The notes below the pieces were generated by a model, which had not been told where the DNA came from, did not search any database, and was given only the letters and a program-made list of their open reading frames with translations. Shown here one piece after another: positions 1 through 64,000 of a stretch of 64,000 nucleotides of DNA. The position numbers were made by a program, and so were the translations under genes. Position 1 is the stretch's first letter. Every line of letters begins with the position of its first letter. Source of the DNA: Marinobacter lipolyticus (GTDB lineage: Bacteria; Pseudomonadota; Gammaproteobacteria; Pseudomonadales; Oleiphilaceae); NCBI RefSeq assembly GCF_018424605.1, contig NZ_QTKT01000002.1:1-64000 (forward strand), written 5' to 3'.

Positions 1-121
1 AGAAATGGACCATGCCGATCCGGGATTGGAAGCCTGCACTGAATCGCTTTATTATCGAATTCGGTGACCGCCTGGACGGTCACCTATAGTGAGGTGGGCA
101 GTTACACAGATTTATTTACAG
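1..121 (+). mobile_element. right end of an IS256-family insertion sequence
   Basis: The first 121 bases hold the 3' end of a transposase gene and a short terminal sequence ending in a stretch like TTACACAGATTTATTTACAG (102-121), which resembles IS256-family ends. The neighbouring hsdS reading frame is intact up to this point and then runs into a TAA supplied by this terminal sequence (116-118), so the element is inserted in hsdS. The exact outer base (about 121-124) and any 8-9 bp target duplication cannot be fixed without the other end, which lies outside the window. Confidence 0.75.
3..89 (+). CDS. IS256-family transposase, C-terminal fragment (gene continues left of window)
   Basis: The last 28 codons of an open frame that enters from the left edge and ends at TAG 87-89. 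The peptide contains the KWTMPIRDWKPALNRF pattern typical of the extreme C-terminus of IS256/mutator-type DDE transposases, followed by a short acidic/hydrophobic end. Only the tail is visible, so catalytic residues and completeness cannot be judged. Family assignment rests on this conserved tail and on the terminal sequence that follows. Confidence 0.75.
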   Translation, partial: KWTMPIRDWKPALNRFIIEFGDRLDGHL

Positions 122-863
122 GCTCGCAATATACGGTACACCATGCTTCACAAACTCAGATGATCGAGGGTACTGTGAGCCGTGGTTCCCGTCCTGCAAT
201 CTCAGCAGTATTTTTTTGTTGAGAAGTTCTTGCGCGCTGAATGTATTCCATGCGGCTGGAATTTTTCCCACCGGCGAATCCTTAAATTCCGTATGCCCAA
301 TTCCTTTCGTCAACAACTCCTGCATCATGCCGGTTTTCAGGTCTTTCAGCTTGTCGATCTGTGCGCGTGTTTTTCCGATCACGTCATCGACGGATGACAG
401 GATGGTTGCGATTTTTTGTTGTTCGGGGAGTGGGGGATATGCCTTTTCTATGCCCTTAATATCTTTTACCGAGAGATGCTTAACTGTGGTCGCGCCAGTC
501 GCTGCATGAATGGAATCAAGGTCATCTACGAGTGAGTAGAACAGAAAGTCACTATCGAACCCTCCATCCTTCGATGCTTTCACTTTGCAGATTCGCTGAT
601 TGAGTAGGGCGCTCTTCGTTTTCCATTTCACTATATTGAAATCGCCATCCATCCCGATCAGGATATCGCCTCTGCGCACCACGTATTCGTCGTCAAAGTC
701 TCCGGCGTAAAAAGTTTCTACGCTTTGCTTCACTAGATCACGAATACGGATGACGCCCATCTTTGAGGGGTCATCGCAGAACAGTGATGACTTAAATGGA
801 TATCCAGATAGAATTTCGACCTTGCCGTCAAGGGGTTGAATAGCCCATCCTTCAGGAACCGTA

Positions 864-871
<8 letters not shown>
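116..871 (-). pseudogene. hsdS: type I restriction-modification specificity subunit HsdS, truncated by IS insertion
   Basis: HsdS directs the type I methylase/restriction complex to its bipartite DNA site through two target-recognition domains (TRDs). Only 251 residues remain, against about 400 usual. Residues 1-145 form TRD1; residues about 147-200 are the central conserved region (PLPEQQKIA followed by a helical stretch and GHTEFKDSPVGKIP), which spaces the TRDs. TRD2 starts near residue 207 and stops at about residue 249, where the IS end supplies Leu and TAA. The start codon overlaps the hsdM stop by 8 nt, so translation is coupled. The gene looks more AT-rich than the core genes to the right. 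Whether the half subunit still works is discussed in the findings. Confidence 0.88.
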
Positions 872-2588
<1,717 letters not shown>

Positions 2589-2916
2589 TCAATGGGTTCC
2601 ATCTACTGCAATGAGCATGGGGCGTGTGGTGCCCATGCGGGTCAAAATGCCTTTGAGTGTAGCGGCGGGGGCGTACACGGGCAATGCTGCAAGAGAGTAG
2701 GGTATTGAATGAAGGCGACAAACAGCGTCGTTAGGTGAATAAGGAAGAAACAGAAAGTGCGTTAACGGCAGCCCAAGGCGACTGAACAATCAGGACAGAG
2801 TAGGGGAAATAGAAATGGTTTAATCAGGTGTGTTAAAGTCGGGCTTTTCTAACCCAAACACCTGTATATCTGAAGTCTGTAAGGTATTGAATCTTTGCCA
2901 TTTCCTGGGGAAGAAA
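2589..2916. other. 328-bp intergenic stretch between hsdM and tRNA-Leu
   Basis: No convincing gene. A 66-codon minus-strand frame (2589-2789) has no recognisable protein pattern and is probably chance. The stretch must carry the hsdM promoter on the minus strand. It contains an imperfect inverted repeat around 2826-2864 (GGTGT...ACACC around a GGG/CCC pairing) that could end tRNA-Leu transcription, and an 8-bp match, GAAATGGT, occurring at about 2812-2819 and again at 2913-2920 at the tRNA 3' end. Confidence 0.4.
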
Positions 2917-3003
2917 TGGTGCCGAGGAGAGGACTTGAACCTCCACGGGGTTGCCCCCACTAGCACCTGAAGCTAGCGTGTCTACCAATTTCACCACCTC
3001 GGC
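2917..3003 (-). tRNA. tRNA-Leu (anticodon CAG)
   Basis: Reverse complement begins GCCGAGGTGGTGAAATTGG and ends GTTCAAGTCCTCTCCTCGGC-A-CCA. The acceptor stem GCCGAGG/CCTCGGC pairs fully, the anticodon arm CTAGC-TTCAGGT-GCTAG gives anticodon CAG, and a long variable arm (TGGGGGCAACCCCGT) marks a class II tRNA. CCA is encoded. The 3' end faces the hsd segment, a common arrangement for islands integrated at tRNA genes. Confidence 0.96.
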
Positions 3004-3256
3004 AGGTGATTTGCAGTTTCGCCATTAGCTTATGAAAAAGCCGGCGGTTCTGCCTTCGTTGAGGTGTGCCCCTCAACCGATGGCGCATACTTTAATGATT
3101 CGATAAAAACCTGTCAAACCTTTTTTTGGAAAATTTTCCGGATTTTAATTGCTTTAATTGCCCGCAGGTTAGGCAGGGTGGCCGATCCGGCGTTATACTC
3201 CTGAGCACATGCAATGTAACCGCATCAATTCTGACGCGGACAGGACAAGGATCCGA

Positions 3257-5821
3257 ATGGTTTCCAGGAAGAAGACGGATAATGATCCGCACGCCAGTCG
3301 TGAGGCGCAAAAGTACGACAATCCCATCCAGAGCCGGGAATTCATTCTCGAGCATCTCAAAGAACGCGGCGCGCCTGCGACCCATGAGACCCTGTGCCAA
3401 GAGCTCGGGCAGGAGTCGGAAGAAGGTATCGAGGCCCTGCGGCGCCGGCTGATTGCCATGTGTCGTGATGGTCAGCTGATCTGTAACCGGCGCGGGGCCT
3501 ATCTGCCCATTGAAGAGGCGGATCTGGTCACCGGTCGCGTCGTCGGCCATAAGGATGGTTTCGGGTTTCTGATTCCCGATGACGGCGGCAGCGACCTGTT
3601 CCTGACGGCCCGTCAGATGCGCCAGGTGTTTCACGGCGACCGTGTCGCGGCGCGGGTCGACCGGGTTGACGATAAAGGGCGCCGTGAAGGCGTGATTGTG
3701 GAAGTGCTGGAGCACCGCACCAGCCAGACGGTTGGTCGCTTTTTCCAGGAGAGTGGCATCAGCTTTGTGGTGCCGGAGAACGCCCGCATCAATCACGAGG
3801 TGCTGGTGCCCCAGGAGAATTGTGGCGATGCCCGTCATGGGCAGTATGTGGTGGTCGATATCATCCGTCAGCCTACGGTCCGCACCCAGCCGCTGGGAAA
3901 GGTGGTGGAAGTGCTGGGTGAACATATGGCACCGGGGATGGAGATCGACGTCGCCATCCGCTCCTACGACATTCCCCACAGCTGGCCGCCTGCGGTGGGC
4001 GAACAGACGGCGAGCATTGCCGAAGAGGTGGAAGAAAAGGACAAAACCAACCGGGTGGATATCCGTAACCTGCGCCTGGTGACGATAGACGATGAGACCG
4101 CCCGCGACTTTGACGATGCGGTCTACTGTGAGCCGCGCCCGCGGGGCGGTTACCGGCTGCTGGTGGCGATTGCCGATGTGTCCCACTATGTGCGCCCGGG
4201 CACGCCGCTGGACGAGGAAGCGGTCAACCGCAGTACCTCGGTCTATTTCCCGGACCACGTAGTTCCCATGTTGCCGGAAAAGCTGTCCAACGGATTGTGC
4301 TCCCTCAACCCGGGGGTTGACCGGCTCTGCATGGTGGCGGATATGACCATCAGCGCCGCCGGTAATATCAGCAGCTACAGTTTCTATCAGGCGGTGATGT
4401 ACAGCCATGCGCGGCTGACCTACAACAAGGTCAGCGCGATGCTCGAGCATCCGGACTCGGAGCAGGGCTACAAGCTGAGCGAGCAGTACGCCCATGTGCT
4501 CCCGCAGCTGCACAACCTTTACGGTTTGTACCAGTTGCTGCGCAAGGCCCGCACCGAGCGTGGCGCCATCGATTTTGAAACCACCGAAACCAAGATCGTG
4601 TTCGACGCCAATCGCAAGATTGAAGAAATCGTGCCGGTGCAGCGCAACGAGGCCCACAAGATCATCGAGGAGTGCATGCTCTGTGCGAACGTGGCCACGG
4701 CGCGCTTCCTCAAGAAATACAAGCTGCCGGCACTGTACCGGGTGCACGATGGTCCGTCGGAGGAGCGGCTGAACGCGGTCCGGCTGTTCCTGGGTGAGCT
4801 CGGGCTGCAGCTTGGTGGCGGCGACAGCCCCACCTCCGCAGACTATCAGGAACTGCTTTCCCACATTGCCGAGCGGTCCGACGCCAACGTGATTCAGACG
4901 GTGATGCTTCGTTCACTGAGTCAGGCGGTCTACAGCCCGGAAGAGGGTGGCCACTTTGGTCTCGGTTTCGCCGGCTACGCCCATTTCACCTCGCCCATCC
5001 GTCGCTATCCTGACTTGATCGCCCATCGGGCGATCAAGTCGGTCATTCACGGGGAAAACCCGGCCAAGGATGTGGTCAAGCCGCCGAAGCGCGATCCGGA
5101 GCTGGCAGATTACCCCTACGATTTTGCCCGCATGGAGCGGCTGGGTGAGCACACCTCGATGGCCGAGCGCCGCGCCGATGATGCCACCCGCGATGTGATG
5201 GCCTGGCTCAAGTGCGAGTATCTCAGCGATCATGTGGGAGAAGAGTTCGACGGCGTGATAGCGTCCGTGGTGCCTTTCGGTTTCTTTGTCGAGCTGTCCG
5301 GTGTCTACATCGAAGGTCTGGTGCATGTGTCGACCCTCAGTGGAGACTTCTTCCATCACGATGCCGCCAAGCATCGCCTGATTGGGGAGCGCACGGCCCA
5401 GAGCTTCCGGCTCGGCGATGAGGTCCGGGTCAAGGTGGTGCGCGTCGGCATGGAAGATCGCAAGATCGATCTCGAGCTGATCAGTGAGCCGCGCCATCGT
5501 CAGGCCGATCGGGACGCGCTGGATATCACCCGCAAGGAGCCTCGCGGCAAATCGAAGGGACGAGGCAAGGGCGGTGCAAAAGACAGCAAGCCCGGATCCC
5601 GTGGGGACGCTCGCGACAAATCGGCAAGCCGTGACCGGCCGGCTGCGAAAAAACGCCCCGCCAAGGCCGCGGGAGACCGGCCCAAAGGCAAGCCGGAGGC
5701 CAAGAAAGATCCGGGCTCTGACAATGAGCCGATGTCTGCCCGTGATGAGCTGGTCGCCCAGGCAGCCAAGCTGGCCCTTGGCAAGGACCGAAAACGGAAA
5801 TCCCGCAAGTCAGGAAAATAA
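3257..5821 (+). CDS. rnr: ribonuclease R
   Basis: 3'-5' exoribonuclease of the RNase II family that degrades structured RNA and takes part in rRNA and tmRNA quality control. Length 854 aa from ATG 3257, chosen because AAGGA lies 6 nt upstream; an in-frame ATG at 3209 has no such site. Order of domains: N-terminal winged helix, two cold-shock OB folds, the catalytic RNB domain with the acidic TIDDETARDFDDAVY motif, then an S1 domain (EEFDGVIASVVPFGFFVEL) and a tail of about 110 residues rich in Lys, Arg, Gly and Ser. rlmB follows after 3 nt, so the two form one transcription unit, as in many gammaproteobacteria. Confidence 0.97.
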   Translation: MVSRKKTDNDPHASREAQKYDNPIQSREFILEHLKERGAPATHETLCQELGQESEEGIEALRRRLIAMCRDGQLICNRRGAYLPIEEADLVTGRVVGHKDGFGFLIPDDGGSDLFLTARQMRQVFHGDRVAARVDRVDDKGRREGVIVEVLEHRTSQTVGRFFQESGISFVVPENARINHEVLVPQENCGDARHGQYVVVDIIRQPTVRTQPLGKVVEVLGEHMAPGMEIDVAIRSYDIPHSWPPAVGEQTASIAEEVEEKDKTNRVDIRNLRLVTIDDETARDFDDAVYCEPRPRGGYRLLVAIADVSHYVRPGTPLDEEAVNRSTSVYFPDHVVPMLPEKLSNGLCSLNPGVDRLCMVADMTISAAGNISSYSFYQAVMYSHARLTYNKVSAMLEHPDSEQGYKLSEQYAHVLPQLHNLYGLYQLLRKARTERGAIDFETTETKIVFDANRKIEEIVPVQRNEAHKIIEECMLCANVATARFLKKYKLPALYRVHDGPSEERLNAVRLFLGELGLQLGGGDSPTSADYQELLSHIAERSDANVIQTVMLRSLSQAVYSPEEGGHFGLGFAGYAHFTSPIRRYPDLIAHRAIKSVIHGENPAKDVVKPPKRDPELADYPYDFARMERLGEHTSMAERRADDATRDVMAWLKCEYLSDHVGEEFDGVIASVVPFGFFVELSGVYIEGLVHVSTLSGDFFHHDAAKHRLIGERTAQSFRLGDEVRVKVVRVGMEDRKIDLELISEPRHRQADRDALDITRKEPRGKSKGRGKGGAKDSKPGSRGDARDKSASRDRPAAKKRPAKAAGDRPKGKPEAKKDPGSDNEPMSARDELVAQAAKLALGKDRKRKSRKSGK

Positions 5822-5824
5822 TCA

Positions 5825-6562
5825 GTGTCCGGAGAATTCATATTTGGCTGGCACGCGGTTGAGGCGGTCCTCAAGCGCGAGCCGGAGCGTTTGCAGCAGG
5901 TCTGGATTCAGACCGGACGCCAGGACCGCCGGGTCAAAACCATTACCGATGGCCTGGACGAGCTGGGGGTGCGCTGGAAGGTGGTGCACCGCAAAGAGCT
6001 TGATGACAAAGTTGCTGGCGTCCATCAGGGCGTGGTGGCTGCAGTCTCCGAGAGCCGCGAGTGGGGCGAGGATGACCTGATGGCCATGCTCGCCACCGCC
6101 GAACAGCCGCCGTTCCTGCTGGTGCTGGATGGTGTAACCGATACCCACAACCTGGGCGCCTGTATGCGCACCGCTGATGCGGTGGGGGTGCAGGCGGTGA
6201 TCGTGCCCAAGGACAAATCCGCCACCTTGACACCGGTTGCCCGCAAGGTCGCCTGCGGTGCTGCCGAAACCGTGCCCTTTGTGCGGGTCACCAACCTGGC
6301 GCGCTGTCTTCGCGCCCTGAAAGATCAGGGGGTATGGCTGATCGGCACCGCCGGGGAGGCGGACTGCACGCTGCATCAGGCCAACTTCACCGGCCCGGTG
6401 GCATTGATTATGGGTGCCGAGGGGAAGGGGATGCGACGGCTGACCCGCGAACACTGCGATACGCTGATCAACATTCCGATGCTGGGCCATGTAGACAGTC
6501 TCAATGTGTCGGTGGCCACCGGCGTCTGCCTATACGAGGCCTTGCGGCAAAGGCTTGCATAG
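5825..6562 (+). CDS. rlmB: 23S rRNA (guanosine-2251-2'-O)-methyltransferase RlmB
   Basis: SpoU-family (SPOUT) methyltransferase that 2'-O-methylates G2251 in the peptidyl-transferase loop of 23S rRNA. 245 aa, GTG start 3 nt after rnr. An N-terminal substrate-binding domain ([14 protein letters not shown]) is followed by the three SPOUT motifs: [14 protein letters not shown] with the catalytic Arg, [11 protein letters not shown], and [18 protein letters not shown], which form the knotted AdoMet site. Length and motifs are standard. Confidence 0.96.
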
Positions 6563-6794
6563 ATCCATCCACACGCCTAGAATACGTCACCCCTTTTTAT
6601 AGGGGCGGTGTTGTATTGCCTGAATTCCGGGCCGCAGCGCTGCGCTTTTGATCAGGTCAGTTGTTTCGCCTTATCGATAAAGCAAAAGAAACCGGCAGCT
6701 TGACTGCCACCTCCTTGCTTTCATATTTAACGGTCCCGTTCGTGTTTTGGCTCGGTCGTTGAAAAGGAAGCTGTTTAAACCGTAGGGAGAACTC

Positions 6795-7211
6795 ATGCGT
6801 CACTACGAAATCGTATTTATGGTACACCCGGATCAGAGCGAGCAGGTGCCCGCGATGATCGAGCGTTATACCAGCGTCATCACTGAAGATGGCGGCAAGG
6901 TACATCGCCTGGAAGATTGGGGCCGTCGTCACCTGGCATACCCGATCAACAAGATCCACAAGGCTCACTACGTGCTGATGAACGCTGAATGTTCACAGGC
7001 CGCAATGGACGAGCTGACCCACAACTTCCGGTTTAACGATGCCATCATCCGCGATCTGATTCTGCGTCGTGATGAGGCCGTTACCGATCTGTCTCCGATG
7101 AAAGCCGCTGAGTCCCGTGAGGACCGTCGTTCAGGCGGTGAAGATCGTCCCCGTCGTTCAGCCGAATCTGACGAGCGTCGTCAGGCTGAAACCCAGGACG
7201 AAGAAGAGTAA
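6795..7211 (+). CDS. rpsF: 30S ribosomal protein S6
   Basis: Binds S18 and the central domain of 16S rRNA. 138 aa: the ferredoxin-like S6 core spans about 1-97 and a polar, charged C-terminal extension of about 40 residues ends in ETQDEEE. The acidic end is of the type extended with extra glutamates by RimK, which is encoded at 38.7 kb. ATG 6795 is preceded by GGGAG. First gene of rpsF-rpsR-membrane gene-rplI. The 230-nt leader upstream may carry an S6:S18 autoregulatory structure, but none could be confirmed by eye. Confidence 0.97.
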
Positions 7212-7236
7212 TTAACCGGAGTTGAGGAGTTACGTT

Positions 7237-7467
7237 ATGGCTCGTTTTTTCAGACGTCGTAAATTCTGCCGCTTCACGGCAGAAGGTGTTAAAGAGATCG
7301 ATTACAAGGATCTGGACACCCTGAAAGGTTACATCACTGAAACCGGCAAAATCGTGCCCAGCCGCATCACCGGCACCAAAGCACGTTATCAGCGTCAGCT
7401 GGCTACCGCTATCAAGCGCGCCCGCTACCTGGCACTGCTGCCGTACTCGGACAGCCACGACAACTGA
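7237..7467 (+). CDS. rpsR: 30S ribosomal protein S18
   Basis: Partner of S6 on the small subunit platform. The 76-aa protein starts at ATG 7237 ([13 protein letters not shown]), preceded by TTGAGGAG; an earlier in-frame start would add five residues foreign to S18. The body carries the family pattern [13 protein letters not shown]...[18 protein letters not shown]. It lies 25 nt after rpsF. Confidence 0.97.
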
Positions 7468-7493
7468 TTAACAGATAAACAGGACCCGGGACC

Positions 7494-8360
7494 ATGCGTG
7501 CACTGGCACAGTTTGTAATGCGCGGTCCCCTGCAGGCAGGCGGGGTTGCGGCGGTCACAACGGCCATACCCCTGTTGTTCTGGATTGGCGCAGCCGTTAT
7601 CGGCCTGGTGATTCTCAGGCTCGGTATCGGGAAAGGGCTGAATATCGCCCTCTGGGCATTACTACCGGCGCTGGGCTGGAGCTGGTTCGGGCAAGACCCG
7701 ACAGCCCTGGCGGTATTGCTGGAAGTGATGTTGATGGCGTCCATTCTCAGGCTGTCCCTGTCCTGGGAAAAGGCGCTCCTTGCGGGGAGTTTCCTGGCGA
7801 TTGTCACCGGGCTGATGTTGCCGGTGATTTATCCCGGCTTGCTGGACGATCTGGTCCGCACCGGGGTCAGTTTTTACGAGCAATACAATGCCGAGGTGGC
7901 CCGCAGTCTGGGTGATGAGCTTGAGACTGTGATTCGGGACACTATGAATGCCAGCATGGCAGGCACCTACCTGGTGACAGGTGTGGCGATGACCATGCTG
8001 GCGCGAGCCTGGCAGGCCGGGTTGTACAACCCGGGCGGGTTCCGGAAGGAGTTTCATGCCTTCCGGCTGTCACCGGCGGTGGCTGTGCTGTGCGCAGTGA
8101 CCATGGTGGCAGGGCCTCTTCTGGGGCTGAACTCGATGTTGCTGGGGTGGGCGGCGGGTACGCCGTTGTTCATCGCAAGTCTCGCACTGGTTCACGGTGT
8201 GGTCGGTCGTAAGAATCTGAATGGCCAGTGGCTGGTGCTGTTTTACATTGCACTGGTGCTGTTGGGCCCGAGTCTGATGTTTCTGTTGGTCGTTGTGGCG
8301 TTTGTGGATAGCTGGCTGGATATCCGGGGGCGAATAAAACCCGCCGGGCCGGCTGAATAA
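7494..8360 (+). CDS. multi-pass membrane protein of the rpsR-rplI intergenic position (DUF2232-like)
   Basis: 288 aa, very hydrophobic, with about eight predicted membrane helices (for example [20 protein letters not shown] near residue 20 and [20 protein letters not shown] near 245). No soluble domain and no catalytic motif was seen. It lies between rpsR and rplI, the slot filled by a predicted membrane protein in Pseudomonas relatives and usually assigned to DUF2232/YybS-like. priB, found in the enteric version of this operon, is absent. Substrate and role are unknown. Confidence 0.6.
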
Positions 8361-8380
8361 AGCACGAAGAGGTTAACGAG

Positions 8381-8827
8381 ATGGAAGTTATTCTGCTCGA
8401 AAAAGTAGCAAACCTTGGTTCACTGGGTGACAAGGTCAAAGTAAAGGCCGGTTACGGTCGTAATTTTCTGCTGCCTTACGGCAAAGCGGTTGCAGCTACG
8501 GCTGATAACCTGAAAGCCTTTGAAGAGCGCCGTGCAGAGCTGGAAAAAGCGGCCGCTGAGAAGCTGGACGCTGCCAAGGCCCGCGCCGAGGCACTGGAAG
8601 GCGCTTCCTTCACCATCAGCTCCAAGGCTGGCGACGAAGGCAAGCTGTTCGGTTCTATCGGTGTGCGCGATATCGCGGATGCCGTGACCGCCGGCGGCAC
8701 GGAAGTCGAGAAGAGCGAAGTTCGTCTGCCTGAAGGTCCGCTGCGCGCGACCGGCGAGTACGACATCGAGCTGCAGCTGCACTCCGACGTGACCGTTGAG
8801 ATCAAGCTGGTTGTTGTAGCCGAGTAA
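8381..8827 (+). CDS. rplI: 50S ribosomal protein L9
   Basis: 148 aa, full length. The N-terminal rRNA-binding domain ([25 protein letters not shown]...NFLLPYGKA) is joined by a long helix rich in Glu, Ala and Lys to a C-terminal domain ending in [14 protein letters not shown]. Preceded by GAAGAGG. Last gene of the ribosomal operon; a stable hairpin about 100 nt downstream (8930-8966) is the probable end of the transcript. Confidence 0.97.
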
Positions 8828-8929
8828 TCGGTTGCGGCGGGCCCGCGCCCAGGTATCGTTACCGGGGCGCGGCCTGTCACCAGTGTAGAATGCTGTTGGC
8901 ATCCGGTATGACAGGATGGCAATGGCTGC

Positions 8930-8970
8930 ACAGGCCCGGCCCCGCAAATGCGGGTTCCGGGCCTGTTGCT
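8930..8970 (+). terminator. strong hairpin downstream of rplI
   Basis: A 10-bp outer stem ACAGGCCCGG (8930-8939) pairs with CCGGGCCTGT (8957-8966), enclosing a second stem CCCGCA/TGCGGG. It is followed by TGCTTTCT, a weak U tract. It probably ends the rpsF-rplI operon before dnaB. Confidence 0.5.
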
Positions 8971-9063
8971 TTCTGATATGCTTCTGATTGCGGCGGCCCC
9001 TCCCATCTGTGATTCAATGGGCTTACACTGTCGCGGAAGCGATCCCTAACTGAAGATGTGTTC

Positions 9064-10470
9064 ATGGCCAATCCGAATTTCAAACCTGTGAAAACCGATC
9101 TGGAAACCAGCCGCATCAAGGTGCCGCCGCATTCGGTGGAAGCAGAACAGGCCGTCCTCGGTGGCCTGATGCTGGATAATCGCCGGTTTGATGAAGTCAG
9201 TGAGGTGATTGGCGCCAGTGATTTCTATCGTCAGGACCATCGCCTGATTTTTGCCGCCGCTGAGCGTCTTGCCAGCGAGAGCGAGCCGTTGGACGTGGTA
9301 ACGCTGGCGGAGTTTCTGGAGCGCGCCGGCGATATCGAGGACGCCGGTGGCCTGTCCTATCTGGCGGAGCTGGCGGAGAAAACACCGGGGGCGGCCAATA
9401 TTCGCGCCTACGCGGATATTGTCAAAGAGCGTTCCATTCTGCGCAGCCTGGTTGAAGTGTCCGGCCAGATTTCCGATTCCGCGTTCAACCCGCTCGGGCG
9501 AACCAGTGCCGAGGTTCTCGACGAAGCGGAACGCAGCGTTTTCAAGATTGCCGAGTCCCGCGCCAAGGAAGGGTCCGGCCCCCAGGCCATCAACCCCATC
9601 CTGACCAAGGCGCTGAGCCGGATTGAAGAGCTGTTTGAATCCGGTGAGCAGACCACCGGCCTGACCACGGGCTTCCGCGATCTGGATGAACAGACATCCG
9701 GTATGCAGCCGGCGGATCTGATCATTGTGGCGGGGCGGCCCTCCATGGGTAAGACCACCTTCGCCATGAACATCGTGGAAAATGCGCTGATCAGCACCGG
9801 TACCCCGGTGCTGGTGTTCAGCATGGAAATGCCGGCGGATGCACTGGCCATGCGGATGCTGTCGTCGCTGGGGCGGATCGATCAGACCAAGGTGCGAAGC
9901 GGTAAACTGGAAGAGGACGACTGGCCGCGGCTGACGTCCGCGGTGAGCCTGCTGAAGGATAAGCCGCTGTACATCGATGACACCCCGGGTCTCAGTCCGA
10001 CCGAAATGCGCTCACGCGCCCGCCGTATTGCGCGGGAGAACGACGGCAAGATCGGCCTGATCATGGTGGATTACCTGCAGCTGATGCGCGTACCCGGTAA
10101 CACCGAGGGCCGGACTGCGGAAATTTCCGAGATCTCCCGATCCCTGAAGGGTATTGCCAAAGAGCTGAGCTGCCCGGTGGTGGCACTGTCGCAGCTCAAC
10201 CGAAGCCTGGAGCAGCGTCCCAACAAGCGACCGGTCAACTCCGACCTGCGGGAATCCGGCGCGATCGAGCAGGATGCGGACGTGATCATGTTCGTGTACC
10301 GCGATGAGGTCTACAACGAAGATACCTCCGACAAGGGCATTGCCGAGATCATTATCGGTAAACAGCGGAACGGTCCGATCGGCACCATTCGTCTGGCGTT
10401 TATCGGTAAATACACCAAGTTCGAAGATCTGGCGCACGGGGATTACGGCGATTACGGTGGGGATTACTGA
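9064..10470 (+). CDS. dnaB: replicative DNA helicase DnaB
   Basis: Hexameric 5'-3' helicase of the replication fork. 468 aa from ATG 9064; a GTG two codons earlier is also possible. The N-terminal DnaG-interacting domain (PHSVEAEQAVLGGLMLD...) is followed by the RecA-like motor with Walker A GRPSMGKTTF, Walker B LIMVDYLQLM and the DnaB signature around SRSLKGIAKELSCPVVALSQ. No intein. Its TGA shares one base with the ATG of alr (TGATG), so the two are translationally coupled. Confidence 0.97.
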   Translation: MANPNFKPVKTDLETSRIKVPPHSVEAEQAVLGGLMLDNRRFDEVSEVIGASDFYRQDHRLIFAAAERLASESEPLDVVTLAEFLERAGDIEDAGGLSYLAELAEKTPGAANIRAYADIVKERSILRSLVEVSGQISDSAFNPLGRTSAEVLDEAERSVFKIAESRAKEGSGPQAINPILTKALSRIEELFESGEQTTGLTTGFRDLDEQTSGMQPADLIIVAGRPSMGKTTFAMNIVENALISTGTPVLVFSMEMPADALAMRMLSSLGRIDQTKVRSGKLEEDDWPRLTSAVSLLKDKPLYIDDTPGLSPTEMRSRARRIARENDGKIGLIMVDYLQLMRVPGNTEGRTAEISEISRSLKGIAKELSCPVVALSQLNRSLEQRPNKRPVNSDLRESGAIEQDADVIMFVYRDEVYNEDTSDKGIAEIIIGKQRNGPIGTIRLAFIGKYTKFEDLAHGDYGDYGGDY

Positions 10471-11549
10471 TGCCCCGCACCACCGTCGCGCGGATTGATA
10501 CCAGTGCGATTCGCCATAATTACCGGTTAGCCTGTGAGCGAGCCGGCCCGGCCAGGGCCATGGCGGTGATCAAGGCGGATGGCTACGGGCACGGCATTGC
10601 AGCGGTGGCAAAGGCTCTGGCGGAAGACGCGCCCCGATACGCCGTGGCCTGTCTTGAGGAAGCCCTGGCGGTGCGCGAGGCTGGTCTGTCGCAGCCGGTC
10701 GTGATGTTGCAGGGGCCGCATCAGCAAGACGATATGGCGGTTTTTGCCCGCCAGGGCTTCCAGCCGGTACTGCACAGCCATTATCAGCTGGAGTGGCTGA
10801 GAGCGCTTCAAACGGCGCCCGCGTTCTGGCTCAAGGTCAACACCGGGATGAATCGACTCGGATTTCCGCCGCAGGATCTTGCCGCTCAGGTTGAGCCGTT
10901 ATTGAACGCGGCGGTTACCCGCTCCGCGCTGCAGGGCTTTGTTACCCACTTTTCCTGTGCGGATGATCCTGCCAGCCCCGAAACGGCGGAACAGACCCGG
11001 CGGTTGTGCCAGGCGACCGCTCGCTGGCCTCACCTGGAGAAAAGTGTGGGCAACTCGGCCGCGCATTTTCTGGCGGAGCAGCCGCTGTTCGACTGGAGCC
11101 GGCCGGGCATTATGCTATACGGCTCCTCTCCGGTGATTGGCCGGACCGGGCCTGAGCTGGGGTTGCGGGCGGCGATGACGCTGGAAGCCCCGCTGATCGC
11201 GACCCGTACCCTGAAAGCCGGGGACCGTGTGGGTTATGGTGGCAGCTGGGTGGCTGAACGGGATACCCGTATGGGCATGGTGGCCGTGGGTTACGGCGAC
11301 GGCTATCCCCGCCATGCCGGTACCGATACCCCGGCGGCGGTTCGGGGCAGGCGTATCCGGCTGATAGGCCGGGTTTCCATGGACATGCTGGCGGTTGATC
11401 TGTCGTCCGTGCCCGAGGCCCGTGACGGCGACAGCGTTGAACTGTGGGGGCCGCAGGTCAGCGTGGACGAGGTGGCCGCCCACGCCGGAACCATCGGGTA
11501 CGAATTGTTGACGGGGGTGACAGCCCGGGTGCCCAGGCTGTACCGGTAG
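10470..11549 (+). CDS. alr: alanine racemase
   Basis: PLP enzyme that interconverts L- and D-alanine for peptidoglycan. 359 aa, start overlapping the dnaB stop by 1 nt. The PLP lysine is in AVIKADGYGHG near residue 35, and the opposite-face catalytic Tyr lies in the RVGYGGSW region near residue 255. The C-terminal beta domain includes RLIGRVSMDMLAVDLS. The dnaB-alr pairing is common in gammaproteobacteria. Confidence 0.96.
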   Translation: MPRTTVARIDTSAIRHNYRLACERAGPARAMAVIKADGYGHGIAAVAKALAEDAPRYAVACLEEALAVREAGLSQPVVMLQGPHQQDDMAVFARQGFQPVLHSHYQLEWLRALQTAPAFWLKVNTGMNRLGFPPQDLAAQVEPLLNAAVTRSALQGFVTHFSCADDPASPETAEQTRRLCQATARWPHLEKSVGNSAAHFLAEQPLFDWSRPGIMLYGSSPVIGRTGPELGLRAAMTLEAPLIATRTLKAGDRVGYGGSWVAERDTRMGMVAVGYGDGYPRHAGTDTPAAVRGRRIRLIGRVSMDMLAVDLSSVPEARDGDSVELWGPQVSVDEVAAHAGTIGYELLTGVTARVPRLYR

Positions 11550-11569
11550 GCGTTGGTCCCGGCCGGGTC

Positions 11570-11929
11570 TCAGGCCGCTGGTTCGGGCTCGTGGATAATT
11601 TCCTCAATGAAGTCGAGAATGGCGCCGAGGCTGCGGTCGTCCAGTTTTTTCAGTACCTTGTGAACAACCATCTTGCTGCCTTTAAGCATGCTGCTGATGC
11701 CCACTTTGGCCATCCCCATCATCATGCTGCTGGCGTTCAAGCGGCGCAGAGGCTCGAGAAAGAAAAAATCCAGGCCGTCGTCGGTCATGTCGACGATCAG
11801 GTTGTAGAGCTTGTCGATGGCCTCTTTGTCGGCCTTGCCGCGCTCCCGTAGCTCATTGACGGTGTAGAGGGCGCGGGTGCGCAGGTCGTCGGTAATCGGG
11901 GCAACGATATGGCTTTGTTGTTTCAGCAT
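11570..11929 (-). CDS. small helical protein of unknown function
   Basis: 119 aa from ATG 11929 (preceded by CAGGA, 7 nt), convergent with alr. No signal peptide or clear membrane helix. It is predicted mostly helical, with a Met-rich central stretch (ASSMMMGMAKVGISSMLKG) between an acidic N-terminal half and an acidic C-terminus (DFIEEIIHEPEPAA). It was not recognised as a characterised family. A longer frame reaching 12010 is unlikely because it lacks a ribosome site. Confidence 0.6.
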   Translation of the reverse strand: MLKQQSHIVAPITDDLRTRALYTVNELRERGKADKEAIDKLYNLIVDMTDDGLDFFFLEPLRRLNASSMMMGMAKVGISSMLKGSKMVVHKVLKKLDDRSLGAILDFIEEIIHEPEPAA

Positions 11930-12071
11930 GTCGGATCCTGTTGTTGTATGCTCTTCGGGTTCTGATTGGACAGTTGCATAGTATTGTATGGCGGTCCCCG
12001 TGTGTGCCATTGGCTAGAGCGGAATGGGGTGTCCGTCACATCAGTGATATTCCGGGAGGCGTTGGACGCTT

Positions 12072-12917
12072 GTGCATGTTGTTGTAGTTCACGATTACGG
12101 CCCGTTGGGCAAGGTTCTGCTTGAGCGGCTTCGGGGAACGCCGCTTCAGGTGACGCCGTTGCTGGTCAGTGATCCTGAAAAGGTTAACCTCTCGGCTCTG
12201 GAGGAGTGGATTCCACCGGAGACAGAACTGATCGTCAATGCGCTCTGGCTGACGGACCCTGAGGTGGCCGAGCGGGACCCGGAGGGGGTCCACATGGCGG
12301 CGTTTTCCCTGCCCACGGCATTGGCCGAGTTTGCCCGTGACCGCAACATGGCCCTGCTGCAACTGTCATCCTGCTACGTTTTCGACGGGCGCAAGCAGAG
12401 CGCGTACATTTCGTCCAACCCCGGGCAACCATGCAACGAGCTTGGTAACTGGCAATGGGAGTGCGAACAGGCGCTGCGCACGCTGTTGCCACGGCACATC
12501 ATTCTGCGAACAGGGTGGAGCCTCGGGCGCTTTATTCGCAAGATGCAGAAGAGCAGTGGTGCCGGTGAAACCCTGCGGTTGCCGGGCCGGTGCCGGGGGC
12601 AGCCGGTTACCGTGCGGGATCTGGCGCGAGTAATGACCGCGGTGATTCAGCAACTGGACTGCGGGGCGGAAGTCTGGGGAACCTATCAGTACGCGGGCGC
12701 CGAGGAAATCACGCTGTACGAACTTGGCCTCGCCATCGCGGGTCTGCCGGGCATTCCGGCGGGCATCCGCGTGGTGGACGATGTGCCGGAGTGGGCAACA
12801 CTCGAACCGGCCAATGCCACGCTGATCTGCACCAAGATTCGCAATACCTTCGGGATCAAGCAGCTTCCCTGGCGCTCCGGATTGTCCGAGGAGCTGGATA
12901 CGCTGGCCAGGGATTAA
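12072..12917 (+). CDS. RmlD-superfamily protein with degenerate catalytic site
   Basis: 281 aa, GTG start. It has the overall shape of dTDP-4-dehydrorhamnose reductase/extended SDR proteins, including LLQLSSCYVFDG near residue 100, the counterpart of the RmlD STDYVFDG motif. The nucleotide-binding glycine motif is altered to HDYGPLG, and where active enzymes have YGxSK this protein reads LGNWQ, so the catalytic Tyr and Lys are both missing. It is probably a non-catalytic or regulatory homologue. It stands alone, with no other deoxysugar genes nearby, and ends convergent with anr (4-nt overlap). Confidence 0.7.
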   Translation: MHVVVVHDYGPLGKVLLERLRGTPLQVTPLLVSDPEKVNLSALEEWIPPETELIVNALWLTDPEVAERDPEGVHMAAFSLPTALAEFARDRNMALLQLSSCYVFDGRKQSAYISSNPGQPCNELGNWQWECEQALRTLLPRHIILRTGWSLGRFIRKMQKSSGAGETLRLPGRCRGQPVTVRDLARVMTAVIQQLDCGAEVWGTYQYAGAEEITLYELGLAIAGLPGIPAGIRVVDDVPEWATLEPANATLICTKIRNTFGIKQLPWRSGLSEELDTLARD

Positions 12918-13660
12918 CGTCCCTGGCGTGCGGAGTCCCGCGTGACCAGTTGCAGCGCCTCCACATCCAGCAGCTCCACCTCACGCCCGCGGGCACGGAT
13001 GATTCCCTGGTTCTGGAAGCGGGTGAACACCCGGCTTACCGTCTCGACCGCCAGGCCAAGGAAGTTGGCGATGTCGTTGCGCGCCATGGGCAGGCTGAAG
13101 TTGGTGGGTGACATGCGTCGGCGCTGGAACCGGCTGGACAGCGACACCAACAGGGCGGCAATGCGCTCCTCGGCGGTATTCTTGCTCAGCAGCATCGCCA
13201 GTTGGTGGCTGTTCTGGATCTCCTGGCTCATCAGATGATACATGTGATGTTGGAGATCCGGCAGCTTTCCGGTCAGATCCTCCAGCTTCTCCACCGGGAA
13301 CTCGCACACACTTGTACGCTCCAACGCCTTGGCGGTGCAGGCGTAGGTTTCACCGCTCATGCTGTCGAGGCCGACCAGCTCACCTGGCATGAAAAACCCG
13401 GTGACCTGCTCTTCGCCACCTTCGGTGATAATGGACGTCTTGACCGCACCACTGCGCACGGCAAAGCACGAGCGAAACGGCGTGCTCTGGTCGAAAATAT
13501 GCTCGCCGCGATTAAAGATGCGTCCCTGTTGCACAATATCTTCCAGCCGGTCGAGGTCGTTTTCCTCGATGGCCAGGGGCAGGCACAGGTTGCTCAGGCT
13601 GCACTGATGACAGGAGGCCTTGAGCGGTGAAGCCTGCTTGATTCGGATTGCTTGCGCCAT
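12914..13660 (-). CDS. anr: Fnr/Anr-type oxygen-sensing transcription regulator
   Basis: CRP/FNR-family activator that holds a [4Fe-4S] cluster and binds TTGAT-N4-ATCAA sites without oxygen. 248 aa. N-terminal Cys cluster CHQC-x5-C (residues 17, 20, 26) plus a fourth Cys in ETYACTAKAL match the FNR ligand set. The cyclic-nucleotide-like barrel, a long dimer helix and a C-terminal helix-turn-helix with recognition helix VETVSRVFTRFQ follow. The gene is single, with fabB upstream on the same strand. An inverted repeat at 13712-13739 lies in its upstream region. Confidence 0.93.
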   Translation of the reverse strand: MAQAIRIKQASPLKASCHQCSLSNLCLPLAIEENDLDRLEDIVQQGRIFNRGEHIFDQSTPFRSCFAVRSGAVKTSIITEGGEEQVTGFFMPGELVGLDSMSGETYACTAKALERTSVCEFPVEKLEDLTGKLPDLQHHMYHLMSQEIQNSHQLAMLLSKNTAEERIAALLVSLSSRFQRRRMSPTNFSLPMARNDIANFLGLAVETVSRVFTRFQNQGIIRARGREVELLDVEALQLVTRDSARQGR

Positions 13661-13711
13661 AGCGGATGAACCATCCAGATGGATTCATATCAGGCTTTTA
13701 CCTTAATACGG

Positions 13712-13739
13712 ATGATCCGTTTTGCCAATGACGGATCAT
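13712..13739. repeat. 9-bp inverted repeat between fabB and anr
   Basis: ATGATCCGT (13712-13720) pairs with ACGGATCAT (13731-13739) across 10 nt. It lies after the fabB stop and before the anr start on the minus strand. No U tract follows, so it may be an attenuating structure, a weak terminator or an operator. Confidence 0.45.
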
Positions 13740-13768
13740 GCCGTGGAGGTAGGTAATTGCCGTCCGGA

Positions 13769-14977
13769 TCAGATTGTCTGGAAGATCAATGAGGCGTTGG
13801 TGCCGCCGAAACCAAAACTGTTGGACATAACGGTTGTCAGGTCCGCATCGCGCGCCTGCGGGCCGACCACCGGCATGTCACCGATCTTTTCATCGGGGTT
13901 GACGAGGTTGGCGGTGCCGGCAATAAAGCCGTGCTGCAGCATCAGCAATGAGTAAATGGCTTCATGCACGCCCGAGGCACCCAGGGAGTGGCCCGAGAGG
14001 CTTTTGGTCGAGGAGATGGGCGGAATGGCATCACCGAACACCTTGCGGACCGCGCCCAGCTCTGCCACGTCGCCAACGGGCGTGCTGGTGCCGTGGGCAT
14101 TGATGTAGTCCACCGGGCCTTTTACCGTTGCCATTGCCTGCTGCATACAGCGCATCGCACCCTCACCGGAAGGCGCCACCATGTCGTGACCATCCGAGGT
14201 GGCGCCATAACCGGTCAACTCGGCAATGATCGGCGCGCCCCTGCGGCGGGCGTGTTCCAGTTCCTCCATCACCAGCATACCGCCGCCACCGGCAATCACG
14301 AAGCCGTCGCGGCCGCTGTCAAAGGGACGGGAAGCGGTTGCCGGCTGGTCGTTGTATTTGGTGGACAGGGCGCCCATGGCGTCAAACAGCATGGTCAGGC
14401 TCCAGTCTTCCTCTTCGCCGCCGCCGGCAAACACGATGTCCTGCTTGCCGCTCTGGATCTGTTCCATGGCGTGACCGATGCAGTGGGCGCTGGTCGCGCA
14501 GGCTGATGACATGGAATAGTTTACGCCGCGAATCCGGAAGGCCGTGGCCAGGCAGGCGGAGACCGTGCTGGTCATGATTCGGGGAACCATGTACGGCCCG
14601 ATGCGCTTGACGCCTTTCTCCCGCATCAGATCCACCGCTTCCACCTGGCTGGCGCTGGATGCACCGCCGGAACCGGCAATCAGCCCCGTGCGGTCGCTGG
14701 AAATCAGCTCGTCGGTGAGGTCGGCGGACGCGACCGCCTGCTGCATGGCCAGATAGCTGAACATGGCGGACTGGCCCATGAAGCGCCGCAGTTTGCGGTC
14801 AATGACACTGGTATCGACATCCACCGAGCCCGACACCTGGCTGCGAAAGCCCATGTCCTGGTAAGTCTGGTTGAAGCGGATACCTGAGCGGCCGTTTTTC
14901 AGGCTGTCCAGTACCGCATCGGTGGAATTACCCAGGCAGGAAACAATGCCCATGCCGGTGACGACGACGCGTCTCAT
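13769..14977 (-). CDS. fabB: 3-oxoacyl-[ACP] synthase I
   Basis: Elongating condensing enzyme of type II fatty acid synthesis, needed for unsaturated fatty acids. 402 aa; ATG 14977 follows an AGGAGG site. The catalytic triad is visible: Cys in [10 protein letters not shown], His in [12 protein letters not shown] and His in [11 protein letters not shown]. FabB-like length and the [14 protein letters not shown] end separate it from FabF. fabA is not adjacent, unlike the fabAB operon of Pseudomonas; the upstream gene is the YlqF GTPase, 118 nt away. Confidence 0.94.
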
Positions 14978-15095
14978 ACTTTCCTCCTGAATGGCCCGGC
15001 CCCGATGGGCGGTGCCATTGAATCGCTGACAATAGGAGACAGTGTAAGGGCTTTGCGGCGGACAGGGTATTTGACCTTGGTAAGGGGCGGGCCAG

Positions 15096-15989
15096 TCAGC
15101 GGGACTTCTCGGCCTCTTTGGCAGCTCTGGCCGCCTCGGCTTCCCGGGTTTCCTGCTCCACCATGGCGGGGGTTTCCAGTGAAATCCGCCCTAGAGTGCC
15201 GGCCCTCAGCTCGTTTAACAGCACCTCCGACACTTTGTGCAGGTCGGGAATACCACCGCGGGCAAAAAAGCGGCGTTTGGCGGCAACAGCATCCATCAAG
15301 GCCAGGCCATCCACCGGCGTTTCTTCCAGCCCGTAGCGGTTCATGACCTGATTCGGGTAGGCCTGCAGCAGGTAGTCCGCCTCGAACAGGGCGACGTCCT
15401 CGAAGTCCAGCACCGCGCTGCGGATGGCGCCGGTAATGGCCAGCCGGTAACCGCAGGCTTCCGGCGACAGTTTCGGCCACAGAAATCCCGGCGTGTCGTA
15501 CAGCAGAATATTGTCGGGCAGCTTGATGGCCTGCTGGGCGCGGGTTACCGCCGGCTCATTGCCGGTTTTGGCGGCGGGGCGCCCGGCCAGTGTGTTGATC
15601 AATGTTGACTTGCCGACGTTGGGAATACCCAGAATCATCACCCGCAACGCACTCTTCTGGCGATCGTGGCCGGGTGTCATCTCCGCCGCCAGGCGCAGAA
15701 TATCCAGCGCTTCGTTGCGCTGGTTGTGGGTCAGGGTGATGGTGCGAACGCCGCGTTCCTTCTCCAGCCAGGTCTGCCACTGCGCGGTGATGTCCGGATC
15801 GGCCAGATCCCGCTTGTTGAGCACCTTGATCAGCGGGGTGTCGCCACGCAGGTTCGGCACCAGCGGGTTCTCGCTGCTGAAAGGAATGCGGGCGTCGAGA
15901 ACCTCGATGATCAGGTCCATCTGCGGCATTACCTTTTTGATCTCCTTGCGGGCCTTGTGCATGTGCCCGGGAAACCAGTTTATAGCCAT
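15096..15989 (-). CDS. ylqF: YlqF/RbgA-type circularly permuted GTPase
   Basis: Ribosome-assembly GTPase. 297 aa from ATG 15989 ([20 protein letters not shown] 7 nt upstream). The G motifs are permuted: NKRD (G4) comes first, then GIPNVGKST (P-loop) and DTPG (G3), as in RbgA, which acts late in 50S assembly. An acidic/basic C-terminal tail ends in AKEAEKSR. The family assignment is firm; the exact role here is by homology. Confidence 0.9.
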
Positions 15990-16231
15990 GGTGTGACTCC
16001 AGAATTGGCGGAACGGCGCCATTATGGACGGGAATGACCAAATTTTCACATTTGTTTGAAGCCGCCGCTGCTGCGGGATCAGGGCGGCTGCTTTGCGAAG
16101 TGTGTACAAAAAGAAGGGATATCGGGATGAAAGCTGTGGGGGTTTTGATTTAGGGTGTGAGACCTGACGATGAAACCCAATGACGATCAGCGGTTTGACG
16201 CAGTAAACCGCGCGATATGACGGAGAAACCT

Positions 16232-16681
16232 ATGAAGCTTGTAAAACTGTTTGGTATTGCCCTTCTGACGTTTGGCCTGGCCGCGCCGACCCTGGCCCAG
16301 GACATGAGCCAGCAGGGTGGCCGTGGCGACCAGGTTGACCAACTGGCCGAACTGGTGGGCCTGAGCGAAGACCAGCAGACTGAGATTCGCGGTATCATCG
16401 AAGAGATGCAGGGCGAGATTCAGGCACTGCAGGTGGAAGCACAGCAGCTGCAGCAGTCTATCCAGGCCGAGATCAAGCCGGACTACGACGAGGAAAAGAT
16501 TCGGGATGACGCGGAGAAGCTTGGTGATCTGACCGGCGAGATGACCGCGCTGTCCACACTGATGCAGGCCAAGGTGGATGCGGTATTCACCGAAGAGCAG
16601 CGTGCAGAACTTGATAAGCGCATGCAGCAGATGCAGCAGCAAATGCAACAGCAGCGCCAGATGCAGCAGCAGATGCAGTAA
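16232..16681 (+). CDS. periplasmic Spy/CpxP-like protein with Gln/Met-rich tail
   Basis: 149 aa from ATG 16232 (GGAG upstream). A signal peptide (KLVKLFGIALLTFGLAAPTLA) is probably cleaved before QDMSQQ. The mature part is almost all helix, with LSEDQQTEIRGIIEEMQ and FTEEQRAELDKRM resembling the LTxxQ repeats of Spy/CpxP periplasmic chaperones and sensors. The last 20 residues are nearly all Gln and Met. Followed by a strong terminator. It may sense or buffer envelope or metal stress; no cognate two-component genes are adjacent. Confidence 0.65.
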   Translation: MKLVKLFGIALLTFGLAAPTLAQDMSQQGGRGDQVDQLAELVGLSEDQQTEIRGIIEEMQGEIQALQVEAQQLQQSIQAEIKPDYDEEKIRDDAEKLGDLTGEMTALSTLMQAKVDAVFTEEQRAELDKRMQQMQQQMQQQRQMQQQMQ

Positions 16682-16694
16682 GCTGCTGGAGTGG

Positions 16695-16732
16695 AAAAGC
16701 CGCCGTGGCCTTGTGCCGCCGGCGGCTTTTTT
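16695..16732 (+). terminator. intrinsic terminator after the Spy-like gene
   Basis: AAAAGCCGCCG (16695-16705) pairs perfectly with CGGCGGCTTTT (16720-16730) and runs into TTTTTT. Because A4 precedes the stem it could also work on the minus strand for the convergent RND gene ending at 16748. Confidence 0.9.
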
Positions 16733-16747
16733 GTGCCCGGACGATGG

Positions 16748-19279
16748 CTAGTTGCCAGCACCAAAGGGCTTGATCAGAACAATCAGGCGCGGCAGCAGCG
16801 TCAGGGCTCCGACCAGGGCCATGAACATCGCAAAGCCGGTAAACAGGCCGAAGTAGATGGTGGGTATGAAGTTCGACAGCACCAGTATCGAGAAACCGGT
16901 GATGATCGTCAGCGAGGTGTAGAACATGGCCCGGCCGATGCTGCGATGGCAGCGGTGCATGGTGGCCATGTAGTCGCCATCCTTGGCGAATTCGGTCTTG
17001 AAGCGGTGGATGTAGTGAATGGTATCGTCCACGGCGATGCCGACCGTGATGGCGGCCACGGTAATGGTCATCATGTCCAGCGGAATGCCCAGCCAGCCCA
17101 TCAGGCCCAGCACCGAGCCGGCGGCGATCAGGTTCGGTGCCATACCGATCAGCGCGAGCAGCAGCGAGCGGAACAGGATCAGGAACATGATCATGATGGC
17201 GAGGAACACCACGCCCAGGGTCTTGATCTGGGAGTCGAACAGGCTCTGCAGCATGTTGTTGTACATCACCGTCATACCGGCAAACAGCACCTGATCGTCG
17301 GCAAAACCCAGCTCATTGGTCAGGTGCTCGCGAATGGTGTTCAGCAGTTCCTGCCGACGCAGGTCTGGCATGGTTTCCAGAATGCGGATGCTGAAGCGGG
17401 CCTGATCGTGCTCCTCGGAAATGTACGGCGTCAGCAGAATGTCCTGCAGGTCTGCCGGCACGGCCGAGGGTACAAACGCCAGTTCCAGCGCATTCAGCGG
17501 TTCATCCCCGTTAACCTGTGCCAGCAGGTCCAGCGTGGTGGTGATGGATAGCACCTTGCCGGTTTCCTCCAGGCTTTCCAGGTAATCGTGAACTCCCCGC
17601 AGGCGGTCCATCTTCTGATAGGTGTACCAGGTGTCCCGGTAGTCCGCCTGCTCGCCACAGTCCTCCACGAACGGATCGCAGTCACTGGCAAAGGGGTCGT
17701 CCGATACGGCGCCCTCGGGGGCGGGTTCATCGGTGATGACCACGTCCAGCGGGGTGGTGCCGCCGAGTCGGTCATCGATGGTGATCATGCCCTGATGGAT
17801 CTCGGTGTCCGACTTGAAGTAGTCGATGAAGCTGTTTTCCACTGTCAGACGGCTCATGCCCAGCACGCACAACACGGCAATGAGCACGGAGCCGCCCAAC
17901 ACCAGTGTGCCGTGGCGTTCGGTGAAGCGGGCGAACAGGTCGGTCAGCGGAATGCGGTCGGAACTCACGTAACGGTCGACCGGGGGCGGCAGCAGCGACA
18001 GCAGGGCCGGAAAGATCAGGAAGGTGATCAGGAATGCCACGGTCAGGCCAATGGTCATCATCCAGCCAAAATCGATCACCGGGCGGATGCCGCTGAAGGT
18101 CAGCGACCCGAACGCGACGATCGTGGTGATGGCCATGAAGAAGCAGGGCTTGATCATCGCCAGCACGGTCTGGCGCAGGGTGTCTCGGGACGCAGCGTCG
18201 GGGGCGTCGTGCTGGAACTCCCGGTAGCGCACAATCAGGTGGATGGTCAGCGACAGGGTCATGATCAGCAGCAGCGAGACGAAATTGGAGGAGATCACCG
18301 TCACCGGCCACTGGGCCCAGGACAGGTAGCCGATCACCAGCCAGACCGCGGAGCTGCAACACAGCAACGGCACCAGCACCCAGCGCCACTGGCGGAAAAT
18401 GATCGCCAGCGTCAGTAGCAGGAAGATCAGCACCCCGATACCGAAGGTGGACAGGTCGTTCTCGATGAACTGGATCATGTCTGCCACGATCATCGGTACC
18501 CCGCCGAGGTAGATTTCGGCGTGGTCACGGTAGTCGTCAAGAATGCTGCGAACCTGATTGATGGTCTGTTCGCGCTCGGCACCAAGCTGCTCGGTGAAGC
18601 GGATAAATTCGTCGCTGACCTGCTCAAGCGCCTGCCGGTCCTCGGCGCTGGCATCCGGGCCAGCAACTTTCTCCCGCAGTTGCTCGCGCTCGTTGAGCAG
18701 CTCGAAATAGCGCTCCGGCGTTGGCAGGTTAACCTGAATGGCCGTGGTGCCGCCCTCCTTGCTGATCAGCAGGTTGGGATAGAGCGGGTTGTTGAGTAGC
18801 GACGCACGGGCGGTGTCAGGGGCGACGTCATTGTCGTCCATGGTTTTGATTTCCGAGTCCACCGTGTCGAGGGTGAGGTCCGGGCTGTGCAGTAGCGGCA
18901 CGTTGAGAATGCTGTTGGTGGAGCCGACCGCGTCGAGGGCTTCCAGTTCGTTGCGCAGCTGGCGCAGGGTGTCGAGGGTTTCGGGGCTGAACAGCTCGTC
19001 GCGCGGTGTGAAGGTGACAACCAGGAAGTCGTCTGAGGTGGTAAAGCGGCGATTGACCTCACGGTACTGCTCCAGGGAGCGGTCGTTCTCCAGCACCAGG
19101 GATTCGGCCGAGGCATCCAGGCGGAACTGGTCCAGCCGGAGGCTGGCGAGAATGAGAATGAGAGCGAACACCACAAGAACGGCGACCGGGTGGGGGAGAA
19201 TCCACCGGTCATAAAGGGAGCGGATCGGGGTCATCGGCACATAGTCCACACTGTAAAAATCGAGTGCAGAGTGTGCCAC
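16748..19279 (-). CDS. RND-superfamily (MMPL-like) exporter
   Basis: 843-aa inner-membrane protein with the duplicated RND layout: one helix near residue 30, a large periplasmic loop (about 50-270), five helices, a second helix near 450, a second loop (about 470-670) and five more helices. It belongs to the HpnN/MMPL-type lipid or hydrophobe exporters, not the AcrB drug pumps, and no membrane-fusion partner is adjacent. The second loop carries an acidic Cys-containing insert (DDPFASDCDPFVEDCGE). GTG 19279 is taken as start because it lies 6 nt after the chemoreceptor stop, with AGGGG overlapping that stop; ATG 19234 is an alternative. Confidence 0.8.
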   Translation of the reverse strand: MAHSALDFYSVDYVPMTPIRSLYDRWILPHPVAVLVVFALILILASLRLDQFRLDASAESLVLENDRSLEQYREVNRRFTTSDDFLVVTFTPRDELFSPETLDTLRQLRNELEALDAVGSTNSILNVPLLHSPDLTLDTVDSEIKTMDDNDVAPDTARASLLNNPLYPNLLISKEGGTTAIQVNLPTPERYFELLNEREQLREKVAGPDASAEDRQALEQVSDEFIRFTEQLGAEREQTINQVRSILDDYRDHAEIYLGGVPMIVADMIQFIENDLSTFGIGVLIFLLLTLAIIFRQWRWVLVPLLCCSSAVWLVIGYLSWAQWPVTVISSNFVSLLLIMTLSLTIHLIVRYREFQHDAPDAASRDTLRQTVLAMIKPCFFMAITTIVAFGSLTFSGIRPVIDFGWMMTIGLTVAFLITFLIFPALLSLLPPPVDRYVSSDRIPLTDLFARFTERHGTLVLGGSVLIAVLCVLGMSRLTVENSFIDYFKSDTEIHQGMITIDDRLGGTTPLDVVITDEPAPEGAVSDDPFASDCDPFVEDCGEQADYRDTWYTYQKMDRLRGVHDYLESLEETGKVLSITTTLDLLAQVNGDEPLNALELAFVPSAVPADLQDILLTPYISEEHDQARFSIRILETMPDLRRQELLNTIREHLTNELGFADDQVLFAGMTVMYNNMLQSLFDSQIKTLGVVFLAIMIMFLILFRSLLLALIGMAPNLIAAGSVLGLMGWLGIPLDMMTITVAAITVGIAVDDTIHYIHRFKTEFAKDGDYMATMHRCHRSIGRAMFYTSLTIITGFSILVLSNFIPTIYFGLFTGFAMFMALVGALTLLPRLIVLIKPFGAGN

Positions 19280-19285
19280 AAACCC

Positions 19286-20506
19286 CTAGCCGACTGTGAC
19301 CCTGTTTGAGGCCTCTTCCAGGGAATCGATCAGATTTTTCAGTCTCCGGGTCATGTCGGCGCTTTCGGACAGCTGGGTCACCATGTTCTGAGTGGTATCG
19401 CGAATACCCTGCACATTGGCCAACACTTCGTCGGTGGACGCGGTCTGATCGGCAGACATGGCGGCGATCTGCTCGTTGGTGTCGTCGATTCGACCCACCA
19501 CCGAATTGATGGCGTCGAGCGCGTTGCGGCCCTGTTCAGACTCCTCCACGCAGCGCCGGGCATCGGCGGAGCTTTCGGTCATCTGGCGGACGGCCGTGTC
19601 CATTGCCTTCAGCAGGCGTTCAATGGTGGACTGAATCTGATCGGTGGAGTCCTGAACCCGTTGCGCCAGGTTACGGACCTCATCGGCCACCACGGCGAAA
19701 CCACGCCCCTGCTCACCGGCGCGGGCCGCTTCGATGGCGGCGTTCAGTGCCAGCAGGTTGGTCTGCTCGGCGATACCCTTGATTTCGGTGACGGCCTTGC
19801 TGATTTCGTGGCTGTTTTCGGCCAGAGATTCCACGCTGGACGCGGAGTGTCGGATGATGTCTTCCAGCCGGCCAATGGAGTTGGCACTTCGGGTGACCCG
19901 TTCGCCTCCTTCGAGTGCGGTGCTGCGGGCTTCGTGGGACAGGGTCTTGGCGATGCCGGCCTGCTCCGCGATGGCGCCGAAGCTCTGCAGCATGGCTTCG
20001 ATGACTTCCGCCGAGCGGTCGGCATCCGATTGCTGGCGGGTCAGATCGTCGCGCCGGCTCTCGGCCGCGGCGGTCAGTTCCCGCACTTCGTTGTGCAGTC
20101 GCTCAATGGCCTCTTTCATGCTGCTGACCACGGTCATGGTGCGATCCTGCATGGCGTTGAAGGCCAGGCCCATTTCGCCGATTTCGTCACTGGAATCGAC
20201 ATGGGCCCGAGCGCCCAGGTCGCCGGAAGCCTGGACTTCGACCATGGTGCTCTTGAGCCGGTGGACGTGGCGTTCGATGAACGAGATAAGCAGCTGAGAG
20301 CCCGCCATTTCCAGCACCATCAACAAGGCCACCACCACCGCAAACCCGGGCGCGGTGGCGGCGAATGCGGTGCCGAAATCCTCACCGGTAATGGCGGCAA
20401 TGGTTTGAATGGCGTAAAGCACCAGCAGGCACAAGACCGCGAACACCACGATGTTGAGCAGCCAGAACTTGTACTTCAGGCGAGCATTTTTTAGCAGGGT
20501 CAGCAT
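19286..20506 (-). CDS. methyl-accepting chemotaxis protein without periplasmic sensor domain
   Basis: 406 aa. Two membrane helices (about 14-38 and 53-76) are separated by only some 15 residues, so there is no ligand-binding domain. A HAMP-like region and the signalling coiled coil follow, with the invariant hairpin tip [32 protein letters not shown] split here as [19 protein letters not shown] and [17 protein letters not shown]. It starts 25 nt after lipA and ends 6 nt before the RND gene, so the three are probably co-transcribed. It may sense membrane state or an intracellular signal. Confidence 0.9.
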
Positions 20507-20531
20507 GGTGTTCCCCGTTCAAGGAGTGTTC

Positions 20532-21572
20532 TCAGTCGATGGCTTTTACTGGAATCTGCTGGGCACGGGGGGTGGGCACGTCCGGAACGGCAAGGCCGAG
20601 GTTGTTCTTGTCGAACACCCGATCCGCGCGGTAGCTCGACCGCACCATGGGGCCGGAGGGAACTTCCATAAAGCCCTTCTCAAGGCCGATGTCGCGGTAA
20701 CGATTGAACTCCTCCGGCGTCACATAGCGTTCTACCGGTAAATGGTTCGGTGTCGGTCGCAGGTATTGGCCCAGAGTCAGGATGTCCACGCCGATGGCAC
20801 GCAGGTCGTCCATGGTCTGCAGGACTTCTTCGTCCGTTTCACCCAGGCCCAGCATCAGGCTGGTTTTGGTGATCACGTCCGGGCGATGCTGCTTGGCGTG
20901 GGCCAGTACGTTCAGTGTTTTGCGGTAGCCGGCGCGGGGGTCGCGCACGCGGGCGGTCAGGCGTTCGACGGTTTCCACGTTCTGGGCAAAGACATCGAGG
21001 CCGGAATCCACCACCCTTTCCACATCGGTCATTACCGCGTCGAAATCGGGAGTCAGGGCTTCAACAGCCACCTCGGGCGTGCGCTGTTTGATGGCGGAAA
21101 CGCACGCGGCGTAATGTGCAGCGCCACCGTCATCCAGGTCGTCCCGGTCAACGGAGGTCAATACAATATAGCGTAGCCCCATCAGTTCCACGGACTTTGC
21201 CGTGTTCTCAGGCTCTTCCGGGTCCAGCCAGCCCTTGGGGTTGCCGGTGTCTACCGCGCAGAATTTGCAGGCGCGGGTACACACCGAGCCCATCACCATG
21301 ATGGTGGCGGTGCCATTGGTCCAGCATTCGCCGATGTTGGGACAGTGGGACTCCTGGCAAACGGTGCTCAGGCGATGCTCGCTGACGTTCTTGCGCACGG
21401 CCTCGTACCGTTCCCCGCCGGGCATGCGCGCGCGCAGCCACCGGGGTTTGCGCTCCACTGGCCTGGATTCTTCGCTGGATGAACGTTTCACGCCATCTTT
21501 GATCGCGGAAAAGCCGTGCTCGCTACGAAATTTCGAACCACTGGTGACACGGGGCTTTGCGGTCTCGCTCAT
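20532..21572 (-). CDS. lipA: lipoyl synthase
   Basis: Radical-SAM enzyme that inserts two sulfurs into protein-bound octanoyl groups. 346 aa. The auxiliary cluster Cys motif is [12 protein letters not shown] and the radical-SAM motif is CTRACKFC; the C-terminal RSSYRAD serine ligand is present. lipB is not adjacent. The chemoreceptor gene follows after 25 nt. Confidence 0.96.
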
Positions 21573-21675
21573 TACAACCGGACTCTCGTCAAGACTTGGG
21601 GAGCATTCAAGAGTAAATCGCAGACGGTGCAGTTACAAGACGAGTAGGGGCAATCACGGGGGTATTCAGAGAGGA

Positions 21676-21701
21676 AAGGGCACGACTTTCGTCGTACCCT
21701 T
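21676..21701 (-). terminator. probable terminator of metY
   Basis: On the minus strand AAGGGTACGAC pairs with GTCGTGCCCTT (one G-U pair, 4-nt loop), followed by TTTCCTCTC. It lies just after the metY stop. The U tract is weak. Confidence 0.45.
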
Positions 21702-21709
21702 GATCTCGG

Positions 21710-22987
21710 TCAAACAGTGGCAGCGTCCAGCGCCTGGGTGATGTCGACAATGATGTCATCCACATGCTCGATGCCGATCGACAACCGCACCAGGTCCTCG
21801 CTCACACCGGCACTTTTCAGCTCGTCCGGGTTCAACTGACGATGCGTGGTGGTGGCCGGGTGGCAGGCCAGGGACTTGGCGTCGCCGATGTTCACCAGGC
21901 GCAGAATCAGCTCCAGGGCATCGATGAATTTGGCACCGGCGTCGCGCCCACCTTTGATGCCAAAGCTCAGAATGCCGGAGGCCTTGCCGCCACAGATCTT
22001 GTCGCAGGTCGCCTTGTAGGGGCTGTTGGCCAGGGTTGCGTAATTGACCCACTCCACGGACGGGTGGTCCTGCAGGAAGTTGGCGACTTTCTCGGCGTTC
22101 TCGCAGTGGCGCTCCATCCGCAACGCCAGGGTTTCCAGACCCTGCATGATCAGGAAGGCGTTGAACGGGGCCAGGGCGGCCCCGGTGTTGCGCAGCGGTA
22201 CCACACGGCAGCGGCCAATGAAGGCAGCAGGGCCCAGGGCGTCGGTATAGACCACGCCGTGGTAGGAGGGATCCGGTTCGTTTAGCATCGGGAACTTGTC
22301 GGCGCTGGCCTTCCAGTCAAACTTGCCGGAATCCACCACCACACCGGCCACAGTGGTGCCGTGGCCGCCGATGTACTTGGTGAGCGAGTGAATCACGATA
22401 TCCGCACCGTGCTCGATCGGGCGGCACAGAAACGGCGTGGCCACGGTGTTGTCCACCATCAGCGGTATGCCGTGCCGGTGCGCAATCTCGGCCCAGCGCT
22501 GGATATCGACCACGTTGCCCGCCGGGTTGCCGATGGATTCGCAGAACAGGGCACGGGTGTTGTCATCGATGGCTTTTTCCACGGCATCGAAATCGTCATG
22601 GCGAACCATCTTGCACTCAATGCCCTGGTTCGGCAGGGAATGGGCGAACAGATTGTAGGTGCCGCCGTAGAGCTGGCTGGTGCTGACGATGTTGTTGCCC
22701 ACCTTGCAGATGGTCTGCAGGGCGTAAGTAATGGCGGCCATGCCAGAGGCCACCGCCAGTGCGCCCACGCCACCTTCCAGTTCGGCCATCCGCTCTTCCA
22801 GAACCGCGTTGGTAGGGTTCATGATGCGGGTGTAGATGTTGCCCTGCACCTTCAGGTCGAACAGGTCAGCACCGTGCTGGGTGTCGTCAAAGGTGTAGGA
22901 GGTGGTCTGGTAGATCGGCGTGGTGGCGGCCCGGGTTGTGGGGTCGCTTTTGAAGCCCGCGTGAAGGGCGAGGGTTTCCGGTTTCAT
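21710..22987 (-). CDS. metY: O-acetylhomoserine sulfhydrylase
   Basis: PLP enzyme making homocysteine (or methionine) directly from O-acetylhomoserine and sulfide or methanethiol. 425 aa from ATG 22987 with AAGGA 8 nt upstream. Cys/Met-metabolism fold: YTRIMNPTNAVLEER, the substrate region SQLYGGTYNLF, and the PLP lysine in HSLTKYIGGHG. The length above 420 and the large insert around 230-270 favour MetY over MetB/MetZ. Confidence 0.9.
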   Translation of the reverse strand: MKPETLALHAGFKSDPTTRAATTPIYQTTSYTFDDTQHGADLFDLKVQGNIYTRIMNPTNAVLEERMAELEGGVGALAVASGMAAITYALQTICKVGNNIVSTSQLYGGTYNLFAHSLPNQGIECKMVRHDDFDAVEKAIDDNTRALFCESIGNPAGNVVDIQRWAEIAHRHGIPLMVDNTVATPFLCRPIEHGADIVIHSLTKYIGGHGTTVAGVVVDSGKFDWKASADKFPMLNEPDPSYHGVVYTDALGPAAFIGRCRVVPLRNTGAALAPFNAFLIMQGLETLALRMERHCENAEKVANFLQDHPSVEWVNYATLANSPYKATCDKICGGKASGILSFGIKGGRDAGAKFIDALELILRLVNIGDAKSLACHPATTTHRQLNPDELKSAGVSEDLVRLSIGIEHVDDIIVDITQALDAATV

Positions 22988-23083
22988 GGCAACGATCCTT
23001 GCTGTTGGGTGTGTGGTTGTTGGTCTTGAGGCACGAGTATGCCATACCACACGGCAGCGGAAAGTGCCTGTTGGTCGCAGGCC

Positions 23084-23416
23084 TTAGTGGCCGGCCGTTC
23101 GGGAGAACAGATTGATGATCGCGACGCCTGTCACAATAAACGCCATGCCCGCCAGTGCCGGCAGATCGAGCTTCTGCCCGTAGATGGCCCAGGACACCAG
23201 TGCAATCAGCACGATACCCAGACCGGCCCAGATGGCATAGGCCACACCGATGGGGATCACTTTGAGGGTCAGCGACAGGAAATAGAAGGCCAGGACATAC
23301 CCCAGCACCACAATGACCGAGGGCGCCAGGCGGGTGAAGCCGTCGCTCGATTTCAGCGCGGAGGTGGCGATGACTTCCGCCACGATGGCGATTCCCAGAA
23401 ATAACCAGTGCTTCAT
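23084..23416 (-). CDS. small multidrug resistance exporter, EmrE type
   Basis: 110-aa dual-topology transporter with four membrane helices that exchanges protons for lipophilic cations. The essential Glu is in [18 protein letters not shown] and the Trp/Tyr signature in [29 protein letters not shown] matches EmrE closely, favouring the EmrE/Qac group over the guanidinium (Gdx) group. Start ATG 23416. It lies just after the terminator of tRNA-Met and needs its own promoter. Confidence 0.88.
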
Positions 23417-23456
23417 AGCGCTTTCGCCTGCCGGATAGGGTGGTGCGGTGACAAAC

Positions 23457-23490
23457 AAAAAAGCCCGACTCCAGGGAGTCGGGCTTTTCA
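23457..23490 (-). terminator. intrinsic terminator after tRNA-Met
   Basis: A 12-bp stem AAAAGCCCGACT/AGTCGGGCTTTT (23459-23488) with 6-nt loop. On the minus strand the second arm runs into TTTTGTTTG. It lies directly after the tRNA-Met 3' end. Confidence 0.9.
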
Positions 23491-23496
23491 GAATAC

Positions 23497-23573
23497 TGGT
23501 AGCAAGGGGCGGAGTCGAACCGCCGACCCCAGCATTATGAGTGCTGTGCTCTAACCAACTGAGCTACCTTGCC
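23497..23573 (-). tRNA. tRNA-Met (elongator, anticodon CAT)
   Basis: Reverse complement starts GGCAAGGTAGCTCAG and ends GGTTCGACTCCGCCCCTTGCT-A-CCA. The anticodon arm CAGCA-CTCATAA-TGCTG gives CAT. The D-arm and the terminal pair fit the elongator form better than the initiator, which has an unpaired first base. A lysidine-modified tRNA-Ile2 is the alternative for any CAT tRNA. Confidence 0.93.
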
Positions 23574-23665
23574 ATTTCGCTTTGGGCATCGCCCCAAACG
23601 AGGCGCGTATTTTCAGTATTTGGGCCCTTGCTGTCAAGGCTTGGGGGCCGTTTTTTCCTGAAAAG

Positions 23666-24757
23666 TTATACGTTGAAGCGGAAGTGGATAACGTCGCCGT
23701 CCTTGACGATGTATTCCTTGCCCTCCAGGCGCCACTTGCCGGCATCCTTGGCGCCGGCTTCGCCGTTGTACTGCACGAAATCGTCGTAGCCCACGACTTC
23801 GGCGCGGATGAAGCCGCGCTCGAAATCGGTGTGAATCACGCCAGCCGCCTGAGGCGCTGTGGCGCCGATTTTCACGGTCCAGGCGCGGACTTCCTTCACC
23901 CCGGCGGTAAAGTAGGTCTGCAGGCCCAGCAGGCCGTAGCCGCCCCGAATTACCCTGTCGAGGCCTGGCTCTTCCATGCCCATCTCTTCCAGGAACATGG
24001 ATTTTTCATCGTCTTCCAGTTCGGAGATTTCGGCTTCTATCTTGTTACAGATGGGCACAACCACCGCATTTTCCGACTCGGCGATCTTGCGCACCGTGTC
24101 CAGATGCGGGTTGTTCTCGAACCCGTCTTCGCTGACGTTGGCAATGTACATGGTCGGCTTGACGGTCAGCAGGCAGAGCTCGCGGATCAGAGCCATCTGG
24201 TCTTTGTCCAGATTCATGCTGCGCACCGGCTTGCCCTCGTTCAGCACCGGCAGCAGCTTCTCGAATATCTCGAGCTGGGCCTTGGCTTCCTTGTCACCGC
24301 TCTTGGCCACGCGTTGAACGCGCTTGATGGCTTTCTCAACCGTGTCCAGGTCGGCCAGAGCCAGCTCAGTATTGATTACTTCGATGTCTGAGGCGGGATC
24401 TATCTTGTTGGCCACGTGGATGACGTTGCCGTCTTCAAAGCAGCGCACCACATGGGCAATGGCGTCGGTCTGGCGGATATTGGCCAGGAACTGGTTGCCC
24501 AGGCCCTCGCCCTTGGACGCGCCTGCCACCAGGCCGGCGATGTCGACGAATTCCATGGTGGTGGGCACGACCCGTTCGGGCTTGACGATCTCCGCCAGTT
24601 TGTTGAGGCGCGGATCAGGCATGGCCACCACACCGGCGTTAGGCTCAATGGTGCAGAACGGGAAGTTTTCCGCGCCAATGCCGGATTTGGTCAATGCGTT
24701 GAACAGGGTGGATTTGCCGACGTTGGGAAGGCCGACGATGCCGCAGTTAAATCCCAT
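23666..24757 (-). CDS. ychF: ribosome-binding ATPase YchF
   Basis: Obg-family protein that hydrolyses ATP and binds ribosomes. 363 aa. P-loop [17 protein letters not shown] at the N-terminus; the specificity motif position reads NKIE, consistent with ATP preference; the C-terminal TGS domain holds [16 protein letters not shown]. It follows pth by 37 nt in the same direction, the standard pth-ychF pair. Confidence 0.96.
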
Positions 24758-24794
24758 GGAATGCCTCTGCTGGTGCTGGAAAAATTTGAGCGGA

Positions 24795-25382
24795 TTATAC
24801 CGGTTTGAAACTGTGCAGGCGATTCATCGCGGCGGAGAGTTTGCCGCTGGCTGCATCCGGTAATACCCGCATGATTTCGTCGATCACTGCGTTCAGTTCC
24901 TCGGTTTCCTGTTTGCCCAGGCGGCCGAGCACATAGCCGGTGACCTTGCGGCTGTCGCCTGGGTGGCCGATGCCGATACGCAATCTGTGAAAATCGTTAC
25001 TGCCGAGGTGGGCAATGGTATCCCGCAAGCCGTTGTGGCCGCCGTGCCCGCCGCCTTTTTTGAGCTTGGCGGTGCCAGGGGGGATATCGAGTTCGTCGTG
25101 AGCAACCAGAATCTGCTGGGGCTGAATCTTGAAAAAATCCGCCAGCGCCTTGATGGCCAGGCCGCTGCGATTCATAAAGGTGGAGGGATTCAATAAGTGC
25201 AGGTCGAGTCCCTGCCACTGGATGCGGGCGTAAAGCCCGTGATACTTCCGCTCCGGGCGGAGCGTCTGGCCCGCGGCGCGGGCCAGTGCTTCGACGAAAA
25301 GGGCACCGGCGTTATGGCGGGTATTCTCGTAGTCAGCGCCGGGATTTCCCAGTCCAACCACCATGACAATATCCTGCGCCAT
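24795..25382 (-). CDS. pth: peptidyl-tRNA hydrolase
   Basis: Releases tRNA from stalled peptidyl-tRNAs. 195 aa. Catalytic His in YENTRHNAG, the conserved Asn in FMNRSG and Asp in DELDIPPG are present, followed by [14 protein letters not shown]. Lies 30 nt after rplY. Confidence 0.96.
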
Positions 25383-25412
25383 TCGCCGGTGCCCTCGTCT
25401 TTACAGGAGTGA

Positions 25413-26054
25413 TTACTCCTTGTCTTCGCCTTCGCCTTCTTCGCCTTCTTCGGCGTCATCAACCTTGGCGCCGCGCGGCTTGTGGATAGCCACCACCGGC
25501 AGGTCGTGATCTTCGCCCTGCAGCAGAGCAGCGATCTTGACGTTTTTCGGCAGTTTCAGATCGCTCAGGTGGACGACCTGGTCCATTTCAACGGTGGTCA
25601 TGTCCACTTCGATGAACTCGGGCAGGTTCTGCGGCAGACAGATCACTTCCACTTCGTTGATCTGGTGGTTGGCTACGCCGCCCTGAAGCTTGATGGCCGG
25701 TGCAGTGTCTTCGTTGATGAAGTGCAGCGGCACGTTGACGTGGATCTCGTGATCCTTGTCGACACGCAGGAAGTCGGCGTGGGTCAGCAGCGGCTTGTAC
25801 GGGTGACGCTGCAGATCCTTCAGGATCACGCTTTCTTTCTTGCCGTCCAGCTCGATGGTCAGTACGTGGGAGAAGAACGCTTCGTTCTCCAGAGCCTTTT
25901 TCAGCTCGTTGTGCCAGATGGAGACCGGAGTGGCTTCCTTGTTACCGCCATAGATGATGGCCGGGATTTTACGCTCCTCACGACGCAGGCGGCGGCTCGC
26001 ACCTCTCCCCTGATCGCCACGAGGAAATGCTTCAATAACAAATTCCTGGGACAT
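25413..26054 (-). CDS. rplY: 50S ribosomal protein L25 (long, Ctc/TL5 type)
   Basis: Binds 5S rRNA. 213 aa from ATG 26054, chosen because GAGGT lies 8 nt upstream and the protein then begins MSQEFVIEA. The N-terminal 5S-binding barrel (residues 1-95) is followed by a C-terminal beta domain absent from the short enteric L25, and a Glu-rich end. Part of prs-rplY-pth-ychF, although a strong terminator separates it from prs. Confidence 0.95.
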   Translation of the reverse strand: MSQEFVIEAFPRGDQGRGASRRLRREERKIPAIIYGGNKEATPVSIWHNELKKALENEAFFSHVLTIELDGKKESVILKDLQRHPYKPLLTHADFLRVDKDHEIHVNVPLHFINEDTAPAIKLQGGVANHQINEVEVICLPQNLPEFIEVDMTTVEMDQVVHLSDLKLPKNVKIAALLQGEDHDLPVVAIHKPRGAKVDDAEEGEEGEGEDKE

Positions 26055-26150
26055 GATATGTACCTCAATCGTCACCTGAACTGCCCGCGACCAGGCGTTT
26101 GGACAGGTGATGTTTTTGAATAGCCTCAGAATGTTTTCTTCGGCTGACTA

Positions 26151-26184
26151 AAAGAATCGGGAGCCTGTTCAGGCTCCCGATTCT
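26151..26184 (-). terminator. intrinsic terminator of prs
   Basis: A 15-bp perfect stem (26153-26167 with 26170-26184) around a 2-nt centre, followed on the minus strand by TTTTAG. It lies 40 nt after the prs stop. Confidence 0.88.
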
Positions 26185-26225
26185 GTATCTGCTTGTTTTG
26201 TCTGAGTTAACTGTTAAAAACTTGC

Positions 26226-27176
26226 TCAGACGTTCTCAAACATGGCGCTGATGGACTCTTCGTTGCTGACGCGGCGAATGGACTCCGCGAGCAGGCCGGC
26301 CATACTGAGGACGCGGATTCTATCACAATTCTTCGCTTTGTCACCCAGCGGAATGGTGTCACAGACCACCAGTTCGTCGAGCTCGGAGGCGTTGATGTTG
26401 TCAATCGCCGGGCCGGACAGCACCGGGTGGGTGATGTAGGCCACGACCCGTGATGCGCCATGCTCCTTGAGTGCATTGGCGGCCTTGCACAGGGTGCCGG
26501 CGGTATCGATGATGTCATCCACCAGGATGCAGGTCTTGTCTTTTACATCACCGATGATGTGCATGACTTGGGAGACGTTGGCTCGCGGACGGCGCTTGTC
26601 GATGATGGCCAGGTCGGCGTCGTCGAGGCGCTTGGCAATGGCCCGCGCCCGAACCACGCCGCCAACGTCGGGGGAAACCACAACAAAGTTCTCGAAGCGC
26701 TGCTTCTCGATGTCTTCAAGCAACACCGGAGTAGCGTAGATGTTGTCTACCGGGATGTCGAAGAAGCCCTGGATCTGATCCGCGTGAAGGTCAAGGGTCA
26801 GTACCCGGTCCACGCCGATGCTGGAAATCATGTCGGCCACAACTTTGGCGCTGATGGCTACCCGCGTTGAGCGAACGCGGCGATCCTGACGGGCGTATCC
26901 GTAATAGGGGATAACGGCGGTGATGCGTGTTGCGGAGGCACGGCGAAGTGCGTCGGCCATCACGATCAGTTCCATCAGGTTGTCGTTGGTGGGGTAGCAG
27001 GTGGGCTGGATGATGAAAACATCATGGCCCCGCACGTTCTCATCGATCTCGACGGTGGTTTCACCATCGCTGAACCGGCCTACAGTGGCCTGACCCATGG
27101 GAATGTGGAGTTTCTGGGCAATAGCTTTGGCAAGGTCAGGATTGGCATTGCCAGCGAAAATCATCAGTTTGGACAC
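26226..27176 (-). CDS. prs: ribose-phosphate pyrophosphokinase
   Basis: Makes PRPP from ribose-5-phosphate and ATP for nucleotide, His, Trp and NAD synthesis. 316 aa from GTG 27176, with AAGGA 7 nt upstream; this start matches family length, whereas the open frame itself reads back through tRNA-Gln. Motifs: [17 protein letters not shown], the catalytic loop after [17 protein letters not shown], and the PRPP-binding [10 protein letters not shown]. Confidence 0.96.
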
Positions 27177-27228
27177 GACGGCATCCTTCGCGGTATCAGC
27201 GTTTGATTCAGAAGAAGCAGGAGAAAGG

Positions 27229-27303
27229 TGGCTGGGGTGGCAGGATTCGAACCTGCGCATGACGGGATCAAAACCCGTTGCCTTACCACTTGGCGACACC
27301 CCA
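27229..27303 (-). tRNA. tRNA-Gln (anticodon TTG)
   Basis: Reverse complement begins TGGGGTGTCGCCAAGTGG and ends GGTTCGAATCCTGCCACCCCA-G-CCA. Anticodon arm ACGGG-TTTTGAT-CCCGT gives TTG. The U1-A72 pair and G73 discriminator are typical for tRNA-Gln. It sits between ispE and prs, as in related genomes. Confidence 0.96.
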
Positions 27304-27322
27304 GTATCGTGCTTTTTTGGCA

Positions 27323-28186
27323 TCATGTCAGCTCTGTCAGCTTTGTGTGAAGCGGTGAAACATTCACCCCTTGAGCGACGAACCCCGTGATGCCGGAGGG
27401 TTTGCTTTCCCAGATAATCCGGGCTGCGGATTCTGTCGGGAAACGTCCAAATATGCAAGCCCCGGTTCCGGTTAATCTTGCAGGTCCGAATTGTGAAAGC
27501 CATTCAAGGCTCTGGTTAACCTCCGGATACAGTTTGCGAACTACATCCTCACAGTCGTTTCGGTACCTCGAGGCGTCTCCCTCAAAAGCGGGCGCTATTT
27601 TGATTCTAGGGGTGTTCCTTGTCAACCCTTGCTCGGAAAAAATCTTGCCGGTGTTTATATCGCAGGCGGGTTTAAGAACCAAAAACCAGTCTTGTGGAGG
27701 ATTGGCCGGCGTCAGCTGCTCTCCCACGCCCTCGCCCCAGGCGGCGTGCCCGCGAACGAACACGGGCACATCGGCGCCCAGCTGCAGTCCGAGTTCCGCA
27801 AGCTGGTCAATGGAGCGCCCCAGTTGCCAGTAGTGGTTCAGGCCGAGCAGCACGGTGGCGGCGTTGGAGCTGCCGCCGCCGAGGCCGCCGCCCATGGGCA
27901 GTCGCTTGGCGACGTCGAGGGTCACGCCGGGCAGTTCGGCGGCCTGGTTGCCGGCCAGCAACCGGGCGGCACGCAGAATGAGGTTGTCCTGGTCATTGAC
28001 CCCCGGTATCGACGCGGCGAGGTGAATGCCCGGGCGGCCGTCGCTGGCCGGCACGAAGGTGATCTCGTCGCCGTAGTCGAGAAACTGGAACAGGGTCTGC
28101 AGCTCGTGGTAGCCGTCTGGCCGGCGCCCGACAATGTGCAGGCAAAGGTTGAGCTTGGCCGGGGAGGGCAGGGTAAACGCGTTCAC
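27323..28186 (-). CDS. ispE: 4-diphosphocytidyl-2-C-methyl-D-erythritol kinase
   Basis: GHMP kinase of the MEP isoprenoid pathway. 287 aa. Substrate motif [22 protein letters not shown] at the N-terminus (shown in part) and the ATP-binding loop [16 protein letters not shown] are intact. Start overlaps the lolB stop by 4 nt (ATGA). Confidence 0.96.
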
Positions 28187-28830
28187 CGGGCGGGTCCCGG
28201 GGTTGCCTGCCAGTCAGTCACCACCATTCGCACGCGTTTGTCGTCTTTGACGGCGGTGATGCGGGCCGGTAACGGCGGGTAGCCGGTGATAAAAGGCTGC
28301 CAGCGGTCGTAGCGGATCTCCCAGCCCTGCTGGCGGATCATTGCGAGCTGCCGGTTACTATCAAACAGCAGGCGGAAATCGCCGTCAGGGCCGGGCAGGC
28401 CGCGTATCCACCACACCAGGCTTTCGATCGGCAGTTGCCATCCGGTCGCGGCCTTGATCAGCGCCTCGGGATCACCGGAGCGATAGGTCTCGCCGTCCGG
28501 CAGGGTCAGTGCAATAAAGCCGGGAACCCCCTGAAGGCTGGTGCGGCCCATGCCAAGGAAGGAGGACGACAGTTCCAGGTCGTAGGCGTCCTGTTTCTGA
28601 ATCCAGTGGTTGATGATGGCGGTACCACTGTCGGACGGCTGTTTGACCGCCAGCTTGCCGCTCAGCTCCCAGGCGTCCAGTCGCCTTAGCTGTTCGCTGC
28701 GTTGGGTCCAGTCGGCCGGTGGCTGATCGGTCAGGCCTTCGGGCAGGGGTTCCAGCTGGATGGTGGTGCAGGCGCCGAGCAGCATCAGCACGGTGGCCAA
28801 CGTCAGCAGGCGCAGTCTGGGCAGAATCAA
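28183..28830 (-). CDS. lolB: outer-membrane lipoprotein receptor LolB
   Basis: Takes lipoproteins from LolA and inserts them into the outer membrane. 215 aa with a lipoprotein signal ending LLGAC (Cys 21). The mature part has the LolB features WELSGKLAVKQPSDSG and SLVWWIRGLPGP. Coupled by 4-nt overlaps with the TPR gene upstream and ispE downstream. Confidence 0.93.
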   Translation of the reverse strand: MILPRLRLLTLATVLMLLGACTTIQLEPLPEGLTDQPPADWTQRSEQLRRLDAWELSGKLAVKQPSDSGTAIINHWIQKQDAYDLELSSSFLGMGRTSLQGVPGFIALTLPDGETYRSGDPEALIKAATGWQLPIESLVWWIRGLPGPDGDFRLLFDSNRQLAMIRQQGWEIRYDRWQPFITGYPPLPARITAVKDDKRVRMVVTDWQATPGPAR

Positions 28831-30572
28831 GGCTGCTGTTCTCCGGTCAGTCGCTGAATGGTTTCAATCAGTACCGGGTGGTCAGGATCCACATCGATGC
28901 CTTCCTTCCATATGATGCGAGCCTGATCCTGAGCGCCGGTGCTCCACAGCACTTCCCCGTAATGGGCAGAAACCTCGGGGTCCGGGTAGGCGGCCCAGGC
29001 TTCCGACAGGTAGGCCAGAGCTTCCTGCTGCTGCCCTTGCAGAAACAGTACCCACCCCATGCTGTCGAGGATGGCCGGGTTCTCGGGGTCCAGGGCCAGT
29101 GCGCGTTCGATGAAGCTGCGCGCCTCGTCGAGCCGGTCGGTGCGGGTTGTGAGGATGTACCCCAGGGCGTTGAGGGCCACGGCGTTGTCGGGATCGTCCT
29201 CAATGATCAGGCGAAGGTCCTGCTCGGCCTTGTCCGTCGCATCCATGCTGTCGTAGAGCATGGCACGGGCATAACGGATCCTGACGTTGTCTGGGAAGGC
29301 GTCCAGTGCCTCGGTCGCGGTTTCCAGCGCCAGACTCTGCTTTTCCTGATCCAGCAACAGGTTGACCTCGAGCAGCCAGAAGTTCTCGGCCTGCTCGGGA
29401 TTTGCCTGGCGCAGGCCCTGGATATCCGCCAGCGCCGAGTCGAGCTCGCCTTCTTCCGCCAACAGCGCGCTGGCGCGGGCCAGGGCCGGGAAGTAATAGT
29501 TGCCTTCTTCCACGCTGCGGTAGTAGCCGATGGCCTGCTGGGTCTTGTTTTCTTCGTCGGCAATCCGCCCCAGATAATAGTGAGCTTCACTGGTGTGCTG
29601 GCCCAGTTCGACCAGCCGGGTGAGATCCTTTCGTGCCAGGTCGGTCTGGCCGTTCTCCAGCGCCACTAGGGCGTGGGAGAGGCGCAGGCCCGGGGTGTTG
29701 GGGAAGCGCGTCATCAGGCGTTTGAATTCGTCCTGGGCGGCCTGGAGTTCACCTTCGCCGATCAGCATGCGGCCGTATAGTGTGCCCATGGCGCGGTTGT
29801 CCGGGAAGCGCCGGGTGTTGACCAGCAGGTGGTCAAGGGCTTCACGGCGCTCACCCACCTGATACAGCAGGTCGCCTTTGAGAATGATGGCAGGTTGAAA
29901 GTTCGGATCGTTTTCCAGCAGGGTTTCGATGCGGGCCAGGGCGCGTTTCGGCTGGTTGGTCACTTTCAGCAGCAGTGCGGTGCTGTATTCCAGCTCCGGC
30001 GTCTGCGGATGGCGTTCGGCCATCTGTTCATACAGCGCCAGCAGTTCCCGCTGCTGTTCCGGCGGCAGATTGGCCGCCATGGCCGCCAGGCTGTCAAAGT
30101 CGGCATCACCGCCAAGATCCATGATCTGTTCCATGTGGCCGATGGCGGTCTGCAGGTCGTTGTTCTTGACCGCCTGGATAGCGGAAACCCGGTGGGCCTG
30201 AAGGTTCTCGGGGTCGACCTCCAGCCACAGCTCGGCCAGCTGGCGCTGCGCGTTGTCGGCATTCAGGGACTGGGCAATCCGCATGGCCCGCTCGATCACG
30301 ACCTTGTCGCGGGACTGTTTTGCCGCGTTCAGGTAGTTCACCAGAGTCACATCGTAGCGTCCCCGCTGGGCGGCGATTTCGCCGGACAACAGCAGATAGA
30401 GCTCTTCCGGCTCGAAATCGGTGTAGCGGATCTCGGGTTCCGCCGGGGCAGCCTCAGCGGGCGTCTCTTCCTCGCTGGCGACGGGTTCGTCGGGCGTTCC
30501 GCTGAAGGCGGCGCAACCGGTGAGAGACAGCCCTAAAAGGCAGGAAAGATAAAACCGTGCAGATCTATGCAT
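28827..30572 (-). CDS. outer-membrane TPR lipoprotein
   Basis: 581 aa from ATG 30572. The signal ends LSLTGC (Cys 20), so it is probably lipidated. After an acidic linker the rest is a chain of about a dozen tetratricopeptide repeats (for example GYILTTRTDRLDEARSFIERALALDPENP near residue 480, quoted in part). The position upstream of lolB and divergent from hemA is conserved in Pseudomonas relatives. Such proteins probably serve as envelope scaffolds; the partner is unknown. Confidence 0.82.
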   Translation of the reverse strand: MHRSARFYLSCLLGLSLTGCAAFSGTPDEPVASEEETPAEAAPAEPEIRYTDFEPEELYLLLSGEIAAQRGRYDVTLVNYLNAAKQSRDKVVIERAMRIAQSLNADNAQRQLAELWLEVDPENLQAHRVSAIQAVKNNDLQTAIGHMEQIMDLGGDADFDSLAAMAANLPPEQQRELLALYEQMAERHPQTPELEYSTALLLKVTNQPKRALARIETLLENDPNFQPAIILKGDLLYQVGERREALDHLLVNTRRFPDNRAMGTLYGRMLIGEGELQAAQDEFKRLMTRFPNTPGLRLSHALVALENGQTDLARKDLTRLVELGQHTSEAHYYLGRIADEENKTQQAIGYYRSVEEGNYYFPALARASALLAEEGELDSALADIQGLRQANPEQAENFWLLEVNLLLDQEKQSLALETATEALDAFPDNVRIRYARAMLYDSMDATDKAEQDLRLIIEDDPDNAVALNALGYILTTRTDRLDEARSFIERALALDPENPAILDSMGWVLFLQGQQQEALAYLSEAWAAYPDPEVSAHYGEVLWSTGAQDQARIIWKEGIDVDPDHPVLIETIQRLTGEQQP

Positions 30573-30790
30573 GCAACATCCCGTATCCTGTATACAACGC
30601 ATCTGAGACGGCCGGCCCGGTGTTCAGGCGACCATGCAGTGCCGAGGTTCTATGATGGCACAAGCGTCTGATATTGCCCAACCTGTCAGCACTTCCCGAA
30701 CTCTCCGGGGTTATGGGTGGCGACACTGGCCTCCCGTCGGTAAAATGCGGGCAATGTTCATACTCCTTAAAAAGGCTTTTCACACCTGAC

Positions 30791-32077
30791 ATGGCTCTGG
30801 TTACGCTGGGAATCAATCATCGCACCGCACCGGTTGAGCTGCGCGAACGGGTGGCGTTCACGCCGGAGCGGATGGCCGAGGCGTTTGCGGAATTGCGCGC
30901 CATGTGCGGTGCCAGCGAAGCCGCCATACTGTCCACCTGCAACCGTACCGAGCTTTATATTGCCGGTGATGACCAGTGTGCCCCCATCCTTCTGCGCTGG
31001 CTGGCCGGCTTTCATGATCTCGACGCCGCCGAGCTGGAACCGGCTCTTTATCTGCATCGGGACGGTGATGCCGTTCGCCATATGATGCGGGTAGCCGCCG
31101 GCCTGGATTCCATGGTGCTGGGCGAACCGCAGATACTGGGGCAGTTAAAGGACGCCTACGCGCTGGCGCGGGAGCATGGTGCCAGTGGCACCTTCCTGTC
31201 CCGACTGTTTGAACATACGTTTTCGGTGGCCAAGCGGGTGCGAACCCAGACCGCCATCGGCGAGAACCCCGTTTCGGTAGCCTATGCCGCGGTCAGCATG
31301 GCGCACCACATCTTCGCTGATATGTCCCGCAACAGGGCGTTACTGATTGGCGCCGGCAAAACCATCGAGCTGGTGGCCCGCCACCTGGCCGACGCCGGGG
31401 TGAAAGATTTCCTGGTCGCCAACCGTACGCTGGAGCGCGCCCAGGCGCTGGCCGAGTCACGGGGTGGCCGGGGTATCCTGCTGTCCGAGATTCCCGATCA
31501 CCTGCAGGATGTGGATATCATCATTTCGTCCACCGCCAGCCCCCTGCCGATTCTGGGCAAGGGCGCCGTCGAACGGGCTCTGAAAAAGCGCAAGCACCGG
31601 CCCTATTTTATGGTGGATATTGCCGTACCCCGGGACATAGAGCCGGAGGTGTCGTCACTGGCGGATGTCTACCTGTACACCGTGGACGACCTGCGCCAGG
31701 TCATTGAGGAGAATATCCGCTCCCGCGAAGGGGCTGCCCACGAGGCGGAAAATCTCGTGGCCGGGGGAGTGCAGGATTTCCTCAGCCAGCTGCGCGCCCT
31801 GGATGCGGTCTCTATCCTCAAACAGTTCCGCCAGCGCGTGGAAACCCTGCGTGATCTGGAGACCGAGAAAGCCCTGCGGGCGCTGCGCAACGGCAACGAT
31901 CCGGAGACGGTTCTGCGCAGCCTGGCCCGCGGTCTCACCAATAAATTTCTCCACGAACCCTCTATTCAGGTTCGCAAGGCAACAACTGAAGGTCGCAGTG
32001 AAGTGACCGAGTGGCTGAGGGAGCTGCATCAGCTGGATGTCCAGGATGCCGACGCCACCACCCCGGAAAAACTATGA
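30791..32077 (+). CDS. hemA: glutamyl-tRNA reductase
   Basis: First step of C5 haem synthesis, Glu-tRNA to glutamate-1-semialdehyde. 428 aa from ATG 30791 ([17 protein letters not shown]); upstream codons of the frame are not conserved. The catalytic Cys is in [10 protein letters not shown] near residue 50, the NADPH domain holds [16 protein letters not shown], and a helical dimer domain ends the protein. Its TGA overlaps the prfA ATG (ATGA). Confidence 0.96.
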
Positions 32078-33159
32078 AATCATCGATTCAGAACCGCCTC
32101 GAGCAGCTGTCAGACCGCTTCGAGGAAGTCAGCGCCCTGTTGAGCGACGCTTCCACCATATCCAACCAGGAAAAATTCCGCGACCTGTCGAGGGAGTTCG
32201 CGGAAATCGAGCCGATTGTTCACTGTTTCCAGGCCTGGAAGGCGTCGCTGGCGGATATCGACGAGGCCCGTGAGCTGGCCCGTGATGGCGACGCCGAAAT
32301 GCGGGAGATGGCCGAGGAAGAGCTGACCCTGGCGGAGCAGAAAACCGAAGAGCTCGATGAGGAACTGCAGCGGCTGATGCTGCCGAAGGATCCCAATGAC
32401 GGCAAGAACGTGTTTCTGGAGATCCGCGCCGGCACCGGCGGCGATGAGGCGGCCATTTTTGCCGGCGACCTGTTCAAGATGTACCTGCGTTACGCCGAGC
32501 GCCATCGCTGGCAGGTGGAAGTGATCAGCGAGAGCGAGGGTGAGCACGGTGGCTATAAGGAAATGATCGCGCGGGTTGCCGGAGCCGGTGTATACGGTGC
32601 CCTGAAATTCGAGTCCGGTGCGCACCGGGTGCAGCGGGTGCCGGAAACCGAGTCCCAGGGCCGCATCCATACTTCCGCCTGCACCGTCGCGGTTATGCCC
32701 GAAGCCGACGAGGCCGAGGCGATTGAAATCAATAAGGCGGATCTGCGGGTCGACACCTTCCGCTCCTCCGGCGCCGGTGGTCAGCACGTCAACAAGACCG
32801 ACTCGGCCATCCGCATTACGCACCTGCCCACCGGCATTGTGGTGGAATGCCAGGAAGAGCGCTCCCAGCACAAGAACCGCGCCAAGGCTATGAGCCTGCT
32901 GGCATCGCGGCTGCAGAATGCCGAGACGGAGCGCCAGCAGAAATCGATGGCGGAAACCCGCAAGAGCCTGGTGGGCAGTGGCGACCGGTCCGAGCGCATC
33001 CGCACTTACAATTTCCCCCAGGGCCGGGTGACCGACCATCGCATCAACCTCACGCTGTACAAGCTGGACGAGGTGATTTCCGGCGATCTGGATGCGGTGG
33101 TGGTGCCGTTGCAGCAGGAGCACCAGGCCGAACTGCTCGCGTCCCTGTCGGATGAGTGA
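32074..33159 (+). CDS. prfA: peptide chain release factor 1
   Basis: Recognises UAA/UAG and triggers peptide release. 361 aa. The anticodon-like PET tripeptide (RVPETESQG; PxT class, as in RF1) and the GGQ motif in [17 protein letters not shown] are present. Coupled to hemA (4 nt) and prmC (8 nt overlap). Confidence 0.97.
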
Positions 33160-33994
33160 GCCATCGCTGACCTGTGATGCCTTGCTGCGGCGGGCGACGG
33201 TTGCTATTGCCGGCGACTCCCCGCGACTGGACGCCGAGTTGTTGCTCAGCCATGTAACCGGTCTGTCCCGAACCAGCTTCCGGGCCTGGCCGGACCGCCT
33301 GCTCACCGCCAGTGAGGCGCGGTGCTTCGAGGCGCTCGTCGGGCAGCGTGCCAGCGGTCATCCGGTGGCGCACCTGCTTGGCGAACAGGAATTCTGGTCG
33401 CTTCCCCTGAAAGTAAATGCCGCCACCCTGATTCCCCGTCCTGACACCGAGTGCCTGGTGGAAGCGGCGCTTGGGCTTGATCTGCCGGCGGACGCCTGCG
33501 TTGTGGATCTCGGCACGGGCACCGGCGCCATCGCACTGGCGCTGGCGAGCGAGAAACCGCAATGGCAGGTGTTCGCCTGCGATGCGGTGCCCTCGGCTGT
33601 GGAGCTGGCGGCCGAGAATGCCCGGCGGTTGGACCTGCCGCTCACGGTGATGGTCAGCCACTGGTTTGACAGCCTGCCTTCGCGCCGTTTCGATTTGATT
33701 GTGTCCAATCCGCCATACATTGCCTGTGATGACCACCACCTTAGCGAAGGTGATGTGCGTTTCGAGCCCGCGTCCGCGCTGGTTGCCGGCGAGGATGGGC
33801 TGGATGATATCCGTGTGATCGCAGCGGCCAGCCCGCAATGGCTGAACCCGGGCGGGTGGCTGGTGGTCGAGCATGGGTACGACCAGGGTGTCGGTGTGCG
33901 TGAGCTGTTCCGGGCAGCCGGGCTGGTGGCGGTGGAAACCCGCCGGGATTACGGCGATCGTGACCGTTTGACGCTGGGGCGGTGGCCGGGATGA
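33152..33994 (+). CDS. prmC: release factor glutamine methyltransferase
   Basis: Methylates the Gln of the GGQ motif in RF1/RF2. 280 aa from ATG 33152, which overlaps the prfA end by 8 nt. AdoMet motif [16 protein letters not shown] and the catalytic NPPY in [12 protein letters not shown] are intact. Co-location with prfA, its substrate gene, supports the call. Confidence 0.96.
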
Positions 33995-34030
33995 GTGTGG
34001 GTCAGGATGGTTCAGCGAGGGGGAGAGCCG

Positions 34031-34780
34031 ATGCTCAGTGATGAGGAGCTAATGCGTTACAGCCGGCAGATTCTGATGCCGGCATTCGATATCGCCGGGC
34101 AGGAAAAACTGAAATCCGCCCGCGTGCTGGTGGTCGGTGCCGGTGGGCTGGGGTGTCCGGTCGCTCTTTATCTTGGCGCCGCAGGCGTGGGCCATCTCAC
34201 CCTGGTGGACGATGACGCCATTGAGCTGGCCAACCTGCAGCGCCAGGTGGCCTTCAGTCACGATCAGATCGGAGCCGGCAAGGCTGAGAGCCTGGCGGAT
34301 CGCGTGCGCCGGATCAATGCGCTGGTGTCAGTGGAGGCGATTGCCCGCCGCCTGGAACGCGACGAGCTGACCCGTCAGGTGAGTGAGGCAAGCCTGGTGC
34401 TGGATTGCACGGATAACTTCGCGACCCGTTTTGCGCTGAACCGGGCCTGCGTTGCCGCGCGGGTGCCGCTGGTGTCCGGCGCGGCGATTCGCGGCGAGGG
34501 GCAGTTGTCGGTGTTCGATGCCCGGGATCCGCAGAGCCCCTGTTACCACTGCCTGTATCCGGAGCAGGGCAATGAGGATCTGTCCTGTTCCGAGGCGGGT
34601 GTCATCGGGCCCCTGGTGGGCATGATCGGGGCCAGCCAGGCGATGGAGGCGGTGAAGGTGATTGCCGGGGTGGGGCAGCCTTTGATCGGTCGGTTGCTGA
34701 TTCTGGATGCCTGGCGGATGGAATGGCGGGAGATGAAGCTGGCGCGGGATCCTGGGTGCCCTGTGTGTTCAGCCCGCTAG
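34031..34780 (+). CDS. moeB: MoeB/ThiF-family adenylyltransferase
   Basis: E1-like enzyme that adenylates the C-terminus of MoaD (or ThiS) for sulfur transfer. 249 aa from ATG 34031 with GGGAGAG upstream. Nucleotide motif VVGAGGLGCPVALYLG, acidic VDDDAIELANLQRQ, and two CxxC zinc pairs (CYHC and the C-terminal CPVC). The position after hemA-prfA-prmC is conserved in Pseudomonas relatives as moeB. Confidence 0.9.
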   Translation: MLSDEELMRYSRQILMPAFDIAGQEKLKSARVLVVGAGGLGCPVALYLGAAGVGHLTLVDDDAIELANLQRQVAFSHDQIGAGKAESLADRVRRINALVSVEAIARRLERDELTRQVSEASLVLDCTDNFATRFALNRACVAARVPLVSGAAIRGEGQLSVFDARDPQSPCYHCLYPEQGNEDLSCSEAGVIGPLVGMIGASQAMEAVKVIAGVGQPLIGRLLILDAWRMEWREMKLARDPGCPVCSAR

Positions 34781-34794
34781 ATGCTCTCTATTGG

Positions 34795-34920
34795 GAGCAG
34801 GGCGTCACCGTCAGCCAGCGACTGTCCAAAACACGCCATGAATACGTCCCTGTAGGCTCCGCTCCGCCATCCATGGCTCCGCAGGGTTTTGGACAGTCGC
34901 TGGCTGACGGCTCCTCGCAA
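34795..34920. repeat. REP-like intergenic element with 24-bp perfect inverted repeat
   Basis: CGTCAGCCAGCGACTGTCCA plus AAAC (34809-34832) is repeated exactly, inverted, at 34886-34909. The 53 bp between hold CCATGAATACGTCCCTGTAG and a second small palindrome CCATCCATGG (34867-34876). It lies between the convergent ends of moeB and phr. The inner text is like dispersed extragenic palindromes seen in marine gammaproteobacteria. It may end both transcripts. No second copy was found in the window. Confidence 0.75.
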
Positions 34921-34928
34921 CTTCAGTG

Positions 34929-36329
34929 TCAGTCCTTCAACGCCTGAAACCTGGCGATAGCCTCTTTTCTACTCTCTTTCAGATCCACAATTGGCCGTGG
35001 ATACCCCTTCGGAATCACCCCGCCTTTGCCGGGATCGTGGATGCGTTTGTTGTCCAGTTTCTGCAGCTCCGGCACCCAGTGCCGGATGAACTCCCCTTGC
35101 GGATCAAAGCGTTCGCTCTGGGTCACCGGGTTGAAGACCCGGAAATAGGGTGCGGCGTCGGTGCCGGTGGAGGCGCTCCATTGCCAGCCGCCGTTGTTGG
35201 AGGCGAGAAAGCCGTCGACCAGTTTCGACATGAAGTAGGCCTCGCCCAGGCGCCAGTCGATGAACAGGTTTTTGGTCAGGAACATGGCGGTGACCATGCG
35301 CAGGCGGTTGTGCATCCAGCCGGTCTGGTTGAGCTGTCGCATGGCGGCGTCCACCAGGGGGATGCCGGTGTGGCCGTTTTTCCAGGCTTCAAAGTGGTCC
35401 CCGGGGGTGTTCCAGGCGAGGTTTTCGGTTTCGGGTTTGAAGGCCCGGTGCATGCTTATGCGGGGGTAGTGGTAGAGGATGTGGATGTAGAAGTCGCGCC
35501 ATGCGATTTCGTTGGCCCAGGTGCTCAGGCCTTCCTGGTTGCCGCCGGCGCCCTGGGCCTGGCGTGCGGCGATCAGGCACTGGCGGCCGGACAACACGCC
35601 ATTGGCCAGGTAGGGGGACAGCTGGCTGGTGCCGTCCAGGGCAGGGAAGTCGCGCTGTTCTTTATAGTCGCCGCCCCGTTCGCTCAAAAAGGCCTCGAGC
35701 TGGTCGTGGGCGGCGTGCTCGCCGGTTTTCACCAGCGCCGGCGGCGCGTCGCTGAAGCCGGCGGGCACCCCTTCGTACTGTTGTGGTTTCACCGCGTCAC
35801 CCTGGGCCGCTGGAACCGGGAAGAGGGTGGGCTGGGTTTCTTCGATCCAGCTGCGCCAGCGACGGGAAAACGGGGTGAACACCGAGTAGGGTTCCTGTTG
35901 CTGGGTGAGGATGCTGCCCACCGGTGCGACGGTCTGGTCACGGTATTTGTTGACCTTGATGTCCTGCTCTGCCAGTTGCTCGCGGACTGCCTTGTCGCGT
36001 CGGCGTTCGTTGACGCCGTACTCTTCGTTGAAATGCACGGCGGTTACTTCTTGCTCGCGGCAGAAGCGGGTAAACACCTCAACGCTGTCGCTGAAGCGGC
36101 GGGCATCGAGAAAGGTCAGGGGGATGCCCAGCCTGGCCAGGTCTCGTGCCAGGGCGTTGGCGTGGTCGATGGCAAAGTGAACCCGCGCCGGTGACCAGTC
36201 GTGCTCCTGCCATTGTTCCGGGGTCACGATAAAGCAGGCCTTGACCGGGCTTGCCGCCTTGCAGGCTGCAGTCAGCGCGGGGTTGTCGGCGAGTCGAAGG
36301 TCGTTGCGGAACCAGACGAGTTGGGTCAT
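34929..36329 (-). CDS. phr: deoxyribodipyrimidine (CPD) photolyase
   Basis: Repairs UV-made pyrimidine dimers with blue light and FADH-. 466 aa from ATG 36329 (MTQLVWFRNDLRLADN, AGGAA upstream). N-terminal antenna domain, then the FAD domain with GLSTWANEIAWRDFYIHIL, RMVTAMFLTKNLFIDWRLGE and NNGGWQWSASTGTDAAPYFR, which carry the FAD pocket and electron-transfer Trp residues of class I enzymes. No LexA-type site was seen upstream. Confidence 0.94.
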   Translation of the reverse strand: MTQLVWFRNDLRLADNPALTAACKAASPVKACFIVTPEQWQEHDWSPARVHFAIDHANALARDLARLGIPLTFLDARRFSDSVEVFTRFCREQEVTAVHFNEEYGVNERRRDKAVREQLAEQDIKVNKYRDQTVAPVGSILTQQQEPYSVFTPFSRRWRSWIEETQPTLFPVPAAQGDAVKPQQYEGVPAGFSDAPPALVKTGEHAAHDQLEAFLSERGGDYKEQRDFPALDGTSQLSPYLANGVLSGRQCLIAARQAQGAGGNQEGLSTWANEIAWRDFYIHILYHYPRISMHRAFKPETENLAWNTPGDHFEAWKNGHTGIPLVDAAMRQLNQTGWMHNRLRMVTAMFLTKNLFIDWRLGEAYFMSKLVDGFLASNNGGWQWSASTGTDAAPYFRVFNPVTQSERFDPQGEFIRHWVPELQKLDNKRIHDPGKGGVIPKGYPRPIVDLKESRKEAIARFQALKD

Positions 36330-36476
36330 TGGGCTTCCTGTGCTTGGGCGCATCCGCGCAGTGTAGGGGTAATTACCACGGCGCGGGCGATGAAATCGTT
36401 AACCGGGATATTCGCTGGAAAGCATTGATTGGATTATAGTTAAACCTGTTTTAACGCCAGCATTTTCAGGACGCAA

Positions 36477-37295
36477 ATGGTCGACAAAAACGAAGAGTCC
36501 GCGCTGCCGCGGGATGGCGTCTGGGGGCAGGCCTACACCCTGGAGTCCGGGCAGACCCAGTTCCATGAGCTCAGCCACACGCGTCTCTGGGTTACCCGCC
36601 TCGATCTGGAGTGGCAGATACGTTCCCATACGCTGGCGCCGGATGTCGATCCGATGCGCTGGACCGAACACATCAGCCATGTCCTGCCCGGCAGTGATAT
36701 TCCCGTGCAGCGGTTCGTCCGGCCGGACGACAGCAAGGAGCTGGTATTTCTTCCGGCGCTGGCGGGTCTGCCGACGGTGATTCGCCCTTACCAGCCGTTG
36801 ACCATTCCCGCAGGCGGTGAGTGTGTCATCTACGTTGGCACCGTGGTCTGGCTGCGGGTCTGCGTCGGTCAGCAGCGAACTCAGCTGGCGGAACTGGCGT
36901 TGGCGGAGCCGTCCCAGACCTGGGTGGGCAAGAACACCATGGAGGGGGAACTGTGTTATTCGGCCCCAAGTTATGCGCGGCTGGTGCTGGAAGCGGTGCC
37001 CAAGCGTCCCTGGCGGGCGGTGACCCCGGTGACCATCAAAAACCGGCGGTCCGAGCCGCTGCTGCTCGAACGTTTCAGTTTGCCGACCCCTTTGCTTTCC
37101 CTGCACCTGAATGATAAAGGCCAGCTCTGGACACCGGGCGTCACGGTGGTTTGTGAAACCGATATGAATTCGGCCAGCCTGAATGTGGACGAGACCCTGT
37201 TCCCGGCGGCCGGTCAGTGCAGGCTGATCACCCCGGCGCGGGAGAAAGGCAGCCGGGGCAGGCTGGTGCGGGCATTCGACCGGATGTTCGGTTAA
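36477..37295 (+). CDS. DUF432-like protein preceding mscS
   Basis: 272 aa, ATG with AGGA 5 nt upstream. No signal peptide or membrane helix; predicted mainly beta, with a repeated pattern of short strands (VTRLDLEWQIRSHTL, LVLEAVPKRPWRAVTPVTI). It resembles the DUF432 proteins sometimes found next to MscS channels, but this is from memory of that pairing, not a search. First gene of the mscS-rimB-rimK operon. Function unknown. Confidence 0.5.
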   Translation: MVDKNEESALPRDGVWGQAYTLESGQTQFHELSHTRLWVTRLDLEWQIRSHTLAPDVDPMRWTEHISHVLPGSDIPVQRFVRPDDSKELVFLPALAGLPTVIRPYQPLTIPAGGECVIYVGTVVWLRVCVGQQRTQLAELALAEPSQTWVGKNTMEGELCYSAPSYARLVLEAVPKRPWRAVTPVTIKNRRSEPLLLERFSLPTPLLSLHLNDKGQLWTPGVTVVCETDMNSASLNVDETLFPAAGQCRLITPAREKGSRGRLVRAFDRMFG

Positions 37296-37324
37296 CAGAA
37301 GCGGCTGATAATGGAGCCTGTAGT

Positions 37325-38212
37325 TTGATAGAGGATATTGAGAGCAGTCTGGTCCAGGTCGCCGGCACCATGCCGTGGATGCAATGGTTGAGCGCGGGGT
37401 TTCTGTTGGTGCTGGGGGTGATTCTGGGCTCCCTGGCCGCCCGCAGTGTGTCACGGGTGATGCAGGCACGGGCCACGCGGCACCATACGGTGATGTTCCG
37501 GCGCCTGGTATTTTACGTGGTGGTCGCGGTATTTGCCCTGGCTGCCCTGCGGGAGGCGGGGTTCTCGCTGGATGTGTTGCTGGGTGCCGCCGGTATTCTC
37601 ACCGTTGCCATTGGCTTCGCCTCCCAGACATCCGCCTCCAACATGATCAGCGGTCTGTTCCTGCTGGTGGAGCGGCCGTTCGAGATTGGTGATTTCATCG
37701 AGGTGGACGCCACCGTCGGCGAGGTGATCGGTATCGACATGCTCAGCGTGAAACTCAGAACCACGGACAACCTGTACGTGCGCATCCCCAATGAAACGCT
37801 GATCAAGACCCGGGTGGTCAATCGGTCCCGTTTTCCGATTCGCCGTCTCGACCTGACGGTGGGTATTGCCTACGCTGAAGATGTGGAGAGAGTAGAACAA
37901 CTGCTGCTGGATCTGGCCGCCCGCAACCCGGCGTGCCTCGAGGAGCCGCGGCCATTCGTACTGGTCACGTCATTCGGACCGTCGTCCGTGGACCTGCAGT
38001 TTTCGTTCTGGGTACCCAAGGAACGTATTCTCGAGGGCCGCAGCCATATGATGGTGGATATTAAAAAGACGCTGGATCGGGAGGGTATCGAGATTCCTTT
38101 TCCCCACACCAGTATTTATGCCGGAAGTCATTCCGCGCCATTCAGGGTCGAACTGCTTCGGCCGCAAAGTACCACCCAAAAGGAACTGCCGGATGCCAAC
38201 GAAAACGGATAA
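37325..38212 (+). CDS. MscS-family mechanosensitive ion channel
   Basis: Opens on membrane tension to release solutes after osmotic downshock. 295 aa; TTG 37325 is chosen because TGGAG lies 8 nt upstream and it clears the preceding gene. Three membrane helices, with the pore helix [22 protein letters not shown], then the beta domain ([20 protein letters not shown]) and the C-terminal vestibule. 20-nt overlap with rimB suggests coupled translation. Confidence 0.88.
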
Positions 38213-38690
38213 GCCTGAAAAGCCGCTTACCTATCCGACGCTGGACGGCGTGGTCAATTTGGGGTGGCGTGAATGGGTGGCGTTGCCGGACCTGGATATC
38301 AGCCGGATCAAGGCGAAAGTGGATACCGGGGCGCGCACCTCCTGCCTGCACACTTTTCGCACCGAGCCCTACACCGAGAACGGTCAGCGCCGTGTGCGTT
38401 TCTGGGTGCATCCGGTCCAGAATGACCTGCATCAGGTCGTGGAATGCGATGCCGTCGTGCTGGATGAGCGTAACGTCTCCGATTCCGGCGGCCATCGCGA
38501 GCTGAGGCTGGTGATCGAAACACGGCTGGTGCTGGGTAGCACCGTCTGGCCGATTGAAATGACTCTGACCAACCGGGACTCCATGCGATTCCGGATGTTA
38601 CTGGGACGTACCGCCATGGCGGGGCGCTCTGTGGTTTTTCCCGAAGCTTCCTATCTTGCCGGTGAACCGGCTCTGAGGACAACCAAATGA
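38193..38690 (+). CDS. rimB: RimB-type retropepsin-like aspartic protease (annotated elsewhere as ATP-dependent zinc protease)
   Basis: 165 aa from ATG 38193. Single-domain retropepsin fold with the active-site motif [11 protein letters not shown] near residue 45 and the second family motif [11 protein letters not shown] near 140. RimB proteins act with RimK; in Pseudomonas the rim genes control glutamylation of ribosomal protein S6. The stop overlaps the rimK start by 4 nt (ATGA). The zinc-protease name in databases is not supported by any metal motif here. Confidence 0.82.
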
Positions 38691-39595
38691 AGATTGCGAT
38701 TCTGTCGCGCAACCGCCACCTGTATTCCACCCGCCGCCTCGTCGAGGAAGGCATCAATCGCGGGCACGAAGTGCGGGTGATTGACTGCCTGCACTGTTCC
38801 ATGAACATCACCTCGTCCAACCCTCAGATCCATTACCACGAAGAGGTGCTGGAGGATTTTGATGTGGTGGTGCCGCGCATTGGCGCCTCGGTGACCTTCT
38901 ACGGTACGGCGGTGCTGCGGCAGTTCGAGATGATGGGCGTGTTCCCGGTCAACGAGTCGGTGGCCATTACCCGCTCCCGTGACAAATTGCGCTCGCTTCA
39001 GTTGCTGGCCCGTAAAGGCGTGGGCATGCCGGTGACCGGCTTTGCCAACAAGCCTGACAACGTGCCTGAATTGCTGAAGATGGTGGGTGGCGCGCCGGTG
39101 GTGATCAAGCTGCTGCAGGGCACACAGGGGATTGGTGTGGTGCTGGCGGAAACCCGTAAGGCCGCCGAAAGCGTGATCGAGGCTTTCATGGGCCTGAAGG
39201 CCGATATTCTGGTTCAGGAATTCATCAAGGAGGCCGGCGGTGCCGACATTCGCTGTTTCGTGATCGGTGACAAAGTCATTGCCGCCATGAAACGGCAGGG
39301 TGCAGACGGCGAGTTCCGCTCCAACCTGCATCGAGGTGGCACCGCGTCGCTGGTGCGCATCACCCCCGAAGAACGCCGAACCGCCATCACCGCCGCCAAG
39401 GCCATGGGTCTGAACGTGGCGGGCGTGGACCTTCTGCGCTCCAGCCGCGGGCCACTGGTGATGGAGGTGAATTCCTCGCCGGGGCTCGAAGGCATTGAAA
39501 ACGCGACCGGCAAGAATGTCGCCGGCATGATCGTGAACTGGATCGAGAAGAATCAGAAGCCATGGAAGACCCGCACCAAGGGAGGTCGGGGCTGA
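38687..39595 (+). CDS. rimK: ATP-grasp alpha-L-glutamate ligase RimK
   Basis: Adds glutamates to the C-terminus of ribosomal protein S6 (and can make poly-alpha-glutamate). 302 aa, standard length. N-terminal preATP-grasp domain ([18 protein letters not shown]), then ATP-grasp with [16 protein letters not shown] and the Mg-binding end [14 protein letters not shown]. Coupled to rimB; the AstE-like gene begins 1 nt after the rimK stop. Confidence 0.94.
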
Positions 39596-39596
39596 T

Positions 39597-40661
39597 ATGG
39601 CGCGGGCTCCCTTTGTCATTGCCGATACCGAGATCAAGGCCGGCACCCGCCTGACGGTGGAGGTGCCGGTGGCCAAGCTGTATACCCATACCCCGCTGCA
39701 CATTCCGGTGGAAGTGGTGCATGGCCGGCGAGATGGCCCGGTCCTGATGGTGTGTGGCGCCATTCACGGTGACGAAATCAACGGCGTGGAAATTGTCCGC
39801 CGGGTGCTGACCAATTCTGCCCTGCGTCACCTGCGGGGCACGCTGGTGGCGGTGCCCATCGTCAACATTTTCGGTTTCGTGCAGCGCACCCGTTACCTGC
39901 CGGACCGGCGAGACCTGAACCGCTGCTTTCCCGGCAGCGAAAGCGGGTCCCTGGGCGGCCGCATCGCGTATCTGCTGCGCACCCAGATCATGGAGCACGT
40001 CACCCACATCATTGACCTTCACACCGGTGCGATTCACCGTTTCAATCTGCCGCAGATCCGGGCCGAGCTGAAAAACCCCGAAACCATCCGCATGGCCGAG
40101 GCCTTCGGTGCGCCTATCATCATCAATGCCAGCCTGCGGGAAGGCAGCCTGCGGGCGTACGCGGATTCCCAGGATATTCCGGTGGTGACGTTCGAGGGGG
40201 GCGAGGCCCTGCGGTTTGACGATGTGGTGATCGCCAGCGGTGTAAAAGGCGTGATCCGGGTCATGCGGGAACTGGAAATGATTCCCTCCAAGAAAGGCCC
40301 GAAAGCGCCCCGCAAGCGGTCAGAGACCGCCGCCAATTCACAATGGGTGCGCACCGACATTGATGGCATCATGCGACCGGTCGCCAGCCTTGGACAGAAA
40401 GTCCGCAAGGGCCAGAAGCTGGCGATGGTGGCCGACCCGTTTGGCGAGTCGGAAACCGCCGTGCTGTCGCCCTGTTCCGGCATTGTGATCTGCGTGAACA
40501 ACCTGCCACTGGTGAACGAGGGCGAAGCCATCTATCACATCGCGCGGTTTGATGAGCTCAGTGAGGCGGAGAAAGCCATGGACTATTTCCGCAGCAGCTA
40601 CGAAGGCGACGTGGCCGAGGACGTGGTCCCTGTCCACCCGTGGGACGACCGGCAGAAATAA
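39597..40661 (+). CDS. AstE/AspA-type (M14-like) zinc deacylase or carboxypeptidase
   Basis: 354 aa. Zinc site: His and Glu in GAIHGDEING and His in IDLHTGAIHR, the succinylglutamate desuccinylase/aspartoacylase pattern, followed by a barrel-sandwich C-terminal domain (RPVASLGQKVRKGQKLAMV). The arginine-catabolic ast genes are absent, so the substrate is not likely succinylglutamate. Being tied to rimB-rimK, it may cut amide- or peptide-bound glutamate; M14 relatives include deglutamylases. Substrate is inference. Confidence 0.78.
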   Translation: MARAPFVIADTEIKAGTRLTVEVPVAKLYTHTPLHIPVEVVHGRRDGPVLMVCGAIHGDEINGVEIVRRVLTNSALRHLRGTLVAVPIVNIFGFVQRTRYLPDRRDLNRCFPGSESGSLGGRIAYLLRTQIMEHVTHIIDLHTGAIHRFNLPQIRAELKNPETIRMAEAFGAPIIINASLREGSLRAYADSQDIPVVTFEGGEALRFDDVVIASGVKGVIRVMRELEMIPSKKGPKAPRKRSETAANSQWVRTDIDGIMRPVASLGQKVRKGQKLAMVADPFGESETAVLSPCSGIVICVNNLPLVNEGEAIYHIARFDELSEAEKAMDYFRSSYEGDVAEDVVPVHPWDDRQK

Positions 40662-40675
40662 CCGCGAGGCATACC

Positions 40676-41101
40676 ATGATCTGGGATCAGACCTTCATCG
40701 AACTAGCGCCGCTGCCCCGCGGCTTCCACCTGGTCACCAATGAAGTGGTGGCCCAGGCTCCGGATCTGCGCAACTGCGAAGTGGGGCTACTGCACCTGTT
40801 TATCCAGCACACCTCGGCGTCGCTGGCGATCAATGAGAATGCTGATCCGGATGTGCGTGGGGACCTGGAGCGTCACTTCAACGTGATGGTGCCGGAGGAC
40901 GCTGACTACTATGAACACACCCTGGAAGGGCCGGACGATACCACCTCGCACATCAAGAGCGTGATCATCGGCCCGGCCCTGACCATTCCCATTACCCATG
41001 GCCATCTCGCACTGGGTACGTGGCAGGGCATTTACCTGTGCGAGCACCGCGATCGTGCCGGCGGGCGCCGAATAGTGGCGACCCTGCAGGGGCGTTGGTA
41101 A
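40676..41101 (+). CDS. yjbQ: YjbQ/UPF0047-family protein
   Basis: 141 aa from ATG 40676, 14 nt after the AstE-like gene. Conserved motifs LLHLFIQHTSASLAINENAD near residue 40 and HGHLALGTWQGIYLCEHRD near 105 identify the family, which binds metal through the paired His residues. E. coli YjbQ shows side thiamine-phosphate synthase activity, but the cellular role is unknown. It is the last gene of the operon. Confidence 0.88.
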   Translation: MIWDQTFIELAPLPRGFHLVTNEVVAQAPDLRNCEVGLLHLFIQHTSASLAINENADPDVRGDLERHFNVMVPEDADYYEHTLEGPDDTTSHIKSVIIGPALTIPITHGHLALGTWQGIYLCEHRDRAGGRRIVATLQGRW

Positions 41102-41116
41102 TCTTACACGTCGCCA

Positions 41117-43060
41117 TCACAGGGCATCCTGACCATCCGGCGTCAGCAGCGGCAAGGCGACCTCGCCGCTGACGTTGACCGATGCCACGGTCAGATCGCG
41201 GGAGAAGGCGCCAAGGAAGGTGGGATGCTGGCCGTATAGCATCAGCACCAGTTTATCGCCCGCCTTCAGTCGCTCGGCAATGCCGGTCAGTTCAAGAGTA
41301 TGCTCACCGAAGCCGCGGACCGGCTGAACCTGCTCGTCGATCAACTCCGGCACGCTGGCACCGCCGCGAATAACGCCGACGCCAACAAACAGGATGGCGT
41401 CGCAGGTGCCGGTGGCGGTCAGTGGATCAGACGTTTCGAGGCAGAGTTCCTCGGTGCCGGGAATAACCGCGCCAACCTTGAGGGTGGCCGTGGGAATGCC
41501 CGCGATGACCGCGTCGGTTTCCAGCGTAGTCAGTGGAATGCCGGCCGGTATCAGGCCGGCCAGACCGGTCAGTGCTGTCACTGGAAACTCTTCCCCGAAA
41601 ATCTCGCGGCTGACCGGGAAACGTCTGCCGCCTACGGTCACCTCCGGTGCTGCGACTGCATCCCCGGGGCTCAGTGTGTAGCAGATCTGCTCGCCGGTGG
41701 TGATCACGTTGTCGGCGTCGCCCCGATCCAGAAGCTTCTCGTTGAACCAGGCCACCGCTGCCTGATTGGCGTTGATGTCGCCGCAATTGGCCAGCACGTT
41801 GAGGCCGGCGCCGGCCAGCTCCGGCAGGGCTTTGGCGTAGAAATCGAGGCTGGGAATGGTTTCCTGGATCAGCCCCACGTTGGGTGATAGGTAGTGATGG
41901 CTGAACGGGTAGGTCAGCAGTCGCACATCGCCGCCCGCAGCCTTCAGTTCCCGATAGTTTTCCCAGGCCTCGTTGAACGGGAACAGGCTGTCGCGCATAC
42001 CCTGGAACATCAGTACATCGACCGGGTAGGGGGCTTTCTGTGGGGTCTTGATCACATAGCGGCCGTCACTGGTGATCGGGATCCGGCCTGTGATCGGGTC
42101 AAGCAGGTATTCCTGGGTGTTGCCACTGTCGAACAGCGCCAGATCCCGCTCGTTCTCCCAGAAGTAGCTGGGGCTGTGATAATGCAGGAAATCCAGTGCT
42201 GGATTGGGGAAGCGATTCCCTACAATGCCTTCTATCAGTGATGAGCGCAGCAGCGGGTCCATGGAGCCACCGCTGCCGGCATCACCGGCCACCGAGAGGA
42301 ACGCCAGCCAGTAATTCTTGGTGACGTTTCCGGGGTTCAGGCTGTAGGTCAGGTCGTGCCAGGTAATGTGGGGCACCATGGCGTCCATGCGCTGGTCCGG
42401 ATCCACGTTGTACAGCAGGTACTGGAAACCACCGCCGTAACTGCCGCCGATGCCGCCGAGTAGCAGGTTGTCGTCACGGTATTTCAGGTAATCGAGGTGG
42501 GTCTCGGCCCAGTCAACAATCTGCACCAGGTCCTCACCCTCGAAGTCCGGGTCCATGACCCGGATGGTGCCACCGCTTTCGCCGTGGCCGCGTTGGTCGA
42601 TGCTGATCACCGTAAAGCCGGCGCTGACCAACGGCTCGATCGGCGCCAGCGGGTCATCGCCGCTCTCGGTGGAGCGGGAACCGCTGAAGCCGTGCCCCTG
42701 AAGAATCAACGGATGCTCGGTACGGCAGTCGAACTGACGGGGCTCGAATACCTGGAACACGATGGCCGCGCCGTCGACGCGGGAGGGCATTTCCACCCGG
42801 TAGCTTCGGCCCCCGGAAAGATTCTGGTCTGCATCACAGGAGGCGTGCTGGCGTTCGCTCACACTCGTCGTCAGCGGTCGGTTAATGGTGCGCGCGGTGG
42901 GTTCCGGGGTGGTTGCGGCCGGCGTGGATTCGCGGCTCTCGGTGTCGCCCTGGACGCTGCTTCCGCTGCCGTCGTCGGAGGAGCTACCACCGCTTCCGCC
43001 ACAGGCTGTCAGCAGAAGCGCGCTGGCGCCGATCACCAGGTGTCTGGTCAACTTGTTCAT
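41117..43060 (-). CDS. alpha/beta-hydrolase lipoprotein (CocE/S15-like)
   Basis: 647 aa from ATG 43060. The signal ends ASALLLTAC (Cys 20), then a Gly/Ser/Asp-rich linker of about 60 residues suited to a surface or outer-membrane lipoprotein. The hydrolase domain holds GHGFSGSRS (oxyanion region), the nucleophile Ser in GIGGSYGGGF, Asp in FQGMRDSLFP and His in FSHHYLS; a beta-rich C-terminal domain (about 500-647) follows. Substrate unknown; peptide or ester hydrolysis is likely. A perfect CRP-type site overlaps its predicted promoter. Confidence 0.8.
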   Translation of the reverse strand: MNKLTRHLVIGASALLLTACGGSGGSSSDDGSGSSVQGDTESRESTPAATTPEPTARTINRPLTTSVSERQHASCDADQNLSGGRSYRVEMPSRVDGAAIVFQVFEPRQFDCRTEHPLILQGHGFSGSRSTESGDDPLAPIEPLVSAGFTVISIDQRGHGESGGTIRVMDPDFEGEDLVQIVDWAETHLDYLKYRDDNLLLGGIGGSYGGGFQYLLYNVDPDQRMDAMVPHITWHDLTYSLNPGNVTKNYWLAFLSVAGDAGSGGSMDPLLRSSLIEGIVGNRFPNPALDFLHYHSPSYFWENERDLALFDSGNTQEYLLDPITGRIPITSDGRYVIKTPQKAPYPVDVLMFQGMRDSLFPFNEAWENYRELKAAGGDVRLLTYPFSHHYLSPNVGLIQETIPSLDFYAKALPELAGAGLNVLANCGDINANQAAVAWFNEKLLDRGDADNVITTGEQICYTLSPGDAVAAPEVTVGGRRFPVSREIFGEEFPVTALTGLAGLIPAGIPLTTLETDAVIAGIPTATLKVGAVIPGTEELCLETSDPLTATGTCDAILFVGVGVIRGGASVPELIDEQVQPVRGFGEHTLELTGIAERLKAGDKLVLMLYGQHPTFLGAFSRDLTVASVNVSGEVALPLLTPDGQDAL

Positions 43061-43079
43061 AATCTCGCCTATGTTTGTT

Positions 43080-43108
43080 TTTGTAAGGTGCGTTACATAA
43101 TGTGACAA
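43080..43108 (-). promoter_or_regulatory. predicted sigma-70 promoter of the lipoprotein hydrolase gene
   Basis: On the minus strand TTGTCA (43108-43103, 5 of 6 to TTGACA) is followed after 17 nt by TACAAA (43085-43080, 4 of 6). The -35 lies inside the CRP-type palindrome. The transcript would start about 13 nt before ATG 43060. Confidence 0.45.
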
Positions 43109-43116
43109 GGATCACA
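43101..43116 (-). promoter_or_regulatory. CRP/Vfr-type binding site
   Basis: TGTGA-CAAGGA-TCACA, a perfect match to the TGTGA-N6-TCACA consensus, extended on both sides by A/T (AATGTGA...TCACATT). Centre about 48 nt upstream of the hydrolase ATG. Overlap with the predicted -35 would suit repression; a different promoter would suit activation. Confidence 0.7.
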
Positions 43117-43175
43117 TTAAGGCGCTGGCGAGCAATGTGGGATGGCCGGATTGCCATACTGGCGTGGCCGATTGG

Positions 43176-44843
43176 TCAAGAAACCGATGGTGGGGCTTCG
43201 AAACGGAAATTATTGCGCCCGGTGGCTTTGACTTGATAGAGCGCTTTGTCGGCACCTCGGATCAGGGCTTCTACGCTGAGAACTGGATCGGGTACAACCG
43301 ACGCGATGCCGATGCTAAGGGTGAGGTAGGGCCCGGTGCTGCTCCTGGCGTGCTCGATGTTTTCCTTCCTGATCGCTGTCAGCAGGCCGGCTGCAATAAC
43401 CCTGGCATCCTCGACACTGGTTCCCGGCAGCACGATCACAAATTCTTCGCCGCCATAGCGGGCCGCTATGTCTGTATCCCGCCTGGCCGCCTGCTGAAGA
43501 ATGCCGGCGACCCGTTTCAGGCACTCGTCCCCCGCCTGGTGACCGTAGTAATCGTTATAGCCCTTGAAATCATCTATATCGATCAGCAGCACGGTGAGCG
43601 GGTCGCGCGTGCGTCCCAGCAGCTTCCAATCCTGCTCAAGCTTTTTCTCAAGCGCCAGCCGGTTCTTGACGCCGGTAAGGGCATCGGTCTCGGATTGTTT
43701 CTTCAGCGCCTTGTTGGCGATCCGCAGTTTGGTCTGGGCGTTCAGCACGTTCTCGTGCTCCGAAGCCAGCTCCGCGTTGAGGTGCAGAAGGGCGGCATTG
43801 TTGGATTCGACAAGTTCCAGCATGAAGTTGAATTCCCGCGAGAGGGCGCCGATTTCGTCGTCGTTCCTGATGGTGGTCCTCAGCGAGTAATCCATCGCGG
43901 TGGCGATGGCCGAAATATCCTTCCTCAGGCTGCGGATAGGCGACACCACTACCCGTTGCACCAGCACCACCAACGTCAGCACAATGAGGATGCAGAGTAC
44001 GATGAACAGAGCGACAGCGTACTGTGTAATTTCCCCGCCCAATCGGGTAATGCTGCGTGGTAGCGTGGCGGAAACTGTCAGGCTGGGAACGCCTGCCACG
44101 CTATAGAGTTTCGAAGCGGAGAGGGCATCCTGGCTGATGCGCGAGACGGTGTATTCATCAGGCCCCGGCCCTTCATAGGAGGGGGCAACCGGTTCAATAC
44201 TGAAGTCGAGCACGATTTGCTGGGAGAAGTCCTCCACCACCTCCTTGCTGAGAAACTGTCCGAAAAGTATGAAACCCCGGTGGGGGCCACTGCCATCACT
44301 CCGGACGATGGGTCTCATGGAGAACAGGACCGGCGTGTTATCGATGACGAATATGCCACTGGCGCGCTGATCGTCTATGTACTCGCCAAGATCAATGCTT
44401 TGAGCGTGCGCTGCGGCCTTGGGCAGTATCCGGTCAAGGTGGGTTTCGGTGATGTCGACCAGATCGCCGTCTGAGCGGAAGTCGTAAACACCCGCCCAGA
44501 CTGGACGGTAGTCGGCGTCCATGAAAACGGCCAGGTCAAACCCATAGTTCCAGAAGGTGTCGGGGTGCAGGTTGGACGCGATATAGGCCGCGCTTCTGTC
44601 GGTAATAAACCGGTAGGTGTCGTCCCACGCTGACCAGTCGTACACCGTGAAATCAATGAGTTCCCGCTGCGATTCCAGGCGTCTTATGGCCCGGTCTATA
44701 TTGTTTTTCGCGTAGTTGGTTTCTACTTCTGCGAAAGCGGGATAGATAACTTTTGTCTGGATCAGGTAGGCAGACAGAGACAAAAGTACGCCCATCAGAA
44801 TGATCGGGAGCATTGTTTTTGCAGACAGTGACAAGGATTTCAC
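43176..44843 (-). CDS. membrane diguanylate cyclase with CHASE4-like sensor
   Basis: Makes c-di-GMP from two GTP. 555 aa from GTG 44843, preceded by GGGGG 5 nt upstream; the frame extends four codons to a TTG. A membrane helix (about 10-30) leads into a periplasmic CHASE4-type domain (DWSAWDDTYRF is characteristic), then a second helix (about 275-300), a HAMP-like linker, a coiled coil and GGDEF. The active site reads RYGGEEF and RDTD lies five residues before it, an intact product-inhibition site. Confidence 0.9.
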   Translation of the reverse strand: MKSLSLSAKTMLPIILMGVLLSLSAYLIQTKVIYPAFAEVETNYAKNNIDRAIRRLESQRELIDFTVYDWSAWDDTYRFITDRSAAYIASNLHPDTFWNYGFDLAVFMDADYRPVWAGVYDFRSDGDLVDITETHLDRILPKAAAHAQSIDLGEYIDDQRASGIFVIDNTPVLFSMRPIVRSDGSGPHRGFILFGQFLSKEVVEDFSQQIVLDFSIEPVAPSYEGPGPDEYTVSRISQDALSASKLYSVAGVPSLTVSATLPRSITRLGGEITQYAVALFIVLCILIVLTLVVLVQRVVVSPIRSLRKDISAIATAMDYSLRTTIRNDDEIGALSREFNFMLELVESNNAALLHLNAELASEHENVLNAQTKLRIANKALKKQSETDALTGVKNRLALEKKLEQDWKLLGRTRDPLTVLLIDIDDFKGYNDYYGHQAGDECLKRVAGILQQAARRDTDIAARYGGEEFVIVLPGTSVEDARVIAAGLLTAIRKENIEHARSSTGPYLTLSIGIASVVPDPVLSVEALIRGADKALYQVKATGRNNFRFEAPPSVS

Positions 44844-44863
44844 GCGTTCCCCCAATCTTCAGG

Positions 44864-44892
44864 CACAGGCATTCTCTACTGGAATGCCTGTG
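44864..44892. repeat. 11-bp inverted repeat between phoH and the diguanylate cyclase
   Basis: CACAGGCATTC (44864-44874) pairs with GAATGCCTGTG (44882-44892). It lies after the phoH stop and about 20 nt before the cyclase start on the minus strand. Without a U tract it may be a weak terminator or a 5' leader hairpin. Confidence 0.5.
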
Positions 44893-44935
44893 GAGGAAAG
44901 GCGCCTTACAAAACGTCACAGTTAATGTGGAGGGC

Positions 44936-46321
44936 CTACAGATTGGCTTCGGCGTACTCCGCCAGTGGCGAGCGGGGAACGCCCTGAAGGTGAATGTGGC
45001 CGCCCTGGCGGAAACCCTTGAAGCGTTCTGTCATGTAGGTCAGGCCGGAACTCAGGGCGCTCAGGTAGGGGGTGTCGATCTGTGCCAGGTTGCCGAGGCA
45101 GATCACCTTGGATCCGTTGCCTGCGCGGGTGATGATGGTTTTGATCTGGTGCGGCGTCAGGTTCTGGGATTCATCGATAATGATCAGGCTGTGCTGGAAG
45201 CTGCGCCCGCGGATGTAGTTCATTGATTTGAAATGCAGCGGAACCTTGCTGAGGATGTAGTCCACGCTCGCGGTCATGTTCTCGTCGTCCTCGTGCAGCG
45301 CTTCGAGGTTGTCGACAATGGCGCCTAACCACGGCTCCATCTTCTCGGCCTCGGTGCCGGGCAGGAAGCCGATGTCCTCATCCAGGCCCTGGGTGCTGCG
45401 GGTGGCGATGATGCGCTTGTAGAGCTTGCTGGCCACGGTCATCTCGATGCACGCCGCCAGCGCCAGGATGGTCTTGCCGGAGCCGGCGGAACCGGTCAGG
45501 TTGACCAGGTGGATATCCGGGTCCAGCAGCAGGTTCAGGGCCAGGGCCTGATAGATGTCCCGGGGCACCAGGCCCCAGACTTCCTCGTTCATCAGGTCAT
45601 GCTGGTGGAGATCGCGGATCACAATCTGGTTGTCGGACAGATCCGACACCCGGCCGACAAAGCCCAGTTCGTCCACCACGAATTCGTTGATGTTCAGTCG
45701 CGCCAGGTCGCCCTCACGCTTGAGAATATGCTCGGTGATGCCTTCACGCTGAATGGTCTCCACCTTCTCGATGGTGTCCCAGAACGAATTGGCAAACTCC
45801 TTGTAACCCTTGGGCAACAGGTCGATATCGTCCAGCAGCATGTCGTTGTGGTAATCCTGGGCCTCGACCCCGAAACCGCGGGCTTTGAGCCGCATGTTGA
45901 TGTCTTTGCTGACCAGGATGATGTCCCGGGATTTGTGCTGGTTCTGCAGCGCCGCCAGGGTGTTGATGATCTTGTTGTCGTTCAGGTGTTCCGGCAACGA
46001 ATGATTGCCCAGGTGCTCGGTGCTCATCAGGATCGACAGAGTGCCAAGGGGATCGGCCTTTTTCGCCCGCACGATGGGTACGCCTTTCTCAATGTCCTTC
46101 GGGCTGGCATCGCCCAGCAACTTGTCGATGTTGCGAATGGCCTGACGGCAATCAGCAGCAACCGCCTGTTTGCCGGATTTCAGACTGTCGAGCTCTTCAA
46201 GGACCGTCATCGGAATGATGACGTCGTGTTCTTCAAAATTGAGGAGGGCGTTGGGATCGTGAATCAGAACGTTGGTGTCGAGGACGTACATCTTTCGGCG
46301 AGCTTGCGATGCTCCTGGCAT
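44936..46321 (-). CDS. PhoH-family protein with N-terminal PIN domain
   Basis: 461 aa. The PIN-type nuclease domain (YVLDTNVLIHDPNALLNFEE, about 11-150) is fused to a PhoH ATPase (about 240-440) with Walker A GSAGSGKTILALAA and Walker B SLIIIDESQNL. Such PhoH2 proteins have RNA helicase/nuclease activity in other bacteria. The start is at residue 1 or Met 11; relatives carry a short leader, so the longer form is kept. It follows the CBS gene by 33 nt. Confidence 0.9.
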   Translation of the reverse strand: MPGASQARRKMYVLDTNVLIHDPNALLNFEEHDVIIPMTVLEELDSLKSGKQAVAADCRQAIRNIDKLLGDASPKDIEKGVPIVRAKKADPLGTLSILMSTEHLGNHSLPEHLNDNKIINTLAALQNQHKSRDIILVSKDINMRLKARGFGVEAQDYHNDMLLDDIDLLPKGYKEFANSFWDTIEKVETIQREGITEHILKREGDLARLNINEFVVDELGFVGRVSDLSDNQIVIRDLHQHDLMNEEVWGLVPRDIYQALALNLLLDPDIHLVNLTGSAGSGKTILALAACIEMTVASKLYKRIIATRSTQGLDEDIGFLPGTEAEKMEPWLGAIVDNLEALHEDDENMTASVDYILSKVPLHFKSMNYIRGRSFQHSLIIIDESQNLTPHQIKTIITRAGNGSKVICLGNLAQIDTPYLSALSSGLTYMTERFKGFRQGGHIHLQGVPRSPLAEYAEANL

Positions 46322-46354
46322 AAGGCGCGTTACCTCTCTGGTGGCTCGGACGTT

Positions 46355-46837
46355 TCAGGCACAGCGGCTGGTAAGTTCCTTGTCGGATATCAGTTTTAGC
46401 ATGTCGTATGTCGTTATGATACCGGTGATTTTACTCTCTTTTGTAACGAAGATGCGGTGCAGATGCTCGCGCATCATGATATCGGCAATCTCCCGCACCG
46501 GGGTCTGCTCTTCCACGGACAGCACGCTTGGCGTCATGATATCGCGAACTTCCACGGGAACCTTGCCCATTTCCTCGAAAATGGCCATGCGCAGGCGGCG
46601 GGCTTCCCGCTCCTCTTCCACAGTCAACCTTGCCTCGCCACCCTGGCGGCTGGCGTTCCAGCGAAATTCGGTAATGTCTTTGAGGGTTGCGATACCGACA
46701 ATCTCGCCGAGATCATCAGTGACCGGGCTGCCGGTAATTTCGTTGTCGGTGAGGAAGCGGGCCAGCCTGTCCATCGTCCATGATTGCGGTACGGCCTTGA
46801 TGCTGGGGGTCATGATCTCGTAAGCGAGAACAGTCAT
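46355..46837 (-). CDS. tandem CBS-domain protein
   Basis: 160 aa made of two CBS motifs (about 5-65 and 98-155), each starting with the IMTPS pattern, joined by a charged helix rich in Glu and Arg. CBS pairs bind adenosyl nucleotides and regulate partners. No catalytic or transporter domain is attached. Likely co-transcribed with phoH downstream and the START gene upstream (54-nt gap). Confidence 0.85.
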   Translation of the reverse strand: MTVLAYEIMTPSIKAVPQSWTMDRLARFLTDNEITGSPVTDDLGEIVGIATLKDITEFRWNASRQGGEARLTVEEEREARRLRMAIFEEMGKVPVEVRDIMTPSVLSVEEQTPVREIADIMMREHLHRIFVTKESKITGIITTYDMLKLISDKELTSRCA

Positions 46838-46891
46838 TTACCGGGTCCTGTTCTGTGAAAGGGTCCTTTTCAACAGAGCTTAGCGTGTCCG

Positions 46892-47647
46892 TTAAGGCGC
46901 GTCATCCCCCGATTTCGACGGTGGCTTCACTCCGGTGAGTTGCCCGGTCTCATCGTAAACCAGGGAAAAGCCCTGGTAGCGTTCCTTGCGGGTGACCCGT
47001 TCCAGTTCCTCCATCGACCGCACCGGGATGTCCACCAACAGGCTGTTGACCAGCCAGCCCGGCAGGGCGCCATTGGGATCAGTGTGCTGAACCCAGATCA
47101 TTCGGGTCTGATCGCCTTCGGGGATAAAACGGTACAGGGTGTCGGAGCGATCCACGCGCACGTGGCCATCGACCTCATCGCGGCGGGCCGGCACGGCGTT
47201 CAGGTCCATCACCACTTCGCCACTGGCCTGGTCACCGCGGGTGCGGATGCGCAGCACGTAATCCCGGTCGGATACCGGCCAGGGCATGTCGTTGACGGAG
47301 TAAGCGTAGCGGTCGTGGAAGTCGCCTTCGCCGAAGCCGTAGGATTCGGTGCAGTTATGCACCCATTCGACGCAGGATTGGGGGTTCACCATCACTGCCA
47401 TCAGGTTTTCCATGGAGGTGTCCAGCACCGCTTCTGCCTTGAACGCCTTGAAACTGGAATCGCTCTGATCGATCGTGTAAATACGGATGTTGTCGGTTTC
47501 CTTGCGCAGGCTCCAGCCACTGGCGTCTTCCGGCGGCAGGTCGGCCTGAGCGGCGGCCGCCACGCACGCGGAAACAGTGAAACCGGCAAGCAACGCGGTA
47601 AAGCGGTGGGCCCAGCCCGATGTGCCTTGGGCTCTCGGATTACGCAT
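46892..47647 (-). CDS. secreted START-domain protein
   Basis: 251 aa from ATG 47647, with AAGGAAG 8 nt upstream. Signal peptide (FTALLAGFTVSACVAAAAQA) probably cleaved before DLPPED. The rest is a START-like lipid-binding fold (SSFKAFKAEAVLDTSMENLM...VSDRDYVLRIRT...GWLVNSLLVDIPVRSMEEL). Bacterial members of this group are periplasmic and their ligand is not known. Confidence 0.85.
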   Translation of the reverse strand: MRNPRAQGTSGWAHRFTALLAGFTVSACVAAAAQADLPPEDASGWSLRKETDNIRIYTIDQSDSSFKAFKAEAVLDTSMENLMAVMVNPQSCVEWVHNCTESYGFGEGDFHDRYAYSVNDMPWPVSDRDYVLRIRTRGDQASGEVVMDLNAVPARRDEVDGHVRVDRSDTLYRFIPEGDQTRMIWVQHTDPNGALPGWLVNSLLVDIPVRSMEELERVTRKERYQGFSLVYDETGQLTGVKPPSKSGDDAP

Positions 47648-47778
47648 AGAGTACACTTCCTTGGATAGGGTGCTTCGAGTCTATCATGAGCATTTGCGCC
47701 GGCGTGTTGCCAGATCAAGGGTTTGTGAACTGGGTAGCTGCCGTGGAATCCATGGCTTGAAATTGGCCTGAATTGACG

Positions 47779-48792
47779 ATGAGTACGACCATGAAGACGC
47801 TGATTGACGACCGTGGACGGGTAAGCACCGGTGTGTTTTCCAGCCCGGTAGAGCACATCAATTATCGGGACCATGACCTGAGAACCGTCATGGACAGACC
47901 CCGCTCCGGGCTGGCGCGCAAATGGCGGTTCAACCAGTTCCAGTTCGTCAGTGTGATGGCGCCGAACTGGCTGTTTGGTCTGGCGATTGTCGATCTGAAG
48001 CTGGTCAGTAGCGGCTTCTTCTATCTTTTCGATTTTGAAACCGGGGAGATGCTGGAGTCCTCGTTTATGCAGCCACTGGCGATGGGTACGGTGATTGAGC
48101 CGTATCCGGAGTCGGGTGTGGCCGGCTTTCGCTCCCGGGGCGCAAACCTGCGAATCATTCCGGGCACCCACGGTCGCACGGTCACGGTTTCTGCCGGCGG
48201 CCGCATCCGCGCCGGTTTTGAGCTGAGTGATGACCGCGAGCCGCTCAGGCTGGCGAGCCCGGCCGGCTATTCGGGCTGGGTTTTCACCCGTAAATCCGCC
48301 GGCTTGCCGGTCAGTGGGGAAATCCGCTGGGGGAATCAGGTGTGGCGCTGCGACGAGCGCTGCCGCGGATCGATCGACTGGAGCTGCGGTTTCATGCGCC
48401 GTGAAACCGCCTGGAATTGGGCTTGCCTGGCGGGTTCTCTGTCCGACGGCACCTCCGTTGGATTGAATCTGGCGACCGGCGTCAACGAGTCGGGGATGAC
48501 CGAAAATGCGCTGTGGCTCAACGGGCGCTGCCACAAGCTCGAACTGGCCCGTTTCGAGTTCGACCGCTACGACCAGAGCGCGCCCTGGCGGGTGACCACC
48601 AGTGATGGCCGGGTTGATCTGAGATTTGAGCCGTCGGGGGTTCGCAGGGAGCGGCTGAACGCCTGGGTGCTGGCGTCCAATTTTCGTCAGTACGCGGGCA
48701 CCTTCGAAGGCTTTGTGACGGATGAGAGGGGTAAAAAAATCCCCGTAACGGGGCTACGGGGATTGATGGAGGATCACTTCGCCCGCTGGTAA
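47779..48792 (+). CDS. DUF2804-family protein
   Basis: 337 aa; ATG 47779 preferred over TTG 47773, though neither has a clear ribosome site. Beta-rich, no signal peptide, Trp-rich. Features include NYRDHDLRTVMDRP near the start, KWRFNQFQFVSV and ETAWNWACLAGSLSDGTSVGLNLA, typical of DUF2804. Function unknown; distantly like lipocalin/hydroxyneurosporene-synthase-type folds. The last 20 codons include the minCDE terminator on the other strand. Confidence 0.75.
   Translation: MSTTMKTLIDDRGRVSTGVFSSPVEHINYRDHDLRTVMDRPRSGLARKWRFNQFQFVSVMAPNWLFGLAIVDLKLVSSGFFYLFDFETGEMLESSFMQPLAMGTVIEPYPESGVAGFRSRGANLRIIPGTHGRTVTVSAGGRIRAGFELSDDREPLRLASPAGYSGWVFTRKSAGLPVSGEIRWGNQVWRCDERCRGSIDWSCGFMRRETAWNWACLAGSLSDGTSVGLNLATGVNESGMTENALWLNGRCHKLELARFEFDRYDQSAPWRVTTSDGRVDLRFEPSGVRRERLNAWVLASNFRQYAGTFEGFVTDERGKKIPVTGLRGLMEDHFARW
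48733..48764 (-). terminator. intrinsic terminator of minCDE, inside the DUF2804 coding end
   Basis: AATCCCCGTA (48738-48747) and TACGGGGATT (48755-48764) form a perfect 10-bp stem with a 7-nt loop; on the minus strand it is followed by TTTTTTT (48739-48733). It lies 42-73 nt after the minE stop and inside the convergent reading frame that ends at 48792. Confidence 0.88.
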
Positions 48793-48805
48793 GCGCGGGC
48801 GCGGA

Positions 48806-49060
48806 TCAGGCCTCCGGCAGAGTAACGTTCAGTTCAAGCACCGAGCAGCTGTCGTTACGGTCGACCTCCACCTGTACCATGTCGTCACTGATCTGCACGT
48901 ACTTGCGAATAACCGCCAGCAGTTCCTGCTGCAACTGGGGCAGGTAGTCCGGCTGTTCACGCTGGCCGCGCTCGTGAGCCACGATGATCTGCAGACGTTC
49001 CTTGGCCACGTTGGCGGTGTTATTGCTCTTCTTGCTTCTGAAATAATCGAGCAAACTCAT
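48806..49060 (-). CDS. minE: cell division topological specificity factor MinE
   Basis: 84 aa. Drives MinD oscillation by stimulating its ATPase. N-terminal membrane and MinD-contact region ([24 protein letters not shown], shown in part: [18 protein letters not shown]) and C-terminal dimer domain. Follows minD by 3 nt. Confidence 0.96.
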
Positions 49061-49063
49061 CCC

Positions 49064-49876
49064 TTAGCCCCCCTTGAACATCCGTGAGAAGAAGCCCTTC
49101 TTCTGGGCAGACATGAAGCGGTGCTCACGCTCCTCGCCCAGCAGGCGTGCGACGGCGTCGTCGTAAGCCTGGCCGGCATCGCTCTCACCTTCCAGGATGA
49201 CAGGCAGACCCTGGTTAGAGGCGTTCAGTACAATCTGGCTCTCCGGGATAACCCCCAGCAGCGGAATCGCGAGAATTTCCTCGACATCCCCAACCGACAG
49301 CATTTCGCCTTTTTCCACCCGCGCCGGGTTGTAGCGGGTCAGCAGCAGGTGTTCCTTGACCGGGTCCTGGCCCATCTCCGCGCGGCGCGATTTGCTCTGC
49401 AGAATGCCCAGAATGCGGTCGGAGTCCCGCACCGAAGACACCTCCGGGTTGGTGACCACCACCGCCTCATCGGCGTAGTACAGGGCCATCAGGGCGCCAT
49501 GTTCGATGCCGGCAGGTGAGTCGCACACGATGTAGTCGAAGGTTTCGGACAGCTCGTTGATGATCTTTTCGACGCCTTCGCGGGTCAGTGCTTCCTTCTC
49601 CCGGGTCTGGGACGCCGGCAGGATATAGAGCGTGTCGACCCGCTTGTCGCGGATCAGCGCCTGGTTCAGCGAGGCTTCGCCCTGGATGACGTTGACGAAG
49701 TCATACACCACCCGGCGTTCGCAGTTCATGATGAGATCGAGGTTGCGCAGGCCCACGTCGAAATCGATGACCACGGTCTTGTGGCCACGCTTGGCCAGAC
49801 CGGTGCTGATTGAAGCGCTGGTGGTGGTTTTGCCCACGCCACCTTTTCCTGAGGTAACGACAATGATTCTAGCCAA
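49064..49876 (-). CDS. minD: septum site-determining ATPase MinD
   Basis: Membrane-cycling ATPase that positions MinC. 270 aa. Deviant Walker A GKGGVGKTTTSAS near residue 11, Walker B-type YIVCDSPAGIE, and a C-terminal amphipathic membrane-targeting helix (KKGFFSRMFKGG). Starts 65 nt after minC. Confidence 0.97.
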   Translation of the reverse strand: MARIIVVTSGKGGVGKTTTSASISTGLAKRGHKTVVIDFDVGLRNLDLIMNCERRVVYDFVNVIQGEASLNQALIRDKRVDTLYILPASQTREKEALTREGVEKIINELSETFDYIVCDSPAGIEHGALMALYYADEAVVVTNPEVSSVRDSDRILGILQSKSRRAEMGQDPVKEHLLLTRYNPARVEKGEMLSVGDVEEILAIPLLGVIPESQIVLNASNQGLPVILEGESDAGQAYDDAVARLLGEEREHRFMSAQKKGFFSRMFKGG

Positions 49877-49941
49877 GGTTACATTCCTGTTTCGCTGTGG
49901 ATTCGTCGTTCGTCCCGAATAATCCGGTAGTTTTAGTGAGA

Positions 49942-50697
49942 TCAGGCCTTTTCCAGTGGCGTAACCACCAGCAGGTCATCCCTGAGCTGGATCTGTACGG
50001 CGGTCTTCCAGCCGTTATCCTGAAGATCCTCGGAGATTTTATAGTGTCCGGCGATGGACACAAGCTCCGCCTCCAGTGACTGGCAGAAAACACGAGCGGA
50101 CTGCGCACCGTGAATGCCTGCCAGGGCGCGGCCCCGCAAGGGGCCGTAGACGTGGATATTACCCGCCGCCAGGACTTCCGCGCCAGCCTGAACCGGGGCC
50201 AGAATGATCAGGTCGCCCTCCGGCGCGTAGACCTGCTGGCCGGAGCGCACCGGTTGGCTGATGATCCGGGCGGGGGTAGGTTCGGTCGGTGCTTCCGGGG
50301 CGGCCGCCGCCGGTTCGCTGGTTTCAGCCGTGTCCTCGGCAGGGTCGACCTGCCGGTCACGCTGGCCGCCGCCCGGCAGCAGCGCCAGGGCCGCGCCCCG
50401 CGCCAGCCGGCGTTGATCGTCGTTGCCGCCGCGCACGCCGATCACGTGAATGTTGTGGCGCCGGCAGGTACCGATGATCTTGAAGAAATCCAGCTCACTG
50501 CTCAGGCCTTCGTATTTCTCCAGGCTGATGATCAACGGGATGTCCTTGAAGAACCCGGGGGCCTGGCTGATCTTGTCCCGCAGGGTGTCCTCGAATTCAT
50601 CATTGTCGAAGTAATACAGCTCCAGCGCCGTCATGGAGACGCTGGCGCTCTTGAGCTGAAAGCAGTGTTGCAGCCCTGAGGAGGCGGTTTCGCTCAT
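49942..50697 (-). CDS. minC: septum site-determining protein MinC
   Basis: FtsZ inhibitor. 251 aa. N-terminal FtsZ-acting domain (about 1-110), an Ala/Glu/Pro-rich linker of about 40 residues, and a C-terminal beta-helix with GDLIILAPVQAGAEVLAAGN and HVYGPLRGRALAG that binds MinD. The start overlaps the hopJ stop by 4 nt. Confidence 0.95.
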   Translation of the reverse strand: MSETASSGLQHCFQLKSASVSMTALELYYFDNDEFEDTLRDKISQAPGFFKDIPLIISLEKYEGLSSELDFFKIIGTCRRHNIHVIGVRGGNDDQRRLARGAALALLPGGGQRDRQVDPAEDTAETSEPAAAAPEAPTEPTPARIISQPVRSGQQVYAPEGDLIILAPVQAGAEVLAAGNIHVYGPLRGRALAGIHGAQSARVFCQSLEAELVSIAGHYKISEDLQDNGWKTAVQIQLRDDLLVVTPLEKA

Positions 50698-51083
50698 GAA
50701 AGATTCTCTTCCTTGGGATCGTTCCGGGTGTCGGCGGGGCGAGCGCGAAGGGGCGTGCCCTCGAAGCGGATGCCGGACCAGCCGGTGCTGATGAACTGGC
50801 GGATGTTACCATGGCTGTTGCCGGCCGGATCGCTCAGCACCTGTTGATAGTGCTGGGCAAACAGCTGCAGGGTATCGGCTTCGTTCAGATTGCTGTACTG
50901 CCCGAGCCCGAATACCCGGCAGGAACCGGCGTTCTCGCCGGCGTCATTGTGCAGCGGGCCATTGGCAAACCCGGTGGGTTGATAATCGAAGTGGCGCTCA
51001 ATCAATGCCAGAGTGTCGTCAAAGTCGGCGTGGCCGGCGGCCAGGGAGGCCAGGTGGATCCGCACTGCATCGTTTACCGTCAT
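50694..51083 (-). CDS. HopJ-family protein
   Basis: 129 aa, no signal peptide. FANGPLHNDAGENAGSCRVFG and GNIRQFISTGWSGIRFEG identify the HopJ type III effector family. The family is widespread in free-living bacteria without type III secretion, so an effector role is unlikely here. It is coupled by 4-nt overlaps to the DUF1244 gene upstream and minC downstream. Confidence 0.82.
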   Translation of the reverse strand: MTVNDAVRIHLASLAAGHADFDDTLALIERHFDYQPTGFANGPLHNDAGENAGSCRVFGLGQYSNLNEADTLQLFAQHYQQVLSDPAGNSHGNIRQFISTGWSGIRFEGTPLRARPADTRNDPKEENLS

Positions 51084-51361
51084 TGTTTATGATCCTGCCT
51101 CGGGCCTTTCTGGTAACGGGTCTTCCACTCGTCGTAAGGCATGCCGTAGATGATTTCGCGGGCTTGCGGGTCGGACAACTCGAAGCCCCGTTCGGCTGCC
51201 TCGGCACGATACCATTTGGACAGGCAGTTGCGACAGAAGCCGGCCAGGTTCATCAGGTCGATATTCTGGACTTCAGTGTGTTCGCGCAGGTGCTGCAGCA
51301 GTCGACGGAAGGCGGCGGCCTCGATGTCGGTCTGTGATGGCTCCGAGATAGGGTTAGTCAT
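51080..51361 (-). CDS. DUF1244-family small protein
   Basis: 93 aa from ATG 51361. Helical, with NLAGFCRNCLSKWYRAEAAE and IIYGMPYDEWKTRYQ, the DUF1244 (SMc04008-like) pattern, including a CRNC Cys pair that could bind metal. First gene of the DUF1244-hopJ-minC-minD-minE run. Function unknown. The dinB LexA box lies 78 nt upstream of its start. Confidence 0.85.
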   Translation of the reverse strand: MTNPISEPSQTDIEAAAFRRLLQHLREHTEVQNIDLMNLAGFCRNCLSKWYRAEAAERGFELSDPQAREIIYGMPYDEWKTRYQKGPRQDHKQ

Positions 51362-51420
51362 GGTCGCTCGCGTGTTTGACTGTGGTTGTTGGCTGAAGAG
51401 ATCCTGACATTCTCGGCATG

Positions 51421-51449
51421 TTACCGTAAGATACAAGGCTGTATATATG
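51421..51449 (+). promoter_or_regulatory. predicted dinB promoter
   Basis: TTACCG (51421-51426) and TATATG (51444-51449), 17 nt apart. The -10 lies inside the LexA box, the usual arrangement for repression. The transcript would begin about 20 nt before ATG 51478. Confidence 0.45.
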
Positions 51450-51454
51450 TACAG
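51439..51454. promoter_or_regulatory. LexA (SOS) box
   Basis: CTGTATATATGTACAG fits CTGT-N8-ACAG exactly, with an AT-rich alternating centre close to the gammaproteobacterial consensus. It is 24 nt upstream of dinB and 78 nt upstream of the divergent DUF1244 start. Confidence 0.9.
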
Positions 51455-51477
51455 ATTGTCGACCCGAGTTGCTGCCC

Positions 51478-52542
51478 ATGCCCCAGCGCAAGATCATACA
51501 CGTGGATTGCGACTGCTTTTACGCCGCCGTTGAAATGCGGGACGATCCGTCCCTGAGGGAGGTGCCCCTTGCAGTCGGCGGCGAAGGTGGTCGTGGGGTG
51601 GTGACCACCTGCAATTACCGCGCCCGGGCGTTCGGAGTGCGCTCCGCCATGCCCGGGGGCGAGGCGCGTCGACTGTGTCCGGGGCTGGTCATGGTGCCTA
51701 CGGACATGTCGCGCTACCGGGCCGTGTCACAGCAGGTGATGGCCATTCTGCGGGAGATGACCGATCTGGTGGAACCGCTGTCGCTGGACGAAGCTTTCCT
51801 CGATGTCAGCGACATCACCGAACACAAGGGCAGTGCCACGTTGATGGCGCAGTACCTTCGCGAAAGAGTGCGGGAGGAAGTCGGTATCACCATTTCCGCC
51901 GGCGTGGCCCCCAACAAATTCCTCGCCAAAATAGCCAGCGACTGGAAGAAGCCGGACGGCCTGTTTGTCATTCGCCCCCAGGATGTTGACGGTTTTGTGG
52001 CGGACTTGCCGGTGGAGAAACTGTTCGGGGTGGGGCAGGTCACCGCCGCCAAGCTCCACGCCCTCGGTGTGACCACCTGTGGCGACCTGCAGGCAATCGG
52101 CGCCGACGTGCTGATGGACCGTTTCGGCAAGCAGGGATACCGTCTGCACGAAATGGCGTTTGGCCGTGATGAACGACCGGTGGTGGTGTCGCGCATCGCC
52201 AAATCCCTGAGCGTGGAGCGCACGTTCTCCCAGGACCTGCCCGACAAAGCCGCCTGCGAATCGGTGATGGCTTCGCTGGTGGCGGATCTGAATCTGCGCC
52301 TGAATCGCAAGGCCCGCCACAAGCCCATCCACAAGCTGTTCATCAAGATCCGTTACAGCGACTTTTCAACCCATACCCTGGAGCGGGTGCGGGAACAGGT
52401 TCGCGAACCGCAGATCGAAGACTTCGGCCCGCTGCTGGATGAACTGGTCACCGACAGTAAGCGGCCGGTTCGGCTGCTGGGGTTGGGGGTGCGCTTTCGC
52501 AACGACGACTCCCCGGTGACACAGTTGCGGTTGTTCGACTGA
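51478..52542 (+). CDS. dinB: DNA polymerase IV
   Basis: Y-family translesion polymerase. 354 aa from ATG 51478; a TTG three codons earlier is possible. Catalytic acidic residues in [16 protein letters not shown] and [11 protein letters not shown], little-finger domain at the C-terminus, and a final QLRLFD clamp-binding motif for the beta sliding clamp. SOS control is indicated by the LexA box. Confidence 0.96.
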
Positions 52543-52548
52543 GCCGGC

Positions 52549-53091
52549 TCAGGAGACAAACACCGCCAGAGCGCCGATACAGCCACCGATCACCGCGCCC
52601 GCGGCCACGTCGCTGGGATAGTGCAGGCCAAGAATGACCCGCGAGGCCGCCACACTCAGGGTGAAGGGCAGAATCGGCCAGAACACTTCCGGTGCCGTCA
52701 ACGCGAGGATGGTGGTAAAGCAGACGGCGTGCAGGGTGTGTCCGGAGGGGAAACTGTAGCGGTCCAGGGGCGGCGTGCCGCAGTTGATGCTCGGGAAGGA
52801 TATAAAGGGCCGTTCGCGGATTAACCAGCGTTTGAGCACTTTGTAGGTGATGGTACAGGTCAGGCCAGTGAAGACCATCAGCAAGGCCAGGGCCAGTCCG
52901 TCTGCGGGGCGCAGCAGTGGCATGGCGAGAATCAGCGCGTACCACAACCAGCCGTCGCCAAGTCGGCTCACCAACTGGAAATAGCCGTGGACCGGGCGAA
53001 ATCGCAGGCTGCGGTTGATCGCCTGACACAGCGCGTATTCCCGCTGGTCCACCAGGTTAAAGAGGCGAGATGCTCTGGTTGTTGATGGCAT
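52549..53091 (-). CDS. PAP2-superfamily membrane phosphatase
   Basis: 180 aa from ATG 53091, overlapping the glycosyltransferase stop by 35 nt. Five or six membrane helices carry the three phosphatase motifs: KRWLIRERP, SFPSGH and SRVILGLHYPSD, with the catalytic His residues in the last two. Family members remove phosphate from lipids such as phosphatidate, PGP or undecaprenyl-PP. Linkage to a GT4 gene under a PHO-type promoter suggests phosphatidate as substrate; this is inference. Confidence 0.88.
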   Translation of the reverse strand: MPSTTRASRLFNLVDQREYALCQAINRSLRFRPVHGYFQLVSRLGDGWLWYALILAMPLLRPADGLALALLMVFTGLTCTITYKVLKRWLIRERPFISFPSINCGTPPLDRYSFPSGHTLHAVCFTTILALTAPEVFWPILPFTLSVAASRVILGLHYPSDVAAGAVIGGCIGALAVFVS

Positions 53092-54277
53092 GGCAGTTGG
53101 CCTTTGTTGGCTGATTGAATACCAGTTGTTCAAACTGCTCGATCTGGCTGGTCCAGTTCAGTTCCAGCGCGTCCAGCCGCGCCTGGATGCGGACGCGGTG
53201 CAGCAGGGAGGGTTGATCCGCCAGGCGCAGCGCGTTGTCCACGAAGGCCTCGTCGTCTTCAAGAGGTGCTTTCATGCCGTTCACTTCCTGGCGGATATGC
53301 TCGCTGGCGGCAGCATCGTCGAAGGCCACCACCGCAAGTCCGCTGGCCATGGCCTCGGTGACCACGTTGCCGAAGGTGTCGGTTTTACTGGGAAACAGGA
53401 ATATATCCCCGGAGGCGTAGTGGCGGGCCAGATCGTCGCCGCGTCGGGTGCCGCAGAAGACGTAATCGGGGTGCCGTTCGGCCAGTTGCCGGCGCAGCGG
53501 GCCGTCGCCTACCAGTATGAACCTCGCCTGGGGGTGAAGACCGCGGATGCGCTCGAAACAGGCCGCTGCCATCTGCAGATTTTTCTCTGACGCCAGCCTG
53601 CCCACGTAAAGCACCGCCCGATCATTACCCGTCAGCCCCCACTGCTGGCGCAGCCCGTCGTCGCGCTTGTGGGGTGTGAAACGATGGCAGTCGACGCCAC
53701 GGCTCCAGAGGCCGGTGGGCTCGATGCCCATCGCGCTGACCACCCGCTGCATTTTCTGCGTCGGCACCAGGGTGATGGCGGTGCGGTTATGGAACCAGCG
53801 GCCGTAGGCGCAGAGCAGTTTTTCCAGCCATCCGGCGCCGTAGTAGCGGCTGTAGGAGTGAAAGTTGGTGTGAAAACCGGAGCACACCGGGATGCCCAGC
53901 CGGCGCGCGGCCGTCACCGCCGCCACGCCAAGTGGCCCCTGTGTGGCCACGTAAATAGCGTCCGGCCTGTGCCGTTTCCAGCGCTTGCTGAGCGAGCCGG
54001 CACCGGCCAGTCCGAATCGGAGGTCAGGGTAGCCGGGCAGCGGCAGGCCGGTGACCACGTGCTCGGCGGAGAACAGCTGGTCGCCGGCCGGGGCACATTG
54101 ACCTGTGCGTTCATGCCGCTGACGCGGGCGGATCACGGTTACCCGGTGGCCCCGCTGCAGTAGGCCCTGGCAGAGGTGTCGCAAGGTGTTGGCCACGCCG
54201 TTGATTTCCGGAGGAAAGGTTTCCGAAACAATGGTAATGTGGCTAGCCTGCCTGACGGCCATGGGTGTCGTGGTCAC
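53057..54277 (-). CDS. GT4-family glycosyltransferase
   Basis: 406 aa from GTG 54277, chosen because AGGAAG lies just upstream and it fits the PHO-type promoter; the open frame beyond is the shadow of the neighbouring gene. N-terminal acceptor domain (SETFPPEINGVANTLRHL), C-terminal donor domain with LYVGRLASEKNLQ, FILVGDGPLRRQLAE and the EX7E region FPSKTDTFGNVVTEAMASG. It is close to lipid glycosyltransferases of the type that glycosylate diacylglycerol or phosphatidylinositol. Co-transcribed with PAP2. Confidence 0.88.
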   Translation of the reverse strand: MTTTPMAVRQASHITIVSETFPPEINGVANTLRHLCQGLLQRGHRVTVIRPRQRHERTGQCAPAGDQLFSAEHVVTGLPLPGYPDLRFGLAGAGSLSKRWKRHRPDAIYVATQGPLGVAAVTAARRLGIPVCSGFHTNFHSYSRYYGAGWLEKLLCAYGRWFHNRTAITLVPTQKMQRVVSAMGIEPTGLWSRGVDCHRFTPHKRDDGLRQQWGLTGNDRAVLYVGRLASEKNLQMAAACFERIRGLHPQARFILVGDGPLRRQLAERHPDYVFCGTRRGDDLARHYASGDIFLFPSKTDTFGNVVTEAMASGLAVVAFDDAAASEHIRQEVNGMKAPLEDDEAFVDNALRLADQPSLLHRVRIQARLDALELNWTSQIEQFEQLVFNQPTKANCHAINNQSISPL

Positions 54278-54310
54278 GGTGCTTCCTGTGTGTCCCTGAG
54301 TCATGCCTCC

Positions 54311-54316
54311 ACTATG
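54311..54316 (-). promoter_or_regulatory. -10 element of the Pho-type promoter for the GT4-PAP2 genes
   Basis: CATAGT on the minus strand (4 of 6 to TATAAT), 10 nt after the last PHO heptamer, the normal spacing when PhoB replaces -35 recognition. The transcript would start near 54305. Confidence 0.5.
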
Positions 54317-54326
54317 GGAAGTTGCT

Positions 54327-54355
54327 GTGACAGTTCTGCGACAGCCCCATGACAA
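54327..54355 (-). promoter_or_regulatory. PHO box: three PhoB half-sites at 11-bp spacing
   Basis: Minus strand: TTGTCAT (54355-54349), CTGTCGC (54344-54338) and CTGTCAC (54333-54327), separated by GGGG and AGAA. The downstream pair matches CTGTCATAWAWCTGTCAY at 15 of 18 positions. The orientation drives the glycosyltransferase gene, not the divergent aldo-keto reductase. Confidence 0.8.
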
Positions 54356-54391
54356 TCTGTTTACCTTTTGACCAGTGCAACCGGAGTTATT

Positions 54392-55429
54392 ATGGAGAAG
54401 CGCAAGCTCGGCAACACCGATATTGATGTCAGCCTGACCTGTCTCGGCACCATGACCTGGGGCGAACAAAATACCGAGCAGGAAGCGTTTCAGCAGCTGG
54501 ACATGGCGATTTCTGAAGGGGTGAACTTCATCGACGCGGCGGAGATGTATCCAGTGCCGCCGCGGGCGGAAACCCAGGGGCTGACCGAGCAGTATCTGGG
54601 GAACTGGCTGGCTGCGCGAGGTCGTCGGGACGATCTGGTAATTGCATCCAAGGTGGCGGGCCCCGGCAACGGCCTGACTTACCTGCGCAACGGTCCGCGG
54701 CTGACCCGTGATCACATTCGGCTCGCCTGTGAGCAAAGCCTGAGACGGCTGCAGACAGACTACATCGACCTTTATCAGGTGCATTGGCCGGACCGCAATA
54801 CCAACTTTTTTGGCAAGCTGGGCTATGCCCATGATCCCCAGGAGCAGTCAACGTCCATCGAGGAGACGCTGTCCGCCCTGGACGAACTGGTACGGGAAGG
54901 CAAGGTGCGTCACATCGGGCTCTCTAACGAAACGCCCTGGGGCACCATGGAGTATCTTCGGCTGGCCCGCGAGCGCGGCTGGCCACGGCCGGTGAGTATC
55001 CAGAATCCCTACAACCTGCTCAATCGTTCCTATGAAGTGGGCATGGCAGAGATTTCCCTGCGTGAGCAGGCCGGATTGCTGGCTTACTCGCCGCTGGCTT
55101 TTGGCATGCTGTCCGGCAAATACCTTGACGGCCAGCGGCCGGCCAAAGCACGGCTGACCCTTTACGAGCGCTTCAGCCGATATAACAGCGAGCAGGGCGA
55201 AGCGGCCACCCGGGCATACGTGGATCTGGCCCACGAGCTGGGCATGTCCCCGGTGCAGCTGGCACTGGCATGGGTTAACAGCCGTGAGTTTGTGACCAGT
55301 AACATCGTGGGGGCGACTACCCTCGAGCAACTCCGGGAGAACGTCGGTTCGGCCCGGGTGACGCTTGCTGATGACGTGATCCATGCAATTGAGGCCATTC
55401 ATCAGCGCTACACTTACCCGTGCCCCTGA
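54392..55429 (+). CDS. tas: Tas-type aldo/keto reductase
   Basis: 345 aa from ATG 54392 (CCGGAG upstream). AKR barrel with catalytic Asp/Tyr in FIDAAEMYPVPP, Lys in VIASKVAG and His in LYQVHWPDR; the C-terminal NADPH site spans the SNIVGATTLEQLREN region. The MTWGEQNTE signature is typical of Tas. Physiological substrate not known. Confidence 0.9.
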   Translation: MEKRKLGNTDIDVSLTCLGTMTWGEQNTEQEAFQQLDMAISEGVNFIDAAEMYPVPPRAETQGLTEQYLGNWLAARGRRDDLVIASKVAGPGNGLTYLRNGPRLTRDHIRLACEQSLRRLQTDYIDLYQVHWPDRNTNFFGKLGYAHDPQEQSTSIEETLSALDELVREGKVRHIGLSNETPWGTMEYLRLARERGWPRPVSIQNPYNLLNRSYEVGMAEISLREQAGLLAYSPLAFGMLSGKYLDGQRPAKARLTLYERFSRYNSEQGEAATRAYVDLAHELGMSPVQLALAWVNSREFVTSNIVGATTLEQLRENVGSARVTLADDVIHAIEAIHQRYTYPCP

Positions 55430-55586
55430 GCTAGAGCGGGTGTATGCAGACGCGCGTGGGCTACGGCGATTTCGCTGGAACCCGCGCGGTGCTTCGCGTC
55501 GCCAGAGGGTGCGTTAACAAAGTGAAACAAGCTTAACTATAAATTGACAAATAAATGTTAAATCAGTGACAAAAAATCGACTTTAT

Positions 55587-55602
55587 TGTGTGCAGATTCA
55601 CA
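55587..55602. promoter_or_regulatory. near-consensus CRP/Vfr-type site
   Basis: TGTGT-GCAGAT-TCACA, one mismatch to TGTGA-N6-TCACA. Centre about 90 nt upstream of the small secreted protein. A TAGACT hexamer at 55623-55628 would place the site near -41 of that promoter, a class II activation position. Confidence 0.45.
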
Positions 55603-55684
55603 TCTTTCGTGCCGTTATTCGTTAGACTTTAGCCCTATACGAACGTAGAATTTCGCGCAAACAATAAAGGTCGTCAGAAGTATC

Positions 55685-56002
55685 ATGATTATCCGTATTT
55701 TCGTAGCGCTGCTGGCGCTCAACATGGTCGCATTTGTCGTACGCGCTGAAGCCGGCGAGCGGGTCATCGCGGATGAAGTCATCGCTGAAGACGTATACGA
55801 GCTTCAGGAACAGATGGCCGGCGAATTCGATGACAACAATGCGCAAGACGCGATGTCAGAGATCGGTTCCCGGTTGCTCAGTCTTGGCCTGGTCCGCGCT
55901 GAGCACGACGAAAAGCGCTATGCGTCGGACCCTGCGCAGCCCGACCATGGTGTGGCGCTGCTTGATGAAGGCGCCGCGCTGAACCTTAAATGGAATTTCT
56001 GA
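55685..56002 (+). CDS. small secreted protein of unknown function
   Basis: 105 aa, ATG 55685. N-terminal signal-like helix (IFVALLALNMVAFVVRAEA), then an acidic, helical mature part (VIAEDVYELQEQMAGEFDDN) without cysteines or known motif, ending in LNLKWNF. The final aromatic residue and the short LNLKWNF end resemble an outer-membrane strand terminus, but the protein is too short for a barrel. Not recognised as a family. Confidence 0.55.
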   Translation: MIIRIFVALLALNMVAFVVRAEAGERVIADEVIAEDVYELQEQMAGEFDDNNAQDAMSEIGSRLLSLGLVRAEHDEKRYASDPAQPDHGVALLDEGAALNLKWNF

Positions 56003-56131
56003 GACTGCCTCCTTTCCCACGCTGATTCCCAGCGAGCCCGCCGAATTACTGGCCGGACGCATTGCCTGTAACTACCTGTCATGTGATTATCCACTCCGGA
56101 ACCCTTTTCAAGGTTATAAAGGAGTATGGAT

Positions 56132-58342
56132 ATGGCCGCAGACGCGCCGCTACGTCTGAGTGACACCAGTGCCTGTGTCGACGCCGTCATTGAGCGGGTC
56201 GGTAAAAACATCACCCTGGGGCTGCCGCTCGGGCTCGGAAAGCCGGTTCGTTTCGTGAATGCGCTGTATCAGCGGGCCAAGGACGATCCCACCCTCAATC
56301 TTCACATCGTCACTGCGTTGTCTCTGCTGGCACCGGCGGGCAGCTCGTCGCTGGAAAAGCGATTCCTCGGGCCCTTTACCGAACGTCTTTACGGTCGTAT
56401 CCCTGAACTGGCCTACGCCCGTGACGTCAGTGCCAATCGTTTGCCGGACAACGTCAGGGTGTCGGAATTTTTCTTCAAGGCCGGGTCCTATCTCAATAAC
56501 ACCGACCAGCAGCGCAACTACGTCTGTACCAATTACACCCACGCGGTTCGCGACCTGATGGCGCTGGGCGTGAACGTGGTCGGGCAGATGGTGGCTCCGG
56601 GCGCCGACCACGGCCTGCCGGGGCAGGTCAGCCTGAGTTCCAACCCGGATCTGACACTGGATCTTCTGCCGTTGATGCGCGCACGGGAGGCCGAGGGCAC
56701 ACCGGTGGCCCTACTGGCGGAACTTAACGGCAATATGCCGTTCATGGCGCAACATGCCGCTGTTGATGAAGCCCGGTTCGATATCGTGCTGGATGATCCC
56801 GGCACGGATTACCCGCTGTTCTCGGCGCCGCAAATGGCGGTCAGCCCGGAAGAGCATCTGATCGGCTTTTACGCCAGTGCGCTACTGAAAGACGGCGGCA
56901 CGCTACAGGTAGGTATCGGCTCCTTGGGGGCGGCGCTGGTGCACAGTGCGATTCTGCGTCACCAGCACAACGAGCGCTGGCAAACGGTATTCCGCGACCT
57001 GAATGTTGCTGAGCGGTTTCCCGTGGTGGCCGACGTGGGCGGCACGGAGCCATTCAGCGAGGGGCTGTACGGCTGCAGTGAAATGATGGTCGACGGCTTC
57101 TATTACCTGCTCGAGGCCGGCGTGCTCACCCGCGAGGTATACGACCATGCCGCCCTGCAGGAGCTGATCAATCGCGGCGTCATTGGCAGCGAGGTGTCTC
57201 TGGATACTCTTGATGTCCTGTACCGCGAGAAGCTCATCGATTCGCCATTGCGCGCCCGTGATGTGCGCTGGTTGAGGCGGCTTGGCGTGTTACGCGGTGA
57301 TGTGGAGTTCAAGGGTGGCCGGCTTACGGTGGGGGAGCAGTCTCTGGATGCCGATCTGGGCCACGAGGAATCCCGCGAGGCCATCCAGGCGCTGGCGCTT
57401 GGCGACCGTTTGACCGGCGGTATCGTGATGCATGGCGGCTTCTATGTGGGGCCGGAAGCGTTCTACCAGTCGCTACGGGAGCTTCCGCAACAGCAGCGCG
57501 AACGCATCTGCATGACCAGCGTGAATTACATCAACCATCTGTACGACCACGAGTTTGGCAATCAGCGGCTGAAAGCGGCCCAGCGGGTGCACGGCCGGTT
57601 CATCAATTCGACCATGATGTATACCCTCAGCGGCGCGGCGGTATCCGACGGTCTTGATGATGGCCGTGTGGTCAGCGGTGTCGGCGGGCAGTATAACTTT
57701 GTGGCGATGGCCCATGAGCTGCCCGGCGCCCGTTCCATACTGACCCTGCGCAGCACACGCCAGTCTGGCGGCGATACGGTGTCCAATATCGTGTTCAGCT
57801 ATGGCCATTGCACCATTCCCAGGCACCTGCGGGACATTGTGATTACCGAGTACGGTATTGCGGATCTGCGTGGTCAGCCGGATGAGCAGGTGTATCTGCG
57901 GCTGATCCGCATTGCCGATTCCCGGTTCCAGCAGGCGCTGCTGGACCAGGCCAAAAAGGCGGGCAAGGTCGCCCGGGATTTCCGGTTGCCGCCCGAGTGG
58001 GGCAATAACGCGCCGGAAGCCGTCCGCAAGGCGATGACCGTGGCGGGTCAGGATGACCTGTTTCCACCGTTTCCCTTCGGTCGCGACTTTACCGACGAGG
58101 AACTGACACTGGGTAAAGCGCTCAAGTCCCTGAAGGCCGCAACCGCCACCCCCCGTGGTAAACTGGTCACGTTATGGCGGGCACTGCGCGAAAAAGACGA
58201 GAGCGGGCGTTACGCTTCCCTGCTGGAACGCATGGGGCTTGCCGAGCCGCGCGGGCTGAAAGCGAAGCTGGAACAGCGCCTGGTGATTCATGGCCTGCGC
58301 CAGACCGACACGCAACCGGATACAGGAAACCAAGAGAGCTGA
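56132..58342 (+). CDS. acetyl-CoA hydrolase/CoA-transferase family protein
   Basis: 736 aa; ATG 56132 has AAGGAG 7 nt upstream, whereas ATG 56126 is too close to it. Two family I CoA-transferase-like halves; the C-terminal acetyl-CoA hydrolase/transferase domain includes VSGVGGQYNFVAMAHELPGA and ITEYGIADLRGQP, found in 4-hydroxybutyrate and acetate CoA-transferases. It is longer than the usual 430-640 aa because of a C-terminal extension of about 80 residues. The substrate acyl group is unknown. Stop and slyD start overlap (TGATG). Confidence 0.82.
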   Translation: MAADAPLRLSDTSACVDAVIERVGKNITLGLPLGLGKPVRFVNALYQRAKDDPTLNLHIVTALSLLAPAGSSSLEKRFLGPFTERLYGRIPELAYARDVSANRLPDNVRVSEFFFKAGSYLNNTDQQRNYVCTNYTHAVRDLMALGVNVVGQMVAPGADHGLPGQVSLSSNPDLTLDLLPLMRAREAEGTPVALLAELNGNMPFMAQHAAVDEARFDIVLDDPGTDYPLFSAPQMAVSPEEHLIGFYASALLKDGGTLQVGIGSLGAALVHSAILRHQHNERWQTVFRDLNVAERFPVVADVGGTEPFSEGLYGCSEMMVDGFYYLLEAGVLTREVYDHAALQELINRGVIGSEVSLDTLDVLYREKLIDSPLRARDVRWLRRLGVLRGDVEFKGGRLTVGEQSLDADLGHEESREAIQALALGDRLTGGIVMHGGFYVGPEAFYQSLRELPQQQRERICMTSVNYINHLYDHEFGNQRLKAAQRVHGRFINSTMMYTLSGAAVSDGLDDGRVVSGVGGQYNFVAMAHELPGARSILTLRSTRQSGGDTVSNIVFSYGHCTIPRHLRDIVITEYGIADLRGQPDEQVYLRLIRIADSRFQQALLDQAKKAGKVARDFRLPPEWGNNAPEAVRKAMTVAGQDDLFPPFPFGRDFTDEELTLGKALKSLKAATATPRGKLVTLWRALREKDESGRYASLLERMGLAEPRGLKAKLEQRLVIHGLRQTDTQPDTGNQES

Positions 58343-58800
58343 TGCAAAAACCTGATGTGTTTACCGTTCATTATGTCCTGAAGAACAAGATCGGAGAGCT
58401 TGTCGATACCTCGGAAGGTAGCGAGCCGCTGCATTTCCTGTACGGTAGCCCGGGCATCATCGCCGGCATTCAGGAGGCGGTAAAGGAGCGGAATGTAGGG
58501 GACTGTCTGGAGGTGACCGTACCGCCGTCCATGGCATACGGCGAACACAACCCCGAACTGATCCGCACGGTGCCGAAATCCATGTTCGAGGGCATAGAAA
58601 ACCTCGAAGTTGGCATGAAATTCCAGACCAACACCGGCGACAACGCCCAGATTGTCCAGGTGGTGGGCATCGACGGCAATCTGGTCAAAGTGGATGCCAA
58701 CCATCCGCTGGCGGGGTTCACCCTCTACTTCGACCTGGAGATTGTGGGTAAGCGGGAGGCTACCGAAGAGGAAGTTGCTCAGGGGCGTCCGCTGTATTGA
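58342..58800 (+). CDS. slyD: SlyD-like FKBP-type peptidyl-prolyl isomerase
   Basis: 152 aa, coupled to the CoA-transferase by a 1-nt overlap. FKBP domain split by an insert-in-flap domain: VHYVLKNKIGELVDTSEGSE, AYGEHNPELIRTVPKSMF and DANHPLAGFTLYFDLEIVG. It ends REATEEEVAQGRPLY, lacking the His/Cys-rich metal tail of E. coli SlyD, so the nickel function is probably absent. Its 3' end overlaps the convergent olsA by 41 nt. Confidence 0.9.
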   Translation: MQKPDVFTVHYVLKNKIGELVDTSEGSEPLHFLYGSPGIIAGIQEAVKERNVGDCLEVTVPPSMAYGEHNPELIRTVPKSMFEGIENLEVGMKFQTNTGDNAQIVQVVGIDGNLVKVDANHPLAGFTLYFDLEIVGKREATEEEVAQGRPLY

Positions 58801-59557
58801 GGCGTCGGGCCTGGTAAATCCGTTGCACGCCCGTGGCAACGGTCTCCCGCAGGCCTTCCGCCACATCGTGCCAGCTCTGGTCGGCGGAGACTTTCTGGGG
58901 GGAGTGAAACAGAACGGTCACATCGACCGCCGGGTGTCGCAACATTCGTGGCAGGTGCTGCTGGAATTCGTCGTCACCGGTGAAAGGGGCGAGGTGATCC
59001 GGCTGACCGTTCCGTGTGTAGGCAATGCTGATCGGCTGGATGGCAACGCCCGCATCGGCCGCCGCCTGTAGCAGACGGCCGTGAAATGGCAAAACGGTCA
59101 ATCCGCTGCTGGTGGTGCCCTCCGGGAATACCAGCACGGACTGGCCAGCGGTCAGGGCGCTGGCAATCTCGGCCCTGATTTCGCCGGCCCGGCCGCCGCC
59201 CCGGGTAATGAACAGGGTGCCGGCCTGGCGGGCCAGCCAGCCAATCACCGGCCAGCGGGCCACTTCCGCCTTCGACAGAAATCGCAGGGGCGCGCGCCCG
59301 CCAAGCACCGGGATGTCCGACCAGGACACGTGATTGCTGACAAACAGCACCGGACCCGAGGCCGGCTGGCCTTCAAAACGGGTGCGGAAGCCGAGGCAGC
59401 GACCGGCGTAATCAAAGCAGAAGCGGGCAATCGGCGCCCGATTGATCGATTGTCGGGTGATGAGTTCCAGTGCAAGGCAGGCCGTCGCTATCAGGCCGGT
59501 AATCACCAGAAACCCGCTAAACAGCGCCAGTCGCAGGCCCAAACGCAAATTACCCAT
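58760..59557 (-). CDS. olsA: 1-acyl-glycerol-3-phosphate acyltransferase family protein, probable OlsA
   Basis: 265 aa from ATG 59557 (AGGAG upstream). A membrane helix near residue 10-30 precedes the PlsC fold: NHVSWSD (HX4D catalytic pair) near residue 75, a central TLFITRGGG, and FPEGTTSSG. Placed 51 nt after the olsB-like gene, it probably O-acylates lyso-ornithine lipid; a general PlsC role is the alternative. Confidence 0.8.
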   Translation of the reverse strand: MGNLRLGLRLALFSGFLVITGLIATACLALELITRQSINRAPIARFCFDYAGRCLGFRTRFEGQPASGPVLFVSNHVSWSDIPVLGGRAPLRFLSKAEVARWPVIGWLARQAGTLFITRGGGRAGEIRAEIASALTAGQSVLVFPEGTTSSGLTVLPFHGRLLQAAADAGVAIQPISIAYTRNGQPDHLAPFTGDDEFQQHLPRMLRHPAVDVTVLFHSPQKVSADQSWHDVAEGLRETVATGVQRIYQARRLNTADAPEQLPLR

Positions 59558-59608
59558 AGTTAGTCGCTCCTGATTCAGCAAAACCGGCGGTGTGAAGGCG
59601 GCGGCAAC

Positions 59609-60367
59609 TCAGACGCGGCCCATAAAGTGCCGGCTGTAGCGGGAGGCGAGTCGGCTCACTTCCAGAACCACAAGTACGTCGGCACAACGGAACTCCGGGT
59701 CCCAGCAAGGTTCGCCGCATACCCGCGCACCCAGCCGCATGTAGGCCCGGATCAGCGCCGGGACATCAACCGGCCGGTCCACCGCGACCGGGTGAGCCAG
59801 ATGGGGAAGTTCACGCCGCGGGGTAACGCGAAAGGCCTGATCTGCCATGAATTCGCGCTGAAGGTAGCGGGCGATGTTCCAGGCCTTCAGGCCGCCATCG
59901 GCCATGCTGATGCTGGCGCAGCCGATCAGGTACTGAACGTCGTGTTTCACCAGGTACTCCGCCAGGGTTGCCCATAACAGGGTGATGGTGGCGCCGTTGC
60001 GGTACTCAGGGTGCACGCAGGTTCGTCCCAGTTCGGCGATGTTGCCGCTCAACTGGTAAAAGGCGTCGAGCTCGAACTCCCCCTCGGAATAGAACCCACC
60101 GGTGCGGGCCACCTTATTCTGATGAAGGACCCGTGTGGTTGCGACAAGCGCGCCGGTAGTCTCATCCGTTACCACCAGATGGTCACAGTGGCGGTCAAAG
60201 TTGTCGGCGTCGATGCCGGGCGTGTCAGCGCCGAGATCGGAATCGTACTCCTCGGAGAAAACCCGGTAACGCAAGCGCTGCGCTGCTTCCACGGTTGCCG
60301 GATCGTTGGTGATGCCGGCCTTCAGTTTGCGGGTTGGGCGGGTGGCGGGAACGGATTGTGCGCTCAT
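59609..60367 (-). CDS. olsB: L-ornithine N-alpha-acyltransferase-like protein, probable OlsB
   Basis: 252 aa. Makes lyso-ornithine lipid from ornithine and 3-hydroxyacyl-ACP in characterised members. GNAT-like fold with LRYRVFSEEYDSDLGAD near residue 32, AELGRTCVHPEYRNGATI and YLIGCASISMADGG, the OlsB/hemolysin-like acyltransferase pattern. PHO-type heptamers lie upstream, as known for ornithine-lipid genes of other bacteria. Confidence 0.82.
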   Translation of the reverse strand: MSAQSVPATRPTRKLKAGITNDPATVEAAQRLRYRVFSEEYDSDLGADTPGIDADNFDRHCDHLVVTDETTGALVATTRVLHQNKVARTGGFYSEGEFELDAFYQLSGNIAELGRTCVHPEYRNGATITLLWATLAEYLVKHDVQYLIGCASISMADGGLKAWNIARYLQREFMADQAFRVTPRRELPHLAHPVAVDRPVDVPALIRAYMRLGARVCGEPCWDPEFRCADVLVVLEVSRLASRYSRHFMGRV

Positions 60368-60403
60368 GACCTTGTCTCGTTGTTGCCATTTCCAGTCAAG
60401 GCT

Positions 60404-60454
60404 ATGAAGCCGGTGTGACAGGGAAATGAACCCGCAATGACGAGTTTATGACAG
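60404..60454 (-). promoter_or_regulatory. PHO box array: five PhoB-like half-sites at 11-bp spacing
   Basis: Minus strand from 60454: CTGTCAT-AAAC-TCGTCAT-TGCG-GGTTCAT-TTCC-CTGTCAC-ACCG-GCTTCAT. The first pair matches the 18-bp PHO consensus at 15 positions, and the third/fourth pair at 12. The array lies 37-87 nt upstream of the olsB start. The -10 could not be placed with confidence. Confidence 0.75.
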
Positions 60455-60615
60455 TCCGTTATCTATTGTGGGGGTTCCCGGCTGTGTCACTGGCTGTAAC
60501 GGCATGCCCGTTCCATGTATATTTCTGAATAGCATGTATAATTGCTGTTACAGCAGGTTGCCTGTATTGTCAGGAATTGAATGCTTCTTCTGAAACCGGA
60601 ATAACAAAATCAGAG

Positions 60616-61353
60616 ATGGACGGCGTGGAACAAACAAACGAAAGTTGGCGAATTCTCATTGTCGAGGATGACGAACGGCTGGCAGAGCTGACGCGGGAAT
60701 ATCTGGAGAGCAACGGCCTGACGGTCACTCTGGAAACCCATGGTGGCCAGGCAGTCGAGCGCATCCGCAACGAGCAGCCTGACCTGGTTGTTCTGGATCT
60801 AATGCTGCCGGGGGAAGATGGCCTGTCTATCTGCCGCCGCGTAAGGCCATTTTATCAGGGGCCGATCATCATGCTGACCGCTCGCACGGACGACCTTGAC
60901 CAGGTGCTGGGGCTAGAGATGGGTGCGGATGATTACATCGGCAAACCGGTCAAGCCCCGGGTGTTGCTGGCCCGCATCCGTGCCATGCTGCGGCGGATCA
61001 CCGAGGGAGCGCAGAACGAAGGCGCCGCGGCCAGCGGGGAAGAGCCGGTCCGGCTGCAGTTCAATGATCTGGTGGTCGATCGGTCCATGCGCGAAGCCTG
61101 GCTGAACGACGACAGCATCGATCTGACCAGCGCCGAATTTGATTTGCTCTGGCTGCTGGCCAGCAACGCCGGGCGGGTGCTGAGCCGTGAAGAAATTTTC
61201 ACGGCCCTGCGGGGTATAGAGTACGACGGACAGGACCGTTCGATCGATGTCCGGGTTTCCCGAATCCGGCCCAAGATTGGTGACGATCCGATCCATCCCC
61301 GGCGCATCAAGACGGTTCGCAGCAAAGGCTACCTTTTTGTAAAAGAAGCCTGA
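60616..61353 (+). CDS. OmpR/RstA-type response regulator
   Basis: 245 aa from ATG 60616; a TTG at 60577 and a GTG at 60625 are other options. Receiver domain with acidic pair VEDDER, phospho-acceptor Asp in VVLDLMLPGEDG and Lys in GKPVKPRVLL; winged helix at the C-terminus with SAEFDLLWLLASNAGRVLSR and a recognition helix ending in RRIKTVRSKGYLF. A TATAAT hexamer at 60537-60542 may be its -10. The sensor kinase follows after 70 nt. Confidence 0.9.
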   Translation: MDGVEQTNESWRILIVEDDERLAELTREYLESNGLTVTLETHGGQAVERIRNEQPDLVVLDLMLPGEDGLSICRRVRPFYQGPIIMLTARTDDLDQVLGLEMGADDYIGKPVKPRVLLARIRAMLRRITEGAQNEGAAASGEEPVRLQFNDLVVDRSMREAWLNDDSIDLTSAEFDLLWLLASNAGRVLSREEIFTALRGIEYDGQDRSIDVRVSRIRPKIGDDPIHPRRIKTVRSKGYLFVKEA

Positions 61354-61423
61354 ACCAACAGCCTCCGGCGCTGGCCTTCCCGTTACCGTGGCGGGGCCGG
61401 CGTTCGTTGCCCGGGTTAATGCA

Positions 61424-63007
61424 ATGCCCCTGAAGTTTTTCCTCAAGCTGTACCTTCGTCTGATCGGTCTCACCTTTTTGGTGCTGCTGCTTTGCGCGGC
61501 GCTATTCACCGGGATCAATTCCGTCCGTCAGCAGTTCTGGCATGAGCGTTACCCTGAACCGCTGATGCGCTGGCTTGCTGCCGCCCCGGCTCCGCTGCAG
61601 CAATATCACTGGTTATCCTCCCTGTACGATTTCCGGGTGTCTCCACCCGATGATCTGGCGTTGTCGTCAGTAGCCCGGGAGCGGCTCAGCTACGGCCAGG
61701 TGGTCGCCCGGGACTCGGCCATCGGGCTGCAGGTTCTGGTGCAGCGCGAAGATGGCGCTATTCTGGACGTGCGCTTGCGGGACCCCTACCGGGATGTGGC
61801 CGAGGCGGTGGCACTGATTGCCCGTTGGCACCTTGATGAAGTTGCCGGGCAACAGGAAGAGCGTCGGGAGCAGGTGAGGAACCGGCTGGAGGCTGCGCTG
61901 CAGGTTTCCTTGTCGCCGGTGCGCGATCCCGACCGCGTGCCTGAGGCGGAAGTGCTTGATCGCGTCTCGGAACGTGGGCTCGCCTGGTACCGCCACAAGA
62001 CGGGCGGGCGTGCCAGCGTGCTGATCCGTCTGCAGGACGGGTCGTTGATCGATCTGTCCCTGCCGCCCCCCTTCCGCAGCTGGGCCTGGCCGGTGGTGTT
62101 ACTGCTGATGGCGGTCAGTGGTGGCGTACTGGCGCTGGCGCTGTATCTCGCCCTGCGGGATGTGGACAGCAATTTGCGGGCGGTAGAGTCGGTGGCCGTG
62201 CGTATCGCCCGCGGAGAAATGGGGGCCCGCGTGGATGCCGGTGACAGCAAACTGGTGTCTCGGCTGGCCGCGGCCTTCAATGGTATGGCCGAGCATATCC
62301 AGCGACTGGTCGGTGTCCAGCGGGAAATGATCCACGCGGTGTCCCACGAGCTCCGAACGCCGGTCGCCCGTATTCGCTTTGGCGTGCAGATGATCGAAAG
62401 TGCCTCCAGCCCGGAAGCCCTGCAGAAGCAGCTGGACGGCATCGACGGAGACATCCAGGAGCTGGACGAACTGATCGATGAAATACTGACCTACGCGCGT
62501 CTGGAGCAGGGTGGCCCGGTGTTTTCTCTGCAGGAAACCTCGGTTACGGATATTGTTCGCCAGGTTGTCGGGGAACAGCAGCTGGTGCGCCCGGCGTTGA
62601 CGATTTCCGCCAATATTGACAGCGAGTCCGAGCGCTGGGGGCTGTCCGACGTCGAGCCCCGTTACCTCCATCGCGCTATCCAGAACCTGGTAGGCAACGC
62701 CGGGCGCTATGCCAACGGCAAGGTGGTCGTGAACTGCCATTTTGATGAGGACAACTGCCGGATTGATGTGGAAGACGATGGCCCCGGCATTCCCGAAGAA
62801 GACTGGGAAAAGGTATTCACTGCGTTTGCCCGGCTCGATGACAGCCGAACCCGCACCTCAGGCGGCTATGGCCTCGGGTTATCCATTGTCCGCCGCATAC
62901 TGTACTGGCATGGTGGTCAGGCATTCGTCAGCCGCAGCGACACCCTCGGTGGTGCGCGTTTCAGTCTGGTGTGGCCCCGCAAGAAGCCGGACGCCGCCAT
63001 AGTGTGA
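61424..63007 (+). CDS. RstB-like sensor histidine kinase
   Basis: 527 aa from ATG 61424. Membrane helix (about 8-28), a periplasmic domain of about 180 residues, a second helix (about 220-245), HAMP, then the phospho-His in HAVSHELRTPVARIR, the ATP lid with NLVGNAGRYANG, DDGPGIPEED and GGYGLGLSIVRRI. Domain plan and H-box fit the RstB group. The inducing signal cannot be read from the sequence. Confidence 0.9.
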   Translation: MPLKFFLKLYLRLIGLTFLVLLLCAALFTGINSVRQQFWHERYPEPLMRWLAAAPAPLQQYHWLSSLYDFRVSPPDDLALSSVARERLSYGQVVARDSAIGLQVLVQREDGAILDVRLRDPYRDVAEAVALIARWHLDEVAGQQEERREQVRNRLEAALQVSLSPVRDPDRVPEAEVLDRVSERGLAWYRHKTGGRASVLIRLQDGSLIDLSLPPPFRSWAWPVVLLLMAVSGGVLALALYLALRDVDSNLRAVESVAVRIARGEMGARVDAGDSKLVSRLAAAFNGMAEHIQRLVGVQREMIHAVSHELRTPVARIRFGVQMIESASSPEALQKQLDGIDGDIQELDELIDEILTYARLEQGGPVFSLQETSVTDIVRQVVGEQQLVRPALTISANIDSESERWGLSDVEPRYLHRAIQNLVGNAGRYANGKVVVNCHFDEDNCRIDVEDDGPGIPEEDWEKVFTAFARLDDSRTRTSGGYGLGLSIVRRILYWHGGQAFVSRSDTLGGARFSLVWPRKKPDAAIV

Positions 63008-63156
63008 GCCAGGCCTCACTGCCTCACTTGTTGTAACAATCGGAATACACAACCTCAACGGAACCCGCCGGCGCTGTTGGCCATAATGCAGAGCGTAAGG
63101 GATGACTTTTGAGGTTGTAGTTCTTACGAACTTTCCTTGTTTCATTCGTCATTTGA

Positions 63157-63182
63157 GGGCCGGTTTTTCCGGCCCTTTTTTT
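63157..63182 (+). terminator. intrinsic terminator after the sensor kinase
   Basis: GGGCCGG (63157-63163), a 5-T loop, CCGGCCC (63169-63175) and seven Ts. It separates the two-component genes from glpK. Confidence 0.9.
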
Positions 63183-63260
63183 ATGCTTTTTTGCAGTCCT
63201 TCCAGTTCCCTGCGCTCTCCGCTGTTAGAATTACCAAAAAACAACGGAGCCTTCAGGACA

Positions 63261-64000
63261 ATGCCCGATTACATACTCGCTATAGACCAGGGAACCACCA
63301 GCTCCCGCGCCATCGTGTTTGATGACGCCGGAACCAGTGTTGCGGTCGCCCAGCAGGAGTTCCATCAATACTTTCCCCGTGATGGGTGGGTGGAGCACGA
63401 TGCCACCGAAATCTGGGACAGTACCCTGGCGGTGTGCCGCGAAGTGTTGCAGCAGGCGGACATCGACGCCGCCAGGCTGTCGGGTATCGGCATCACCAAT
63501 CAGCGAGAGACCACGGTGATCTGGGACCGCGAGACCGGCGTGCCAATCCACCATGCCATTGTCTGGCAGGACCGGCGCACCGCGTCGGTCTGCACCAAAC
63601 TCAAAACCGATGGCCACGAAGACACGGTGGTTGAGCGCACAGGGCTGCTGATCGACCCGTATTTCTCTGCCACCAAAATCGCCTGGATTCTGGATAATAT
63701 CGACGGTGCGAGGGCAAGGGCAGAAGCCGGCGAACTGACGTTCGGCACCATCGACAGTTGGTTGCTCTGGAATCTCACCGGCGGCCAGTCTCACCTTACG
63801 GATGCCACCAACGCGTCTCGTACCGCGCTGTTCAATATCCATGAACAGAAATGGGATGACGAGCTGTTGCGGCTGTTCCGGGTGCCCAAAGCGTTGTTGC
63901 CGGAGGTGATGGATTGTGCCGCGGACTTTGGCCGCACTGAGGAAAAGTGGCTGGGTGTCTCGGTGCCGGTGGCAGGTATTGCCGGCGACCAGCACGCAGC
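63261..64000 (+). CDS. glpK: glycerol kinase, N-terminal part (continues right of window)
   Basis: Phosphorylates glycerol to sn-glycerol-3-phosphate. The first 246 codons are visible, starting [21 protein letters not shown]-family motifs include the phosphate loop [51 protein letters not shown] and the catalytic Asp in [11 protein letters not shown] at the window edge. A possible -10, TAGAAT, lies at 63226-63231. Confidence 0.95.

Follow-up and report, generated by a model that had tools for sequence, protein, structure and literature searches.

A Pho-type promoter before a glycosyltransferase–PAP2 gene pair in Marinobacter: a candidate operon for phosphorus-free glycolipids

The window, the whole stretch of 64,000 nucleotides analysed here, derives from a genome of Marinobacter type (3.76 Mb; 3,757,339 bases) and carries on its minus strand a gene for a GT4 glycosyltransferase, probably of the Agt2 type (GT; 53057..54277), followed by one for a PAP2-family membrane lipid-phosphate phosphatase (52549..53091). 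The best start of GT is a GTG at 54277 behind AGGAAG, and its stop codon ends at 53057; an alternative ATG at 54304-54302 would coincide with the expected transcript start. The PAP2 reading frame runs from an ATG at 53091 to 52549 and overlaps GT by 35 bp, which supports the view of the preliminary description that the two genes form one transcription unit. A gene for an NADP(H)-dependent aldo-keto reductase diverges from the GT promoter.

Upstream of GT, three heptamers on the minus strand, TTGTCAT (54349..54355), CTGTCGC (54338..54344) and CTGTCAC (54327..54333), each lie exactly 11 bp from the next (54355-54327), and a gap of 10 nt (54326-54317) separates the third from the −10 element CATAGT (54311..54316, minus). 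All four are recognisable in sequence and kept in relatives; the second heptamer mostly reads TGTCGC, TGTCGT or TGTCCC among Marinobacter relatives. In the E. coli phoA promoter the −10 element likewise stands about 10 nt past the last repeat. The locus has what marks a member of the Pho regulon, namely at least two TGTC heptamers at 11-bp spacing, a −10 element about 10 nt past the last of them, retention of the site in relatives and a PhoB encoded in the genome (354.4 bits against a cut-off of 296.2). Re-reading confirmed the three PhoB-like heptamers and the position of CATAGT (54316-54311) as previously described, and re-scoring gave the same count of 15 of 18 positions matching the PHO consensus of E. 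coli for the best pair, CTGTCGCAGAACTGTCAC. The proposal of a PHO-type promoter in which the activator takes the place of a −35 element is thus supported by anatomy and by conservation. Just 5' of the first heptamer, a GTAAA (54360-54364, minus) is conserved across Marinobacter upstreams; it may belong to the promoter of the divergent reductase gene.

The pattern YTGTCRY, repeated three times at 11 bp, has its sole exact match in the 3,757,339-base genome at the GT promoter, the degeneracy of the pattern having been set with knowledge of that site. With up to three mismatches the triple occurs at 15 sites in the whole genome, against 9 for a reversed control pattern, and the window contains one triple scoring at least 19/21, against 0.0 expected from 30 first-order Markov simulations. 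The corresponding two-heptamer pattern proved too noisy for a genome-wide test (with three mismatches allowed, 280 sites versus 210 in the control); both overlapping pairs of the GT site fall among only 20 places in the genome at up to two mismatches. Neither the sole perfect pair in the genome, CTGTCATCAAACTGTCAC at C2:54956, nor a one-mismatch pair at C1:43130 could serve as a positive control, as both lie among unrecognised ORFs. At pstS the Pho pair scores 13/14. A further Pho-like triple (18/21) is found at 55544-55572, within an AT-rich stretch (55522-55583, minus); it faces the aldo-keto reductase gene from the 3' side, no gene being recognised behind it, and may be a chance occurrence.

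Conservation of the promoter, the strongest evidence that the site is more than chance, was examined at 97 other Marinobacter GT loci, with significance estimated from 500 mononucleotide shuffles. A triple at p≤0.01 precedes GT in 96 of the 97 genomes (64/64 other plcP-bearing and 32/33 plcP-less ones), counts that do not represent independent events, Marinobacter species being kin. In 91 of the 97 a CATAGT, perfect or with a single mismatch, stands 9–11 nt further on. The one miss, genome G085, has a 15/21 triple (p 0.03) before a GT with an in-frame stop. G045, in which GT is without its 5' part, retains a 17/21 triple (p 0.004) with CATAGT 10 nt further on, and is included among the 91; the presence of a box alone is therefore not proof of its use, and the idea that the promoter decays where GT is damaged was dropped. 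Across 34 distinct upstreams the mean column identity is 0.89 in the heptamers, 0.64 in the spacers, 0.94 in the −10 element and 0.58 in the 30-nt flank preceding the heptamers. Sequences were admitted to this comparison by a triple of at least 17/21 and enough flank (35/39 passed, four being left out for a weak or ill-placed triple), a selection that favours heptamer identity and not −10 identity. The contrast of heptamers and −10 element with spacers and flank, being internal to the region, stands in spite of kinship. From promoter anatomy and its conservation we would regard Pho control of the GT–PAP2 operon as nearly certain.

GT contains the Pfam domains Glyco_transf_4 and Glycos_transf_1, both above cut-off, and its predicted structure resembles those of GT4 enzymes, among them MshA, BshA and PimB'; these are the domains and fold of an Agt2-type enzyme. 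Among the best 25 of 32 NCBIfam matches none lies above its curated cut-off. Outside Marinobacter and its close kin, the nearest relatives are Pseudomonas proteins with 50–54% identity. At the Pseudomonas loci cysZ adjoins the GT homologue in 39/39 cases, an oppositely oriented OYE-type oxidoreductase gene is present in 36/39 and a glutathione peroxidase gene in 34/39, contig ends accounting for some of the missing neighbours; four Pho-like repeats were found in 37/39 at p≤0.015. This neighbourhood is of the PA0838–PA0846 type of P. aeruginosa, in which PA0838 is a glutathione peroxidase (PMC8015003), PA0840 an oxidoreductase (PMC11656770) and PA0846 a probable sulfate uptake protein (PMC5720770); PA0842–PA0847 have been drawn as one region, with plcR, plcH and cerN as PA0843–PA0845 (PMC5150637). 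PA0842 itself is Agt2, which has a Pho box, is four-fold up at low phosphate and alone suffices for glucuronosyl-diacylglycerol formation in E. coli (PMC8528852). Identity to the Pseudomonas proteins, the shared neighbourhood and the Pho-like repeats make orthology of GT and Agt2 probable, on the basis of the synteny given in the papers cited and of proteins from other Pseudomonas species; no P. aeruginosa name occurred among the 120 matches listed for the Aquipseudomonas alcaligenes GT query. As the probable orthologue of a Pi-induced diacylglycerol glycosyltransferase, GT would with high probability share this activity, which supports the earlier suggestion that the GT4 enzyme acts on diacylglycerol, and the operon as a whole is very likely to serve as a glycolipid cassette under Pho control. 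No Pho triple was detected in the ∼3.3 kb stretches searched for two UDPG/MGDP-dehydrogenase genes (best 13–15/21).

The second protein of the operon matches Pfam PF01569 with 78.7 bits (cut-off 27.2). The PAP2 superfamily is characterised by the motifs KX6RP, PSGH and SRX5HX3D, and all three are invariant in 27 PAP2 sequences; the predicted structure is that of a helical membrane lipid phosphatase. No NCBIfam model matched above its curated cut-off. The source genome contains only one other PAP2-family gene. Diacylglycerol has further sources in the cell, periplasmic glucan synthesis among them, and the balance tips only slightly towards the predicted phosphatase as the source of diacylglycerol for GT.

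A second Pho-type promoter, with four heptamers (24/28), is located at 60415..60454 on the minus strand. From 60454 to 60415 the heptamers, spaced at 11 bp, read CTGTCAT, TCGTCAT, GGTTCAT and CTGTCAC, and CATAGC follows 8 nt later. Behind it lie genes for an olsB-like N-acyltransferase (59609..60367, minus) and an olsA-like O-acyltransferase (58760..59581, minus), putatively of ornithine lipid synthesis, with OlsB and OlsA as best matches below the curated cut-offs. Of 15 relatives whose retrieved stretch includes olsB, 14 have a Pho triple before that gene; the exception (L203) has only a partial olsB match. Ornithine lipids are thus probably under the same Pho control in the source genome. 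Divergent from olsB are genes for an OmpR-type response regulator and a histidine kinase (60577-63007, plus); with 172.6 bits, the regulator stays below the cut-off of the PhoB model.

The preliminary description had proposed that PAP2, and not PlcP, may supply the diacylglycerol. For the source genome this does not hold, since the search for plcP retrieved a gene for a PlcP-like metallophosphoesterase of 283 aa (C33:354064-354915) standing behind four 11-bp Pho-like repeats. As in lipid renovation, plcP is present behind a Pho box; it lies on a contig other than that of GT, and the partner of GT here is PAP2. Such repeats were found at 27/27 testable plcP loci, the genome's own included (30 loci were fetched; L141, L158 and L165 fell outside the test). 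Three putative modules for phosphorus-free lipids, GT–PAP2, olsBA and plcP, share one kind of promoter.

In a changed form the proposal survives, as 33 of 98 GT-bearing Marinobacter genomes show no plcP. Our survey covered 120 Marinobacter genomes with thresholds of E≤1e-60 for GT, E≤1e-15 for PAP2 and E<1e-100 for plcP, and recovered GT in 98, PAP2 in 100 and plcP in 67 of them, with only weak or fragmentary plcP matches in 8 more. GT and plcP co-occur in 65 genomes, GT stands without plcP in 33, plcP without GT in 2, and neither is present in 20 (Fisher p 1.2e-6, uncorrected for kinship). The two genomes with plcP and no GT are incomplete assemblies (G059, 83% complete; G107, 82%), and 30 of the 33 plcP-less GT genomes are at least 90% complete. 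PAP2 is present in 97 of the 98 GT-bearing genomes, G047 being the exception, and occurs without GT in G060, G069 and, as a partial copy, G040. A quick tree of 93 intact GT proteins, a gene tree as distinct from a species tree, requires no fewer than 16 changes of plcP status, of which at least 12 are forced by well-supported branches; one clade of nine genomes is wholly plcP-less. A short plcP-like remnant in G056 points to loss of the gene. GT is damaged in three of the 33 plcP-less genomes (G045, G071 and G085; loci L199, L208 and L211) and intact in the other 30, so that some plcP-less genomes may be losing the pathway. In the plcP-bearing G036 and G055 the GT frame is split, perhaps through sequencing error; over these five genomes the damage consists of a missing 5' part, split frames or an in-frame stop. 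Given that no plcP was found in 33 of 98 genomes and that the Pho triple is kept in 32 of those 33, an active operon there would need diacylglycerol from a source other than PlcP, for which PAP2 is the best candidate.

Beyond the genus, GT was detected at E≤1e-80 in 42 of 369 gammaproteobacterial genomes, the source genome included, and 29 of the 41 other matches were examined. PAP2 lies directly 3' of GT in 20 of the 29 loci and the order GT–plcP–PAP2 occurs in three (L239, L244 and L252); the sole PAP2 match at L250 is weak and distant, and no PAP2 was seen in five loci of the 29, the contig of L256 ending just past GT. PAP2 and PlcP are therefore not mutually exclusive, and a strict replacement of PlcP by GT–PAP2 was rejected on account of these loci and of the plcP in the source genome. 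The arrangement olsB–olsA–GT–PAP2 in one direction is found at L230, L234, L236, L237 and L258, and also in Ectothiorhodospira (L127). A Pho-like triple (p≤0.01) precedes GT in 14 of the 29 loci; its absence directly before GT in the five olsBA-led loci is expected if the promoter precedes olsB. In a metagenome-assembled genome labelled Deltaproteobacteria (L099), a GT homologue (52%) adjoins a divergent metallophosphoesterase gene whose product is 29% identical to PlcP of the source genome.

Taken as a whole, the reading that we find reasonably likely is that of a Pho operon for phosphorus-free glycolipids in which PAP2 feeds diacylglycerol to GT. At low phosphate, PhoB would bind the three 11-bp repeats, replace the −35 contact and switch both genes on. 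PAP2 would convert phosphatidic acid to diacylglycerol beside GT, to which the latter would add a sugar; to judge from the probable Pseudomonas orthologue, this is likely to be glucuronic acid or glucose. In the source genome PlcP, from its own Pho box, would contribute diacylglycerol out of old phospholipids, and the Pho-controlled olsBA-like genes would make ornithine lipids.

The strongest alternative retains the Pho-controlled glycolipid operon and would have PAP2 recycle undecaprenyl diphosphate or free phosphate by trimming other lipid phosphates, with diacylglycerol coming from PlcP or housekeeping reactions. The best NCBIfam match of PAP2, at 52.2 bits against a cut-off of 250, is indeed the undecaprenyl-diphosphatase SepP (NF047884), several databases give its relatives that name, and LpxE is its top structural match; moreover, loci with the order GT–plcP–PAP2 exist, and a PAP2 homologue adjoins GT at 0/39 Pseudomonas loci, some on short contigs. 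However, the near-constant company of PAP2 and GT in Marinobacter, their overlap in the window, the failure to find plcP in a third of GT-bearing Marinobacter genomes and the presence of just one further PAP2-family gene speak against this alternative, which we consider rather unlikely. Improbable, too, is an acceptor other than diacylglycerol, whether phosphatidylglycerol, some other phospholipid or a different molecule: N-acetylglucosaminyl-phosphatidylglycerol synthase is the best NCBIfam match of GT (134 bits, far below the cut-off of 480, among the best 25 of 32) and phosphatidylinositol mannosyltransferases are among its PDB sequence matches, yet control by phosphate starvation argues against a phosphorus-containing product and the probable Pseudomonas orthologue acts on diacylglycerol. 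A chance origin of the repeats, or a regulator other than PhoB acting on them, is very improbable, for although degenerate pairs are common, the case is an in silico one and the promoter persists before the GT remnant of G045, the triple is unique in the genome, heptamers, spacing and −10 element are kept while flanks drift, and similar repeats precede olsB and plcP.

Returning to the preferred reading, in which PAP2 feeds GT, we suggest tentatively that in Gammaproteobacteria Agt2–PAP2 may be the core of phosphate-starvation glycolipid synthesis, working on newly made phosphatidic acid, with PlcP, the marker gene of lipid renovation, optional and repeatedly lost. PlcP abundance has been used for mapping lipid renovation in the ocean (PMC4796936). 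If GT–PAP2 works without PlcP, such surveys would miss lineages, for instance the GT-bearing Marinobacter genomes in which no plcP was found (33 of 98). Some glucuronosyl lipid persisted in a plcP mutant of P. aeruginosa, and the authors ascribed it to an alternative diacylglycerol supply (PMC8528852); if our reading is true, PAP2 suggests the kind of source, although its gene would have to lie elsewhere in that organism. The genus Marinobacter, having both plcP-bearing and plcP-less species, allows the role of PAP2 to be tested directly.

The type of pathway is known: PlcP–Agt lipid renovation is reported from Phaeobacter, SAR11, Pseudomonas aeruginosa and Methylosinus (PMC4796936, PMC8528852, PMC9239053). 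The titles and abstract openings searched, which cover the literature in part, describe neither the pairing of PAP2 with a diacylglycerol glycosyltransferase under Pho control nor the repeated absence of plcP. With PlcP–Agt renovation the Marinobacter system shares Pho-type promoters, a putative diacylglycerol glycosyltransferase, plcP in the genome and similarly controlled ornithine-lipid genes; it differs in the pairing of GT with PAP2 and in the 33 of 98 GT-bearing genomes in which no plcP was found, plcP adjoining the glycosyltransferase gene being common, not universal, in known cases (PMC4796936). Agt2 (PA0842) is comparable in synteny, in its Pho box and in the 50–54% identity of GT to the other Pseudomonas homologues, whereas none of the 39 Pseudomonas loci has a PAP2 gene next to GT. 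Pi induction is known for Agt2 (PMC8528852); the Marinobacter product is a predicted one. LpxE and PgpB (PDB 6ebu, 5jki) resemble the PAP2 protein in fold and catalytic motifs, but with just 22–25% identity in structural alignments their substrates are not transferable to it. Finally, Lpp-alpha and Lpp-beta of Streptomyces coelicolor resemble PAP2 in its proposed role, as bacterial phosphatidic acid phosphatases whose product, diacylglycerol, is used by an enzyme further along the pathway; that pathway is triacylglycerol synthesis, and the abstract makes no mention of phosphate-starvation control (PMC3599759).
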